From: an uncultured Alphaproteobacteria bacterium
GTDB taxonomy: Bacteria; Pseudomonadota; Alphaproteobacteria; HIMB59; GCA-002718135
Length of the DNA: 64,000 nucleotides
Direction of reading: 5' to 3'
NCBI GenBank assembly: GCA_902602515.1
Contig: CACKRG010000001.1
Location: 186,001 to 250,000 of the forward strand
Below the pieces are notes generated by a model. That model had not been told where the DNA came from and made no database searches. It saw only the letters and a program-made list of their open reading frames with translations. Shown piece after piece: positions 1-64,000 of this stretch. The first letter of the stretch is position 1; each line of letters starts with the position of its first letter. The translations under genes and the position numbers were made by a program.

Positions 1-1138
<1,138 letters not shown>

Positions 1139-1141
1139 TTA

Positions 1142-1444
1142 TTATTTCTTTTTACCTGATGTAATTATTCCCATTATGTCAGACTCTTTCATAATGAGAT
1201 AATCCTCACCATTCATTTTCACTTCTGTCCCTGACCATTTTCCAAAAAGTATTTTGTCACCTTTTTTTACATCTAATGGTACAAGTTTACCTGTTTCATC
1301 TCTAGCTCCAGAACCTACTTCCAATACTTCACCTTCCATTGGTTTTTCTTGAGCAGTATCTGGAATTATTATTCCTCCAGCTGTTTTTTGATCAGAATCT
1401 ACTCTTTTCACTAGTACTCTGTCATGCAAAGGTCTAAACTTCAT
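1142..1444 (-). CDS. groS: Co-chaperonin GroES
   Basis: [35 protein letters not shown], typical GroES. Confidence 0.98.
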
Positions 1445-1487
1445 ATTTCCTCATTTATTAAGTTATTGAAAAATAACATTTTTTTTA

Positions 1488-1514
1488 TTAGCACTCTCAC
1501 TATAAGAGTGCTAA
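1488..1514. promoter_or_regulatory. CIRCE element (HrcA operator) upstream of groESL
   Basis: Perfect TTAGCACTC-N9-GAGTGCTAA. Confidence 0.97.
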
Positions 1515-1596
1515 TCATTTAAGCATTATTAAAGCTGATTCAAGTGCGAAATAAAGGTTTTTTTAAATTATTGAAACTTATGATATCAAACAAACT

Positions 1597-2601
1597 ATGG
1601 CTTTCATAAATGTATTTCTTAAAACATTGGGTTTTTTAATAGGCTCTCTTACATTTGTTATTATTTTAAGTTTATTAATATCCATTACCTCAAATGAAGA
1701 CAATAAATTTAAAGTTATTGAAGGTGAGCCAGATTCTAAAAATATTATTGCAGAAATATCACTTAATGGTCCAATATTTAACAACTACAACCAGTTTTTA
1801 ACAAGTGATTTTATAAGTTATATTGATCCAAATAAAATTAAAGAGCAATTAAAATTATTAGAAAAACATAATCCAAAAATAGTAATATTTAAAATAAATT
1901 CACCAGGTGGCACAGTGACAGCTACACATAATTTAGATAACATAATTAAAAAATTTAAAATTAAAAATAAATCAGAAATTTATTTTTACTCTGATGAAAT
2001 CTTAACTTCCGGAGCATATTGGGTTGCTACATCTGGAGATAAAATATTTGCAAATTATGGAGCTATAATTGGAAGTATTGGAGCAAATGGACCTAGTTGG
2101 TATTATTATAAAACACCTAGATCGATATCCAAGGGTATTTTTGGACAGAAAATAGAAACCATAGAAGAAATTGAAATTTATAATCAAAGTGCTGGTAGCT
2201 CAAAAGATCTTTATAATCCATTTAGAAAGCCGACAGTTAAAGAACTTAATCATCTTCAAAGTATGGTTCAAGAAATTTATATGAATTTTGTAAATAAAGT
2301 ATCTAGTAGTAGAAAAATTGAAAAAAATTTACTTATTAATGAAATAGGAGCATTAATTTATACAAGCAATCAAGCTAAAGATAATTTTTTAATTGATAAT
2401 ATTGTTGAATATGAAGAACTTGTTAAATTGATATTGAAAGAAAACAATTTTAAAGATTACAAAATTTTGAAAATAGAAGCTCAGTCAAACTTCATAAGCA
2501 AATATATGTCTATGTATTTTAGTACTAACCTAAATAATTTTTGTGAAAAGATAAATATTAGCTTCACTACCATATCTCCTACTTTTGTTGAGAAATGCTA
2601 G
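1597..2601 (+). CDS. S49 family signal peptide peptidase (SppA/SohB-like)
   Basis: N-terminal TM segment; INSPGGTVTATHNL and LTSGAYWVATSGDKIFANYGAIIGSIGA motifs. Confidence 0.85.
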   Translation: MAFINVFLKTLGFLIGSLTFVIILSLLISITSNEDNKFKVIEGEPDSKNIIAEISLNGPIFNNYNQFLTSDFISYIDPNKIKEQLKLLEKHNPKIVIFKINSPGGTVTATHNLDNIIKKFKIKNKSEIYFYSDEILTSGAYWVATSGDKIFANYGAIIGSIGANGPSWYYYKTPRSISKGIFGQKIETIEEIEIYNQSAGSSKDLYNPFRKPTVKELNHLQSMVQEIYMNFVNKVSSSRKIEKNLLINEIGALIYTSNQAKDNFLIDNIVEYEELVKLILKENNFKDYKILKIEAQSNFISKYMSMYFSTNLNNFCEKINISFTTISPTFVEKC

Positions 2602-2604
2602 TTA

Positions 2605-3630
2605 TTAAATAGCTTTTATATCATTTAATTTAACAATTAAATTTTTATAATAATTACTATTACTTAGAATATCCTTGTCTATATACTTTCTAGAAAGTTC
2701 AGAATGATTTCCTACTGGAACAGTGTCAGTTATAAATCTTTTATATTTTAGATTATTAATTTTTGCTAATATATTATATCTATTTTCAAATATTTTTTCG
2801 TGCTCTTTTTTAAATTCAGGTCCTATTTCAAATATTTCAGTTTCTGGTTTACAAAATATTATATTAGAAAGATTAGACCCGTGTGCACCAATTATTTTGT
2901 CAGCTTCAGAGAAAATCTGTATTTGTTGATCAATTGTATATAATTGAGGATTAATTATCTTATATCCTTTAGATCTCAAAATAGGAATAATATCAGCTTC
3001 GTTAACAATTTTTCTATATGAGGAATCTTCTCTTGTTACATAAATTTTTTTATCTTTAGAGTTAAAACTTTTAGGTTTTAAAAATTTTTTTAATATTAAG
3101 TTTGAGTTAGCGATATTAAAGAACTGAGGAAATTGACAATCTGTAAATTTATAAAATCCGTCATCTAAATACACAAATGAAAAATCAATTTTTTTATTTT
3201 TTAAAATATATTTAATAAAGTTTCTAAATTTAACTGATGAATTACGGTGAATTGCAATTTTTATATTATTTTCTTTAATATAAAATATTCTTGGAATGAA
3301 TTGAATTAAATTTGAATAATAATTATTGCCTGCACTTGAACCAAGTATAAATATGTTTTTAAATTCTTTTAATTTTTCAATATTTTCTTTTAGATTGTTA
3401 AAAAAATTATTAGTAAAATAATGTTCAGTATTTTGATAAAAATCTCTTATAAAAAGATTTTTAAATGTTTTAAAATTTTTATCAATTAAAAAAAAGTTAA
3501 AAGTATCTGAATAAAAATCTCCTTTATAAATATTACATTTTAAATTAAAATCATTTATTTTAGAATTTATAAAATTAGTATGTAAATTTTTATCTTTTGA
3601 TATTTTTGATATGGGTATGTTTTGAAGCAT
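2605..3630 (-). CDS. Glycosyltransferase family 61-like protein
   Basis: C-terminal ADKIIGAHGSNLSNIIFCKPETEIFEIGP resembles the GT61/DUF563 motif. Confidence 0.65.
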   Translation of the reverse strand: MLQNIPISKISKDKNLHTNFINSKINDFNLKCNIYKGDFYSDTFNFFLIDKNFKTFKNLFIRDFYQNTEHYFTNNFFNNLKENIEKLKEFKNIFILGSSAGNNYYSNLIQFIPRIFYIKENNIKIAIHRNSSVKFRNFIKYILKNKKIDFSFVYLDDGFYKFTDCQFPQFFNIANSNLILKKFLKPKSFNSKDKKIYVTREDSSYRKIVNEADIIPILRSKGYKIINPQLYTIDQQIQIFSEADKIIGAHGSNLSNIIFCKPETEIFEIGPEFKKEHEKIFENRYNILAKINNLKYKRFITDTVPVGNHSELSRKYIDKDILSNSNYYKNLIVKLNDIKAI

Positions 3631-3800
3631 TTTTTTATAGTTTACACATATATTAAAATTATAAATTAGTTAATCAATTTTGAACTTTAAAATAAATTGT
3701 CTTTAAATTTACTTAATATTGTTTGTTTGTAAAAAATCTTAATATAAAGAATTTTTAATTAAATTCTTTAGTGCTATTTTTTATTTAAAAATCAAAATAA

Positions 3801-3877
3801 TGGCGCGCCCGAGAAGAGTCGAACTCCTAACCTTATGATCCGTAGTCATACGCTCTATCCAATTGAGCTACAGGCGC
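3801..3877 (-). tRNA. tRNA-Arg (anticodon ACG), CCA encoded
   Basis: Reverse complement GCGCCTGTAGCTCAATTGGATAGAGCGTATGACTACGGATCATAAGGTTAGGAGTTCGACTCTTCTCGGGCGCGCCA folds as a cloverleaf. Confidence 0.95.
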
Positions 3878-3936
3878 TTCTTATTTTTCAACCTTTTATC
3901 AACTTACTATTGAACATACAATGTTCATGGTACCAC

Positions 3937-4013
3937 CATGGTACCACCATTTATTTATTTTAACATATTTCAATTAATTTTACACTTATTAGAACTGAAC
4001 AATTTCTTTAGTT
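3937..4013 (+). repeat. Direct repeat copy 1 (partner at 6122-6198)
   Basis: First 33 bp CATGGTACCACCATTTATTTATTTTAACATATT identical in both copies, similarity continuing to the AAC-N10-GTT motif. Confidence 0.85.
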
Positions 4014-4110
4014 AGTGATGGGATAAATTAATAGGTTAAGACAGTGAACCTATTTAAATTTAAATATGAAGAATGTTTAGTAGAGTGTTCACTAAATACT
4101 CTTTGCAATA

Positions 4111-4263
4111 GTGATAAATTTTGCTTTAATTAGAACTTCTCTAGAGCTTAGTGAAGTAGGAATAGGGACTTTAATTTATGCTATTGGAATAGTGTTTTCC
4201 GTTTCAACAGGACTTTTTATTGTTGGTAAAATATATAACTACAATTTTGTAATAATAATTTAA
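4111..4263 (+). CDS. Possible 50-aa small membrane protein or gene remnant
   Basis: GTG-start ORF MINFALIRTSLELSEVGIGTLIYAIGIVFSVSTGLFIVGKIYNYNFVIII*, hydrophobic; not in the supplied ORF track. Confidence 0.25.
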   Translation: MINFALIRTSLELSEVGIGTLIYAIGIVFSVSTGLFIVGKIYNYNFVIII

Positions 4264-4289
4264 TTTTTTTTTGTTCTAAAAGTTATTTA

Positions 4290-6071
4290 ATGAAAAATAT
4301 CTTTTATTTATTAATTATTTTTTTTTCACTAAAATTATATGCTGATGATTATATAATTAATAAACCATATAAATTAGTTCCATCAATTGATGAAAGGTTT
4401 AGTGAAATAAATAATAAAGAAATAATTAAAAGCCTTTGTGTATCTAGAAACAAAAATACAATTTCTATTAATCAATTTTTAAATAAGAAGATTCCAAAAA
4501 ACACAGATGATGAAAATATAAAAGAATGGAATTTTATTCCATTCAGTCTTTTTTCATACATGTCAAAATATTATCAAACTCAAAGTGATTTAGATGCGAA
4601 AAATATTAAAGAAGCAATTTTGCATTTAGCAAAAAATAATTATATGACAAAAACTAAGAATAAAAATGATGTTTACTTTATGAACACGCTTTTGAATACA
4701 AAAGATAATTTAGATATTATTTTATATTCTTTGTCTGTTTTAAAAATTAATAATCAAATTAATAGTAGTGATTTTGATAAAATATTAAAATGGATAGATA
4801 AAGTATATAAGCCCTATAGATCTCATAAAACTATGAATACTAAACAATGTATACATAATGATAAATTCATAGAAAAAAAAGATCTCGGTGGATGTCAAAA
4901 TCATACTTCTTCAGGTATTCAAGTAAAAACTCTTTATTCAATATTAAAAAACAATAATAACGATTTTATTGATGGTTCTAAATATTATAAATTTATAATT
5001 GATGATTTAAAAAAAGATGGAGCATTATGGAAAGAAGCGGTGCGAGGGTCACATTCTTGGAAGTATTATGCTCATAATTTAAATGATATAATTGGAATAG
5101 CTGAAGCGTATTATATTCAAGGTTATGATCTTTATTCCTATAAATCAAAAAAAAATAATAAAAATATTCATGATGCCGTAAAATTCTTTGCTGATGCATT
5201 GTCAGATAAAAATTTAATGTTCAACTATGCTAAAGAATTAATTGGACAAGAGGGTCGCACTCAAAATTGGAAAGATTTAACTTATTATAATCAAGTAATA
5301 AATGGATATGGTAGCCGTATGCTTTGGTTTTATGCTTATGCTTCACGTTTTCCAAATCATGAAAATGTAACAAAACTATCAAAATATTTTCCTTTGTCTT
5401 TTCTAGAAGAAGCAAATAGTCAGCATATGGGATTAAATACTCAATGTTTTTTATCTAAAAAAGGAATAATAAATTCTCAAATTGACATATTTAATAAAAA
5501 TCCTGCTATAAAAATTAATGATATAGAAAATAATAAATATATCCTTTCTATTATTGTTAAAGATGATGAAAAGGCATACCCACGTGGACTCTATATTATT
5601 CAAAAAACTAATAATGTTTTTAAAATAGTTGGTGGAGGAAATAAAAAAACAACTAATAGACAATGGGATAATACAAATAATCCATCTTTCATCGCTTTGG
5701 GTAAAAATAAATTTTATATTTATGCAAATTTACTATTAGAAAGCTCAGAGAGTTCTTTAAGTAGAATAACCAATTTTAATAAAATAATTGATCTAAAGAA
5801 ATTCACCTGGCAATTACAAGAATTTGAGAATTATAATGAAGATGATTATAAACTACTTACCCATATTCTAAGATTAAGTGGAGAAAAAGTAAAATCAAAG
5901 GATAAATTACCTTCAAATTTAGACAAAAATTTATATTTTGGTAAAATAAATCAAAATAATAAAGATTATCTTTTCTTAGTTTTTCCTTTTAAAAATAATT
6001 GGTGTAATAAAAAAACTGGCAAGTTAGATGGTCAATGGAAGATTGTTAAAAAAGAGATATGTAGCTTTTAA
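4290..6071 (+). CDS. Secreted alginate-lyase-superfamily-like protein
   Basis: Signal peptide; helical region with DGALWKEAVRGSHSWKYYAHNLNDIIGIAEAYYIQGYDLY resembling the alginate lyase (alpha/alpha toroid) core. Confidence 0.55.
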   Translation: MKNIFYLLIIFFSLKLYADDYIINKPYKLVPSIDERFSEINNKEIIKSLCVSRNKNTISINQFLNKKIPKNTDDENIKEWNFIPFSLFSYMSKYYQTQSDLDAKNIKEAILHLAKNNYMTKTKNKNDVYFMNTLLNTKDNLDIILYSLSVLKINNQINSSDFDKILKWIDKVYKPYRSHKTMNTKQCIHNDKFIEKKDLGGCQNHTSSGIQVKTLYSILKNNNNDFIDGSKYYKFIIDDLKKDGALWKEAVRGSHSWKYYAHNLNDIIGIAEAYYIQGYDLYSYKSKKNNKNIHDAVKFFADALSDKNLMFNYAKELIGQEGRTQNWKDLTYYNQVINGYGSRMLWFYAYASRFPNHENVTKLSKYFPLSFLEEANSQHMGLNTQCFLSKKGIINSQIDIFNKNPAIKINDIENNKYILSIIVKDDEKAYPRGLYIIQKTNNVFKIVGGGNKKTTNRQWDNTNNPSFIALGKNKFYIYANLLLESSESSLSRITNFNKIIDLKKFTWQLQEFENYNEDDYKLLTHILRLSGEKVKSKDKLPSNLDKNLYFGKINQNNKDYLFLVFPFKNNWCNKKTGKLDGQWKIVKKEICSF

Positions 6072-6121
6072 ATATGTTGTTCAACTATTTTATTTGTTAG
6101 TTTCATAATACGTCCCTATTG

Positions 6122-6198
6122 CATGGTACCACCATTTATTTATTTTAACATATTCTAGATGGTTTTACACTGATTAGAACTAAACAATCTCCTTAGTT
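6122..6198 (+). repeat. Direct repeat copy 2 (partner at 3937-4013)
   Basis: CATGGTACCACCATTTATTTATTTTAACATATT...TTTTACACTGATTAGAACTAAACAATCTCCTTAGTT. Confidence 0.85.
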
Positions 6199-6208
6199 GG
6201 TTTTAGAA

Positions 6209-7252
6209 CTAAAAAGTAACAGCATATATTTGAAAAAATATACCGCACATTATAGCGCCTCCTAAACCAAAAAATAAATATGCCGTAAAAGTTGCTCTAT
6301 TGACCAGTGACCAAACAGCAGTCATAGCTGGTATACTAGAAATAGCACCTCCCACAAGAAAGGCTAATGCCCCACCTGCACTTAATCCTTGTTCTAGCAA
6401 TCCTGATACTACAGCGGGAGCTGCATAGGAATTCAGGTAGGCGGGAACACCGATGAATGCTCCGACAACAATAGAAAATAATCCATCTCCTCCCACGATG
6501 CTTCCGATTAGTTGTGTGGGAATATAAATAATCATGATTGCTTCAAGCAGATAGGCTAGTGTTAACCATTTAAGTAGAAATATTCCATTTGAGGAAAACT
6601 CAGACCAGAAAAATTGCATGCGTTGTTTGTCTTGCCAAAACTTCCAAATAGTTTTGTTCGTAAAAGATTTTACCGAACAGCAACTTTGTGCATTATTCAT
6701 TACTTTTAATGGAGAGCTAAATAATCCCATTTTTGAAAATATAAAAATACCAAAACCTCCTAATAAACCTAGAAAGAGAGCTGAGAGAGTTTTGGCTATT
6801 GCGAATTCCCAGCCAAGCGCAGAGGCAGTGATTAATAATGCAGGGGGGTCTATTAAAGGAGATGACAACCAAAATGCCATAACCGCTGAGATAGGTACAC
6901 CTAATGCTAACATACTGGCAATAAATGGAATAACTTCACAAGAACAAAAAGGGGCAAGCCCGCCAACTATAGTGGCCAAAAAAATCATATTAATTTCTCT
7001 TCCTTGAAACGATTTGGAAATAATACGTTCAGCACCCGATGCTTTAAGAGAAGCAATTAATAAAATAGCAATCAAGATAAAAGGAATAGTTCCCATTAGA
7101 GCAGACAATGCTTTGGTGATGATGGACGGCAAATTACTAATATCCATGATGCCAATAATCAAAACAATAGATAAGGTAATCAACCAGACTGATCTGAATT
7201 TTTTATAATTTGAATGAAAAAAATTAGCTGAGATGAAGTTTGCGTAGTTCAT
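6209..7252 (-). CDS. Permease (DUF318/ArsP-like metal(loid) efflux)
   Basis: Multi-TM protein with GGLAPFCSCEVIPF and SSPLIDPPALLIT motifs; next to an ArsR regulator. Confidence 0.8.
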   Translation of the reverse strand: MNYANFISANFFHSNYKKFRSVWLITLSIVLIIGIMDISNLPSIITKALSALMGTIPFILIAILLIASLKASGAERIISKSFQGREINMIFLATIVGGLAPFCSCEVIPFIASMLALGVPISAVMAFWLSSPLIDPPALLITASALGWEFAIAKTLSALFLGLLGGFGIFIFSKMGLFSSPLKVMNNAQSCCSVKSFTNKTIWKFWQDKQRMQFFWSEFSSNGIFLLKWLTLAYLLEAIMIIYIPTQLIGSIVGGDGLFSIVVGAFIGVPAYLNSYAAPAVVSGLLEQGLSAGGALAFLVGGAISSIPAMTAVWSLVNRATFTAYLFFGLGGAIMCGIFFQIYAVTF

Positions 7253-7566
7253 GCAGTTTTTCTTTTTGGAGTTTGTTTTTCATTACGACAACATTCCTTT
7301 AATACATAGCTTGCAAGTAATTCTGCTTGATGAAAATTTGCGTAAGTAAAAATGGATCGTCCTTTTTTTTCTTGATGGATGAGTTCAGCATTCTCCAAAA
7401 ATCGTAGATGATGAGCAAGCGTGGAAAGAGGAATATCTAGCTGCTCTTGTATTTCTCCAACCGATAATCCGGTGTTCCCAGCTTTTACGAGTTCTAGAAA
7501 AACAGTTAAACGTGGAGTGGAACCAATAGCTTTAAATCCCTTAGCTATTAAATCAATTTTTTTCAT
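7249..7566 (-). CDS. ArsR-family winged-helix repressor
   Basis: HTH region LSVGEIQEQLDIPLSTLAHHLRFLENAELIHQEKKGRSIFTYA; C-terminal vicinal Cys pair KECCRNE; overlaps the permease start. Confidence 0.88.
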   Translation of the reverse strand: MKKIDLIAKGFKAIGSTPRLTVFLELVKAGNTGLSVGEIQEQLDIPLSTLAHHLRFLENAELIHQEKKGRSIFTYANFHQAELLASYVLKECCRNEKQTPKRKTA

Positions 7567-7570
7567 AATG

Positions 7571-7594
7571 ATATAACTAGTAATATAGTTATAT
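7571..7594. promoter_or_regulatory. Operator-like perfect inverted repeat upstream of arsR
   Basis: ATATAACTA-GTAATA-TAGTTATAT, 9-bp perfect arms, 5 nt from the arsR start. Confidence 0.75.
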
Positions 7595-7644
7595 TAAAAT
7601 GTCAATTATACGTGTATGAAATCTTTTGGATAATCATATCCCTT

Positions 7645-7660
7645 AACAATCTCCGTGGTT
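7645..7660 (+). repeat. AAC-N10-GTT motif copy 3
   Basis: AACAATCTCCGTGGTT, 34 nt upstream of ATG 7679. Confidence 0.6.
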
Positions 7661-7678
7661 AGTGGTAATAATTCAACT

Positions 7679-8260
7679 ATGACTACTTATGTTGTGTGTG
7701 ACATAGAAGCAGACGGACCTATTCCTGGACCACATTCTATGATAAGCCTTGGTGCTGTAGCCGTTAATAAAGCAGGAAAAAAATTTGGAGAATGTGAAAT
7801 TAATTTCTTGCCACTAAAAAATGCCAAACCTCACCCCGCTACTATGCATTGGTTTACAACAGAAGCGCCAGAAGCTTTAAAACATACTCAACACCATCAA
7901 GTCTCACCCAAAGAAGGAATGAATAAATTTGGTGATTGGCTTCTTACGTTACCAACCCCACGAATTATGGCTGCTCATCCAGCTCCATTAGATTTTATGT
8001 GGATCAATTGGTATATTCAAACTTTTCTTGTAGAACGATTAGAAAAAATTCCTTTCTCTATGCCTTTTTTTGATAAGAATGGACAAGCAGCCTTTGATAT
8101 CAAATCCTATGCTGCTGCTGTGCTGCAAAAAGATTATAAAGACATAGGTAGAGATGATTACTCTCTAGAATTGCATGATAATACAAAACATACGCATAAA
8201 GCCATAGATGATGCCAGAGAATATGCAAAATTATTAATTAAACTGCTGAATAAAAAATAA
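7679..8260 (+). CDS. DEDDh-type 3'-5' exonuclease / RNase T-like
   Basis: MTTYVVCDIEADGPIPGPHSMISLGAVAV ... HKAIDDAREYAKLL; the track start at 7655 is GTG, ATG at 7679 fits the family better. Confidence 0.8.
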   Translation: MTTYVVCDIEADGPIPGPHSMISLGAVAVNKAGKKFGECEINFLPLKNAKPHPATMHWFTTEAPEALKHTQHHQVSPKEGMNKFGDWLLTLPTPRIMAAHPAPLDFMWINWYIQTFLVERLEKIPFSMPFFDKNGQAAFDIKSYAAAVLQKDYKDIGRDDYSLELHDNTKHTHKAIDDAREYAKLLIKLLNKK

Positions 8261-8262
8261 TA

Positions 8263-8278
8263 AACAATCTCATTGGTT
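8263..8278 (+). repeat. AAC-N10-GTT motif copy 4
   Basis: AACAATCTCATTGGTT, 34 nt upstream of ATG 8297. Confidence 0.6.
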
Positions 8279-8296
8279 GGTGGTAAGATAATCGGG

Positions 8297-8389
8297 ATGA
8301 AAAAACTTTTAGGGCTTGTGGGTATATGTTTATTAATTTGTAGTTTTAGTTTTGCTAAAGAAATAAATGTTAAAAAGGAGGAAGAATGA
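8297..8389 (+). CDS. 30-aa signal-peptide-like small ORF
   Basis: MKKLLGLVGICLLICSFSFAKEINVKKEEE*, ATGA overlap with the next gene. Confidence 0.45.
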   Translation: MKKLLGLVGICLLICSFSFAKEINVKKEEE

Positions 8390-8721
8390 ATCTAGGAGAA
8401 CAGTATAAAAAAGCTTGGTTTGATTATAAAGATAATATTGATCGTGATACTTTACCAGACTTACTAGATGATAAATTTGAATGGAGATCACTGACAAAAG
8501 CTTTTAATGACAAAACAATTGAGTCTAAAGAAGATACATTAGAAACATTAAAAGGGGTAGATACAATAACAACTCCCGAAGTACATTATTCGTCTGATGA
8601 AATGTTAGTTATGAGTGTAGTGCATGAATCGGATGGTGGTAAAATGGTTGTTTTAGCTTTCGTAACTTTTAAAGATGGTAAAGCTATAGAAATGATTTCT
8701 GCAAAAGGTGATCCAGCATAA
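8386..8721 (+). CDS. NTF2/SnoaL-like small protein
   Basis: 111 aa, short alpha+beta protein ending in a strand-rich region; strong AAAAAGGAGGAAGA RBS. Confidence 0.5.
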   Translation: MNLGEQYKKAWFDYKDNIDRDTLPDLLDDKFEWRSLTKAFNDKTIESKEDTLETLKGVDTITTPEVHYSSDEMLVMSVVHESDGGKMVVLAFVTFKDGKAIEMISAKGDPA

Positions 8722-8815
8722 ATATCAAGATCAATTTTGATACATATTTGATACATGAATAAATTTACTTTTATTTTTTTCTACTTTCTATTCTTTTATT
8801 TAAAGTTTTAAGTAG

Positions 8816-9079
8816 TTAACTTCGCAAACCACGTAGCTTATCCCTCTTAGCTATAAGCCTTCTTCCTCTTTCAAGTTGAGTTTGATCCAATCTCCCAAGC
8901 ATATTTTTTTCTATTTTCCATATTAAAAAATCATCAGATGTTACATCTGTTTTATTTATATTTTCTTTTATATTTTGGGGTGCAGTGTGTTGCACCATTT
9001 CTTGCTCTGATGTTGCACGTATTTTGTTGTTATATTGCACTACTGCTTTTTCTTCATCAATTAATTCAAATAACGGCAT
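8816..9079 (-). CDS. Hypothetical protein (87 aa)
   Basis: ORF only; the open frame continues upstream of the ATG (KRRGHTGSANEY-), so it may be a fragment. Confidence 0.35.
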   Translation of the reverse strand: MPLFELIDEEKAVVQYNNKIRATSEQEMVQHTAPQNIKENINKTDVTSDDFLIWKIEKNMLGRLDQTQLERGRRLIAKRDKLRGLRS

Positions 9080-9138
9080 GTATTCATTAGCACTTCCTGT
9101 ATGCCCTCTTCTCTTTAAATAAAAATATTTTGTACATA

Positions 9139-9897
9139 TTATTTAATTTTATACTTTATACCAATTGCTTGAAAAAGTGGAGGTTTAAGCATCTGCCAAT
9201 ATAAATTTAAACTATTTATTTTTGTTACCAAGAAATTTTTATCATATTCTCTTTTTACTGGTATTTCACATATTTTATATTTTTTTCTACATGCTAAAAA
9301 GCATGTGTAAAAATAAAATTCATAATATTTTAAATTTTGTTGTAAAATAAAATTATAATTTTCTTTTAAAAATTTTGAACTGATCGCTCTAAATCCATTT
9401 GTTGTATCAGTAAATTTTTTTCTACATGCTATACTAGTCAATGGAGCATGAAAATATTTTATAAGTAAATTTCGTGTTATAGGAGTGTTTATTGCCATAC
9501 CCTTTTTTAAGTATCTAGAACCTTGTATGTAATCATATCCATTTTTCAATTTTAGTATAAAATCATCTGTAAATTTTGGAGAATCTTTACCATTTCCATC
9601 AACTATAATTATTCCTTTAAAGTTTTTTTTTATTAAAAAATCAATAACTGCCAAAAGTGTCATTGTGTGGTCACTTCTTTCTTTCATACTCATTAGTATG
9701 TCGACATTATAATTTGATAGTACTTCAGGCTTTGTAGAGCCGTCATTACTAGGGCTATCAGCAATTAAAACCCCAAAAATTTTATTTTTTTTAATTTCAG
9801 TTAAGAATTTGTGTAACCTTTTGCCTTCGTTATAAACATTAATTACTAAAAAATAATCATATTTGGTTTTTGTAAAAGATTTTATAGTATAATTCAC
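9139..9897 (-). CDS. Glycosyltransferase family 2
   Basis: YFLVINVYNEGKRLHKFLTEI ... ADSPSNDGST ... IIIVDGNGKDSP. Confidence 0.8.
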   Translation of the reverse strand: MNYTIKSFTKTKYDYFLVINVYNEGKRLHKFLTEIKKNKIFGVLIADSPSNDGSTKPEVLSNYNVDILMSMKERSDHTMTLLAVIDFLIKKNFKGIIIVDGNGKDSPKFTDDFILKLKNGYDYIQGSRYLKKGMAINTPITRNLLIKYFHAPLTSIACRKKFTDTTNGFRAISSKFLKENYNFILQQNLKYYEFYFYTCFLACRKKYKICEIPVKREYDKNFLVTKINSLNLYWQMLKPPLFQAIGIKYKIK

Positions 9898-9919
9898 ATA
9901 TAATTTATAAGGGTATAAT

Positions 9920-11206
9920 TTGAAAAAGAAAATATTAATTTTGGGCTTAGGTTACGTAGGGATAACTTTATTCGCTGCCCTTATGAAAAAAAACAAAATT
10001 CATGAATTATATGGAGTGGATAATTCGAAAGAGTTAATAAAAAATCTTAAAAATAAAAAATTTATTACTTATGAAAAGAACCTACTTAATATTTTTAATA
10101 AATATAAGAAAAATAATATTTTTTTTGATAGTCAAATAAATACTAATATAAAATATGATATTATAATAATCTGTGTAGGCACACCTATAAAATCTAATAA
10201 AAAAATTAACGATAAATTTTTATTTGATGCAGTAAAAGATATTAGTAAATCTTTAAATAATAATTCTTTGGTAATTATTAGATCGACAGTAAAAGTTGGT
10301 ACAACAAAAAATATTTATAAGTTTCTAAATAAAATTACTAAAGTTAAATTCCATATCGCTTTTTGTCCAGAAAGAACAATTGAAGGAAATGCGATAGAAG
10401 AAATAACAAAATTGCCTCAATTAGTAGGATGCATAGATAAAAATACTAAAAAGTTAACTTCAGATTTTTTTAAAATTCTTACAAAAAAACTTATTTTCTT
10501 TGAGACATTTGAAGAACCTGAATTAATTAAATTATTAGATAATTCATATAGAGACTCTAAGTTTGCATTTGCAAATCAGGTTGCAATAATTTGTGATCAG
10601 CTTAATCTTAATGCAATGAAAATTATTCAGAAAGCAAATAAAAATTTTACAAGAAATGCAATTCCTTTGCCAGGTCCTGTAGGTGGTCCTTGCTTAAGCA
10701 AAGATCCATATATACTTGATCAAAGCACTAAGCAAAATTCATCATTAATCACTCAATCAAGAAAAATAAATGAAAAATATGTTGAACTATTTTCAAATAA
10801 AATAATTAAATTTTCAAAAAAATTAAATGAAAAAAATATAAATTTTTCAATTATAGGAATTAGTTTTAAAGGTAAACCTGATACAAATGATATAAGAGAT
10901 TCAACAGCATTAAAAATAATTGAAAAAATTAAATCAGAATTTCCTCATTCTAAAATATATATTTTTGATAAATTTGTTGAAACAAGAAAAATTAAAAATT
11001 TAGATTGTATAAAAATTAATAAGATTGATGATTGTTTCAAAAAAAATGTATGCATAATCCATGGAAATAATAACTATATTAAATCAATTGATATTAATAA
11101 AAAACTTAATAATAATGCCAAAGTATTTGTTTTTGATTTTTGGGACAATTTTTCTAATATTACTAATCCATTAAACAAAAAAAGGTATTCAGGCTTAGGA
11201 ATATAA
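9920..11206 (+). CDS. Nucleotide-sugar dehydrogenase (UDP-Glc/ManNAc/GDP-Man DH family)
   Basis: LGLGYVGITLFAALMKK Rossmann motif; CPERTIEGNAIEE; GPVGGPCLSKDPYIL. Confidence 0.9.
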   Translation: MKKKILILGLGYVGITLFAALMKKNKIHELYGVDNSKELIKNLKNKKFITYEKNLLNIFNKYKKNNIFFDSQINTNIKYDIIIICVGTPIKSNKKINDKFLFDAVKDISKSLNNNSLVIIRSTVKVGTTKNIYKFLNKITKVKFHIAFCPERTIEGNAIEEITKLPQLVGCIDKNTKKLTSDFFKILTKKLIFFETFEEPELIKLLDNSYRDSKFAFANQVAIICDQLNLNAMKIIQKANKNFTRNAIPLPGPVGGPCLSKDPYILDQSTKQNSSLITQSRKINEKYVELFSNKIIKFSKKLNEKNINFSIIGISFKGKPDTNDIRDSTALKIIEKIKSEFPHSKIYIFDKFVETRKIKNLDCIKINKIDDCFKKNVCIIHGNNNYIKSIDINKKLNNNAKVFVFDFWDNFSNITNPLNKKRYSGLGI

Positions 11207-11971
11207 ATCTTTATAAAAATCTTGAATGACATCTAATGTATCAATATTAATATTTAAATCATTTTGTAATTTTTTTGTATTTGCGCCAATCGCTTGTCTT
11301 ATTTTAGAAACATCAAAATTAGAATTAAATTTTAAAATTTTATCAATTTTATTATAAGATATCAGATTATTGCCACAAACATTATATGTGGAGTTAAACT
11401 TTCTTTTTTTTATTAATGAATATAAAATTTTTGGAATAATTTTACCAGAAACAAAACTTGTTCTTGTGTATTTATTAACAAATACTTTATTTGAATTAAT
11501 AATATCATAAACATGATTTTTTTTAATTCTTGAATCTAAAACAGGTCCAAGACGAAGAATGATATATTTTTTAGCATAATGCTTTACTATATTTTCAGAT
11601 ATAAGTTTGTTTAAACCATAGTTACTTATCTTAGAAATATTAATATTTGAATTTTCTCTTTTCAAACTTGGAGAATTTTTTTCTTCGTAAACATCTATGC
11701 TTGATAAAAAAATATAATTATCAAATTTATAGTCAAATACTGACTGATAAGTAGTTTTGATTGATTTCTTAAAATCTCTAATTGGATTGCTATTTCCTAT
11801 ATGACGACTAGAATTACCATTAGCATTAATAAAAATATTACATTTCTTATTTTTGAATTTTTTATAATTTTCTTTTGTTATAGAATATATTTTAAAGTTA
11901 TTTTTATTTATAAAGAATTCTTTGATTCTTCTGCCTAAAAGACCATTGCCACCTAAAATAAATACTTTCAT
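11195..11971 (-). CDS. NAD-dependent epimerase/dehydratase family
   Basis: MKVFILGGNGLLGRRIKEFF; SNYGLNKLISE. Confidence 0.8.
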   Translation of the reverse strand: MKVFILGGNGLLGRRIKEFFINKNNFKIYSITKENYKKFKNKKCNIFINANGNSSRHIGNSNPIRDFKKSIKTTYQSVFDYKFDNYIFLSSIDVYEEKNSPSLKRENSNINISKISNYGLNKLISENIVKHYAKKYIILRLGPVLDSRIKKNHVYDIINSNKVFVNKYTRTSFVSGKIIPKILYSLIKKRKFNSTYNVCGNNLISYNKIDKILKFNSNFDVSKIRQAIGANTKKLQNDLNINIDTLDVIQDFYKDLYS

Positions 11972-11972
11972 T

Positions 11973-13193
11973 TTAATAACTTATAAATTTAATATTTTTA
12001 TTAATTTTTCTTATTTTAATCTTAAGAAATTTAGAGATATTCCAAGTTGGGAAAAAAGCATATACATTATTATGTTTTTTAATAAACATATCAGGCTTTA
12101 TTTCTATATTTCTATTAGGTACATATTTACTTATTTTTAATTTTGAATTATCTGTCAGAAAATCAATATATTTATTATTTAAATTAAAATAATTTATTAA
12201 GGATATAGTTTTTGCACCTGCTCCAACTGCAACAATTTTAGAATTTTGATTTAATTTTATTTGCATTATTTTATTAAGGAATCTAGTTTTCTTATTTTCT
12301 ATTGTTTCCATAAAATATCTGAATATCATTTTAGAACTGAAATATTTTTTTTCTTTAGAAATTATCGTTTTAAGCTTTTTATCAATTTTGTTTCTTTTTG
12401 AAATACATAATCTTATCATCTTTCCATGGTAATTAAAAAAATTAACTTTATTGATATACAAATTATTTTGTGTTGAAAGTTTACTTAATCCATTAAGTGA
12501 AAAATAATTTATATGTTCAAGATATATTAATTCAAATTTTGACTTTTCTATCATCCAAGGTGCATATGGCACTTCAAGAAAAAAAATTCCTGTATCTGAT
12601 AAAATTGAATGAATATTTTTAAAAAATTTATTCAAATTATGACAATGATTCAAAACATTATTACAAATAATTGTATCAAATTTTTTAAGCTTTGATTGAA
12701 TTTCGAATTTAGAAATTTCTTCAAATGGTAAATTTATTGAATTAATTTTCTTTTTTTTTAAAATAGAGTGCATTTTACTTGAAATCTCATAAGCAAATAA
12801 TTTAGATTTTTTATTTTTAAATTTATTTAGTAAAAATCCATCATTAGAGCCAATTTCTAAAATATTATTGTTTGGATAATTAATATTTTTTTTAACAAAA
12901 TAAAAATATTCATTTAAATAATTTCTAGAAACTGATGAATTACTAGATGTGTAAGAATATTTAAATTCATTATATCTGTATTGATTAACTAAAGTATGTT
13001 TTAGTTGAATCTGTAAGCAACTTTCACAATAGTTACAAATTAGTCTGGTTTTTGGCAAAATTAAATCTTTGTATTTTTTATGTATGAAAGTATCTGCCGG
13101 CGTATGGTATCCTAAATCAATAACCTTTTCCAATTTTGTACTACTACATATATTGCAGTTATTAATTTTAATTTTATTATTTCTTTTAGACAT
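11973..13193 (-). CDS. SAM-dependent sugar C-methyltransferase-like protein
   Basis: N-terminal CNICSSTKLEKVIDLGYHTPADTF Zn-binding region; ILEIGSNDGFLLNKFK; C-terminal AVGAGAKTISLINYF. Confidence 0.85.
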   Translation of the reverse strand: MSKRNNKIKINNCNICSSTKLEKVIDLGYHTPADTFIHKKYKDLILPKTRLICNYCESCLQIQLKHTLVNQYRYNEFKYSYTSSNSSVSRNYLNEYFYFVKKNINYPNNNILEIGSNDGFLLNKFKNKKSKLFAYEISSKMHSILKKKKINSINLPFEEISKFEIQSKLKKFDTIICNNVLNHCHNLNKFFKNIHSILSDTGIFFLEVPYAPWMIEKSKFELIYLEHINYFSLNGLSKLSTQNNLYINKVNFFNYHGKMIRLCISKRNKIDKKLKTIISKEKKYFSSKMIFRYFMETIENKKTRFLNKIMQIKLNQNSKIVAVGAGAKTISLINYFNLNNKYIDFLTDNSKLKISKYVPNRNIEIKPDMFIKKHNNVYAFFPTWNISKFLKIKIRKINKNIKFISY

Positions 13194-13198
13194 TTATT

Positions 13199-14170
13199 TT
13201 GTTATCTCTAATTATGAAAAAATATTTTAAAGATAAAATATTAATTACTGGGGGAAGTGGTTTTATTGGTTCACACATATCTACTTTTTTTCTCAAAAAA
13301 AATTATCGTATAGTAAATTTTGATTTAAAAAAAGACAAGAATTTAGAAAAATTTCCTAATTATGAATTTATAAAAGGTGATATTAGGGATGAAAAAAATT
13401 TAAGAAAAGCCTTTAAAGGTATTAAACATGTTTTTCATTTAGCTTACATCAATGGTACTCACAATTTTTATATAAGGCCTGTAGAAATTTTAGAAATAGC
13501 CAGTAAGGGCATACTTAATATATGTAAGATGAGTGAAGAAATGGAAATAAAAAAGCTTTTCGTTTTTTCAAGTTCAGAAGTCTATCATGAAAGTAAAAGT
13601 CCAACTGATGAAAAAGTTCATCTTAAAATTCCGGATCCTCATAATCCAAGGTATTCTTACTCAGGTGGTAAAATTTTTTCAGAAATTGTTACTTTAAATT
13701 ATGCAAATGAAAGTAAAATTAAATTTGTAAATATAATTAGACCTCATAATGTTTATGGACCTAATATGGGATATGGCCATGTTGTACCACAGTTGTATTC
13801 AAAAATAAAAAAATTTAAAAACAATAAAAAAATTAATATTAAAATTCATGGGTCAGGTAATGAAAAAAGATCTTTTATTTATATTGATGATTTTGCGAGA
13901 GCTTTTTTTAAAGTTTTTCAATTTGGCAAAAATAAAGAAATATATAATATTGGTAATAATGATCCAGTTACAATAAAAAAACTAATAAAAATATTTGAAA
14001 AAAATTTAAATAAAAAAATTTTAATTAAAGGAGGCAAATTATTAGAGGGTAGTCCAAAAAAAAGATCTCCAAATATAAATAAACTTATTAATCTTGGATA
14101 TAAAAAAAATTATCCTTTAGAAAAAGGAATAAAGCTGTATATAAAATCCGAAAATGAAAGTCCTAAGTAA
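13199..14170 (+). CDS. NAD-dependent epimerase/dehydratase
   Basis: ILITGGSGFIGSHISTFFL; YSGGKIFSE. Confidence 0.88.
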   Translation: MLSLIMKKYFKDKILITGGSGFIGSHISTFFLKKNYRIVNFDLKKDKNLEKFPNYEFIKGDIRDEKNLRKAFKGIKHVFHLAYINGTHNFYIRPVEILEIASKGILNICKMSEEMEIKKLFVFSSSEVYHESKSPTDEKVHLKIPDPHNPRYSYSGGKIFSEIVTLNYANESKIKFVNIIRPHNVYGPNMGYGHVVPQLYSKIKKFKNNKKINIKIHGSGNEKRSFIYIDDFARAFFKVFQFGKNKEIYNIGNNDPVTIKKLIKIFEKNLNKKILIKGGKLLEGSPKKRSPNINKLINLGYKKNYPLEKGIKLYIKSENESPK

Positions 14171-14516
14171 AAATTTTGAAGATAGCAGAGGTTATATTCT
14201 GGATATCCTGTATAGTCAAAATTTTAATCACGCTACAATAATATATAGCAAAAAGGGATCAATTAGAGGTAACCATTACCATAAAAAAACAACACAAATA
14301 ACTTTTGTATTAAGTGGAGAGGTAAAATATTATTATAAATTAAAGAATAAAAAGACAACATCAGAAAAATTAGTTACAAATAGTTTTTTAATAACTAAAC
14401 CTCTAGAAATTCATGCTTATAAATTTATTAAAAATACTAAAATGTTAATACTTAGTAAAGGTTTGAGAGGTGGAAAAGACTACGAAAAAGATACATTTAG
14501 AAAAAAAATAATTTAG
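14154..14516 (+). CDS. Cupin-domain (WxcM/FdtA-like) protein
   Basis: DSRGYILDILY ... GSIRGNHYHKKTTQITFVLSGEVKYYY. Confidence 0.75.
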   Translation: MKVLSKNFEDSRGYILDILYSQNFNHATIIYSKKGSIRGNHYHKKTTQITFVLSGEVKYYYKLKNKKTTSEKLVTNSFLITKPLEIHAYKFIKNTKMLILSKGLRGGKDYEKDTFRKKII

Positions 14517-14517
14517 T

Positions 14518-15717
14518 ATGATTAATCAAGAAAAATTAAACTTTTTCATTGAAAAAAATAAACTTTTTATAATTTTATCTTTGTGGATTTTTTCATCGAT
14601 TTTTTTTTATTTTTACATTTACCAAAAATATGGTGAGCCACCAAGATATGGAATGTTTGACTGGAATAGATACTATAATGGCGCATTAGATATATTAAAT
14701 TTTAAATTTCCTGATTGGCCTTCATACTATTTTTTAAGTTATTGTGTTTATTTAGCCTTATCAATAAAAATACTATTCCCTTACTTCACTTTGGCTTTAG
14801 CCATATTATTGAACTTATTTTCAACTTTATTAGTCTATTCGATAACAAAAAAATTATTTGATAACACAGCAGCAATTTCTTGTGTGTGTGTTTTTCTATT
14901 TTATCCATATTATCAAATGTGGGTATTTTTTATTCAACCAGTAAATTTTTTTTCTTTTTGTTTATTATTTGTTTTATTTTCAGTTGTGCATTTTGAGCAT
15001 GATCTAAAAAAAATATTTATTTTAATTTTTGCGTTAATTTTAGGTCTTACAGCAAGACCGAATGGAATTTCTGAATTAATTTCAGTGTATATATTTTTAA
15101 TAATTTACTACTTTTTTCTTAGTAAGAAAATATCACTATTTATTTTTATAATTGGGATACCAATAATTTATTTTATTTTACTTTTTCTCAGTAATTCAAT
15201 GTCAATAATGAACGTATTTGATGCATGGAATCTAAGCGAAATGCATGAATTTGGATATGTAAATTTGAAACTTAATTTAGGAACTCTAAATTTTGAGAAA
15301 TGCCTAGGACTAAGTTCTGATCAAATAATTAATTTAGATCAAAATAATGCCCCAGCTTCAAATTTAAGTTTTTGGGTTTGTTCATTAATTACATCGCCCA
15401 TTGATGTTATGAAAATTTTTATTGTTCGTTTTTTTGTAACTCTATCTTTTTATAAACCAATACTGTCATTAAAACACAATTTATTTTCTCTTTTAACTCT
15501 TATACCTCTATATATATTTTTCTTCGTTGGCTTTTTTAATGAATTTAAATTAAAAAAAGTATTTATTATGTTATCTTTAATTTTAGTTTTATCAACTATT
15601 GCAATTCATACTGTTGATGGTGATAATAGAGTTTTTTCAGCTTTTCTACCTTTTATATTTATACTTGCGTCAGGAGGTTTTGTAATACTAATAAAAAAAC
15701 TAAAGTTATTAATTTAA
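14518..15717 (+). CDS. Multi-pass membrane protein, probable GT39/PMT-like glycosyltransferase
   Basis: Many TM segments; DWNRYYNGALDILN and AISCVCVFLFYPYYQMW context. Confidence 0.5.
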   Translation: MINQEKLNFFIEKNKLFIILSLWIFSSIFFYFYIYQKYGEPPRYGMFDWNRYYNGALDILNFKFPDWPSYYFLSYCVYLALSIKILFPYFTLALAILLNLFSTLLVYSITKKLFDNTAAISCVCVFLFYPYYQMWVFFIQPVNFFSFCLLFVLFSVVHFEHDLKKIFILIFALILGLTARPNGISELISVYIFLIIYYFFLSKKISLFIFIIGIPIIYFILLFLSNSMSIMNVFDAWNLSEMHEFGYVNLKLNLGTLNFEKCLGLSSDQIINLDQNNAPASNLSFWVCSLITSPIDVMKIFIVRFFVTLSFYKPILSLKHNLFSLLTLIPLYIFFFVGFFNEFKLKKVFIMLSLILVLSTIAIHTVDGDNRVFSAFLPFIFILASGGFVILIKKLKLLI

Positions 15718-17426
15718 TCTTTTTTTATAATATAATTACCTAATACAAGAACATCCATTTCATTTCTTATAAAACAATCAATGGCTTCTTGAGGAGTGTT
15801 TACTATTGGTTCATTTTCATTAAATGAAGTATTTAATAACACCGATATTCCTGTAATTTTTTTAAATTCATTAATAAGTTGCCAAAACAATAAATTATCT
15901 TCTTTATTTACGCTTTGTATTCTAGCTGTGTAATCTTTATGTGTAATTGCTGGTAATAAACTTCTTTTATTTTCTCTAACAATTCCAGATAAAATCATAT
16001 GAGGTGATGCAACTTGATTAGGTAATATAAAATATTCATGAAGATCTTCATAGAGCACTGATGGAGCAAATGGTCTAAAAAACTCTCTTTTTTTAATTTT
16101 TTTATTTAGTAAATCTTTCATATTTGGAAAATTAGGATTAGCTAAAATACTTCTGTTACCTAATGATCTTGGTCCAGACTCCATTCTACCCTGATACCAT
16201 CCAATTATATTTCCCTTGGCTAATAATTTTGCAACTGCGTTAAATGATGGATCTGTTTTCAAATATGATAAATTATTATTATTCAAAAATTTAATTATCT
16301 CATTATCCGTGTATTTTGTTCCTAGATAAATATCATGAAATTGATAGTTTCTACTTTTTTTTAATTTACCATGATAATAATATAATGCGCTACCTATTCC
16401 AGCACCTGGATCATTAGCAATAGGTTGGATAAAAACATTTTTAAATTTGGTTTTTTCAATAATCTCAGAATTCATTAAGCAGTTAAGTATGACCCCACCA
16501 GTCATACAAAGATTTGATGATTTTGTTAATTTGTAAAGCCTATTTGCTAAACTAACACCTAACTTTTCAACAAGTTTTTGAAGGGCATATGCAATATCGT
16601 AATGTCGCTGCAAATATTTATCTGAATAATTTTTTTTTGGTCCAAAAGTTTCATAAAATTTTTTACTTAACCATTTGCTACTGCCGTGTGTATGAAAATT
16701 GAAATATTTTAAATTAAGATAGTATTCGCCATTATTATCTATCTCAACTAAATCTTGAAAATTATTTACATATTTATCAGTTCCATAAGCAGACATACCC
16801 ATTACTTTCCATTCATCGAAGAAAGGCTTAAATCCTAAATAATCTGTGATAGAAGCATATAAATGACCAATTGAATTTGGTATTTTAAACTCTTTAATAA
16901 TATCAATTTGATTATTTTTTCCATATGCAAACATTGTACTAACACTTTCTCCCCTACCATCAATTGTTAAAATTGCCGACTCTTGATATGGTGACACAAA
17001 GAAAACACTGGATGCATGACAAATATGATGGTTGATAAAATCAATATTAAAATTTTTTTTTGTTTTAAATAGTTTTTGAATTTTTTTACCAATTGTTTTC
17101 TTCAAAATAATTCTTTTAATTGCATTATATTCTGTACTACCTGATTTACTAAAAAATAGATTTAAAGATTTAGGAAAGTACTTAAATAAATGGGCAATAT
17201 TAGATATTATTTCATTATTTGGTTGCCAAAAAAAAGTAATTTTGTCTATATCTTCAATTGTTAAATTTTTAAAATTTAAACATGCATTAATGGCATTTAT
17301 TGGAAAAGCAGATGAATGCTTAACTCTGTCAAATCGTTCTTCGTCAACTTGAAAGATAACTTTGCCATCCTCTATCAAACAACTTGATGAATCATGAGAA
17401 TATGCAGTAAGTCCTAAAATATACAT
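15714..17426 (-). CDS. Carbamoyltransferase (NodU/CmcH family)
   Basis: ILGLTAYSHDSSSCLIEDGKVIFQVDEERFDRVKH; INHHICHASSVFF; WYQGRMESGPRSLGNRSILA. Confidence 0.93.
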   Translation of the reverse strand: MYILGLTAYSHDSSSCLIEDGKVIFQVDEERFDRVKHSSAFPINAINACLNFKNLTIEDIDKITFFWQPNNEIISNIAHLFKYFPKSLNLFFSKSGSTEYNAIKRIILKKTIGKKIQKLFKTKKNFNIDFINHHICHASSVFFVSPYQESAILTIDGRGESVSTMFAYGKNNQIDIIKEFKIPNSIGHLYASITDYLGFKPFFDEWKVMGMSAYGTDKYVNNFQDLVEIDNNGEYYLNLKYFNFHTHGSSKWLSKKFYETFGPKKNYSDKYLQRHYDIAYALQKLVEKLGVSLANRLYKLTKSSNLCMTGGVILNCLMNSEIIEKTKFKNVFIQPIANDPGAGIGSALYYYHGKLKKSRNYQFHDIYLGTKYTDNEIIKFLNNNNLSYLKTDPSFNAVAKLLAKGNIIGWYQGRMESGPRSLGNRSILANPNFPNMKDLLNKKIKKREFFRPFAPSVLYEDLHEYFILPNQVASPHMILSGIVRENKRSLLPAITHKDYTARIQSVNKEDNLLFWQLINEFKKITGISVLLNTSFNENEPIVNTPQEAIDCFIRNEMDVLVLGNYIIKKD

Positions 17427-17499
17427 TTTACTAATAGCTGTTAATTAAAAAATATTTTTAATAACAAATAGACCCATATTAATATATAGTTTTATATTA

Positions 17500-18087
17500 A
17501 TGCTAATAAAAATATTAATTTTTTATGTCTTGTTAATTACACCTTCAAAAATTTATGCCGATTTGGGAAGTGAAACTGGCTATAATTTACCTAGATATGT
17601 ATCAATAAAATCAAATGATGTAAATTTAAGGGTTGGACCAAGTATTAATTATCCAATTATAATTAAATATATTAAACAAAATTATCCAATAAAAATCATT
17701 GAAGAATATAAAGATTGGAGACAAATTATTGATATCAACAATAACAATGGATGGATACATAAAAGTCTAATTAAAGGCGAGAGGAATGGTATAATAGTAT
17801 CTAAAAAAAAATCAAATTTAAAGATTTATAATACTCAGGATGGCAAAATAATTGGAGAAATAACATCTGGATCTCTTATTAGTTTAAATAAATGTAAAAT
17901 TGATTGGTGTTTAATATCAGATAATAATAATCAGCATCAAAAAGGTTGGATAGAAAAAGAAAATATTTGGGGTGTTGATAAAAATGAAACTTTTAATTTA
18001 AGTTTTTTTCAAACATTCTATGATTATTTTTTTAAATCTATCAATTTAATTAATTCAAAAATTTCAAATAATATTAAAAAAAGTTAA
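17500..18087 (+). CDS. Secreted SH3-domain protein
   Basis: Signal peptide; SNDVNLRVGPSINYPIIIKY bacterial SH3 motif. Confidence 0.8.
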   Translation: MLIKILIFYVLLITPSKIYADLGSETGYNLPRYVSIKSNDVNLRVGPSINYPIIIKYIKQNYPIKIIEEYKDWRQIIDINNNNGWIHKSLIKGERNGIIVSKKKSNLKIYNTQDGKIIGEITSGSLISLNKCKIDWCLISDNNNQHQKGWIEKENIWGVDKNETFNLSFFQTFYDYFFKSINLINSKISNNIKKS

Positions 18088-18095
18088 AATAAGTA

Positions 18096-18170
18096 TGGCT
18101 GGGGCGGTAGGATTCGAACCTACGAATGCCGACTCCAAAAACCGGTGCCTTACCGCTTGGCGACGCCCCA
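18096..18170 (-). tRNA. tRNA-Gln (anticodon TTG)
   Basis: Reverse complement TGGGGCGTCGCCAAGCGGTAAGGCACCGGTTTTTGGAGTCGGCATTCGTAGGTTCGAATCCTACCGCCCCAGCCA. Confidence 0.95.
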
Positions 18171-18321
18171 AAAAATTCGATACTCTCTAGTATTTAGTGC
18201 AAGATAAGTCAAATTCATCGTATGTGACATTAACACAAATTTTAAACAAAGTAATTATAATTAACAAGGTTTGATACAAACAAGGGATTTACATTTGTAA
18301 AGCTAAGCCTATTTAAATTTT

Positions 18322-19017
18322 ATGTTAAAATTTATTTCATTAATATTTTGCGTACTATTTTTACCTTATGTATCCTTAGCTCAATCTAATTCTCAAAATG
18401 AGAAATTATATGAGAAACTTGTTAGTGATTGGTCAGATATATTTCCAGATGGAAATAGAAATGCTGCTGGTCCAAGATTTTTTAAATATATTTTAGACCA
18501 AAATTTAAAATATGAAGAATTTATACAATTTAATAAATTATATTGCCCAGTCTCTGGTTCATTACTTTCACCTGATGCTTTACCTGATGAAATCTACCTT
18601 ACTAACATCCAAAACGATGAACAAATTTGTGGTCAATATTATAAATGTTGTTGGCCTTGTTTATGTGACGTTATGAAATATTCAGAAACAAAAAAAATAA
18701 ACATTAATTTTAAAGATCAATCAAAAGATATTTATGCAATTGTTATCGATAATCCTTGTAATAAAAATGATTTTCCAGAACTTGTTAATCGAGATTATTT
18801 TTGTGAAGGTAATGAGTTAAATAAAAAATATACTTACTCAGTAGATAATAAACTTGTTATTGGCTTATTACATAATGCAAAAAAATGTGATGCTTACGAT
18901 ATAGATTATATAAAAAATGACCAAATAACTGGACCCATGTGTGAAGCTAGAAATAGTATGCCTCTCGAGGATCTGAATTTTGGAATGGGTGACATTTTTA
19001 TTAGATTGGCAAATTGA
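18322..19017 (+). CDS. Secreted cysteine-rich protein of unknown function
   Basis: Signal peptide LPYVSLAQS; QICGQYYKCCWPCLCDVMKY and other scattered Cys. Confidence 0.6.
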   Translation: MLKFISLIFCVLFLPYVSLAQSNSQNEKLYEKLVSDWSDIFPDGNRNAAGPRFFKYILDQNLKYEEFIQFNKLYCPVSGSLLSPDALPDEIYLTNIQNDEQICGQYYKCCWPCLCDVMKYSETKKININFKDQSKDIYAIVIDNPCNKNDFPELVNRDYFCEGNELNKKYTYSVDNKLVIGLLHNAKKCDAYDIDYIKNDQITGPMCEARNSMPLEDLNFGMGDIFIRLAN

Positions 19018-20444
19018 AAATACTTGAAATGCGTAAGTTAATTTTTATTTTTATTATATTAATATCTAATATGGCTAAGGCAGAATTTTTTTCTAATATT
19101 TCAGATATAATTGAAAACAATAATGATCGATTAAGTTATGGAGTTTCAGTAACGGACTTTAATAAAGATGGAACTTTTGAATTTATTGTTGCAGGTTTTG
19201 GTTACTCCAATTTAGCTCTTAGCTATAAAAATGGAAAACTAATTAATATAATTCAAGATCCTTTATTCGTCGATGAAGATAGGAATACTATCGGTGTATC
19301 TGCTTGTGATATTGATCAGGATGGTTTTGAAGAAATTTATTTCTTAAATACTGATACGTATAGTGGAGAAAAAAAATACTCTGATAGATTATTGGATAAT
19401 AATAATAATATATTCGATTATTTTGAGTTAGAAAAAAATTTAGAAAATTTAAATTTGACTGCAGGGAGATCAGTTGTTTGTGTAGATAGAAATGGATCAG
19501 GAAAATACGGTATATACGTGGCTAATTATGGAGGCCCTACTAGATTTTATGAAATTAATGAAAATGAAGTTGAGGACTTAGCGCCAATTCTTGGGATTGA
19601 TCAAATAACTGGAGGAAGAGCTGTTATCTCAGGACATATAGTTTCTGATAATATGGACATATTTGCGGCTAATGAGAGGGGTCCAAATTTTTTATATAAA
19701 AATAATAATGGTAAATTTAATGATATTGCGATTGAAAAAAATGTCCAAGATACCTTTCAAAATGGTCGAGGAACTGCTTTAACTGATTTTTTGTATAGAG
19801 GTGAACTTGATATTATAACAAGTAACTGGGAGGGTTATCATCGTATTTTTGTAAAACAAAAAAATTCATTTCTCGATATGTCCTCATTAAATTTTAGATC
19901 ACCAAGCAGAATACGAACAGTTATATCAGCTGATTTTGATAATGATGGTTATGATGAAATTTTTTTAAATAATATAGGTCAGCCAAATAAACTCTTTCGT
20001 ATTCTTGATGAAGGAAACTTAGAAGAAATCAAATTAGATGAAGCACTTGAAGCACAAGGTCTAGGAACTGGTGCTGCCGTTGCAGATATTGATGGAGATG
20101 GAATTTTAGAATTACTTATTTCTCATGGTGAATCTGGTGCTCAGCCGCTAAGTTTATTTAGAGCAAATGTGTTAAATACTAATTATGTTAGAATCAAACC
20201 TCTCAACACCTTTGGTGCTCCAGCTAGAGGTGCAACAGTTATTCTGAATACAAATTTAAGAAATCATGCCAAGACTATTGATGCAGGCTCAGGATATTTA
20301 TGTCAAATGGAACCAGTAGCACATTACGGTTTACGTGAAGGTGAAATCATTAAAAATATAACAATCAAGTGGACTAATGGTACAATTGATAGTTATGAAA
20401 TTAATGATATAAATAATACTTTGGAATTTAAGCAAGGAATATAA
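19014..20444 (+). CDS. FG-GAP/VCBS-repeat protein with C-terminal ASPIC/UnbV-like domain
   Basis: Repeated VTDFNKDGTFEF, ISADFDNDGYDEIF, VADIDGDGILELL; C-terminal GAPARGATVILNTN ... GSGYLCQMEPVAHYGL ... ITIKWTNG. Confidence 0.85.
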   Translation: MKILEMRKLIFIFIILISNMAKAEFFSNISDIIENNNDRLSYGVSVTDFNKDGTFEFIVAGFGYSNLALSYKNGKLINIIQDPLFVDEDRNTIGVSACDIDQDGFEEIYFLNTDTYSGEKKYSDRLLDNNNNIFDYFELEKNLENLNLTAGRSVVCVDRNGSGKYGIYVANYGGPTRFYEINENEVEDLAPILGIDQITGGRAVISGHIVSDNMDIFAANERGPNFLYKNNNGKFNDIAIEKNVQDTFQNGRGTALTDFLYRGELDIITSNWEGYHRIFVKQKNSFLDMSSLNFRSPSRIRTVISADFDNDGYDEIFLNNIGQPNKLFRILDEGNLEEIKLDEALEAQGLGTGAAVADIDGDGILELLISHGESGAQPLSLFRANVLNTNYVRIKPLNTFGAPARGATVILNTNLRNHAKTIDAGSGYLCQMEPVAHYGLREGEIIKNITIKWTNGTIDSYEINDINNTLEFKQGI

Positions 20445-20449
20445 TTTAA

Positions 20450-20908
20450 ATGTCTGTCACTGAAATGTTGAAAAAGCCAGCTCCACGTTTTCATTGGAAA
20501 TGTAAACATACATGGAGAAGAAGTGCCAAAAATACACTTTGGTGTTTACTTGGATGCTCAATTGGTGATTTTGGAACAATCCTATATTTTCAACTAAATG
20601 CAATAAATTGGCCTACTCTATCAATTATGATTTTAGCTATCATAAACGGACTAATTACAAGTATTATTTTAGAAACAATAATTTTATCAAGACAAATGAC
20701 CATTAAAATAGCTTTTCACACAGCTTTAACAATGAGTTTTATTTCTATGCTTGCCATGGAAATTGCCATGAACTCTGTTGATTGGTTAATTTTAGGAGAG
20801 GCAAAACTTGTTTGGTGGATAGTACCTATAATGCTTTTAGTCGGATTTTTAACACCATGGCCATACAATTATTATAGATTAAAAAAATATAATATTGCCT
20901 GTCATTAA
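20450..20908 (+). CDS. DUF4396-like integral membrane protein
   Basis: FHWKCKHTWRRSAKNTLWCLLGCSIGDFGTILYF plus TM segments. Confidence 0.6.
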   Translation: MSVTEMLKKPAPRFHWKCKHTWRRSAKNTLWCLLGCSIGDFGTILYFQLNAINWPTLSIMILAIINGLITSIILETIILSRQMTIKIAFHTALTMSFISMLAMEIAMNSVDWLILGEAKLVWWIVPIMLLVGFLTPWPYNYYRLKKYNIACH

Positions 20909-20938
20909 TCTAATTAATTAATAACCAAATATTGAAAT

Positions 20939-21433
20939 ATGATTAATTGTACATATCTGCTAATTATGATTAGAATATTACTTACATTTCTATTTATTAG
21001 TTCTAGCGTAATTGCTGCAAGCACTAACTCAGATGATAATAGTTCAAGTATGTCAGCTGGTGAACAAGTAATTAAACTATATGATAAAGCTTACGAATTA
21101 GTCTATTACAAAAAATTTGATAAATCTATTAAATTACTAGAAAAAATTGCTAAGCGTAAAGACCTTGGTGAAAAAAAAGCTGATGTATACAACCTACTTG
21201 GTTTTAGTTATAGAAAGCACAGTGAGCCAAATCTAGATAAAGCCCTTGAAGCATATAGAATTGCTTTAGACACAAATCCAGAACATTTAGGAGCACATGA
21301 ATATCTTGGAGAACTTTATATCACTCTTGGTAATATGAAAAAAGCTAATGAAATGTTATTAAAATTAGAAACTTTAGCTGGAACTAATTCTATGGAATAC
21401 AGAAAATTAAAAACAGCAATTGAAAATTCATAA
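20939..21433 (+). CDS. Tetratricopeptide-repeat protein
   Basis: Signal peptide; LDKALEAYRIALDTNPEHLGAHEYLGELYITLG. Confidence 0.8.
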   Translation: MINCTYLLIMIRILLTFLFISSSVIAASTNSDDNSSSMSAGEQVIKLYDKAYELVYYKKFDKSIKLLEKIAKRKDLGEKKADVYNLLGFSYRKHSEPNLDKALEAYRIALDTNPEHLGAHEYLGELYITLGNMKKANEMLLKLETLAGTNSMEYRKLKTAIENS

Positions 21434-21440
21434 ATATTAC

Positions 21441-21464
21441 AATTGCTCTTTAAGAAGAGCAATT
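21441..21464 (+). other. Perfect 10-bp stem, 4-nt loop hairpin between two genes
   Basis: AATTGCTCTT-TAAG-AAGAGCAATT. Confidence 0.7.
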
Positions 21465-21470
21465 TGACCT

Positions 21471-21899
21471 ATGGTAACTTATACTCTTAATTTTTTATTA
21501 ACAATTTTAATTGGTTCTATGGCTTTTTTTATGACTGTTGTCTCACCCTCAGTCTTTACCACATTAAGTGCTAATGCCAGCAGTAAATTTTTAAGAACAA
21601 TTTTTCCCAGAATGTTTTTATTTGGTTTTATAATAGCTGTTTTATCTTTAATCCTTAGTTATGTTTCGAGTAATATTTTAAATTCTACTTTATTAATAGT
21701 AGTGGCCATAAGTTTTATTATTAATAGAAATTATTTAACACCCAAAATTAACGATTTTAGAGATAAAGAATTAGAAGGTGATAAAAAAGCATCCTCTAGT
21801 TTTAAATATATGCATTTGCTTTCGGTTTTATTATTTATATTGAATTTTATTATTTTACTAAGCATCGTAATTATCAATTACTTTAATTATAATTTATAA
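21471..21899 (+). CDS. DUF4149-like membrane protein
   Basis: Four predicted TMs; SMAFFMTVVSPSVFTTL. Confidence 0.55.
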   Translation: MVTYTLNFLLTILIGSMAFFMTVVSPSVFTTLSANASSKFLRTIFPRMFLFGFIIAVLSLILSYVSSNILNSTLLIVVAISFIINRNYLTPKINDFRDKELEGDKKASSSFKYMHLLSVLLFILNFIILLSIVIINYFNYNL

Positions 21900-22540
21900 A
21901 CTTTATCCTGCCCTATAGGATAAATATTCAAATTTTTTTTACCTAATACATTGTTTATTTGTTTAGAATTGATATCAAGTCCACCAGTTAAAATTCCAAA
22001 ACTTGGTAAAATGAATATTTTTTCATTATGAACAAAAGATGATTTGAAAATAGTTTTCCCTCTGTGAGAAATTTTTACTTTAGGATGATAGTGACCACAA
22101 ATTTGAAATGAAGATGTTTGTATAGGTATGTGTGTAAATAAAAATTTATCAATTTCATAATTTACAAAATTTTTAAAACCCCCAATTTGTATATTTTTAT
22201 CATGATTACCTTTAATCCATATGAAATTGGTATTGCTCATATATTTACTTAGATCTTTATGGTCTTGATCTTTTAAACTCAAAGTTGAAAAAACATCGTG
22301 TAATAAATCTCCAACTATAATTAAATTCCTTGGTTTAATCTGATCTAAACAAACAAAAAGTTTTTTTAATATTTCTTTTGTGTCATACGGAGGTAAAAAT
22401 TGTTTATTCTTTGCATAGCTAATAGATTTTCCAATGTGTAAATCTGATACAATCAGTGTATTAAGTCTTTTCCAATAAAGAGATTTATTTGGATATGCAT
22501 AAAATTCTTCATTACCAAAATTAATTAATTGATAGTACAT
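21887..22540 (-). CDS. pdeM: Ligase-associated DNA damage response metallophosphoesterase PdeM
   Basis: LIVSDLHIGKS, VGDLLHD, IKGNHD, ICGHYHPK motifs; next to the helicase. Confidence 0.88.
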   Translation of the reverse strand: MYYQLINFGNEEFYAYPNKSLYWKRLNTLIVSDLHIGKSISYAKNKQFLPPYDTKEILKKLFVCLDQIKPRNLIIVGDLLHDVFSTLSLKDQDHKDLSKYMSNTNFIWIKGNHDKNIQIGGFKNFVNYEIDKFLFTHIPIQTSSFQICGHYHPKVKISHRGKTIFKSSFVHNEKIFILPSFGILTGGLDINSKQINNVLGKKNLNIYPIGQDKVYKL

Positions 22541-24971
22541 TGGCCTCTTTTAATATTTCTTTTTCTAAATCCTCTAAAATATAATCTTCAGTTTCCTTTT
22601 TTGATAAATTTTCTCTATTTATTTCAAGAATAATTGGAACTGCCAAGGGTGATATACTTGTTAGTTTCTTTAATATAATTTTTTTATCAATTTTGTTTAA
22701 AATTTTCTCTAATCTATCATAATCTATCATATTCTTTTTTGCGTCTTCATATGATGATTGTAAAAGAATATGATCTGGTTCATTTTTTTTGAGAACCGTA
22801 TAAATTAGATCAGAGCTAAATAAAACTTGCTTCCCCGTTTTTTCCATTCCTGGCAACCTTCTTTCTATTAAACAAGATATAATTGCATTATCTCTAAACA
22901 ATCTTTTCACTATTGAAGTTTCTTCAAGATAATTATCTAAATGTTTATCTAACAATCCTATATTTAGAATTTTCTTAATTTCTTTAACTTCTTTTAAAGA
23001 CCATAAAACAATAGCATAATCATTCGCAACAAATCCTAAAGGTTTATAATTAGATTCCTTAAAGCCTCTTAGCAATAAAAAGCCTAGTGTTTGATTTGCA
23101 TGCCATCCTGCAAAAGTATAGATAACAGTATAAAAAATTTTTTTTCGGGGGAATTGTTCCACTAGATATTCATCTTTTTTTGGAATTTTAGATATTTCTT
23201 TTTGTCTTTTTAACCATTCAGTAATTTGATCTGGATATAAATCCCACATATTACTTTTTGCTAATAAAGACCTAACTGAGTTTGCTAAATTTGTTGATAA
23301 GGGCATTCTTCCACCAGAGTATGATGGAATTTTTGAAATTAAAGATTTACTTCTTTTAACTTGTACTAAATTATTTTTCATTGATTGAAATTCTAATACT
23401 TGACCAGCAAATATAAATGAATCACCTTGAGAAAGGTTTTGAATAAAAACTTCTTCTATATTTCCCAAGGTCTTTGTACCAAGTTTTATTTTTAACATGG
23501 GATTTTCAATTATAGTTCCAACATTCATACGGTATTTTAGTGATTCTTTTTTATTTACTAATTTATAAATATTTTTATTTTCTCTTAAGTGGGAGATTCT
23601 CTTGAATTGATCATAATTTTTTAAAACATATCCTCCATCTTGTATGAGATTGATCAATTCCTTGAAATCATTAAAATTTAGATATTTATATGGATATGCT
23701 TTTATAATTTCTATGTAGAGATCATTAATATTAAATTGCCCTGCACAAGCCGTTGCAAAAATATGTTGAGCCACAACATCAAAACTTCCTTCTTTCAAAT
23801 CAATTTTATCTAAGTTATTATTTTTTATTTCTTCAATAGCAGCCTTTGCTTCAATAAACTCAAAACGATTAGTTGGTACTAAAATTGCTTTTGAGGGAGT
23901 GTTTAGATTATGATTTGATCTTCCCACGCGTTGCAATAATCTATTAATTCCTTTTGGTGCTCCAACTTGAATAATTTTTTCTACATCTCCGTAATCTAAT
24001 CCAAGTTCTAAAGAAGATGTCGCAACAACACAGTCAACTAATCCTTTGCTAAGATTATTTTCTACATTTAAACGTAAGTTTTTTTCTAATGAACCGTGGT
24101 GAACAGCAATTTTTAATTTTTTCTTATTAATTAACCATAAGTTTTTAAACATATATTCAGCTTGCGCCCTCGTATTAACAAAAATAATTGTTAATTTTGA
24201 CTTCATTATTTCTTTATAGATTTCATTAATAGAATACGTAGCCATATGACCAGACCAAGGAATACGTTCTTTTGATTCTAGGATTTTAATTTTAGGTAAA
24301 ACTGAATTATCATAAGAAACTATTTTTGATTTTTTTCGACAAAGCCATTTTTTAGCATCTTGTTTATTTTTGAGAGTTGCGGATAACCCTATTCTTTGTA
24401 AATTTGGAGAGAAAGTTTGTAATCTTTCAATATTTAAACTTAGAAGATCAGCTCTCTTATTATCCAAAAAAGTGTGTATCTCGTCGATAATTATATATTT
24501 TAGATTTTGAAAAAATTCTTTCGCATTCTCATACGAATTTAACAATGCAAGTGACTCTGGAGTTGTAATAAGAATATTAGGAGGTTTTTGTCTTTGTTTT
24601 TGTTTTTTATATGGTGTTGTGTCACCTGTTCTTACTTGAAATGAAATATTTAAATCAAGCTCTTTAATAGGTTTTTCTAAATTTCTCACAATATCGTTTG
24701 CAAGAGACTTTAATGGAGAAATGTAGAGGGTATGAAGACCTTTAAATTTTTTAGACTTTATTAAATCATCTATCGGATTAATAAATCCTGTCAAAGTTTT
24801 GCCAGCTCCAGTAGGAGCAAATACAACAACATCAGATCCGCTTCGAACATGATGAAATGTTTCAATTTGATGGGGAAACCAGGACCATTTTTTTTTCTTC
24901 ATCCACTTGGTTAGGGGGTGTAATAATAAGGGATTCGATTTATTTATATTCATATGGATTTCATTAATCAT
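22521..24971 (-). CDS. Ligase-associated DEXH-box helicase (Lhr-like)
   Basis: APTGAGKTLTGF, IIDEIHTF, VGRSNHN; Lhr-core C-terminal region. Confidence 0.92.
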   Translation of the reverse strand: MINEIHMNINKSNPLLLHPLTKWMKKKKWSWFPHQIETFHHVRSGSDVVVFAPTGAGKTLTGFINPIDDLIKSKKFKGLHTLYISPLKSLANDIVRNLEKPIKELDLNISFQVRTGDTTPYKKQKQRQKPPNILITTPESLALLNSYENAKEFFQNLKYIIIDEIHTFLDNKRADLLSLNIERLQTFSPNLQRIGLSATLKNKQDAKKWLCRKKSKIVSYDNSVLPKIKILESKERIPWSGHMATYSINEIYKEIMKSKLTIIFVNTRAQAEYMFKNLWLINKKKLKIAVHHGSLEKNLRLNVENNLSKGLVDCVVATSSLELGLDYGDVEKIIQVGAPKGINRLLQRVGRSNHNLNTPSKAILVPTNRFEFIEAKAAIEEIKNNNLDKIDLKEGSFDVVAQHIFATACAGQFNINDLYIEIIKAYPYKYLNFNDFKELINLIQDGGYVLKNYDQFKRISHLRENKNIYKLVNKKESLKYRMNVGTIIENPMLKIKLGTKTLGNIEEVFIQNLSQGDSFIFAGQVLEFQSMKNNLVQVKRSKSLISKIPSYSGGRMPLSTNLANSVRSLLAKSNMWDLYPDQITEWLKRQKEISKIPKKDEYLVEQFPRKKIFYTVIYTFAGWHANQTLGFLLLRGFKESNYKPLGFVANDYAIVLWSLKEVKEIKKILNIGLLDKHLDNYLEETSIVKRLFRDNAIISCLIERRLPGMEKTGKQVLFSSDLIYTVLKKNEPDHILLQSSYEDAKKNMIDYDRLEKILNKIDKKIILKKLTSISPLAVPIILEINRENLSKKETEDYILEDLEKEILKEANVLSIN

Positions 24972-25943
24972 AAGCTATTTATCAAAGATATAAATGTACA
25001 TATAGATCCAATATTACCGAAAAAAATAGCAATTATTACACATGGTCACGCAGATCATGCCAGATTTGGACATGATCATGTTATTGCTACTAGACAAACA
25101 ATAGACATAATGAAAATTCGTTACGGAAATAAATGTGCCAAGAAATTTACTTCTCTTCGATACGGACAAAAATATTCAATTAAAAACTATGATTTTACTC
25201 TTTATCCTGCAGGACATATTTTGGGGAGTGCTCAAGTTTTAATTGAGAAAGATAATCACCGTTTAGTCATCACAGGTGATTATAAAGTAGGAAAAGATGA
25301 AACATGTAAAAATTTCAAACTGGTTAAATGTGATACTTTAATTACCGAAGCAACATTTGGCTTACCTATATTTCAACATCCAGATCCTAAAGATGAAATT
25401 AAAAAACTCATACATTCTATAAAAATAAATAAAAATAATTCTCATATTGTTGGTGCGTATGCACTTGGCAAAGCGCAAAGAGTAATGAATCTTTTACGCC
25501 AGCAGAAATATAATGAGACAATTTATATTCATGGCTCTCTAGAAAAGTTATGCCAATATTATTCAAAAGAAAAAATTAATATTGGAAAGTTTGAAAAAGT
25601 CTCTTCAAAGGATAAAAGTTTTTATGAGGGTAAAATTATTATTGCGCCTCCATCAGCGTTAAAAGATCGTTGGTCAAGACGGTTTCCTAATCCTATAATA
25701 TGTATGGCAAGTGGATGGATGACAGTAAAACAAAGGGCAAAACAACAAGGTATAGAACTACCATTAATTATTAGTGATCACAGCGATTGGAATGAATTAT
25801 TAGATACAATTAATAAATCAAATGCAAAAAATATATTAGTTACTCATGGTCAGGAAGATGCATTAGTATATTATTGTAAGAAACAAAATCTTTTATCAAA
25901 ACCCCTTTCAATACAGGGAAGAAATGATGAGGAAATAGAATGA
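24954..25943 (+). CDS. Ligase-associated MBL-fold DNA exonuclease
   Basis: ITHGHADHARFGHDH; YPAGHILGSAQVLIE; beta-CASP-like region. Confidence 0.9.
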   Translation: MDFINHKLFIKDINVHIDPILPKKIAIITHGHADHARFGHDHVIATRQTIDIMKIRYGNKCAKKFTSLRYGQKYSIKNYDFTLYPAGHILGSAQVLIEKDNHRLVITGDYKVGKDETCKNFKLVKCDTLITEATFGLPIFQHPDPKDEIKKLIHSIKINKNNSHIVGAYALGKAQRVMNLLRQQKYNETIYIHGSLEKLCQYYSKEKINIGKFEKVSSKDKSFYEGKIIIAPPSALKDRWSRRFPNPIICMASGWMTVKQRAKQQGIELPLIISDHSDWNELLDTINKSNAKNILVTHGQEDALVYYCKKQNLLSKPLSIQGRNDEEIE

Positions 25944-27508
25944 AAGAATTTTCTTCTCTTCTGCACAATTTAATTTTAACACCAAGTCGCAATACTAAAA
26001 TTAAGCTACTTCAAGATTATTTTAAAACACTTGATATAAATCGAGCATACGCGCTTGCAATTTTATCAGACCAACTTTCTTTCAAATTTATTAAAGCATC
26101 TAAGCTTAGAGAACTTGTTTATGAACAAGTCGATCAACATTTGTTTGATTTTTCTTATGATTATGTTGGTGATTTAGCAGAAACTATATCATTAATTTGG
26201 CCAAAAAAAGCAGCTAGTAAAGCACAAAATTTATCTTCTTTAATAGATAATATAAAAAAAATTAAAAAGTCTGAGATAAATAAAGAGTTTGGTAAAATTT
26301 TAAATCAACTATCTCATAACGAGCGATGGACTTTAATTAAGATTTGTACTGGTGGACTAAGGATTGGTGTTTCGGAAAGGTTAGTAAAAACTTCCTTGGC
26401 TGACCTTTATAAAAAATCTGTAAATGAGATTGAAGAAATTTGGCATGGGTTAGAATTTCCTTATGAAAATTTATTTCGATGGTTAAGAAATGAAACCAAA
26501 AAACCTAAAATTGATTTTAAAAAATTATTTCACCCCATGATGCTTGCTAATCCAATTGATGAGGAAAAAGATTTTAATCGATTAAAGGCTAGTGAATTTC
26601 AAGCAGAATATAAATGGGATGGAATTAGGGTTCAACTTATGGTTTCGTCAAAAAAAGTTGCACTATATTCAAGAACAGGAGATAATATATCATCTGCTTT
26701 CCCAGAAATAATTGAAACTACTAAAGGAGATGCTGTAATTGATGGAGAATTGCTCGTAGGTAAGAAATTTAAACCCTATGGTTTTAATGATTTGCAGCAA
26801 AGATTAAACAGAAAAAAAGCATCGAAAGAGCTACAAAAAAAATTTCCTGTTTTCATTCGAGCTTATGATATCCTTTTTTATAAAGGTAAAGATCTAAGAA
26901 AATTATTTTTATTTGAAAGAAGAAAATTTTTAGAAAAATTTCAAAAAGAGAATAAAAGTAATCAAATTGATTTATCTTCAATCATAACGTTCTCAAACTG
27001 GAGAGAATTATCAAAATATAAAAATAATTTTAATGATGATTTAAATGAAGGGGTAATGATTAAACTTAAAAATAGTGAATATTTACCTGGAAGAAAAAAG
27101 GGGTATTGGTATAAATGGAAAAAAAATCCAAAACTTGTTGATGCTATTTTAATGTATGCTCAGCGGGGACATGGAAAAAGGTCATCTTATTATTCAGATT
27201 TTACTTTTGGAATTTGGAAAGGAAACGATTTAGTACCTATAGGAAAAGCATATTCAGGCTACACTGATAAAGAACTATTAGTTTTAGATAAATTTATTAG
27301 AAATAATACTACCAATAAATTTGGCCCAGTAAGAGAGGTAAAAAAAGAAATTGTTTTAGAAATAGCATTTGATGATATTTTTTCAAGCAACAGACATAAA
27401 TCAGGAGTCGCCATGCGCTTTCCAAGAATTCATAGAATTAGATGGGATAAACCAATTAATGAAATAATTTCTCTAGAAGAATTTAAGAAAGAATTTAAAA
27501 TAAGTTAG
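25940..27508 (+). CDS. ATP-dependent DNA ligase
   Basis: AEYKWDGIRVQLM (KxDG), LYSRTGDNIS, VIDGELLVG, EGVMIKLKNSEY, WYKWKK. Confidence 0.95.
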   Translation: MKEFSSLLHNLILTPSRNTKIKLLQDYFKTLDINRAYALAILSDQLSFKFIKASKLRELVYEQVDQHLFDFSYDYVGDLAETISLIWPKKAASKAQNLSSLIDNIKKIKKSEINKEFGKILNQLSHNERWTLIKICTGGLRIGVSERLVKTSLADLYKKSVNEIEEIWHGLEFPYENLFRWLRNETKKPKIDFKKLFHPMMLANPIDEEKDFNRLKASEFQAEYKWDGIRVQLMVSSKKVALYSRTGDNISSAFPEIIETTKGDAVIDGELLVGKKFKPYGFNDLQQRLNRKKASKELQKKFPVFIRAYDILFYKGKDLRKLFLFERRKFLEKFQKENKSNQIDLSSIITFSNWRELSKYKNNFNDDLNEGVMIKLKNSEYLPGRKKGYWYKWKKNPKLVDAILMYAQRGHGKRSSYYSDFTFGIWKGNDLVPIGKAYSGYTDKELLVLDKFIRNNTTNKFGPVREVKKEIVLEIAFDDIFSSNRHKSGVAMRFPRIHRIRWDKPINEIISLEEFKKEFKIS

Positions 27509-28331
27509 TTAGGTTGTTTTCACTTACATGTGTCCATAGATCAGAAAAACTTTGTCTAAAATTTTTCTGAGCATTTTCTGCATGCTCTTTTTTTTCAAAT
27601 ACACTATAAATACATGATCCACTTCCAGTTAGTCTTGAAAATATAACGTTTTCATTTTCTTGCAGAAAATCAATTATAGATGAAAATTCAGGTTCATTTT
27701 TTTTTAAAATTTTTTCAAAATCATTACCAGAATCCTGATCATTGATTTCCTCTAAATCGTAATCAATATTATAATCAAAGTCAGTAGTTTGAAAAGATTC
27801 ATACATTTTTTTTGTCGAACATTTAAATGAAGGTCTAATTATTAAAAAATAGTATTTAGGAAAATGAATATTTGCAATTAATTCGCCCTTACCTCTTACG
27901 AGTGAATCTTTTTGATTTAAAAAAATAGGAATATCAGATCCAAGGTTAATATAATCAAATATATTTTTTTTATCTATTAATTCCATATTTTCTAAAATTT
28001 TTATAACAGTTGCAACATTTGAAGATGCAGAACCTAATCCTGCTTCATATGGAAAGTTTTTTGATATTGTAAAAAGAAGATTAGGTTTATCTTTTTTTAA
28101 AAAATCAAAAAGTCTTTCAATGATACAATCTTTAAATTGATTATTTTTTGGTGCAAACAATCCAATATAATTTACTTCAAATTTATTATGAGGATTAACA
28201 GTTATTTCATCATATAAGTTAATAAACGTAATACCCGTTCTAATATTATGAAAGCCATCATCACGTTTATTAACAATTTTTAAAAATAAATTAATTTTAG
28301 CAGGAGATTTTTCTACTATTTTATCCAGCAT
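27495..28331 (-). CDS. ispE: 4-diphosphocytidyl-2-C-methyl-D-erythritol kinase
   Basis: SPAKINLFLKIVNKRDDGFHNI; FPYEAGLGSASSNVATVI; RLTGSGSCIYSVF. Confidence 0.95.
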   Translation of the reverse strand: MLDKIVEKSPAKINLFLKIVNKRDDGFHNIRTGITFINLYDEITVNPHNKFEVNYIGLFAPKNNQFKDCIIERLFDFLKKDKPNLLFTISKNFPYEAGLGSASSNVATVIKILENMELIDKKNIFDYINLGSDIPIFLNQKDSLVRGKGELIANIHFPKYYFLIIRPSFKCSTKKMYESFQTTDFDYNIDYDLEEINDQDSGNDFEKILKKNEPEFSSIIDFLQENENVIFSRLTGSGSCIYSVFEKKEHAENAQKNFRQSFSDLWTHVSENNLTNLF

Positions 28332-29619
28332 TGAATCTATCTAATTTGCTTCGAACTTTTTCTTCAATTTCATCCTCAGGTTCAGCTAATTCTAAAGCTT
28401 GTTTCCAAAAATGTATTGCTTCTCTTTTTCTATTCATAGCATAATAGATATCGCCCAGATGGTCTAGAGATATTGCTTCTCCAGGTGCAAGATCAATTAC
28501 TTTCTCCATTAATCTTGCCGCTTCATTTAAATCATTTTTTTTAAAATAAGCCCAAGCAAGACTATCAATTATGTAAAAACTTTCTGGATTAGCATTGTAG
28601 GCTGCCTTTAACATCATAAGAGATTCATCAAGTTTAATCTCTCTTTCAACCCATCCATAAGCCAAATAATTTAAAACATTTGGTGATTCCGGTTTAATTT
28701 CAAGAGAAATTAGAAAATCTTTTTCAGCTTTGTCCCACTCATCAAGTCGCTCATAACAAACACCTCTCATGTAATAAATATTCCATAGGTCTTCTTTCTT
28801 TTCTTTTATCATTTCAGTATAAATTGGGATAGCAAGTTCATATTTTTTTTTAACTCGATAAAAGTCAGCTAGAATCTTTTTAAGTGAATAATTATTATCA
28901 TTTTTTTCCAATATAATTTTAATATTTTTAATAGCATCGTCATATTCGTAATCATAAGAGTAATTAATTGCCAAACTTCTTTGCGCATCAAGATAATAAG
29001 GGCTTGAGATTGTAATTTTATCAAAAATTTTTCTTGCAACTGTATACTGTTCAACATTTTGAAATAATTCTCCTTTAATTAATATTGCTCGATCATTATT
29101 TTCATCCATAATTTTAGCAAGAGAAGTATAAAATAAAAGAAAATTATAATTTAGTGAAAGTTGTTCAGCATTAGAAAATGAAGAGGTGACTATGTCAATT
29201 AAAGAATTACTTATGGTGGATTTGTTTTTTAGTTCATTATTATTAAAAAAAAGAAAATCAATTAATTCATTTTTGTTTTTTGTTTCACTATATAAATTTT
29301 TAATTTTATTAAATTTTTTATTTATATATAGATAAGTAAGTTTAACTATATATGCTTCTTGATTGTCTTTATCTTTGGTTATTAATTGACTAGATAATTC
29401 GTTAGCTGTAGATAAATCTTCAACAATTACTGCTGCAATAATTTTATCTAAAAGATTACTATTTGAAAAATTATTTTCATTAATTTTTAAACCAGATAAA
29501 CTTCTTGGATAGTCATAATTTTTGAATGCTAATTGAGAAATCAAGAATGATGAACTTGTGAGTGCGGATATTGAGGTTGAAAAAAAGAGAAATATACTGA
29601 TATAAATGAGTTTTTTCAT
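28321..29619 (-). CDS. TPR-repeat protein
   Basis: Multiple TPRs e.g. WDKAEKDFLISLEIKPESPNVLNYLAYGW. Confidence 0.85.
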   Translation of the reverse strand: MKKLIYISIFLFFSTSISALTSSSFLISQLAFKNYDYPRSLSGLKINENNFSNSNLLDKIIAAVIVEDLSTANELSSQLITKDKDNQEAYIVKLTYLYINKKFNKIKNLYSETKNKNELIDFLFFNNNELKNKSTISNSLIDIVTSSFSNAEQLSLNYNFLLFYTSLAKIMDENNDRAILIKGELFQNVEQYTVARKIFDKITISSPYYLDAQRSLAINYSYDYEYDDAIKNIKIILEKNDNNYSLKKILADFYRVKKKYELAIPIYTEMIKEKKEDLWNIYYMRGVCYERLDEWDKAEKDFLISLEIKPESPNVLNYLAYGWVEREIKLDESLMMLKAAYNANPESFYIIDSLAWAYFKKNDLNEAARLMEKVIDLAPGEAISLDHLGDIYYAMNRKREAIHFWKQALELAEPEDEIEEKVRSKLDRFNAG

Positions 29620-29678
29620 AAAATTTATTATTTAAAAAAATGGATAGTTACAATACAATTAGATAATCTTAAATTATA

Positions 29679-30386
29679 ATGAATCAATCAAATAAGAAAA
29701 ATTTAGAATTTATAAAGAATTCAGGTGTTACTTACTTTCTTCAGGATTCTCCAAGAAATTGGTTTGAAGATAATAAAAAAAACCATAAACAACATGTTAT
29801 TAATGGGGATAATGATAAAATATTAAATATTAATAAAGTTATAGATAGTATTAAAAGTCATCAAACACCTCTTCAAAAATCATCTAAAAAATTAGTTGTC
29901 TATGATGGTACTCTAAATGCAAAAGTAATGTTTATTGGAGAAGCTCCTGGAAAAGACGAAGATGAAAAAGGCATTCCTTTTGTTGGGAGAGCCGGACAAC
30001 TTTTAAACAAAATGTTAAAGGCTATAAATCTAAATCGAGAAGATGTTTATATTACGAATGTTGTAAATTGGAGACCGCCAGATAATCGAACACCAACTGA
30101 TGAGGAAATTTTAGAATTTTTACCATTCTTACAAAAACAAATAGATATTGTAGATCCAAAATTTATTTTTTTATTAGGAGGTGTTGCAGCAAAAGCTATT
30201 TTATCTACACCATTAGCTCTTGGAAAATTAAGGGGTAAATGGCATGAATATAAATCATTAAAGTTAAATAAAACAATTTATACTATCGCTTCATATCACC
30301 CAGCATTTTTATTACGTTCACCACAATATAAAAAAGCTTCATGGGAAGATTTGCAAATGTTACAAAAAAAACTAAATGATGATTAA
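29679..30386 (+). CDS. Family 4-like uracil-DNA glycosylase
   Basis: MFIGEAPGKDEDEKGIPFVGRAGQLLNKML; VVNWRPPDNRTPT; SYHPAFLLR. Confidence 0.9.
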   Translation: MNQSNKKNLEFIKNSGVTYFLQDSPRNWFEDNKKNHKQHVINGDNDKILNINKVIDSIKSHQTPLQKSSKKLVVYDGTLNAKVMFIGEAPGKDEDEKGIPFVGRAGQLLNKMLKAINLNREDVYITNVVNWRPPDNRTPTDEEILEFLPFLQKQIDIVDPKFIFLLGGVAAKAILSTPLALGKLRGKWHEYKSLKLNKTIYTIASYHPAFLLRSPQYKKASWEDLQMLQKKLNDD

Positions 30387-32124
30387 GTTTTTTAATTCTC
30401 TTTTATTAATATTATGTATTTGCATATTTATAATTCCAAATGCTCATTCATTTCAAACTGATATAGCACAAAAATACAATGATATTTTCTCATCAAAAAT
30501 TTTAAGTGAAGAAGATGTGAAAAATTATCAAAAAGCTTATTATTTCCAAGAAAAATGTAAGTGGAAAAGTGCAAATAGATTTATCTTAAAAATACAAAAC
30601 AAAACTTTACTAGGGCATATATACGCGCAAAAATTTCTGCATCCTAATTGTTATACATCTAAATATTTAGAATTGTACTATTGGCTCAAGAAATACAATG
30701 ATCATCCACAAGCTAAAAGAATTTACAGGTTAGCTATAAAAAGAATGCCTCCAGGATATAAAAGTCCAACTAAACCTTCGTTGCCAATAGGAATTGAATC
30801 TGAAAAAGTAAATTCGATAAAAAAAACCAAATACAAAAGTAATAAAAAGTTATCAAATAGTCAGAGAAGTGAAAAAAAGAAATTAATCAATGGAATAAAA
30901 TCTAGAGTAAATAGAGGTTGGCCAACAGGAGCTGTACAGTTACTTAATCAACGTGACGTAAAACTTCTACTTGATCAAGTAGAAATTGATCAACAAAAAG
31001 AACTTATAGCTAAGGGATATTTTCTAGCAAATAAAAATGAATTAGCAATACAATTTGCTTCAGAAGCATTAGTGAATTCTGCACAATATGTGCCATATGC
31101 TGCATGGACAGCAGGTTTATCATCATGGAGACTTGAAAGGTATGAAGACTCAGCAAATTTTTTCTCATTATTTTCGATAAGTTTAAAAGATGATGCTTGG
31201 CATCAAACTTCTGGTAGTTTTTGGACAGCAAGAGCTTACGCAAAACTTGGAAAATATGATGATATCAATTTTTGGTTAAAAAGAGCTTCAAATAATCCAA
31301 ATAGTTTTTATGGAATGCTGGCTTTAGAAATATTAGGTGTTGAAAAAAAAATCGAATGGTTCCAGCAGAAAAATCTTGATAAAAATAATAGTAAGCTTTT
31401 AAATCTTCCAGCAGGAAAAAGACTTCAATCCCTTATTCAAGTTGGTTTTGCAGAGGAATTGGAAAAGGAAATTGTACACATTAATTCAGTTCTAAATAGA
31501 GAAATAGCACAAGAGTCCATAAGCATAGCAGAAAACTTTGATCTAGCATATACGCAACTAAAAATAGTCAACAAATTAGAACAATTTGGCATGAATGTAC
31601 CCGTACACCTTTATTATCCAACTAGTGTATGGAAACCTCGTGATGGATTTAAATTAGAAAAAGAATTATTACATGCATTTATGCATCAAGAATCAATGTT
31701 TAATACTAACGCAAAAAGTAAAGATGGGGCAATGGGTTTGATGCAGGTACTTCCTTCAACTGCAAAATTTATTACAAAAAGTAAAGATGTTAAAAGAAAT
31801 AATAGTAATATTTTAAAAAATCCAGAAATTAATTTAGAAGTTGGTCAAGAGTATATAACCTATTTATTAGATTTAGAGGTTGTATCAAGAAATTTAATTT
31901 ATCTTGCAGCAGCATATAATGGAGGTCCAGGTAATCTTCAGAAGTGGAAAAGGGAAACAAATTATTTAGGTGATCCGTTATTCTTTATGGAAAGTATTCC
32001 ATCTAGAGAAACAAGATGGTTTATAGAAAAAATACTCACAAAATATTGGATTTATCAAAATAAAAATAAAAAAGAAATGAGATCATTAAAAATGCTAGCT
32101 AATGGTGATGATCCACTTTATTAA
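30376..32124 (+). CDS. Lytic murein transglycosylase (Slt-like)
   Basis: LLHAFMHQESMFNTNAKSKDGAMGLMQVLPSTAKFI ... LIYLAAAYNGGPGNLQKW. Confidence 0.92.
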   Translation: MMIKFFNSLLLILCICIFIIPNAHSFQTDIAQKYNDIFSSKILSEEDVKNYQKAYYFQEKCKWKSANRFILKIQNKTLLGHIYAQKFLHPNCYTSKYLELYYWLKKYNDHPQAKRIYRLAIKRMPPGYKSPTKPSLPIGIESEKVNSIKKTKYKSNKKLSNSQRSEKKKLINGIKSRVNRGWPTGAVQLLNQRDVKLLLDQVEIDQQKELIAKGYFLANKNELAIQFASEALVNSAQYVPYAAWTAGLSSWRLERYEDSANFFSLFSISLKDDAWHQTSGSFWTARAYAKLGKYDDINFWLKRASNNPNSFYGMLALEILGVEKKIEWFQQKNLDKNNSKLLNLPAGKRLQSLIQVGFAEELEKEIVHINSVLNREIAQESISIAENFDLAYTQLKIVNKLEQFGMNVPVHLYYPTSVWKPRDGFKLEKELLHAFMHQESMFNTNAKSKDGAMGLMQVLPSTAKFITKSKDVKRNNSNILKNPEINLEVGQEYITYLLDLEVVSRNLIYLAAAYNGGPGNLQKWKRETNYLGDPLFFMESIPSRETRWFIEKILTKYWIYQNKNKKEMRSLKMLANGDDPLY

Positions 32125-32131
32125 GTAAGTA

Positions 32132-32659
32132 ATGCCAATTGATTCTTCTTTAGATTTTGTTTCTATTAATATAGCAATAATTACTATTTCAGATTCGAGA
32201 ACAAAAGAGAATGATACCTCAGGTGACACTTTAGTAAAACGTATCACTAAGGCTGGTCATCAAATGGTTAAAAGAATAATAATTCCAGACGATGTTAGTA
32301 AAATAAAAAAAACTCTAGAGGAATTATCATCTGATAATGAAATAGATTGTATTATAACTACAGGTGGAACTGGTCTTACTGGAAGAGATACAACTCCTGA
32401 AGCAATCAAACAGATTGCTAGTAAACACATTGATGGTTTTGGTGAATTATTTAGGCAAGTAAGCTTTAATAAAATAGGAACATCGGCAATACAATCACGA
32501 GCAGTTGCAGCTCTTGTAAATACCACTTATGTATTTTGCCTACCAGGTTCAACTAGTGCATGTAAAGATGGTTGGGATGAAATTCTTCAATACCAATTAG
32601 ATATAAGACATAAGCCATGTAACTTTGTTGAAATTATGCCACGCTTAAATGAAAAGTAG
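32132..32659 (+). CDS. moaB: Molybdenum cofactor biosynthesis protein B
   Basis: ITISDSRTKENDTSGDTLV; CIITTGGTGLTGRDTTPEA; LPGSTSACKDGWDEIL. Confidence 0.92.
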   Translation: MPIDSSLDFVSINIAIITISDSRTKENDTSGDTLVKRITKAGHQMVKRIIIPDDVSKIKKTLEELSSDNEIDCIITTGGTGLTGRDTTPEAIKQIASKHIDGFGELFRQVSFNKIGTSAIQSRAVAALVNTTYVFCLPGSTSACKDGWDEILQYQLDIRHKPCNFVEIMPRLNEK

Positions 32660-33291
32660 TGACTGACTTCTCTATAGAAAAATCTATTAAAGGTCCTGTA
32701 ATAGGTCTAGATGAAGTAGGCAGAGGTCCATTAGCTGGACCTGTTGTGAGTTGTGGTTGCTTATTTAATAGCTATGATACGTTACCTGAAAATATTAAAA
32801 TCACAGATTCTAAAAAACATACAAAAAAACAAAGAAAAACATTATTCTCATTATTCAAACAACTTCAAGAAGACAAAATCATTGAGTTTCACTTGGGTTT
32901 TGCAAGTGTAAATGAAATTGATAAATTTAATATTTTAGAGGCAACAAGAATTTCAATGAAAAGAGTTTTGGATAAATTTAACAAATCTAATGCAAGTATA
33001 ATTATAGATGGTAATTTTTCACTTAATTATAAAAATATTTATGAAAAATCAGTAGTTGGTGGTGATAAAATATCTTTATCAATTGCTTCAGCATCTATAA
33101 TAGCAAAAGTTCATCGAGATAGATTAATGAGTTTGTATGATAGGAAATTTAGAGTGTATGGATGGAAAAAAAATTCTGGATACGGAACCAAACAACATAT
33201 TAATGCAATTTACGAAAATGGTATAACAGCACAACACCGTAAAACATTTGAGCCAATCAAATCACTATCAAAAAAAATACAGTATTCATAA
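32659..33291 (+). CDS. rnhB: Ribonuclease HII
   Basis: VIGLDEVGRGPLAGPVVSCG; IIAKVHRDRLM; GYGTKQH. Confidence 0.95.
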   Translation: MTDFSIEKSIKGPVIGLDEVGRGPLAGPVVSCGCLFNSYDTLPENIKITDSKKHTKKQRKTLFSLFKQLQEDKIIEFHLGFASVNEIDKFNILEATRISMKRVLDKFNKSNASIIIDGNFSLNYKNIYEKSVVGGDKISLSIASASIIAKVHRDRLMSLYDRKFRVYGWKKNSGYGTKQHINAIYENGITAQHRKTFEPIKSLSKKIQYS

Positions 33292-33372
33292 TTTTAATAT
33301 GCATAGAATGCATAATAAGTATCATTTTATTATGCTACAAAAAGATGCGACAAATACTATGTATAATAAATA

Positions 33373-33431
33373 TTTCATCATTCCTCCCAATTGATGAATA
33401 ATTATGGAGGTCTTCGGACCTCCTTTTTTTT
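33373..33431 (+). ncRNA. Candidate short sRNA: anti-SD loop hairpin followed by an intrinsic terminator
   Basis: TATAAT at 33362-33367; stem TTCATCA/TGATGAA with loop TTCCTCCCAAT; terminator GGAGGTC-TTCG-GACCTCC-T8. Confidence 0.45.
33406..33431 (+). terminator. Intrinsic terminator
   Basis: GGAGGTCTTCGGACCTCC followed by TTTTTTTT. Confidence 0.93.
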
Positions 33432-33467
33432 GTTTTAACCTAAATTTTAAGGTTATCCCTACCTAAA

Positions 33468-33521
33468 GATTCCACCTGTTGATAACTCAATTGACCTGAT
33501 TCCATATCTGCTTAAAGATTC
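33468..33521. promoter_or_regulatory. Cluster of three GANTC sites upstream of ccrM
   Basis: GATTC at 33468-33472, 33498-33502 and 33517-33521; ATG at 33534. Confidence 0.7.
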
Positions 33522-33533
33522 TTTTTATCAATT

Positions 33534-34604
33534 ATGAAGAAAAATCAAATTATTTTAGGTGATTCCATTAAGAAAATGAAAAAATTAAAAGATCATTCTG
33601 TTGATCTTATTTTTGCTGATCCACCGTATAATCTTCAATTAAAGGATACATTATACAGACCTGATCAAACAACAGTGGAAGCTGTCACACAAGATTGGGA
33701 TAAATTTAATACATATAAAGAATATGATCAATTTACCAATGCATGGCTTAGTGAATGTAAACGTGTTTTAAAAAAAGGTGGAGCTCTTTGGGTCATAGGA
33801 AGTTATCATAATATTTTACGTGTCGGTTCTAGGATTCAAGATGAAGGCTTATGGATTTTAAATGATATTATTTGGCATAAAACAAATCCCATGCCAAACT
33901 TTCGTGGTACACGTTTTACAAATGCCCATGAAACATTATTGTGGTGCACAACATCAAGAGAAGCAAAATACACATTTAACTATCAAAACCTCAAAGAACT
34001 AAATGAAGGAAAACAAATGCGTAGTGACTGGTATATTCCTATTTGTTCAGGAAAAGAAAGATTACGAAAAGATAATAATCAACGATCACACCCAACGCAA
34101 AAACCAGAAGCTCTACTCTACCGAATTTTATTAGCCTCAACTAATAAAGGTGATCTTGTGCTTGATCCTTTTTCAGGAAGCGGAACAACAGCTGTTGTTG
34201 CAAAGAAATTACAACGTAACTTTATTGGCATAGAAAAAGATAAAGATTATGTTAAACTTTCAAAAGAACGATTAAAGAATACAAAAGTATTGAAAGAAGA
34301 AGTTGTCACTATTGCAAAGAGCAGAAAAGAATTACCAAAAGTACCTTTTGGTGAATTAGTCGAGCAAGGAATTATTCCACCAGGTGCAGTATTAACAGAT
34401 AAAAAAGAACGCTTTAAAGCAACAGTTAGTATTGATGGAACACTTAAAATTAAAGATTTAACAGGTTCTATTCATCAAATGGGAGCAAAGATACAAGGAC
34501 TACCAAGTTGTAATGGTTGGGATTTTTGGCATGTAAAAGATAAGTCAAAATCAATCCTACTTGACGAAATACGATCTAATTACCGTAAAGATAAACTGAA
34601 TTAG
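33534..34604 (+). CDS. ccrM: Cell-cycle DNA adenine methyltransferase CcrM (GANTC)
   Basis: [48 protein letters not shown]-terminal extension typical of CcrM. Confidence 0.95.
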
Positions 34605-34609
34605 TATTT

Positions 34610-37060
34610 TTAAAAATTATACTTCAGTATTAATTCTGCTTCTTGATTAGAATTATTACTAATAGACTGATTAGCATTAAATCCTAAGTCAAAACCATAT
34701 ATATTTTTTGATATACCAAGTTTAGCCTCTGCATTTTCATTACCAGCTAATGACAGGCTGTATTGCGTCTCACGGTTTGAAATAAAGTTAATAGCAAAGT
34801 CTATAGTATCTCTACGTTCACTCCTGTTACCTTGAACTCTACTATAACTGGAATTAATATTTAAATAATCTCCAGCGGTATATGTCAATCCAATCATGGA
34901 GCTTATTAAATGATTTGAATTTGCTTTTTGTGTGTAAGTATAAATTGTTGAAGTATCTGTTACATAATTGATCTTGGCATCAGATTTGTTACTAAAATCA
35001 GTAATAAATTTAAGTGATCCAAATGGTTGAAATTTATTTTCATTAAGTTGAATATTATCACTAACTTCAAAACCAAATGAGGCTAATCCACTCTCAATTC
35101 TCTGACTTGCATAATACAAAGCATTTATTCCAGTCTCCTTGTAGTCATCAAGTTTAGTATAACCTAAATCAAGACGTCCAATTGGTTTTATATTAAAATC
35201 ACCGCGATCAATTGTTTTACCGTAATTGATGGAACCAAATATTTGTGTTCCATCCCTGGAGCCAGTTAATACACTAGAATTATGGACTCTTTTCAAATCA
35301 CTTTCTATTAATCCTATGCCTAACAATATTTCGATAAAATTATTATTATCAAGTGGCCTTGTTCGGTAAATAGAGAAATTCATATTTTCACTATCAACAC
35401 TTGTTCCATTTGTTCCAATATCCGTATCGCTTTGACCATACTGAATAGCAAAACCAAGAAAATCACTATCACTTAATTTTTTATCAAACCCTAATGCCAC
35501 TGCTTGACCTTCAGTTTCTTGCGATGATGAATTTATACTATCACCAATTTTTGATACATAAGCTGACCCAGATGTCCATGCAGACCAATTATTCGGCATC
35601 ATGGAATTGGCATTTTTTTCTATATTATCATTTGCTAATGAGGCAAGAATGGTATTATCAATATCTAATTGTAAACCTTGGCTCGACAAAGAATCACTTA
35701 ATCTATTTTGTCTTAAAAATCGTAAACGATTTGAGACAGTATCAATAGACTGACTAATATAGTTTTTTGCTAATTCACTTTGCGCATCTATGGAGCCTAC
35801 AACATCTTTAATTGTTGTTGGATCCAACCTATCATCGCTAACAGTAAAACTTAAAGCCGTTGTTGACGTTATACCAGCATAAGAAGCATCACTTCCATCA
35901 TCAAAAGCTGTGGCATCAATTAAAACATAATATTCAACATTATATTCAAAATCTGAGCTAGGATTAATTGTTATCGCTGTTGTTCCAGTACCTGTAACTT
36001 GACTACTGGTGACATCTATTGTTTCAACAAGAGAATTATCAGATGTTTTATAAATTTTTATATTGCCACTTTCTACATCCATCGGTTCACTAAAATTTAG
36101 AACTATATTAGCATCTATTAAAACACCGGTAGCATTATCTGCTGGCGAAGAAGAGCTCAAGGTTGGTAAATTCAAATTATACTTTCCAGGTAATGAGTAT
36201 TGCTTAACATTTCTATTATTTTCTAATACGAATAATTTTAAGCCAGTAGTAGTATTGAATGCTAAGCTATGAGGGTTAGTAGCACCAGTGGAAAATGTAT
36301 CTACGTAGGTAGCAGTTGTAATATCAAAAGCAGTCGTAAAGACGTACTCATCTACACTTGTACCATCTAAAATAAATAACGTTGTTCCATCAGGATTAAA
36401 AACCAATGATTTTGGGTCCTTAGTATTATTAGTGATATCGAGACTAGTCTTATAAGATGCGGTACTTATATCAAATCCAGTAGATAATTCGTATACATCA
36501 ATCTCATCAGGACCTGAAGTGTTACCACCATTCGCATCAGTGGTAAACATAAGAGTGCCATCTGTATTGAATTCTAAACCATAAGCAGCGCTACCTGCAC
36601 GATTTGGTAGTGAATAAGTAGCGCTTTGTGTTCCTGTAGAAACATCCCAAGGTGTGCTTAGAGTATATTGTCTCATAACTGAAGTTCCATGAGGTGCTGT
36701 GAATAATTTGCTACCATCATTATTAAATTTAATATCTTGAGGAGCGATGTCATCTGGGGTTTCCATATTATCCAAAGTCTCATCAACATCCGTTATGTCA
36801 AAATCACCATTATTCAAACCAACTTGAGCTACATTATCTCCCGATATATACATATTATCTCCATCGGTATCAAAATCTATACCTCTAAGAAATCTTGCGT
36901 GTGTTGATTTATCGGCTGGTAATGCATAAAAGACACTGTCATATGATGCTGCTTTAGTAGAAGAAGAAAAAAAACAACTGAAAAATAAAAATAGAAAAAG
37001 ATTGATTAAATATTTTTTTATTTTGACCAAACTTACAAACATAAAATCTTTTAATAACAT
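34610..37060 (-). CDS. Autotransporter-like protein: beta-propeller-like passenger, Big_5-like domain, C-terminal beta-barrel
   Basis: Repeats such as DPKSLVFNPDGTTLFILDG; SSSPADNATGVLIDANIVLNFSEPMD; barrel ending LILKYNF. Confidence 0.8.
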   Translation of the reverse strand: MLLKDFMFVSLVKIKKYLINLFLFLFFSCFFSSSTKAASYDSVFYALPADKSTHARFLRGIDFDTDGDNMYISGDNVAQVGLNNGDFDITDVDETLDNMETPDDIAPQDIKFNNDGSKLFTAPHGTSVMRQYTLSTPWDVSTGTQSATYSLPNRAGSAAYGLEFNTDGTLMFTTDANGGNTSGPDEIDVYELSTGFDISTASYKTSLDITNNTKDPKSLVFNPDGTTLFILDGTSVDEYVFTTAFDITTATYVDTFSTGATNPHSLAFNTTTGLKLFVLENNRNVKQYSLPGKYNLNLPTLSSSSPADNATGVLIDANIVLNFSEPMDVESGNIKIYKTSDNSLVETIDVTSSQVTGTGTTAITINPSSDFEYNVEYYVLIDATAFDDGSDASYAGITSTTALSFTVSDDRLDPTTIKDVVGSIDAQSELAKNYISQSIDTVSNRLRFLRQNRLSDSLSSQGLQLDIDNTILASLANDNIEKNANSMMPNNWSAWTSGSAYVSKIGDSINSSSQETEGQAVALGFDKKLSDSDFLGFAIQYGQSDTDIGTNGTSVDSENMNFSIYRTRPLDNNNFIEILLGIGLIESDLKRVHNSSVLTGSRDGTQIFGSINYGKTIDRGDFNIKPIGRLDLGYTKLDDYKETGINALYYASQRIESGLASFGFEVSDNIQLNENKFQPFGSLKFITDFSNKSDAKINYVTDTSTIYTYTQKANSNHLISSMIGLTYTAGDYLNINSSYSRVQGNRSERRDTIDFAINFISNRETQYSLSLAGNENAEAKLGISKNIYGFDLGFNANQSISNNSNQEAELILKYNF

Positions 37061-37150
37061 TTGGCCTTTTTTATTTTAAAATAGGGCTAGTGGCCGACCT
37101 ATTTGTATAATTATGTGTCTTTTTAAGTATTTTTTTTTAATTTAATAGAA

Positions 37151-38467
37151 TTATTCTTGGATGCGGCCATAAATTCTAGGCATATAGACAAATAAAGTGA
37201 GTGCTCTTGCAATAAAGAAAAGGCAGAGAGATAGCCATAATCCTGTATTCCCAAAACTTGCTATTAAAAAGAAAGAGACAACAATATAGATGGCGACAGA
37301 TACGATCATCGCATTACGCAGTTCTGTTGTTTGCGAAGCGCCAACAAAGATACCATCAAATTGAAAACAAAAAGAAGCTGCAAAAGGAATAATGATTACC
37401 CAGTAGGAGAATGAAAAACTAATCTCTCGAATATCAGGTAAATCCGTCATTGTAATAATGAAATAATTTTTACTAAAGAAAAAGATTACACATATTACCA
37501 AGCCGGTTAACGTACTTAGAATAAAGGAATTTTTTATGATATCTCTTAATAATTGTTTATTTTTTGATCCAATAGAATAGCCAACAATACCTTCTGTAGA
37601 GAAAGCATAAGCATCAAGAACATAAGCTGATAACATAATAAAATTTAGCAAAATGGTATTTGCTGCTACTGTTTCTTCACTGATAGAATTACCAAGATAA
37701 GTAAAATATAAAAAGGCAAAAGCAAGAAGAAGAGACCGGATAAATATATTAAAATTAATATTAAAAATATTTTTTACTTTACTGAAATTAAAAATTTTTT
37801 TTGTATTGAATTCCAATTTAGTCATTTTGCTTAGATCATAGAATGTATAGAATATAAAGATTATCATTGTCAGCGTTGAAGCTACGAGTGTGCCTAAGGC
37901 AACACCCAAAACATTTAAATTAAAATATAAAACAAAGACTAAGCTTAAAATTATATTGGCAATAGAATAAAACCCGACAATAAGACTTGATGTTTTTGTT
38001 TTTTGTAAACCAATAAACAATCCTGTGATCACAAAAATCGTTAGCTCGCCAAAAGAGGAGTAAATACGAAAGGTAAAATAATCTTTAAAATATTTTTTTG
38101 TTTCAGATGATAATTCAAATACAGATAGGGCAAATTGATAAATATAACCTTGTAAAATGATTAATATAAAAGAAATTATAATGACAAAAGCAATGTTTCG
38201 TAAAAAAATATTTACAATCTCTTGGTAATCACTTGATCCATCTGCTTGTGCAATCATTCCAACCGTACCTGATCGTAAAAAACCAAAACTTCCAAAAAGA
38301 ATAGAAAAGACACTTGCCGCAATACTTGTAGCTACAAGATAACTCGGATTGTCGAGATTACCCATTAATCCTGTATCAACTATAGCTACAATAGGAATAA
38401 CTAAGTTTGCAAAAAAAATAGGAATGGATAATTTAAGAATATTTTGAATAGAAGACCTAGAAGACAT
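37151..38467 (-). CDS. MATE-family efflux transporter
   Basis: SIPIFFANLVIPIVAIVDTGLMGNL; 12-TM pattern. Start trimmed to MSSRSSIQN because the track N-terminus translates through a terminator hairpin. Confidence 0.88.
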   Translation of the reverse strand: MSSRSSIQNILKLSIPIFFANLVIPIVAIVDTGLMGNLDNPSYLVATSIAASVFSILFGSFGFLRSGTVGMIAQADGSSDYQEIVNIFLRNIAFVIIISFILIILQGYIYQFALSVFELSSETKKYFKDYFTFRIYSSFGELTIFVITGLFIGLQKTKTSSLIVGFYSIANIILSLVFVLYFNLNVLGVALGTLVASTLTMIIFIFYTFYDLSKMTKLEFNTKKIFNFSKVKNIFNINFNIFIRSLLLAFAFLYFTYLGNSISEETVAANTILLNFIMLSAYVLDAYAFSTEGIVGYSIGSKNKQLLRDIIKNSFILSTLTGLVICVIFFFSKNYFIITMTDLPDIREISFSFSYWVIIIPFAASFCFQFDGIFVGASQTTELRNAMIVSVAIYIVVSFFLIASFGNTGLWLSLCLFFIARALTLFVYMPRIYGRIQE

Positions 38468-38536
38468 TTTAAAGAATAAGAATTTTATATTACTTAATTG
38501 TTTTGACGTTTTTTTTAATTTGTTCAAGAAGTTAGA

Positions 38537-38566
38537 ATAAAAAAACCCCCGTATATTGGGGGTTTT
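38537..38566 (-). terminator. Intrinsic terminator hairpin upstream of the MATE gene
   Basis: Minus strand AAAACCCCC-AATATAC-GGGGGTTTTTTT. Confidence 0.85.
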
Positions 38567-38710
38567 ATAAATTCGGCTCATCACCTAATGCGAGGCCTTT
38601 TAAAAAAAGGTCTGCTTTAATTGCTTAGTTGGCTTTGGTTGTGGACACCACCCTTAAAGTGTTGGGGGACTCATTTTTTTAGCTCCTTATCTTTAAGAAC
38701 ACGATAACAA
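38537..38710 (-). ncRNA. Candidate leader RNA/attenuator or sRNA upstream of the MATE gene
   Basis: Minus strand promoter TTGATA-17 bp-TATGAT at 38715-38743; SD AAGGAG; mini-ORF MSPPTL*; several hairpins; terminator. Confidence 0.55.
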
Positions 38711-38851
38711 ATTAATCATATGAGATTCGTTAATATCTATCAAATAAGATATTAGTAAAATTTGATACTAAAGTGTTTGGCAAATCACTTAAAAAGAATA
38801 ATATTCACTATCTTTATTTTCGAAATCTTATAAAGCTCATCTTACTTTAAA

Positions 38852-39331
38852 ATGCAAATTGGCAAATACAAATACGAATTTGATTTCTTTAGTTGGATTA
38901 AAAAAACTGAACTAGTAGAACTAGAAGGTGTAAATCCTGCTGATGATCCTGTTCGTCCAGAACTTGATAATGATTTTCGAACATCAAAAGGAAGAAAAAT
39001 TTTTGGGCTTAAATATAAGGATGATATCGAGGGTATTGCATGCTTTGCCTTTACAAATGAAATACCAGCAACCATTAAAGAAATGGATTTGATGAGTGTT
39101 GAGGAGGATAAAGCAAGCATTCCAGTAGCCTATACTTTATGGTCTTTTAAAAAAGGGGCAGGGAAAAAAATTATGAAAGAACTCCAAAAATATATTAAAT
39201 CAAAAGAGCAGTTTGAAAGTATTATTACTATTTCTCCTTTAACTCCCGTTGCTACCCATTATCATATTCGAAATGGGGCAAGATTAATTAAGATTAACCC
39301 TACAACACAGAACTTCGAATATAAAATTTAA
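38852..39331 (+). CDS. GNAT-like N-acetyltransferase domain protein
   Basis: VAYTLWSFKKGAGKKIMKELQKYIKSKEQFESIITISPL ... HYHIRNGARLIKI. Confidence 0.5.
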   Translation: MQIGKYKYEFDFFSWIKKTELVELEGVNPADDPVRPELDNDFRTSKGRKIFGLKYKDDIEGIACFAFTNEIPATIKEMDLMSVEEDKASIPVAYTLWSFKKGAGKKIMKELQKYIKSKEQFESIITISPLTPVATHYHIRNGARLIKINPTTQNFEYKI

Positions 39332-39397
39332 GGAGAAGGGGTTCAAAAAGTTTTATTTGAACTATTTATTTTACAAATCGAAACAAAATAAATACAG

Positions 39398-40510
39398 TTG
39401 GAAATGGCCTACCAAATAAATACTAATTATTCCGTTACTTTTGATGATGTTCTGCTTTCACCAGCGTATTCTGAGATCAAACCAAAAGACGTAGATACAT
39501 CGATTACAATTGGAAAAGTAAAATTACACATTCCTATACTCTCAGCTGCAATGGATACTGTGACAGAGAATAAGATGGCTATCCATCTCGCACTAAATGG
39601 TGGTCTTGGTGTGATTCACCGTAATATGCCAATTGATAAACAAGCAAATGAAGTTAAAAAAGTTCATAGCTTTAAAGTTAATTCAAAAAAATTTGAAAAT
39701 GCTGTAATTAATTCTGATAAAAAGATTGCTGTAGGTGCTGCAATTGGTGTGGAAAATAATGCTTATTTGCGCCTATTAGAATTATTAAAAGTTGGTGTTG
39801 ATATAGTCTTTATTGATGTTGCTCATGCGCACACAAAAACAACTTTACAGTTTATTGAGAAAGCAAAAAAAGTTTTAAAGAAAACACCTCTTATTGTTGG
39901 AAATATTGCTACAAAAAAAGCTGCATCAGATTTAATTAGTGCTGGTGCTGATGCTATTAAAGTTGGTATTGGCCCAGGATCAATTTGTACAACAAGAGTT
40001 GTAACTGGTGTTGGTATTCCTCAGCTTTCAGCTATAATGGATACATTTCAGGCTGCCAAAAAATTTAAAATTCCAGTTATTGCAGATGGAGGAATAAAAA
40101 CATCAGGTGATATTGCAAAAGCTATAGCAGGTGGCGCAAGTGCCTGTATGATAGGGTCTTTATTTGCTGGCACTGAGGAATCACCAGGAAAATTATTAAC
40201 AATCAAAGGTAAGAAATTTAAATCCTATAGAGGTATGGGCTCTGTAGGGGCAATGCAAAAAGGTTCTTTTGATCGGTACTCCCAAGAAGAAACAAAGAAT
40301 GCAAAAAAATTAGTGGCAGAAGGTGTGGAAGGGATGGTTCCATACAAAGGTAAAATAGAAGATGTAGCGTATCAACTTGTTGGGGGTTTAAAATCTTCTA
40401 TGGGTTACACTGGTCATAAAAATATTAAGAAAATGCAAGGCAATTGTAAATTTGTTTTTATTTCTAAAGCAGGAGCCCGCGAAAGTAACGTTCACGATAT
40501 CATTATGTAA
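39398..40510 (+). CDS. guaB: IMP dehydrogenase lacking CBS domains
   Basis: [62 protein letters not shown]. Confidence 0.92.
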
Positions 40511-40552
40511 TAATGTGTCGAATCATCTTTGAATTGATACAATAAAATAAAA

Positions 40553-41044
40553 ATGACGTCAGCATCAACAAAACATAAGGTAGCAATTGTGATGGGTAGT
40601 AAGTCTGATTATGCTACCATGAAAAATTGTGAAAAAATTTTAAAATTACTGAAAGTTAAGTTTGAAACCAAAATTGTTTCTGCACACCGCACACCAGAGA
40701 GAATGTTTAAATTTGCTAAAGCAGCTGAAGATAATAATATTTCTATAATTATTGCCGGAGCAGGAGGTTCTGCACATTTACCAGGAATGATTGCGTCATT
40801 GACAACTATACCTGTAATCGGTGTACCAGTAGAAAGTCGTAAATTAAAAGGATTAGATAGTTTATTATCAATAGTACAAATGCCAAAAGGCATTCCTGTT
40901 AGCAGTGTTGCAATTGGTGAAGATGGAGCAATTAATGCTGGTTTATATGCAGCATCCATAATTGCACTTACGAATAAAGAAATTAAGAAAAATTTAAAAA
41001 ATTATCGAAGTAAACAATCAAAAGCTGTTAAACAAAAACCATAA
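40553..41044 (+). CDS. purE: N5-carboxyaminoimidazole ribonucleotide mutase
   Basis: [41 protein letters not shown]. Confidence 0.97.
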
Positions 41045-41047
41045 CTC

Positions 41048-42091
41048 ATGAATACACCCACACTTGGCATTATCGGTGGTGGACAATTAGGAAGTCTTTT
41101 AGCAGATGCTGCAAAAAAAATAGATATACAAACTGTCATATTAAGTGATGATCCTGATGCACCCGGAAAACACTTTGCTACTAAATTTATTTTTGGTCAG
41201 TATGATGATGATGCAACGATAAATAATTTTATTAATGAAGTTGATCTTGTTACATACGAATTTGAAAATATACCCTTTGCAATATTAAAAAAGATTAATG
41301 AAAAGAAACAAGTTTTACCTAAACCAGAAATTAATCAACTCATTCAACACCGGGAAACAGAAAAAAAATTTCTCAATGATAATAATATAACAACAACAAA
41401 ATATGTAACTGTCAAAAATGAAAAAGATTTGAGTGAAAATGTAGACTTGCTTCCTGGTTTGTTAAAAACCACTACGTTAGGATACGATGGTAAAGGTCAG
41501 TATAAATTAAATACTGTAGATGATATTACTAACGAGATTGATTTTACAAAAGAATATATTTTAGAAAAACTCATTCATCTAAAAAAAGAAATTTCAGTAG
41601 TAATTACTCGTTTTGATCAAAATAGTTATGAGATCTATGATCCTATTGAAAATGTTCATGAAGAACAAATTTTAAAATATTCAACAATACCAAGTGATAT
41701 CTCTGATGACATACGAATAAAATCAATTGAGTGGGCAAAACAAGTTGTAGAAAAACTAGATTATATTGGAACGTTATGTGTAGAATTTTTTATTGATGCT
41801 GATGATAATTTATATGCTAACGAAATTGCTCCTCGTGTTCATAATTCTGGACATCTCACAATGAATTCTCATAATATTTGTCAATTTGAAAATCATGTAC
41901 GAGCAGTATGTGGCTTAGAAAGGATTAATACAAAAAAATTGTTTAATGCCAAAATGATTAATTTAATTGGCGATGATATAACACCGTATCGAAATAAAAC
42001 ATTTATGGATAACGAATTTTTTTATGACTATTTAAAAACAGAAATTAAAAATAAAAGAAAAATGGGTCATATAACAATTATTGAAAAATAA
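41048..42091 (+). CDS. purK: N5-carboxyaminoimidazole ribonucleotide synthase
   Basis: LGIIGGGQLGSLLADAA; EIAPRVHNSGHLT. Confidence 0.97.
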   Translation: MNTPTLGIIGGGQLGSLLADAAKKIDIQTVILSDDPDAPGKHFATKFIFGQYDDDATINNFINEVDLVTYEFENIPFAILKKINEKKQVLPKPEINQLIQHRETEKKFLNDNNITTTKYVTVKNEKDLSENVDLLPGLLKTTTLGYDGKGQYKLNTVDDITNEIDFTKEYILEKLIHLKKEISVVITRFDQNSYEIYDPIENVHEEQILKYSTIPSDISDDIRIKSIEWAKQVVEKLDYIGTLCVEFFIDADDNLYANEIAPRVHNSGHLTMNSHNICQFENHVRAVCGLERINTKKLFNAKMINLIGDDITPYRNKTFMDNEFFYDYLKTEIKNKRKMGHITIIEK

Positions 42092-42101
42092 TTTATTAAC
42101 T

Positions 42102-42998
42102 TTAATTAAATTGATCTGTTAACCTTGTTACCAGTTGATATTTGTTGGCAACATTTACTAAATCCTCTCCCTCACGAAAAGATTGTTTATCTAATTGTTT
42201 AGTGGGATCTCCGCCAGGCCATATTCGCCAACTATCATTATCAATAACATCAGATAAAACTAATGAATTATCTGATACTTTAAAACCAAGCTCAAACTTA
42301 ATATCGACTAAATGTATAGGACCATCAATTGTATTAATAGTTTTCCATTTGTCTTCAATAAGCTCAAAACTTGGAAGAATAATTCCATTAATAGCTATTT
42401 CCAATTCTTGATCAGACAATAATTTTTTGGTTTTCATCAAGCTTTTGCTTGTAATAGGTTGTTTGGCAGAAAATAATTTCCATTCTTCTCCAGTTTTTAC
42501 AAAAGGATCCGTAAATACACCCTCTTCCCATTTTCCATCTTTTAAGAATTGTCTTCTCGCTTCACTCTCATCCATTTGAACAGGTTCTGCAACATGAGGA
42601 GGAATAACAACAGCTTGTTTATGAAATATTTCCCAAACTAAGTTTTCAAATTGATGAGGATTACTTTTATCTTTTGCAAATTGAGTGTTTCTACTTAAAT
42701 AACTCCCCCATGCATAACGTCTGACTACAAATTCTAAAGGGAGCATATTACAGTTATAACTTAAAAAAGTATTTGGAGAATCTTGTTCAATAAATGATGT
42801 TGCAATACCTGCCTTGGTTAGCATACTAAAAACATTACTTGTTTGTTTTGTCTTTTGTATTCCAATATCTTTAATTTCCTCTTTCTTCGCTGCATCTCCT
42901 CCTGTTAAAAAATCTTTTGTTACAATTCGAATGATATTTTGATCATTTGTTTTCTCAATAATTTTAGTTTTTCCTTCAACTAAAAATGAATTACTCAT
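42102..42998 (-). CDS. purC: SAICAR synthase
   Basis: LVEGKTKIIEKT; EFVVRRYAWGSYL; likely start MSNSFL. Confidence 0.95.
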   Translation of the reverse strand: MSNSFLVEGKTKIIEKTNDQNIIRIVTKDFLTGGDAAKKEEIKDIGIQKTKQTSNVFSMLTKAGIATSFIEQDSPNTFLSYNCNMLPLEFVVRRYAWGSYLSRNTQFAKDKSNPHQFENLVWEIFHKQAVVIPPHVAEPVQMDESEARRQFLKDGKWEEGVFTDPFVKTGEEWKLFSAKQPITSKSLMKTKKLLSDQELEIAINGIILPSFELIEDKWKTINTIDGPIHLVDIKFELGFKVSDNSLVLSDVIDNDSWRIWPGGDPTKQLDKQSFREGEDLVNVANKYQLVTRLTDQFN

Positions 42999-44268
42999 CG
43001 ATATATCTCCAACCGATATCTTTTCGATAATATCCCTCATCCCAGTTAATTTGATTGATTATATTGTGAATAGATTCTCTAATACTTTTTAAATCCTTAC
43101 CTGTACTAGAGATATTTAATACGCGCCCTCCATTAGAGATCCATTTATTTTCTTTAAGCATTGTTCCTGCATGAAACAGATACTCATCTTTTGTTAAAGT
43201 AAGATTTTCCAAATTATTAATTGATGTGTATTTTTTATAATCCTCTGGATAGCCATTAGCAGCAATTACTACTGTCATGGCATAATCATTTTTCCACTTA
43301 ATTTTATCTATTTCATTTAAAGTGCCTATTGCCGAAGCATGAAGTAGTTCTAATAAATCTGTTTCTAATAGTGGAATAATTGCTTGCGTTTCTGGATCAC
43401 CAAAACGAACATTAATTTCGAGTAAATTTGGACCCTGATCTGTTAGAATTAATCCTGCATAAAACATTCCTTGATAGTTGATGCCTTGTTCAGCTAGATA
43501 TTTAACAATAGGTTCAACAAATGTTTTGGATAATTCATTCATTTTATTTGATGAAATAGAAGGAACAGGTGTGTAGGCTCCCATACCACCAGTGTTTAAC
43601 CCTTTTTCTCCTTCTAAAATTTTTTTATGATCTTGTGCTGTTGTAAGTGGCAACACAAATCCATTTTTATCGATAAGTGAAAATAAACTTATCTCTTCAC
43701 CAACTAAAAACTCCTCAATAACAACTACTGAACCGGCATTACCAAAAGAATCATCTTTAAAACATTTAATCAGTGCATCTTTTGCATCCTCCTTTGTTTG
43801 ACAAATAATAACTCCTTTTCCTGCCGCTAAACCATCAGCTTTAATAACAAGAGGATAGGACTGGTTTTGACAAAAATTTAAGGCTTCATCATAGTTGTCA
43901 AATACATCATAAGCTGCTGTTGCTATATTTAATTTTTTACAAATGTCTTTTGTAAATTTTTTAGATCTTTCTAGCTCAGCTCCCATCTGATCAGGGCCAA
44001 AAACCAATATAGAATTATTTATTAAAAGGTTCGATAATCCTTTTGTTAAAGGTAGTTCTGGACCAATCACCACGAGATCAATTTTACTTTCTAGACAAAA
44101 TTGAAGAATAGCATCATGGTCATTAACATCTATGGTAATCGAAGAAGCAATTTCACTGATACTATCACTTCCAGGAATACAATATAAATTAGCACAATTA
44201 GGAGATTGTTTTATACCATAACATAGTGCGTGTTCTCTTCCACCATTACCAATGACAAGAACTTTCAT
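42991..44268 (-). CDS. purD: Phosphoribosylamine-glycine ligase
   Basis: MKVLVIGNGGREHALCYGI; VIKADGLAAGKGVI; NVRFGDPETQ. Confidence 0.97.
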   Translation of the reverse strand: MKVLVIGNGGREHALCYGIKQSPNCANLYCIPGSDSISEIASSITIDVNDHDAILQFCLESKIDLVVIGPELPLTKGLSNLLINNSILVFGPDQMGAELERSKKFTKDICKKLNIATAAYDVFDNYDEALNFCQNQSYPLVIKADGLAAGKGVIICQTKEDAKDALIKCFKDDSFGNAGSVVVIEEFLVGEEISLFSLIDKNGFVLPLTTAQDHKKILEGEKGLNTGGMGAYTPVPSISSNKMNELSKTFVEPIVKYLAEQGINYQGMFYAGLILTDQGPNLLEINVRFGDPETQAIIPLLETDLLELLHASAIGTLNEIDKIKWKNDYAMTVVIAANGYPEDYKKYTSINNLENLTLTKDEYLFHAGTMLKENKWISNGGRVLNISSTGKDLKSIRESIHNIINQINWDEGYYRKDIGWRYIDE

Positions 44269-44288
44269 GAAAGAAAATAATTCATCAA

Positions 44289-45776
44289 TTAGTTATTTGA
44301 AGCAAGGCTTAAAAATGATAGTTTTTTTAAGCTTTCGTCATTCAAGTAGTCTAAAGGTCTGACTGGATACTCTCCTGTAAAATAATGATCAGTAAATTGA
44401 GGATTCTCATTATCTCTCTCACTGTAGCCAAGAGCTTGATAAAGACCATCTAATGATAAAAATTTTAACGATTTAGCTCCAATATATTTGCGCATTTCCT
44501 CTAAATTTTTATTTGCAGCCAATAATTCTTCTTGGGTCGGAGTATCGACTCCATAAAAATCAGGATATTTAATTGCGGGTGAAGCAATACGCATATGGAC
44601 TTCTTTTGCTCCAAAATCATAAAGCATTTTTATTATCTTAGTGGATGTTGTTCCTCGAACCAATGAGTCGTCAATTAAAACAACTTTCTTTTTTTTAATT
44701 GAACTTTTGTTAGGATTTAGTTTTAACTTTACACCTAAACTTCTAATTTGCTGAGTTGGCTCAATAAATGTCCTCCCTACATAATGATTTCTTATTAACC
44801 CTAATTCAAAAGGAATACCAGACTCTTGACTAAAGCCAAGTGCTGCAGGAACACCAGAGTCTGGAACTGGTACAACTACATCAGGTTTTATATCGGTTTC
44901 TTTTGCTAAGTATGTACCTAAATTTTTTCTATATTCATAAGCAGTTTTGTTTTTTAAAATACTATCTGGTCGCGAAAAATAAATATATTCAAAAACACAT
45001 GGTTTAATTTGTTTTTTTGGAAATGGTCTTCTACTTTCAACTTTATTGTCTTTAATAACTACAACTTCACCATTTTCAATTTCGCGGATAAATTTTGCAC
45101 CTATAATATCTAGCGCGCAAGTTTCAGAGGCAAGGATAAATGCATTTTTAAATTTACCTAAAACAAGTGGGCGAATACCTAACGGATCTCTTGCACCCAT
45201 CAATGTACCATTAGCAATAATTGATAAAGCATAACCACCTTGAATTTGCATTAAAGCATCAATAATTTTATTTAAAATATCTTTCTTTTTTGAACGAGCT
45301 ACAAGTTGAACAATTGTTTCGGTATCGGATGTTGTTTGAAATATTGCTCCTTCACGTACCATTTGATCTCTTAGAAGAAGTGCATTTGTTAAATTGCCAT
45401 TATGAGCAATGCTAATAGCTCCACCATGAAGGTCAGCATAAAAAGGTTGTATATTCCTTATTGTTTCACCGCCTGTTGTTGAATAACGATTGTGTCCGAT
45501 TGCAATTTTTCCCTTAAGTTTATCTAATGAATGTTTCTTCGTAAAATTATCTCCAACCAATCCAAATTTCCTCTCTGAGTGATAAGAATTGCCATCATAA
45601 CTTACAATTCCGCAACCTTCTTGACCACGATGTTGCAACGCGTGCAAACCAAGAGCTGTTAAGGCTGAAGCATCTTTGGTTCCACTTATTCCAAAAACAC
45701 CACACTCCTCATTAAGTCTGGGGAAATGAGATTGCTTTACCTCAAATTTTTTTAAAAATTTTAGTCGATTTTTCAT
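44289..45776 (-). CDS. purF: Amidophosphoribosyltransferase
   Basis: ECGVFGISG; GLHALQHRGQEGCGIV; VVLIDDSLVRGTTSTKI. Confidence 0.97.
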   Translation of the reverse strand: MKNRLKFLKKFEVKQSHFPRLNEECGVFGISGTKDASALTALGLHALQHRGQEGCGIVSYDGNSYHSERKFGLVGDNFTKKHSLDKLKGKIAIGHNRYSTTGGETIRNIQPFYADLHGGAISIAHNGNLTNALLLRDQMVREGAIFQTTSDTETIVQLVARSKKKDILNKIIDALMQIQGGYALSIIANGTLMGARDPLGIRPLVLGKFKNAFILASETCALDIIGAKFIREIENGEVVVIKDNKVESRRPFPKKQIKPCVFEYIYFSRPDSILKNKTAYEYRKNLGTYLAKETDIKPDVVVPVPDSGVPAALGFSQESGIPFELGLIRNHYVGRTFIEPTQQIRSLGVKLKLNPNKSSIKKKKVVLIDDSLVRGTTSTKIIKMLYDFGAKEVHMRIASPAIKYPDFYGVDTPTQEELLAANKNLEEMRKYIGAKSLKFLSLDGLYQALGYSERDNENPQFTDHYFTGEYPVRPLDYLNDESLKKLSFLSLASNN

Positions 45777-45777
45777 C

Positions 45778-46347
45778 TTACTCTTGTCTTTTTAAAAGTG
45801 TTTTTGCAACCATCTGTAATGCTCTTGGATAAACCTTATGCTCTTCTATCAATATTTTTTTTGAGAGTGATTCGGTATTATCTTTCTTCAAAATCTTTAC
45901 TTTTTTTTGCAATATAATCTTTCCAGAGTCAATTTTAGAGGTTACGTAATGAACACTACAACCAGAATAGCTTGCTTTAGCCTTTATTGCCTGATCCTGA
46001 GCTTTTAAGCCTTTGAAAGCTGGAAGATAAGATGGATGAATATTGATTAATCGGGATTGCCACTGCCTTACAAATTTTGAGTCTAAAACTTGCATAAAAC
46101 CAGCTAAACAAATGAGGTCTATATTTTTTAGATACTTAATGACTTTGTATTCAAAATTTTTTCTTGGAATAAAATGTATAAAAGGAATTTTATTTTTTTT
46201 AGCAATAATCAAACCTTTTGCTTTAGAATTATTGGAGACTACTAATTGAACCTCAACTACACTTTTTTTTTTAAATGATGATTGTATTAGTGATTCTAAA
46301 TTTGAACCTCTCCCTGATATAAAAATAGCAACTCGTAATTTTTTCAA
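45778..46347 (-). CDS. purN: Phosphoribosylglycinamide formyltransferase
   Basis: VAIFISGRGSNLESLI; INIHPSYLPAFKG. Confidence 0.95.
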   Translation of the reverse strand: MKKLRVAIFISGRGSNLESLIQSSFKKKSVVEVQLVVSNNSKAKGLIIAKKNKIPFIHFIPRKNFEYKVIKYLKNIDLICLAGFMQVLDSKFVRQWQSRLINIHPSYLPAFKGLKAQDQAIKAKASYSGCSVHYVTSKIDSGKIILQKKVKILKKDNTESLSKKILIEEHKVYPRALQMVAKTLLKRQE

Positions 46348-47378
46348 CTAATTGTACACCTTGATAATTTGTTAACTTCTATTTTTCCAATTTCAAAAAT
46401 ATCTAAACTTTCATCTTTTATTAATTGCTCAAATTCTTTGTAATTATTTTTTGAAATAGTCATAATCAGACCTAATCCACAATTAAATGTCTTTAGCATC
46501 TCTTCATCTGTAATATTAGCTAAATTTTGAAACCATTGAAATATTTCTTCATTACAAATAAATTTTTTATCTATCCATGCTGACAGATTTTCAGAAAGCA
46601 TCCTTGGTGCATTTCCAATGACACCACCACCTGTTATATGCGAAATACCATTGACTAAATTTTTTTCTAATATTTTTTTCAAAAAAGGAAAATATAAAGT
46701 TGTTGGAGCCATTAAAGCTGCTGCATTTGTTTCATAAGATGATCTAAATTCTGTTTTTTTATTTAGATCTATATTTTTATCTTTTAAAACTTTTCTAATC
46801 AGAGAATATCCATTTGAATGAAATCCCGAAGATTTAATACCGTAAAGTAAATCATCTTCTTCAATTTCATTTTTTTTTGGTAAAATTTTTTTTCTCTCAA
46901 CTGCGCCAACACAAAATCCTGCAAAATCAAAATCATCTTTTTTATAAAGACCAGGCATTTCCGCTGTTTCACCACCTATCAAAGAACAATTATTTATCTT
47001 ACAAGCTTCAGTTATGCTTTTCATAATTTTCAAAAAAGAATTTTTATCAATTCTGGAGGAAGCGTAGTAATCTAAAAAAAATAATGGTTCAGCACCATGG
47101 CAAAGAATATCATTAAGGCACATACCAACAAGATCATGACCTAAACCATCTAAAATATCAGTTTCAATGCCCAGTAATATTTTTGTACCTATACCATCTG
47201 TTCCAGACACTAATAACGGATCTTTAAATCCACATTTTTTAAGGTCAAAAAGTCCGCCAAAACCACCAATTTCATCAAAATTACCATTACGATTTGTAGA
47301 TTTACTTAATTTAGAAATATCTTTAACTAACAAATCAGTGTTTTCTATATTCACCCCTGCGTCTTTATATGTTGTCAT
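46344..47378 (-). CDS. purM: Phosphoribosylformylglycinamidine cyclo-ligase
   Basis: YKDAGVNIENTD; GTDGIGTKILLG; SLIGGETAEMPG. Confidence 0.97.
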   Translation of the reverse strand: MTTYKDAGVNIENTDLLVKDISKLSKSTNRNGNFDEIGGFGGLFDLKKCGFKDPLLVSGTDGIGTKILLGIETDILDGLGHDLVGMCLNDILCHGAEPLFFLDYYASSRIDKNSFLKIMKSITEACKINNCSLIGGETAEMPGLYKKDDFDFAGFCVGAVERKKILPKKNEIEEDDLLYGIKSSGFHSNGYSLIRKVLKDKNIDLNKKTEFRSSYETNAAALMAPTTLYFPFLKKILEKNLVNGISHITGGGVIGNAPRMLSENLSAWIDKKFICNEEIFQWFQNLANITDEEMLKTFNCGLGLIMTISKNNYKEFEQLIKDESLDIFEIGKIEVNKLSRCTIS

Positions 47379-47450
47379 ATTTAATTAGTTTTAAACGAAT
47401 CGTTACTGTGTAACTATTAATATATTAAAATAATTTGATTCGTACTCATA

Positions 47451-50378
47451 ATGACTAATACAATTCAAATTCTCGCAATAGAGAAAACAGGTAAAGAAAT
47501 CTCTCTACAGAAAGAATATAAGAACAAGTCTATTAAAATTGTAGATGGATATTTTTTCTCCAAAAAACTCAATGAAGAAAATTTTAATAAAATAAGTAAG
47601 CTTATTTCTAATAAGGTTTCTCAAAAAATCTTGACAAAAAATAATATTGATAAAGTTCTATCTGGTTATAGTAACTTTGATTGGGTTGTAGAAATAAAAT
47701 TTTTACCGGGAGTTACAGATAATATCGCAACAACAGTAAAAGAAATAATCAAAGATAATTTAAAAAATAGTTTTAGAAATTTTCAACTTGGATCTACAAA
47801 AATTATTTTAATAAAAGGAAAAAAACAAGAAATTATGAATATATCGAAAAATGAATCAAATCCATTAATTCAAACTATAAAATTTTATTCCTTTAAAACT
47901 TATTTAAAAAGTTTCAAAAAAAACCAGTTTAATTTACAGCAGGTTAAATTAGCTAAAAAAAAATATATTAAAAAAGAGATTAATTTGAATATCTCTGATG
48001 AAAATCTAAGTTTAATTGGCAAACTTGGAATTAAAGAACATGACAAATCTAGACGGGGAACACTTGGTTTAGATCTAGAATCTTTAAAGGCAATAAGAAA
48101 TTATTTTAAAAAAACAAAACGAAAGCCTTCTGATGTTGAAATTGAAACAATAGCACAAACTTGGTCTGAACATTGTAAACATAAAATATTCTCAGCAGAA
48201 ATTGATGATATTAAAGAAGGTATATTCAGAAAATATATTAAAGGTGCTACTGAAAAAATTATAAAACTAAGAAAAGATAATTTTTGTATCTCTCTTTTTA
48301 CAGATAATGCTGGTGGTATTGAATTTAATAAAGATTGGATAATATGTCATAAGGTAGAGACACATAATACACCCTCTGCATTAGATCCTTTTGGAGGTGC
48401 AATAACTGGCATAGTTGGAGTTAACAGAGATTGTCTTGGATTTGGTAAAGGTGCAAAACCTATTGCAAACACTTATGCATATTATTTATCTTTTCCAAAT
48501 AAAAACTATCAATTGTTTCGTCAAAAATATAATGATCCTATGCTTCCTGCTAATTTTATTGCTAAAGGTATAATTAGTGGCGTAAGAGTTGGAGGTAACT
48601 GTTCAGGCATTCCAACACCACAGGGAAATATATATTTTGACGATAGATTTGCTGGAAAGCCCCTAGTATTTTGTGGGACTGTTGGACTTATTCCTAAGAA
48701 GATTAAAGGTAAATTAGCTCATAAAAAAAAAGCTAATCCTGGAGATATTATCTTAATGGTTGGAGGTAGAGTTGGAAAAGATGGTATTCATGGTGCAACA
48801 TTTTCTTCTGAGGAACTCGATCCAAACAGTCCTGTATCAGCAGTACAAATTGGTGATCCTATAACTCAAAAGAAAATGTCAGATGTTATTATTAGAGAAT
48901 TACGTAATAAAAATATGTATTCAAGTATAACTGATAACGGAGCTGGGGGGCTATCCTCATCAATAGGTGAAATGGCAAAAGAAAGTGGAGGTTTTGAAGT
49001 AAATCTTGAAAAAGTACCAATCAAATATGACGGATTATATCCTTGGGAAATTTGGGTATCTGAGTCTCAAGAAAGAATGACACTTGCTATTCCACCATCC
49101 AATGTGAAGAAAGTTATAAAGCTATTCAACCTAAGGGGAGTTGAAGCAACCATAGTTGGAAAATTTATTAAAAAAGAAAAAGCTATAGTTAAATATAATA
49201 ACACAGAAATTCTAAATTTAGATATGGAATTTCTTCATGAAGGTTATCCTAAATTAAAGTTAAAAACAGCTTTGCCAAAAATAAAAATTAAAAAGAAAAA
49301 AAAATTTAAACGTTTTTCATTAATAGAAAAATTTCATAAATTACTATCCAGTCCTAACATTTCATCAAAAGAATTTGTAGCAACACAATATGATCATGAG
49401 GTACAAGCTTCGTCAATTATAAAGCCATTACAAGGAGAAGGTAGAGTTTTTGGTGATGCTACAGCAGTAAAACCATTGTTTGATGATAATAAATCTATAG
49501 CGCTATCGCAAGCTGCTTATCCTCAATATACTGAAACAAATCCATATCAAATGGCAGCATGTTCAATCGATACAGCATTCAAAAATTTAATTGTATCTGG
49601 TGCTAACTTAAAAAAAATTGCAGTTCTCGATAATTTTTGTTGGTGTAGTTCGGATGATCCAGAGAGGTTATATCAATTAAAAGAGTCGGCAAAAGCATGT
49701 TATGATTATGCTGTTGCATACAAAACACCATTTATTTCAGGTAAAGATAGTATGTATAATGATTTCAAAGGATATAACAAGAGTGGCAAACCAGTAAAAA
49801 TTTCAATACCTCCAACACTACTTATTTCTTCAATTGGAATAGTTGATAAAATTTCTTACTTAACAAAAATAACTCCTGATGTAGGAGATGAACTTTTTGT
49901 ATTAGGCAAAAATTACAATGAATTAAAAGATAGTGAATATGAAAAAATTTTTGGAACAGGTAATAACAAAATTCCAACTGTTTATGCCAAAGAAGCATTA
50001 AAAACTTATAGTAATTATGTGAGAGCTAATAAATTAAAAATATTTAATTCAGCAATTGGAGTTGATTTAGGAGGAATTGGAGTAGCAATTTCCAAAATGG
50101 CAATAGCTTCTAAAAAAGGGTTAATTATAAATCTAAAATCTATAAAAAATAGTTCAATAGAAGAATTTTTGTTTTCACAAAGTCAAAGTAGAATAATTGT
50201 ATCAATAAAAAAAATTAACGTAAAAAAATTTAAAAAAATATTTAATACATCTAGTTATATTAACATTGGTAAATGTATTAGCTCTGATACAATTGAATTT
50301 GTAGATATAAAAAAAATATTTAAAATTAAAGTTTCAGATTTAGAAAAATCCTACAAACAAAAAATCAAGGGGTTATGA
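47451..50378 (+). CDS. purL: Phosphoribosylformylglycinamidine synthase, long PurL with a probable N-terminal PurS-like region
   Basis: IAQTWSEHCKHKIFSAEI; TDNAGGIEF; KVETHNTPSALDPFGGA; about 200-aa N-terminal extension with FLPGVTDNIATTVKEII. Confidence 0.95.
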   Translation: MTNTIQILAIEKTGKEISLQKEYKNKSIKIVDGYFFSKKLNEENFNKISKLISNKVSQKILTKNNIDKVLSGYSNFDWVVEIKFLPGVTDNIATTVKEIIKDNLKNSFRNFQLGSTKIILIKGKKQEIMNISKNESNPLIQTIKFYSFKTYLKSFKKNQFNLQQVKLAKKKYIKKEINLNISDENLSLIGKLGIKEHDKSRRGTLGLDLESLKAIRNYFKKTKRKPSDVEIETIAQTWSEHCKHKIFSAEIDDIKEGIFRKYIKGATEKIIKLRKDNFCISLFTDNAGGIEFNKDWIICHKVETHNTPSALDPFGGAITGIVGVNRDCLGFGKGAKPIANTYAYYLSFPNKNYQLFRQKYNDPMLPANFIAKGIISGVRVGGNCSGIPTPQGNIYFDDRFAGKPLVFCGTVGLIPKKIKGKLAHKKKANPGDIILMVGGRVGKDGIHGATFSSEELDPNSPVSAVQIGDPITQKKMSDVIIRELRNKNMYSSITDNGAGGLSSSIGEMAKESGGFEVNLEKVPIKYDGLYPWEIWVSESQERMTLAIPPSNVKKVIKLFNLRGVEATIVGKFIKKEKAIVKYNNTEILNLDMEFLHEGYPKLKLKTALPKIKIKKKKKFKRFSLIEKFHKLLSSPNISSKEFVATQYDHEVQASSIIKPLQGEGRVFGDATAVKPLFDDNKSIALSQAAYPQYTETNPYQMAACSIDTAFKNLIVSGANLKKIAVLDNFCWCSSDDPERLYQLKESAKACYDYAVAYKTPFISGKDSMYNDFKGYNKSGKPVKISIPPTLLISSIGIVDKISYLTKITPDVGDELFVLGKNYNELKDSEYEKIFGTGNNKIPTVYAKEALKTYSNYVRANKLKIFNSAIGVDLGGIGVAISKMAIASKKGLIINLKSIKNSSIEEFLFSQSQSRIIVSIKKINVKKFKKIFNTSSYINIGKCISSDTIEFVDIKKIFKIKVSDLEKSYKQKIKGL

Positions 50379-51139
50379 GAGTTTTAGTATTATCTGGTTA
50401 TGGTATAAATTGTGAAGATGAAACTTTACATGCATTTGAGGTAGTAGGGTTTAAGGGAAATATTGTTCACATAAATGATCTAATTGAAAATCCAAAAAAA
50501 TTAGATAATTACCAAGTGTTTGCTATACCTGGTGGATTCTCATATGGAGATGATACAGGTTCAGGCAATGCAATGGCAAAAAAAATTATGATCAATTTAT
50601 ATGATCAAATACTAAAATTTGTATCTAAGGATAAATTAACAATAGGAATTTGTAATGGTTGTCAAATACTTGTAAATCTTGGCCTAGTCCCTGGAATACA
50701 TTCAAAAGATCCAGAAATAGCCATGATTGAAAATACTTCCGGAATTTATCAATGTAGGTGGATAAATGTTAAAGTTAATAATAAGAAATCACCATGGTTA
50801 AAAAATATTTCAAAATTAAATCTTCCAGTTGCTCACCAAGAAGGTCAATTTATGATTCCAACAAAAATTCTCAAAATGATCAAAGATAATAACTTGATTG
50901 GTTTGCAATATATTAATGATAAAAACCAATTAGCTAACGGCGAATTTCCTTTTAATCCAAATGGTTCCATAGAAGATATAGCTGCATTAACTAGTAAAAA
51001 TGGTAATGTGCTTGCTTTAATGCCTCATCCTGAAAGGGCATTTTATCATCATCATATTCCTTATTGGCAAAATAATCCCGCAAAAAAATATGCAGATGGA
51101 TATAAAATTTTCTTTAATGCTAAAAAATATTTTGAATAG
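50375..51139 (+). CDS. purQ: Phosphoribosylformylglycinamidine synthase glutaminase subunit
   Basis: FAIPGGFSYGDDTGSG; GICNGCQILVNLGL; LMPHPERAF. Confidence 0.95.
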   Translation: MRVLVLSGYGINCEDETLHAFEVVGFKGNIVHINDLIENPKKLDNYQVFAIPGGFSYGDDTGSGNAMAKKIMINLYDQILKFVSKDKLTIGICNGCQILVNLGLVPGIHSKDPEIAMIENTSGIYQCRWINVKVNNKKSPWLKNISKLNLPVAHQEGQFMIPTKILKMIKDNNLIGLQYINDKNQLANGEFPFNPNGSIEDIAALTSKNGNVLALMPHPERAFYHHHIPYWQNNPAKKYADGYKIFFNAKKYFE

Positions 51140-51140
51140 A

Positions 51141-52190
51141 CTACACTGCAATTTCAACAATCTTTTTCATTACTGTGGGCAGTCCTGATTTTGCATAAGT
51201 AGTTTTTTTAATCCAATTTGCATTAGAAAATTCTGATTTTTTAATAATTCCAAAAAAAATTTCTGTCTTTAAATCAAAATGGCTAAATGAATATTCAAAA
51301 AAACCTCTTGGTCTTAACTGTGTTTTTAAATTTTTAATTATATAGTCAGTAGTTAATAATTTTTTATTTTTTACCCATTGATCGTTTGGTACTTCAAGCA
51401 TAGAGGCTAGCATTCCTTTTTCAGGTCTATTTCTAACAAGAATTTCATTTTTTTCATTAATCAAAACATATGCACGAGTATATTTTATAGGTTTATTTTT
51501 TTTCTTATTTAGTTTTACAGGAATATGTAATTGTAAGTTTTTCTTAAAAGATTGACATAAATCATTTATGCCACAAATACTACATTTTGGATTCCTTGGA
51601 ATACAAATTTCTGAGCCGTAATCCATAAATGACTGAATTAAGTTTGAAGAATATTTTTCTGTTTTATGTTTTTCAGCTAAAATTCTAATTTTACTTTTTA
51701 CTTCAAAAATAGGTTTATTAATTGCATTTATTCTAACTAAAATTCTTTCTATATTTGCATCAACTGGTATTACAGATTTGTTGAAGGCAATACCCAAAAT
51801 TGCCTTTGCTGTATAATCTCCTATGCCTGGAAGATTTATTAGTTCATCATAAGATGTTGGTAATTTATTATTATATTTTTTTTTTATTATTTTTGCTGCT
51901 TTTAATAAATTTCTAGCTCTTGAATAGTATCCCAGACCTGACCAAAATTTAAGTATTTGAGGCTCAGTAGCTTTAGCAAGTTTATCAAAATTAGGCCATT
52001 TAATGATAAAAGCCTCAAATTTAGCCTTAACAGTATTAACAGTAGTTTGTTGAAGCATATATTCACTAACAAAAACGAAATAAGGATTAAGTAGATTTTT
52101 TTTGTATATTTTCCGCCATGGCAATATTCTTGCATTCTTTGAATACCATTTGATTAAAAATTTATTTACATTTTTTTCTTTTCTAAACAT
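51141..52190 (-). CDS. mutY: A/G-specific adenine glycosylase
   Basis: NPYFVFVSEYMLQQTTV; LPGIGDYTAKAILGIAF; C-x6-C-x2-C-x5-C cluster CIPRNPKCSICGINDLC. Confidence 0.96.
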   Translation of the reverse strand: MFRKEKNVNKFLIKWYSKNARILPWRKIYKKNLLNPYFVFVSEYMLQQTTVNTVKAKFEAFIIKWPNFDKLAKATEPQILKFWSGLGYYSRARNLLKAAKIIKKKYNNKLPTSYDELINLPGIGDYTAKAILGIAFNKSVIPVDANIERILVRINAINKPIFEVKSKIRILAEKHKTEKYSSNLIQSFMDYGSEICIPRNPKCSICGINDLCQSFKKNLQLHIPVKLNKKKNKPIKYTRAYVLINEKNEILVRNRPEKGMLASMLEVPNDQWVKNKKLLTTDYIIKNLKTQLRPRGFFEYSFSHFDLKTEIFFGIIKKSEFSNANWIKKTTYAKSGLPTVMKKIVEIAV

Positions 52191-52216
52191 ATTGCTTTCA
52201 TAATTGTGTAATATAA

Positions 52217-52750
52217 ATGATTATGCATATGGATAAAAAAAATAACAAGCAAAAAAGATCTTTTATTCCACAGTCAATTGGAGATACTGTTAAAAAAATA
52301 AATAAAAACTTTTCATCCAAGTTTGGAAAGATTGAATTTATAATCCACTCTAACTGGCATAATATTGTAGGTTCATACTTTACTGATTTTTCACAACCAA
52401 ACCAGATAACAAGAATACCTGATATTGAAAATGATTACGGTGAAAAAACATATAAAAATTATTTAAATGTAAGTGTTGCTCCAGCTGCAGCTATAGAATT
52501 TCAACACTTTAAAGATACTATAATTGAAAAAATCAATAGCTATTTTGGCTATAAAGCAATTATTGACTTGAGAATTCATCAAAACTACATAACTAAAGGT
52601 AGTTATAAAAATATTAAAATGAGCAGTAAAATTTTAAATGACAATGATAAAGAAAATATAAACAGAAATGTTGATAAATTACAAAATCATGATCTTAAAA
52701 AATCACTAATAAGCTTAGGAACTAATATGAAAGGTTCAGAGAATGAATAA
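52217..52750 (+). CDS. DUF721 (DciA-like) protein
   Basis: WHNIVGSYFTDFSQPNQI pattern; position mutY-DUF721-dsbA-smc. Confidence 0.75.
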   Translation: MIMHMDKKNNKQKRSFIPQSIGDTVKKINKNFSSKFGKIEFIIHSNWHNIVGSYFTDFSQPNQITRIPDIENDYGEKTYKNYLNVSVAPAAAIEFQHFKDTIIEKINSYFGYKAIIDLRIHQNYITKGSYKNIKMSSKILNDNDKENINRNVDKLQNHDLKKSLISLGTNMKGSENE

Positions 52751-53357
52751 ACTTATAAATTATTTTGCTGTTGTATTTTATTTGTTTTTTTCATCTAATA
52801 TACAAGCCGCTGATCATTCAGTATTAAATATAACAGCAGATGATTTTGTTATTGGTGATGCCGATTCACCTGTTACCATCATTGAGTATGCTTCTATGTC
52901 TTGTAGTCATTGTGCTGACTTTCACAATGAAACACTAGAAGACCTTAAAAAAGAATATGTAGATACTGGAAAAGTAAAATTTGTATTTAGAGATTTCCCT
53001 TTTAATTATCCCGCTCTTGCTGGAGGTATGATGATGAGATGTGTTCCATCTAATGTAAGATACGACTATATGAATGCGCTCTACAAACTGCAGAAAAGCT
53101 GGGTAATGAGAGAGCATAAAGATACTAGGTCTGAACTATATAAGATTATGCAGAGTGGCGGTATGCAACAAGAAGAATTTGATGCTTGTTTAAGTGATAT
53201 TGATTTAGAAAATGATCTACTCGAAGGCGTTATGAATGCTCAGAGGGAATATAATATACGCTCGACACCTTCTTTTATTGTTAATGGTGTGCTTTATTCA
53301 GGAAACAAAAATATAAAAGAGTTTAGACAAATCATTGATAAAATATTATCACAATAA
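52743..53357 (+). CDS. DsbA-family thiol oxidoreductase
   Basis: Signal peptide; ITIIEYASMSCSHCADFH; RSTPSFIVNG. Confidence 0.93.
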   Translation: MNKLINYFAVVFYLFFSSNIQAADHSVLNITADDFVIGDADSPVTIIEYASMSCSHCADFHNETLEDLKKEYVDTGKVKFVFRDFPFNYPALAGGMMMRCVPSNVRYDYMNALYKLQKSWVMREHKDTRSELYKIMQSGGMQQEEFDACLSDIDLENDLLEGVMNAQREYNIRSTPSFIVNGVLYSGNKNIKEFRQIIDKILSQ

Positions 53358-53360
53358 TTA

Positions 53361-56006
53361 ATGATTAATTTTAGAACACTTAAAGTCAAAGGCTTTAAGT
53401 CTTTTGTTGAACCAACTGAGATTGAAATAGAAAATGGACTTACTGGAATAGTCGGACCCAATGGCTGTGGTAAATCTAATCTCGTGGAAGCATTTAGATT
53501 TGTAATGGGAGAATTATCTCCTAAACAAATGAGAGGTAGTGAATTAGATGATGTAATATTTAATGGGACTGACGATAGACCAGCCTGGGATATTGCAGAA
53601 GTGACAATAGATTTAGATAATAAAGACAGAAAGGCTCCGAGTATATTTAACGAAAGTGATGCAATTGAGGTTACCCGAAGGATTTGGAGAGGGGAGGGTT
53701 CAGAATACAGGGTTAATGGAAAAGAGGTAAGATTAAAAGATGTTCAATTATTATTTGCAGATGCTGCTACAGGAGCTCGTTCAACTTCTATGGTAAGTCA
53801 AGGAAGAGTTGGAGCCATTATTTCTGCAAAACCTGAACAAAGAAGAACTTTACTTGAAGAGGCTGCAGGTATTACTGGCCTTCATTCCAGACGACATGAG
53901 GCCGAATTGCGACTCAATGCAACTGAAAACAATTTAGAAAGAGTTAAGGATGTTTTAAAAGCTCAAGATGAGCAACTAACAATATTAAAGAAACAGTCAA
54001 AGCAAGCCGAAAGATACAAATATATTCAGAAAGATATTACAAAGGCCAGAGCTCGTTTATTCTATAAAAAATGGATAGATGAAAAAGAAAAATTAAAAGA
54101 TGCTAATGGTAAAATTAAGAATGAAAGCAATATAGTAAATGATCAAACACAAGTTGTAGCACAATTAAATATAGAATATGAAAAAATTCAAGAAAGTTTA
54201 CCAAAACTTCGTTTAGAAGAAAGTAAAGTAGCATCAGAGCTTCAAAAATATTCATTAAGTTTAGAAAATCAAGAAAAAGAAATTGAAAGAGCAAATATAG
54301 CATTAGATGAAACAAAAGTTCGTATAGAGCAAATAAAGAATGACATAGAAAGAGAAAAATTTTTATTTGATGATGCAAAACAAAATTTAGAAAGAGTAAT
54401 GGAAGAAAAATCAGTATTATTAAAACAGCAAGGGGATCTTTTCATCCAATCAGAAGATCAAATGAATAGTGAAGAAAATTCCTCGAAGAATAATAACAAT
54501 CCAATTATTGATTATATCGATTTTGAAGATGGTCTTGAAAAAGCAATTGCGGCAGTTTTTTCAGATGAATTAATTGCATCTGTTGATGAAGAGCAAAGTA
54601 GTTTTTGGAGAAAATTAAATCCTGAAAATTCTAATTTTAGTTCTGAAATTATAAAGTTTTCATCTATTATTAAAGCTCCTGATAATCTGAAAAAAAAGTT
54701 AGAATTTATAGGCTTAATTGAAAATAAAGAAAATATTTTAGAAATACAAAAGAATTTAAGACCTGGCCAAATAATAGTAAGTAAATTAGGAGAAATTTGG
54801 AGATGGGATGGATATGTTTCTAAAGGCAAACAAAATAATTCTACAAAAGCAATTTTAGATCAATTAAAAAATAGAAGAATAAAACAATTAAGCACAGAAG
54901 AAAAACAATGGAATGATATTTCTGTAAAAGCATCTCAGAGAATAGAGGAATTAAATTCTAGAGAAAAATCACTTATTAAAGAATTATCAAATCTACAAAC
55001 TGTTCCCGATGATGTGACGAATAAGAAAATAAAAATACAAAAATTGATCGAGGATAACAAAATTTCTTATGAAAAAATAGCAAATGAGCTTCGTCAAACA
55101 GAACAAAGTGCTCATGAGGTTAATAGAAAATTAAAATTAGAAGAAATTAAATTAAATGAATATAGAGAAGAAAGAATCAGAACTGAGGGCCAAATTAATA
55201 CTATTAATGAGGCTATTAGATTGTTGTCCACACAAGTAAAGGAGAGGTTAAGTATTGAGCTTAAAGATCTTTATAATATTGGTGAGATCAACCCAAATAA
55301 AGTTTTGAGTGGTACTGATGATTTAGAAAAAAAACTAGAGAGACTTATTTCTGAACAAGAGCGTCTAGGTGGTGTAAATCTTCTAGCCGAAAAAGAAGCT
55401 AAAGAACTTGAAGAAAAGGTAGATGCAATTAAAAAAGATCGAGGTGATCTTTTAAGTGCAATTAATAAATTAAGAGAAGCTATAGATTCATTAAATACAG
55501 AAGGTAGACAAAGATTGCTTGCAGCTTATGGAATAGTAAATGAAAATTTTCAAAAATTATTTACCAGATTATTTGGAGGTGGAAAAGCTTATTTGAAGTT
55601 TACTGATGAAGCAGATCCTCTTCAAGCTGGATTAGAAATATTTGCAAGTCCTCCAGGTAAAAAATTACAAAACCTCAATCTGTTATCTGGGGGTGAGCAA
55701 GCTCTTACAGCCTTATCTTTATTATTTGCAGTTTTTTTATCAAATCCAGCACCTATTTGTGTTCTTGATGAGGTTGACGCTCCTTTAGATGATACAAATG
55801 TTGATAGGTTTTGTTCTTTAGTAGAAGAGATTGCAAAAACTTCTTCAACAAAGTTTCTAGTTATAACTCATCACAGAATGACAATGGCCAGAGTGAATAG
55901 ATTATTTGGTGTTACTATGCCTGAAAAAGGTGTATCGCAATTAGTCTCAGTCGACCTTGAAAAAGCAATTGAAATAAAAGAACAAGATTCACCTGATGAA
56001 TTATAA
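53361..56006 (+). CDS. smc: Chromosome segregation protein SMC (short, 881 aa)
   Basis: GIVGPNGCGKSNLVEAFRFVMGE; LNLLSGGEQALTALSLLFAVF; CVLDEVDAPLDD. Confidence 0.95.
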   Translation: MINFRTLKVKGFKSFVEPTEIEIENGLTGIVGPNGCGKSNLVEAFRFVMGELSPKQMRGSELDDVIFNGTDDRPAWDIAEVTIDLDNKDRKAPSIFNESDAIEVTRRIWRGEGSEYRVNGKEVRLKDVQLLFADAATGARSTSMVSQGRVGAIISAKPEQRRTLLEEAAGITGLHSRRHEAELRLNATENNLERVKDVLKAQDEQLTILKKQSKQAERYKYIQKDITKARARLFYKKWIDEKEKLKDANGKIKNESNIVNDQTQVVAQLNIEYEKIQESLPKLRLEESKVASELQKYSLSLENQEKEIERANIALDETKVRIEQIKNDIEREKFLFDDAKQNLERVMEEKSVLLKQQGDLFIQSEDQMNSEENSSKNNNNPIIDYIDFEDGLEKAIAAVFSDELIASVDEEQSSFWRKLNPENSNFSSEIIKFSSIIKAPDNLKKKLEFIGLIENKENILEIQKNLRPGQIIVSKLGEIWRWDGYVSKGKQNNSTKAILDQLKNRRIKQLSTEEKQWNDISVKASQRIEELNSREKSLIKELSNLQTVPDDVTNKKIKIQKLIEDNKISYEKIANELRQTEQSAHEVNRKLKLEEIKLNEYREERIRTEGQINTINEAIRLLSTQVKERLSIELKDLYNIGEINPNKVLSGTDDLEKKLERLISEQERLGGVNLLAEKEAKELEEKVDAIKKDRGDLLSAINKLREAIDSLNTEGRQRLLAAYGIVNENFQKLFTRLFGGGKAYLKFTDEADPLQAGLEIFASPPGKKLQNLNLLSGGEQALTALSLLFAVFLSNPAPICVLDEVDAPLDDTNVDRFCSLVEEIAKTSSTKFLVITHHRMTMARVNRLFGVTMPEKGVSQLVSVDLEKAIEIKEQDSPDEL

Positions 56007-56283
56007 AAATAAGAATTTAGAAGAATTAGGTAAAAAAATAAATAACCTAAATGATAAAGATAAAAATATTAAAAGTTCAAAAAAAGAGAGTGGAGCAGGA
56101 TTTGGATTTAAAATTAGCACTGAAATAATTGCAGCTCTTGTAGTAGGAGTGGGAATCGGGCTCATTGTGGATAATTATTTCAATACTAAACCAATAGGAT
56201 TAATTATTTTCTTCATTTTTGGTGCATTAGCTGGATTTTTAAACGTTTATCGTGTAATGCGTCGCATTGAAAAACAAAGGTAA
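55996..56283 (+). CDS. AtpI/AtpZ-like F0F1 assembly protein
   Basis: GFGFKISTEIIAALVVGVGIGLIVDNYF; precedes atpB. Confidence 0.85.
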   Translation: MNYKNKNLEELGKKINNLNDKDKNIKSSKKESGAGFGFKISTEIIAALVVGVGIGLIVDNYFNTKPIGLIIFFIFGALAGFLNVYRVMRRIEKQR

Positions 56284-56304
56284 TTTTAATATTCAATAAT
56301 AATT

Positions 56305-57039
56305 ATGGCTGCAAAAGATAGTCCCTTAAAACAATTTGAAATAAACACTATATCTAATATTGAAATAGGAAGTTATAACATTTCCTTCACAAATTCATCT
56401 TTTGCAATGTTAATTACAGTTCTGGTAATAACATTATTTTTAACATTGACTGTTAATACTCGTTCAATAATTCCATCTCGAATGCAGTTAATCTCTGAAC
56501 TAATGTATAATTTTATTGCTCAATTATTATCTGACACTGTTGGTGATAATGGTAAAAAATATTTCCCTTTTGTTTTTACCCTATTTATGTTTGTTTTAAT
56601 TGGAAATATGGTTGGTATGATTCCATATCAGTTTACTTTTACAAGTCATATAATAGTTACATTTGCATTAGCGGCAGTTGTATTTATTGGTGTCACTATT
56701 CTTGGATTTGTTAATCATGGATTTAAATTCTTCTCTTTTTTTATAATTCCTGGAGTGCCATTTTATATGCACCCACTTTTAATTCCTATTGAAGTAATTT
56801 CGTATTTATCAAGACCAATTAGCTTATCAGTTAGACTATTTGCAAATATGCTTGCAGGTCATACACTATTAAAAGTATTCGCTGGCTTTGTGGTTACTAT
56901 GCCTTTTTTTACGGGTGCATTTCCGTTGGCGTTTATAGTAGCTTTAACAGGATTAGAGATTTTAATTGCATTTTTGCAAGCATATGTGTTTGCAATACTT
57001 ACTTGTTTATATATTAACGATGCTTATCATTTACATTAA
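56305..57039 (+). CDS. atpB: ATP synthase F0 subunit a
   Basis: PISLSVRLFANMLAGHTLLKV. Confidence 0.96.
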   Translation: MAAKDSPLKQFEINTISNIEIGSYNISFTNSSFAMLITVLVITLFLTLTVNTRSIIPSRMQLISELMYNFIAQLLSDTVGDNGKKYFPFVFTLFMFVLIGNMVGMIPYQFTFTSHIIVTFALAAVVFIGVTILGFVNHGFKFFSFFIIPGVPFYMHPLLIPIEVISYLSRPISLSVRLFANMLAGHTLLKVFAGFVVTMPFFTGAFPLAFIVALTGLEILIAFLQAYVFAILTCLYINDAYHLH

Positions 57040-57056
57040 CGAAAATAGGAGGAAAT

Positions 57057-57281
57057 ATGGAAATTGAAGCAGCAAAAGTTATCGGAGCGGGTTTAGCCGT
57101 AATCGGTGTAATTGGATCAGGTATTGGAATTGGCAATATCTTCTCTTCATTTATTCAAGCAGTTGGAAGAAATCCAGCAGCAAGAGGAGAAGTTTTTACA
57201 ATGACAATGTTGGGCTTCGCTCTTGTTGAAGCGATAGCGCTATTTGCATTAGTTATAGCCTTAGTTATTTTATTTGGTTAA
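57057..57281 (+). CDS. atpE: ATP synthase F0 subunit c
   Basis: GAGLAVIGVIGSGIGIGNIFSSFIQAVGRNPAA; ALVEAIALFALVIALVI. Confidence 0.97.
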   Translation: MEIEAAKVIGAGLAVIGVIGSGIGIGNIFSSFIQAVGRNPAARGEVFTMTMLGFALVEAIALFALVIALVILFG

Positions 57282-57293
57282 TAAAAATTACAA

Positions 57294-57785
57294 ATGCCTC
57301 AATTAGATCCTGAGTTCTTCATATCACAGCTCTTTTGGTTAGTTGTCTTTTTCTCATTTCTTTTATTTTTTTTGTGGAAAGTTTCTCTACCAAGAATTGC
57401 AAAAGTTATAGAAAAAAGACAAAATACTATTGATGAAAATTTGTCATATGCAAAAGAGCTTCAAGAGCAGGCTCAAAAAATTGAGAATAAAATTAATAAT
57501 CAAATCAACCAAGCCAAACAAGATACTGATGATCAGATAAAAAAAACAATTTCTTCTTTACAAGATGATGTTGCCTCTAAATTAACAGTACTTGATAAAG
57601 ATTTAGAAGATAAAATATCAAAATCTGAAAAAGAAATTATGAAAAATCGTGATAATGAAATTAAAAATATTGATAAAGAAATTTTAAATATTACAAAAAT
57701 AACCCTGTCCAAATTAACAAATATTGATCTTTCAGATAACGAAATCAATTCAATAATAAAATCAAAAAAGGAAGCTATAAACTAA
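57294..57785 (+). CDS. ATP synthase F0 subunit b'
   Basis: N-terminal TM then long charged helix; between atpE and the second b subunit. Confidence 0.9.
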   Translation: MPQLDPEFFISQLFWLVVFFSFLLFFLWKVSLPRIAKVIEKRQNTIDENLSYAKELQEQAQKIENKINNQINQAKQDTDDQIKKTISSLQDDVASKLTVLDKDLEDKISKSEKEIMKNRDNEIKNIDKEILNITKITLSKLTNIDLSDNEINSIIKSKKEAIN

Positions 57786-58270
57786 TGTTTTCAGATCCAC
57801 AATTTTGGGTAGCAGTTTCCTTTCTTATATTTATTGCAGCAATATTCAATCCAGTTAGGAAGATTCTTAAATCAAGTTTGGATTTGCAAATAAACGATAT
57901 TAAAAATAAATTAAGTGAAGCTGAAAACCTAAAACTAGAAGCGCAAAATACTTTAAGTGAATTACAAAATAGAGAAGCCGAAGTTGAAAAAGAAATACAA
58001 AAACTAAAATCAGAAGCTGAAATTAAAATTAGACAATTAGAAGAACTCTCATCAAAAAAATTAACTGATCAAATACAAAAAAGAGAGATACTTGCAGAGA
58101 ATAAAATAGAGCAACTAATAAGAGATGCTAATCTAAATATCAAAAATTATATATCTAGTATTGCTATTGAAACAACTATTAATATTTTAAAAAATAATCT
58201 AACGATTGATAAAAAAACTGATTTAATTAATGAATCTATAAAAGAGTTAAACACTACTTTAAAGGTATAA
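57785..58270 (+). CDS. atpF: ATP synthase F0 subunit b
   Basis: FWVAVSFLIFIAAIF followed by a long helix; ATP synthase context. Confidence 0.9.
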   Translation: MFSDPQFWVAVSFLIFIAAIFNPVRKILKSSLDLQINDIKNKLSEAENLKLEAQNTLSELQNREAEVEKEIQKLKSEAEIKIRQLEELSSKKLTDQIQKREILAENKIEQLIRDANLNIKNYISSIAIETTINILKNNLTIDKKTDLINESIKELNTTLKV

Positions 58271-58274
58271 AAAT

Positions 58275-58772
58275 CTATTTAATATTTATAAAACCAATCG
58301 TAATTGAGTTTAGATCGACATCTTTCTCTAATAAAATTGTTAATTTACCATTTACATCAGTTATCTCATAGTCTGATAATACTTCTGAGTATTTTAAATT
58401 ATCCTGAATTCTAAAATATTGTTTATCAATAATTTTATCTTGTTTATCATACATTATTACAAATATTGGTAGATTAATATTTGAATCTTTCGGATTAATT
58501 GGCTCAACAACAATTAATAATTCTAATAAATAATTATTCTTATCAGCATCTTTATAACAATTATTAACGAATCCATAATTATTCAGAGTCGATTTAAAAT
58601 CAATTTCTTTCAGATTTAGAGATTCATTTTTGCCCTTAATATAAACTTTATTTTCAGCAGAAAAGAATACTTTTGGACAATCAATAATTGAAATTTTACT
58701 ACTATTTTTTTCTCTAATGCTGGAACAGCCAATTAAAATAAGAAATATAAAAAATATCAAGATTTTTTTCAC
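58275..58772 (-). CDS. Lipoprotein of unknown function
   Basis: Lipobox-like MKKILIFFIFLILIGCSS. Confidence 0.65.
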   Translation of the reverse strand: MKKILIFFIFLILIGCSSIREKNSSKISIIDCPKVFFSAENKVYIKGKNESLNLKEIDFKSTLNNYGFVNNCYKDADKNNYLLELLIVVEPINPKDSNINLPIFVIMYDKQDKIIDKQYFRIQDNLKYSEVLSDYEITDVNGKLTILLEKDVDLNSITIGFINIK

Positions 58773-58811
58773 AATTATTGTATTACTATAAAAATATCTA
58801 TTATTACAATA

Positions 58812-59765
58812 TTGAAAGAAAAAATGAGTAAAAAACTTAATATTTATCTAGCTGGACCAAGAGGATTTTGTGCAGGAGTTGATAGAGCTATTGAAATGGT
58901 TAAAGGGGCTTTAAAAAAATATGGTGAGCCTGTTTATGTCAGACATGAAATTGTTCATAATAAATTTGTAGTTGAAAATCTTAAATCTGAAGGTGCAATA
59001 TTTATTGAAGAACTTGATGAAATTAAAGATAAAAGTAGACCAGTAATTTTTTCAGCTCATGGAGTTCCAAAATCAGTTCCTGAAACTGCATTGGCTCTCA
59101 ATCTGATTTATTTTGATGCAACATGTCCACTAGTAAGTAAGATTCATAAAGAGGTTGAGCATTTTGATAAAAAAAATTTACCAGTCATTTTGATTGGCCA
59201 TCGAAATCATCCAGAAGTAATAGGAACGATGGGGCAAACCAAAAATCCAATATACCTTGTAGAGAAAGTAGAGGATGTAAAAAAACTTCACTTAAATATC
59301 AATGAAGAAATTGCATATGTTACTCAGACAACATTGTCTGTTGATGATACTAAAGATATTATTCAAGAGATTAAAAACCATTTTAAAAATGTGATCGAGC
59401 CAAAAAAAAATGATATTTGTTATGCAACAACAAATAGACAAGAGGCAGTTAAAAAAATAGCATCAAATTGTGATTATTTTTTAGTAATTGGGGCAAGTAA
59501 TTCATCTAATTCATTAAGATTAGTTGAAGTTGCTAAAAATTATGGTTCAAAAAAAGCAATATTAGTTGAAGATGTAAGTTCTCTAAATTTAAATATTTTT
59601 GAAAACAGTCAGAATATTGGCATCACAGCAAGTGCCTCTTCTCCTGAAGTGTTAGTAGAAGAATTAATCAATAAGTTAAAAAATAATTTTGAATTAAAAA
59701 TTAATGAAGCACATTACCAAAAGGAAGATGTATATTTTAAAATTCCACAAAAACTCAAAAATTAA
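58812..59765 (+). CDS. ispH: 4-hydroxy-3-methylbut-2-enyl diphosphate reductase
   Basis: LAGPRGFCAGVDRAIEMV; FSAHGVPKSV; DATCPLVSKIHKE. Confidence 0.97.
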   Translation: MKEKMSKKLNIYLAGPRGFCAGVDRAIEMVKGALKKYGEPVYVRHEIVHNKFVVENLKSEGAIFIEELDEIKDKSRPVIFSAHGVPKSVPETALALNLIYFDATCPLVSKIHKEVEHFDKKNLPVILIGHRNHPEVIGTMGQTKNPIYLVEKVEDVKKLHLNINEEIAYVTQTTLSVDDTKDIIQEIKNHFKNVIEPKKNDICYATTNRQEAVKKIASNCDYFLVIGASNSSNSLRLVEVAKNYGSKKAILVEDVSSLNLNIFENSQNIGITASASSPEVLVEELINKLKNNFELKINEAHYQKEDVYFKIPQKLKN

Positions 59766-59768
59766 ATA

Positions 59769-60716
59769 ATGGCAGTTTTTACTAAATTAAATAAAAATGA
59801 AATTGAAGAATTTATTAATCAATATGAAATTGGTAAATTAGACGATTATAATGAAATTATAGAAGGTATTGAAAATACAAATTATAAAATAATTTGTGAT
59901 GGAGTACCTTACATACTTACTATTTTTGAAAAGAGAGTGAATGAAAAAGAATTACCCTTCTTTATTGATTTAAAACTTTTTCTGAGTAGAAAAAACTTCA
60001 AATGCCCCAAACCTATTGAAAACAAAAATAATGAAATTATTAATTCTATAAAAAATAAAAAAGCAGTAATTATTTCATATATCAAAGGTTACAAAGTTGA
60101 ATTACCAAATATGAAAGAATGTTTTGAAGTTGGTAAAATGATTGGTGAATTACATAATTTATCTCAAGATTTTGAAAAGAAAAGAATTAATAGTCTTGAA
60201 ATTAATGAATTAAAAAAAATTTTTAATAAATGCTTAGATTCACAAAAAGAAGAATTAAAAGAGATAATTAATGAATTAACAAATGAATTAAAATTTTTAG
60301 AAACTTCCATGCCTAAGAATATTCCATCTGGAATAATTCATGCAGATTTATTTAAAGATAATATTTTTTTTAGTAAGGAAAAGATTGCTGGGGTGATAGA
60401 TTTTTATTTTTCTTGTTTTTATTTTTATATTTATGATATTTCCATAGTAATAAATGATTGGTGTTTTGATAATCAAGGTTTAAATTTTAATAAAGATTTT
60501 TTTTACTCAATTATTGAAGGTTATAAATTGTCTAGAAATTTAGAGAATGCTGAAATTGAGGCTTTTAATGTAATTTTGAGAATGGCTTCAGTTAGAATTT
60601 TAGTTACAAGATTGCATGACTATACATTTCATCCAAACGATGCAATTGTTATTAAAAAAGATCCATTTCAATATTTTAATATATTAAAATGGCATCAAAA
60701 TAATAAAGTTATTTAA
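59769..60716 (+). CDS. thrB: Homoserine kinase (APH-fold ThrB)
   Basis: GIIHADLFKDNIFF; IAGVIDFYFSCFYFYIYDISIVIND; ispH-thrB-rnhA order. Confidence 0.9.
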   Translation: MAVFTKLNKNEIEEFINQYEIGKLDDYNEIIEGIENTNYKIICDGVPYILTIFEKRVNEKELPFFIDLKLFLSRKNFKCPKPIENKNNEIINSIKNKKAVIISYIKGYKVELPNMKECFEVGKMIGELHNLSQDFEKKRINSLEINELKKIFNKCLDSQKEELKEIINELTNELKFLETSMPKNIPSGIIHADLFKDNIFFSKEKIAGVIDFYFSCFYFYIYDISIVINDWCFDNQGLNFNKDFFYSIIEGYKLSRNLENAEIEAFNVILRMASVRILVTRLHDYTFHPNDAIVIKKDPFQYFNILKWHQNNKVI

Positions 60717-60719
60717 ATT

Positions 60720-61151
60720 ATGATAACAATTTATACTGATGGTGCATGTTCTGGAAATCCTGGATTTGGTGGATGGGGAGTTGTTATTATAAAACCTGAT
60801 AGTAAAATGATCTGCCTCAATGGAGGCGAAGAAAATACGACTAATAATAGAATGGAATTAACAGCTGCTATTCAATCAATTATTTATTTTAAAGAAAAAA
60901 CAAATTTAGAAATATTTACAGATAGTAAATATTTAAAAGATGGTATCGAAAGTTGGATTTATAAATGGAAATCAAATGGATGGAAAACTGCTAATAAAAA
61001 ATCTGTAAAAAATAAAGATTTATGGATAATTTTAGACAGAGAAATAGCAAAACATGAAATTAAATGGAAATGGGTTAAAGGTCATGCAAATAATACATTC
61101 AATGAAAAAGCAGACTCTCTTGCAAGAAAATTTATTGAAGATAACGCTTAA
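60720..61151 (+). CDS. rnhA: Ribonuclease HI
   Basis: IYTDGACSGNPGFGGWGVVI; NRMELTAAI; VKGHANNTFNEKAD. Confidence 0.97.
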   Translation: MITIYTDGACSGNPGFGGWGVVIIKPDSKMICLNGGEENTTNNRMELTAAIQSIIYFKEKTNLEIFTDSKYLKDGIESWIYKWKSNGWKTANKKSVKNKDLWIILDREIAKHEIKWKWVKGHANNTFNEKADSLARKFIEDNA

Positions 61152-61710
61152 AAATTTTTATATATTAGGAATAATTTCTATTTTTTTTTGCACTAATGCT
61201 ACGAGCAAAGAAAGTTGGATAATCGACAAAAGTATATCTTCAATTACATTTGAAGTTCCAGTATTATTAGCAACAAATGTTCTTGGTGAATTTGAAGATT
61301 TTGATGGTTTAGTAGAAATTGATATAGAAAACAATAGAAACAATAAAGCAATATTATCAGTAGAAATAGACAGTATTCAAATAAATTATAATAAATATAG
61401 AGATTTAATACTAAGTCCTATATTTTTTGATTTAAAGAAATATCCATTATGTGTGATTGATACAAAAAAGTTTTCTTACGCTAATGAAAGTGAACTAGTT
61501 TTAGATATTGAGCTAAGTATAAAGGGTATTAGTAAGAAAGTTAAAACAGAATTAAAAGTAATCAAATTAACCAAAAATATGGTTCAAATATTAGGAGAGT
61601 TAGAATTCAATAGAAATGATTTTAATATTGGAACTGGTAATTGGAAAAATACATCAATATTGAAGAATCAAATTAAAATAAATGCTAATATTTTTTTGAT
61701 TAAAGAATAA
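61135..61710 (+). CDS. YceI-family secreted protein
   Basis: ESWIIDKSISSITFEVPVLLATNVLGEFEDFDG; the track start (61054) lies deep in rnhA, so a TTG start at 61135 is preferred. Confidence 0.75.
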   Translation: MKITLKNFYILGIISIFFCTNATSKESWIIDKSISSITFEVPVLLATNVLGEFEDFDGLVEIDIENNRNNKAILSVEIDSIQINYNKYRDLILSPIFFDLKKYPLCVIDTKKFSYANESELVLDIELSIKGISKKVKTELKVIKLTKNMVQILGELEFNRNDFNIGTGNWKNTSILKNQIKINANIFLIKE

Positions 61711-63327
61711 TTAATTAGCATTTAAAATGTCACCGCATCTTAAACCAAGCATCATTGCTGGGGCAGATGTATTACCTGAATTTATATTTGGCATAGCAGA
61801 AAGATCGCAGACACGAAGACTATCAATTCCTCTAACTCTTAATTTAGAGTCCAAAACAGACATCTTATCGGTATCTGCACCCATTTTTGCAGTACCAGAT
61901 GGATGATAATTAGTTCGTACAAATTTTAAACAGTGTTTTTTCAGATTTTCGTCTGTTAAATTTTCTGTATTAGGAATAATTATTTTTTCAACTTTTTTTG
62001 ACAAAGGCCCTTTTTGTAATGCCTGTAAAAAAAATCTTTGTCCTGCCATCATCATTTTAAGATCTTCCTCATTTTTGAGGAGATTTAGCTGAATTTCTGG
62101 AGGATCTTTAAAATTTGATGATTTAAGTTTAACGTAACCTCTTGATTTTGGTTTAGTCATAACTGTAGTTATTGACATTCCATAATTATCATCAATAACC
62201 CCAATTGTATCAGAATTCATATATATACTGGGAACAAAGAAAGCTTGTATATATGCTAAATCTTCTTTATCAATTGGATTAACGAAAGCTCCAGCCTCAA
62301 CACCAGTTGAGTTTACCCTTCCTGTCCCAAATAAAAGAAATTCTAAACCATTTTTAATCATTCTCCATCCTTCACCTTGCTTGTAATAACCAAATTTACC
62401 ATTAGCTTTAGCTATTAACGGACATTCTGGATGATCCATTAGATTTTTTCCTACACCTGGAAGATTACTTTTACATTTTATTGAAAAATTATCTAATTCT
62501 TCTTCATCACCAATACCTGATAACATCAAAATTTTTGGTGTTATGAATGAACCTGATGATAAAATTATTTCTTTATTTGCAAAAATTTTCTCTTCTTTTC
62601 CAAAAGAATTTTCAACAATTACACCAATAGCTTTATTATTTTCAATTATTATTTTTTTAACCTTAGTTTCCAACATTAGTTTTAATAAAGGGTTATTTTT
62701 TTGTGGCTCTACAAAAGCATAAGCAGCTGAAGATCTTTTTCCTTTTTGATTCATAAATTGGTAAAGACCAACACCTTTTTGATTTTCTCCATTAAAATCA
62801 TCAGTGATTTTTACACCAAGAGAAGCAACGGATTCTATAAAATCGTATGATAATTGATCAACGTATGGTGAGTCTGAGACATTTAAGTTTCCGTTTTTGC
62901 CATGATATTCATTTTCTAGTCGGGAATTATTTTCCATCTCTTTGAAATATGGAAGCAATGTATCCCAATCCCATTTTATACTATCATTATTTACTCTTAA
63001 AATATCATCCCATTCATTATAGTCTTCTGCCCTTCCTCTCATATAAACTTGAGCATTGATTGAGGTGCCACCTCCTAATACATTTCCTTGAGGAATTATA
63101 TTAATTCTCCCTTGTAAATGTTTTTGAGAATTAGTTTTATGATACGTTGCATATTTAGAATTATTTACTAATTTAAAAAAACCTGCAGGCACATCTAATA
63201 AAAAGTTATAATTTGAATATCCTGCTTCAATTAATGTAACTGATTTTTTGGATTTAAGAATTTTATGAGTTAATGCACATCCAGATGCTCCGCCACCTAC
63301 AACAATATAGTCAGAATATTTATCCAT
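61711..63327 (-). CDS. GMC-family FAD oxidoreductase (choline dehydrogenase-like)
   Basis: YIVVGGGASGCALTHKIL; GNVLGGGTSINAQVYMRG; NYHPSGTAKMG. Confidence 0.93.
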   Translation of the reverse strand: MDKYSDYIVVGGGASGCALTHKILKSKKSVTLIEAGYSNYNFLLDVPAGFFKLVNNSKYATYHKTNSQKHLQGRINIIPQGNVLGGGTSINAQVYMRGRAEDYNEWDDILRVNNDSIKWDWDTLLPYFKEMENNSRLENEYHGKNGNLNVSDSPYVDQLSYDFIESVASLGVKITDDFNGENQKGVGLYQFMNQKGKRSSAAYAFVEPQKNNPLLKLMLETKVKKIIIENNKAIGVIVENSFGKEEKIFANKEIILSSGSFITPKILMLSGIGDEEELDNFSIKCKSNLPGVGKNLMDHPECPLIAKANGKFGYYKQGEGWRMIKNGLEFLLFGTGRVNSTGVEAGAFVNPIDKEDLAYIQAFFVPSIYMNSDTIGVIDDNYGMSITTVMTKPKSRGYVKLKSSNFKDPPEIQLNLLKNEEDLKMMMAGQRFFLQALQKGPLSKKVEKIIIPNTENLTDENLKKHCLKFVRTNYHPSGTAKMGADTDKMSVLDSKLRVRGIDSLRVCDLSAMPNINSGNTSAPAMMLGLRCGDILNAN

Positions 63328-63330
63328 TAG

Positions 63331-64000
63331 TTATCTTGTTGTGTAACCTCCATCAACGACTAGAACTGCACCTGTAATATAACTTGAAGCTGGGCTACAT
63401 AAAAATAATGCAGCTGCTCCTATTTCGTCTGTTTCAGCCATTCGATTAAGAGGTGTCATACTATTCCAAGTTGGATACCAATGCTCATGTTCTTTAGGTA
63501 GACTTGTCATCTCAGTTCTAAAGTAACCAGGAGCTATAGCATTTACTCTAATATTTTTATCAGCAAAATCACTTGCCAAACTTTTTGTTATCATATGTAC
63601 TGCAGCTTTAGATGCGTTGTAAGCAACCTGAGGCTGAGGAATATTAGAAATTATTCCCGATACAGATCCAATATTTAATATAACACCACTACCCTGCTTT
63701 TTCATTGGTGTTATTGCAGATCTACACATCCTAAATACCGCATCTACATTTATATTCATTATTTTATCAAGTAAGTCATCATTAAATTCTTCCATTTCTC
63801 CGTGTTGTGCAACACCAGCATTGTTAACGAGAATATCAATTGATCCATATTTATTAAGAGTAAAATCAATTATTTTTTGAGGAATAGATTTATCAGTCAT
63901 ATCACATTCGTAAAATTCAACTTCATAACCAGCTTTTTTTAAACTTTCAAAACCACCAAATTTATCTGTTCTACTAGTTACAACTAATTTTGCACCCGCT
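63331..64000 (-). CDS. SDR-family oxidoreductase, N-terminus truncated by the window edge
   Basis: Frame stays open to 64000 (AGAKLVVTSRTDKFGGFESLKKAGYEVEFYECDMTDKS...); ILVNNAGVAQ, YNASKAAVHM, INAIAPGYF. Confidence 0.92.
   Translation of the reverse strand, partial: AGAKLVVTSRTDKFGGFESLKKAGYEVEFYECDMTDKSIPQKIIDFTLNKYGSIDILVNNAGVAQHGEMEEFNDDLLDKIMNINVDAVFRMCRSAITPMKKQGSGVILNIGSVSGIISNIPQPQVAYNASKAAVHMITKSLASDFADKNIRVNAIAPGYFRTEMTSLPKEHEHWYPTWNSMTPLNRMAETDEIGAAALFLCSPASSYITGAVLVVDGGYTTR

What the first reader, a model, noticed from the sequence alone, without database searches (positions are those of the whole stretch)
3998..8278. Four copies of AAC-AATYTCNTTR-GTT separating unrelated accessory genes
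16-bp sites with fixed AAC-N10-GTT geometry: 3998-4013 AACAATTTCTTTAGTT, 6183-6198 AACAATCTCCTTAGTT, 7645-7660 AACAATCTCCGTGGTT, 8263-8278 AACAATCTCATTGGTT, often followed by RGTGGTAA. They lie at the boundaries between the lyase gene, the permease/arsR pair, the exonuclease and the small-ORF/NTF2 pair, giving a cassette-like layout. Copies 1 and 2 have short inverted arms (AACTRA...TTAGTT). They could be recombination cores, shared 5' leaders, or remnants of an unrecognised element.
Basis: partly seen in the sequence, partly recalled or inferred. Interest (0 to 1): 0.72.

Follow-up and report, generated by a model that had tools for sequence, protein, structure and literature searches.

The report
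Shared promoter-like joints between swappable genes
In one genus of open-ocean bacteria, small accessory genes carried on mobile islands are joined at a shared, roughly 35-base start signal that looks like a promoter, and related strains carry different genes on either side of exactly that signal.

Summary
The four sites are real, exactly where stated, and far from chance. The exact 16-mer occurs only four times in the 1.43-Mb genome, all here. Its 19-base form occurs in 20 of 73 genomes of the genus, in none of 48 sister-family genomes, and never for the reversed control. Breakpoints do fall at the motif: among 99 site contexts, 45 left flanks pair with 57 right flanks in 70 combinations, and the switch lies inside the site. 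Sites occur on and around tRNA/tmRNA-integrated, satellite-like elements; the window array looks like two decayed tRNA-Arg elements.

The full module reads as a promoter: TTAACA-N17-TAGGAT with TG before it, and the start codon at +35, where transcription should begin. Best reading: a mobile, leaderless-type promoter module heading cargo genes (many secreted or MORN-repeat) that doubles as the joint where cargo is exchanged. S3 and S4 look intact; S1 and S2 are decayed.

Two facts still favour a recombination core: an antisense permease/arsR cassette that moved with one edge at the site, and half-sites at non-homologous junctions. No dedicated recombinase was found; no attC-like fold was found. 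Promoter activity, leaderless transcripts and the exchange mechanism are inferred.

The parts
3998..4013 (+). Site S1 (AACAATTTCTTTAGTT), decayed copy: -35 TGAACA, -10 TGGGAT, no ATG at +35
   Evidence: the identical copy in L065
6183..6198 (+). Site S2 (AACAATCTCCTTAGTT), left edge of the antisense permease/arsR cassette; TG and -10 not conserved
   Evidence: the near-identical copy in L059
7645..7660 (+). Site S3 (AACAATCTCCGTGGTT), intact module: TTAACA at 7643-7648, -10 region TAATAAT at 7666-7672, ATG of the exonuclease at 7679 (+35)
8263..8278 (+). Site S4 (AACAATCTCATTGGTT), intact module: TAAACA at 8261-8266, TG and TAAGAT at 8284-8289, ATG at 8297 (+35)
3937..4016 (+). Left end of the first tRNA-Arg element: GGTACCACC arm repeats plus leader, running into S1
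   Evidence: direct repeat D1, 86% identical to 6122-6201; same leader upstream of tRNA-Arg in relatives
6122..6201 (+). Left end of a second tRNA-Arg element, joined at CATGGTACCACC to the right end of the first, running into S2
3801..3877 (-). tRNA-Arg (ACG), attachment gene of these elements
4290..6071 (+). Cargo: alginate-lyase-like protein, 593 aa (PF05426)
6209..7252 (-). Cargo: ArsP_1-type permease (PF03773), antisense to the sites
7249..7566 (-). Cargo: ArsR-type regulator (HTH_20/HTH_5)
7679..8260 (+). Cargo: DEDDh-type exonuclease (PF00929), start codon at +35 of S3
8297..8389 (+). 30-codon ORF with signal-peptide-like sequence, start codon at +35 of S4; remnant or leader ahead of the 111-aa gene
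8386..8721 (+).

Best explanation
The site is the conserved core of a mobile 5' control module that heads cargo genes on satellite-like, tRNA/tmRNA-integrating elements of this genus. Read forwards, TTAACA is a -35 hexamer; 17 bases later TAGGAT, usually preceded by TG-N, is an extended -10; and the cargo's ATG sits at +35, about where RNA polymerase should start, so the transcript would be leaderless. Because most cargo units begin with nearly the same 22-35 bases, the module also serves as a short-homology joint: recombination inside it swaps what lies downstream (new cargo behind the same element end) or upstream (the same cargo on another element). The window array is what is left of two tandem tRNA-Arg elements without their integrase. 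Shown by sequence: location, genus restriction, flank switching, promoter geometry and fixed start codon. Inferred: promoter activity, leaderless translation, homology-driven exchange.
For: Flanks switch inside the site: 45 left x 57 right groups in 70 combinations; homology ends and starts cluster at the site in a test that does not require a site in the partner (69 of 177 and 59 of 151). Of 57 distinct right flanks, 50 match the -35, 48 TAnnnT, 50 TG, all in fixed register; the score is 10.1 of 14 in register and at most 6.1 at other offsets. ATG lies at +33..+37 in 52 of 107 sites, 36 of them exactly +35, against 76 of 2000 random positions for +32..+37. Cargo is mostly co-directional and rich in secreted or membrane-like proteins (21 of 31 against 219 of 849). 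Adjacent sites share orientation 27 to 1. Exchange at another short repeat (CATGGTACCACC) is seen in the same array. SD motifs are rare here (91 of 849).
Against: The 17-bp spacer, above all C7, C10 and GTT at 14-16, is more conserved than a sigma-70 promoter needs. The permease/arsR cassette lies antisense and lacks the -10, yet moved with its left edge at the site. c103 at the xer locus also lacks the TG/-10. Several junctions inside the site join to DNA with no similar sequence, which homology alone would not explain. No transcription data.
Confidence: 0.58

Rival explanations
1. The AAC-N10-GTT dyad is the core of a site-specific recombination system. An element-encoded or trans-acting tyrosine recombinase exchanges cassettes at it, integron-like in effect, and the start-codon module is simply the usual beginning of a cassette.
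For: Fixed AAC-N10-GTT geometry with a variable spacer. Permease/arsR moved without a promoter at the site. Half-sites at junctions with unrelated DNA. AACAATC at the exonuclease 3' end in all eleven copies inspected. Sites lie on or near integrase-bearing elements, once directly behind an integrase pseudogene.
Against: No recombinase tracks with the sites: resolvases in 2 of 101 genomes, and most site-bearing genomes show only the Xer-like protein, although these genomes are incomplete. The tight +35 start codon and promoter hexamers need another reason. The spacer varies even among sites with the same right flank. No attC-like fold. No clean excision of a whole cassette between two sites was documented.
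Confidence: 0.2
2. The dyad is chiefly an operator: a regulator of the satellites or of a helper phage binds AAC-N10-GTT inside the promoter and switches cargo on or off, and exchange at the site is a by-product.
For: The spacer is conserved beyond promoter needs. The L078 element encodes an HTH protein resembling excisionase/regulator families.
Against: No regulator binding can be tested here. Decayed and antisense copies persist without an obvious regulated gene. The left and right triplets are not part of a longer inverted repeat.
Confidence: 0.15
3. The four copies are a chance coincidence in AT-rich DNA.
For: With 2 mismatches allowed, window counts are not exceptional (7 found, 3.6 expected).
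Against: The exact pattern occurs only here in the genome, recurs at many loci of the genus, and is absent from reversed controls and the sister family.
Confidence: 0.01

Closest known systems
Start-Associated Sequences (SAS/ESAS) of Cluster K mycobacteriophages (PMC3203893)
   Same: Short conserved sequences repeated immediately upstream of start codons of unrelated genes, nearly all in one orientation, some with an imperfect inverted repeat, confined to one group of mobile genomes.
   Different: Different consensus (GGGATAGGAGCCC, with pairing potential to 16S rRNA); thought to act in translation initiation; found in phage genomes rather than integrated cassettes; not described there as exchange breakpoints.
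Conserved boundary sequences of lambdoid phages (proposal summarised in PMC3029335)
   Same: Short conserved sequence at module boundaries at which homologous recombination could swap genes.
   Different: Here the boundary has promoter geometry with a fixed start codon, and sits in satellite-like elements of a marine alphaproteobacterium.
Cargo hotspots of P4-like satellites (PMC9122126)
   Same: Small satellite elements with an integrase, a primase-type protein and a 1-5 kb slot of high gene turnover.
   Different: No shared joint sequence is described for those hotspots in the passages read; the cargo here is mostly secreted or MORN-repeat rather than known defence systems.
Integron gene cassettes and attC sites
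   Same: Mostly single-gene cassettes in one orientation, separated by recurring sites containing AAC and GTT triplets.
   Different: No folded attC, no GTTRRRY box, and no integrase tied to the sites.
Tycheposons (as described in PMC10872708)
   Same: Cargo-bearing, tyrosine-recombinase, tRNA-bounded islands in streamlined aquatic bacteria.
   Different: The elements here go down to about 1-10 kb and often lack the recombinase; the joint sequence is not mentioned in the paper read.

Membership tests
Integron attC site | Single strand folds into a long imperfect hairpin | tested here: not met
   Three site versions fold about as well as shuffles (z 0.79, 0.94, -0.33)
Integron attC site | R' box GTTRRRY pairing with R'' box RYYYAAC | tested here: not met
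   Right box is GTTRGTG; AAC and GTT are only 10 bases apart
Integron attC site | Cassette-integrating IntI at one end of the array | tested here: inconclusive
   Integrases next to arrays sit at tRNA cores, and most site-bearing genomes show only the Xer-like protein; genomes are incomplete
Sigma-70 extended -10 promoter | -35 and -10 hexamers at 16-18 bp spacing, with TG before the -10 | tested here: met
   50, 48 and 50 of 57 distinct right flanks, in fixed register
Sigma-70 extended -10 promoter | Drives transcription in the cell | not testable with these tools
   No RNA data
Leaderless gene start | Start codon at the transcription start | tested here: inconclusive
   ATG at +35, 8 bases after the -10, in 36 of 107 sites and at +33..+37 in 52; the RNA 5' end itself is unknown
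Start-Associated Sequence (SAS) | Consensus GGGATAGGAGCCC before start codons of Cluster K phages | tested here: not met
   Consensus differs (against PMC3203893); only the placement is alike
Phage satellite / tycheposon-like element (host of the sites) | Tyrosine integrase plus replication gene between direct repeats of a tRNA gene | tested here: met
   L078: tRNA-Leu copies at 6407 and 15953, integrase, DUF5906/VapE-like primase-type protein. Met for this element, not for the window array
Phage satellite / tycheposon-like element (host of the sites) | Mobilised or packaged by a helper phage | not testable with these tools
   No capsid or packaging data; no viral contig carries the motif

The most novel reading that the evidence does not exclude
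A genus-specific cassette system without attC folding: a tyrosine recombinase of these satellite elements acts on AAC-N10-GTT sites that each carry their own leaderless promoter, so that any captured cargo gene is expressed at once and arrays build up at tRNA hotspots.
Probability: 0.18. Interest if true: 0.82.

Novelty: new variant of a known kind. Interest (0 to 1): 0.55.

Why it matters
Open-ocean alphaproteobacteria with streamlined genomes gain and lose accessory genes, but how cargo is swapped between small mobile elements, and switched on after arrival, is unclear. A single recognisable joint marking the start of cargo units at several chromosomal hotspots gives a handle for listing that cargo, and for testing directly whether a promoter can act as the exchange point.

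Tried and rejected
Rfam scan of the window: only two tRNAs. Integron attC: rejected by folding and box sequence. tRNA-derived core: alignments to the 29 tRNA loci were no better than shuffles; a CCAAGG-N10-GGGTTC resemblance to tRNA-Gly, noticed in L075, was judged coincidental. Xer/dif-like site: judged by eye against the dif consensus from memory, no resemblance, not formally tested. Serine resolvases: 2 of 101 genomes. Viral contigs: no match. The match in a Parcubacteria record (L112) scores only 19 bits and was taken as chance. PADLOC on ten cargo proteins: only the exonuclease matches, plus one weak hit. Left-half-only sites were not used as proof, because they were found by searching for left halves; the test free of that bias is, whose counts are not corrected for shared ancestry.
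Full report
OBSERVATION. In the whole 1.43-Mb genome the pattern AACAATYTCNNTRGTT occurs only at these four places, all on the + strand, and its reversed control never. The 19-base version AACAATYTCNNTRGTTRGT occurs in 20 of 73 same-genus genomes (32 places), in 0 of 48 sister-family genomes and never reversed. A sequence-only covariance model finds matches in 75 of 101 same-genus genomes at E 0.1, weak hits included, and, among 386 genomes spread over the class, at E 0.001 only in this genome. Records behind the matches are single-cell genomes named AG-..., 'uncultured Alphaproteobacteria'. The lineage is probably order HIMB59, family GCA-002718135; this is inferred from such names in PMC10734472 and was not tested.

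WHERE THE SITES ARE. They occur at tRNA-Arg/tRNA-Gln, tRNA-Gly, tRNA-Leu, tRNA-Ser and tmRNA loci, at a locus upstream of the xer-like gene, and at a non-tRNA hotspot 'D'. Some of the elements are intact: in L078 a 9.5-kb element has tRNA-Leu sequence at both ends, a 332-aa integrase (phrog_1) and a primase-type protein (DUF5906/VapE-like). At locus D the exonuclease sits in a 1152-bp insertion flanked by a 54-bp repeat, and the empty site is seen in more than ten genomes. At tRNA-Arg, relatives show the tRNA 5' half repeated at the far end, with GGTACCACC arms inside both ends, and G133 keeps an integrase there. The window lacks the integrase and the far core: it reads as two such elements in tandem, joined at a CATGGTACCACC repeat near 6126-6135, with the lyase in the first and permease/arsR, exonuclease and the 111-aa gene in the second. 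Sites lie on the strand opposite to the integrase in most integrase-bearing loci; the tmRNA locus of G124 is an exception.

FLANK SWITCHING. From 99 unique contexts I formed 45 left-flank and 57 right-flank groups, which occur in 70 combinations; nine left groups have two or more partners (up to 8) and seven right groups have two or more (up to 7). Pairs with the same left flank are about 90% identical up to about +19 and at background by about +31; pairs with the same right flank are at background up to about -12 and near 100% from -1. Starting from homology 200-250 bp away and not requiring a site in the partner, 69 of 177 left homologies end in 0..+39 and 59 of 151 right homologies begin in -20..-1. 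These counts are not corrected for shared ancestry. Examples: the tRNA-Arg leader is followed in different genomes by the lyase, permease/arsR, the 111-aa gene and others, and the exonuclease is preceded by several unrelated flanks. At the xer locus the left site is followed by a conserved 2.1-kb block in most genomes and by a remnant of another cassette in G004.

WHAT THE MODULE LOOKS LIKE. Taking A of AAC as +1, the consensus over 57 distinct right flanks is CTTAACAATCTCCTTNGTTGGTGGTAGGATAAT, with ATG at +35. TTAACA at -1..+4, 17 bases, then TAGGAT at +22..+27 with TG at +19/+20 is a standard extended -10 promoter layout: 50, 48 and 50 of 57 flanks fit the -35, the -10 and the TG, and the match score peaks only in register (10.1 of 14; other slides at most 6.1). 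The first usable ATG is at +33..+37 in 52 of 107 sites, 36 at exactly +35; random positions give 76 of 2000 for +32..+37. From established promoter geometry (transcription begins 7-8 bases after the -10), the start would fall at +34/+35, on the ATG, which would explain the fixed distance if the mRNA is leaderless; phage lambda cI from PRM is the textbook case (own knowledge). Shine-Dalgarno-like motifs precede only 91 of 849 ORFs here. The AAC-N10-GTT geometry is then AAC of the -35 and GTT of the conserved spacer. That spacer is more conserved than sigma-70 alone would need, so a bound regulator or a second function there is likely.

STATE OF THE FOUR COPIES. S3 and S4 have hexamers and ATG in place. 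S1 has decayed hexamers and no ATG at +35. S2 lost the TG and -10 and precedes an antisense cassette. The generic promoter scan lists S3 but not the other copies, as expected for a -10 with GG in the middle; that scan is no proof either way.

WHAT STILL SPEAKS FOR A RECOMBINATION CORE. The permease/arsR cassette has no promoter at the site, yet appears behind two unrelated left flanks with the switch at the site; its other edge in G124 is not at a site. Junctions with unrelated DNA end inside the site: two positions in integrase genes, the tail of c103 and the region after it at the xer locus, and c143 in G003. The exonuclease 3' flank contains AACAATC or a near copy in every copy inspected, followed either by a site or by other sequence. 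These fit a cutting activity at the site, or microhomology joining. No recombinase tracks with the sites.

CARGO. 21 of 31 cargo ORFs starting at +29..+38 have secreted or membrane-like N-termini, against 219 of 849 background ORFs. Seven of about twenty tested cargo proteins match MORN repeats, one of them below the Pfam cut-off. The exonuclease also matches a PADLOC effector model. Function of the cargo was not tested.

VERDICT. The best reading is a promoter-like cargo-start module that doubles as an exchange joint; a dedicated recombination system is the main rival. The nearest described phenomena are Start-Associated Sequences of Cluster K phages (placement; PMC3203893), lambdoid boundary sequences (role in exchange; PMC3029335) and satellite cargo hotspots (context; PMC9122126). 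No description of this sequence family was met in the six paper searches made; that is not an exhaustive literature search.

Noticed in passing
L260 (G034:C5) 1605-5900; also L209 and L215 (G036), L208 (G006): Tandem arrays of 0.7-1.4 kb units, each delimited by an identical or near-identical 47-bp tRNA-Arg 3' half: integrase-less mini-elements stacked at one tRNA. PMC10872708 describes a comparable island with repeats of the last 20 bases of tRNA-Lys.
   Followed up: partly
L079 8402-9607 and the empty or differently filled sites in G017, G019, G007, G037 and others: A non-tRNA insertion hotspot with a 54-bp direct repeat that holds either nothing, a 1.15-kb exonuclease element, or unrelated inserts of about 2.5-8 kb.
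   Followed up: partly
L057 10517-11446, L072, L257, L259, L264, L266, L213: Secreted or membrane-like MORN-repeat proteins recur as cargo behind these sites. Their function is unknown.
   Followed up: no
L085 8786-11127 (G072): A second tyrosine recombinase gene lies directly upstream of the xer-like gene, whereas most genomes of the genus show a single xer-like gene.
   Followed up: no
L288, L286, L298, L299, L289, L283, L284: A second site type, CAACATTCCTCGTGGTTGGTGG, keeps AAC-N10-GTT and the start-codon module with a different spacer; several copies are in G036.
   Followed up: partly
L083 9099-10278 and L075 12158-12306: The tRNA-Gly anticodon stem (CAACCTTGCCAAGGTTG) is part of an attachment core; in L075 such a core is joined directly to the region that elsewhere lies just upstream of a site.
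   Followed up: partly
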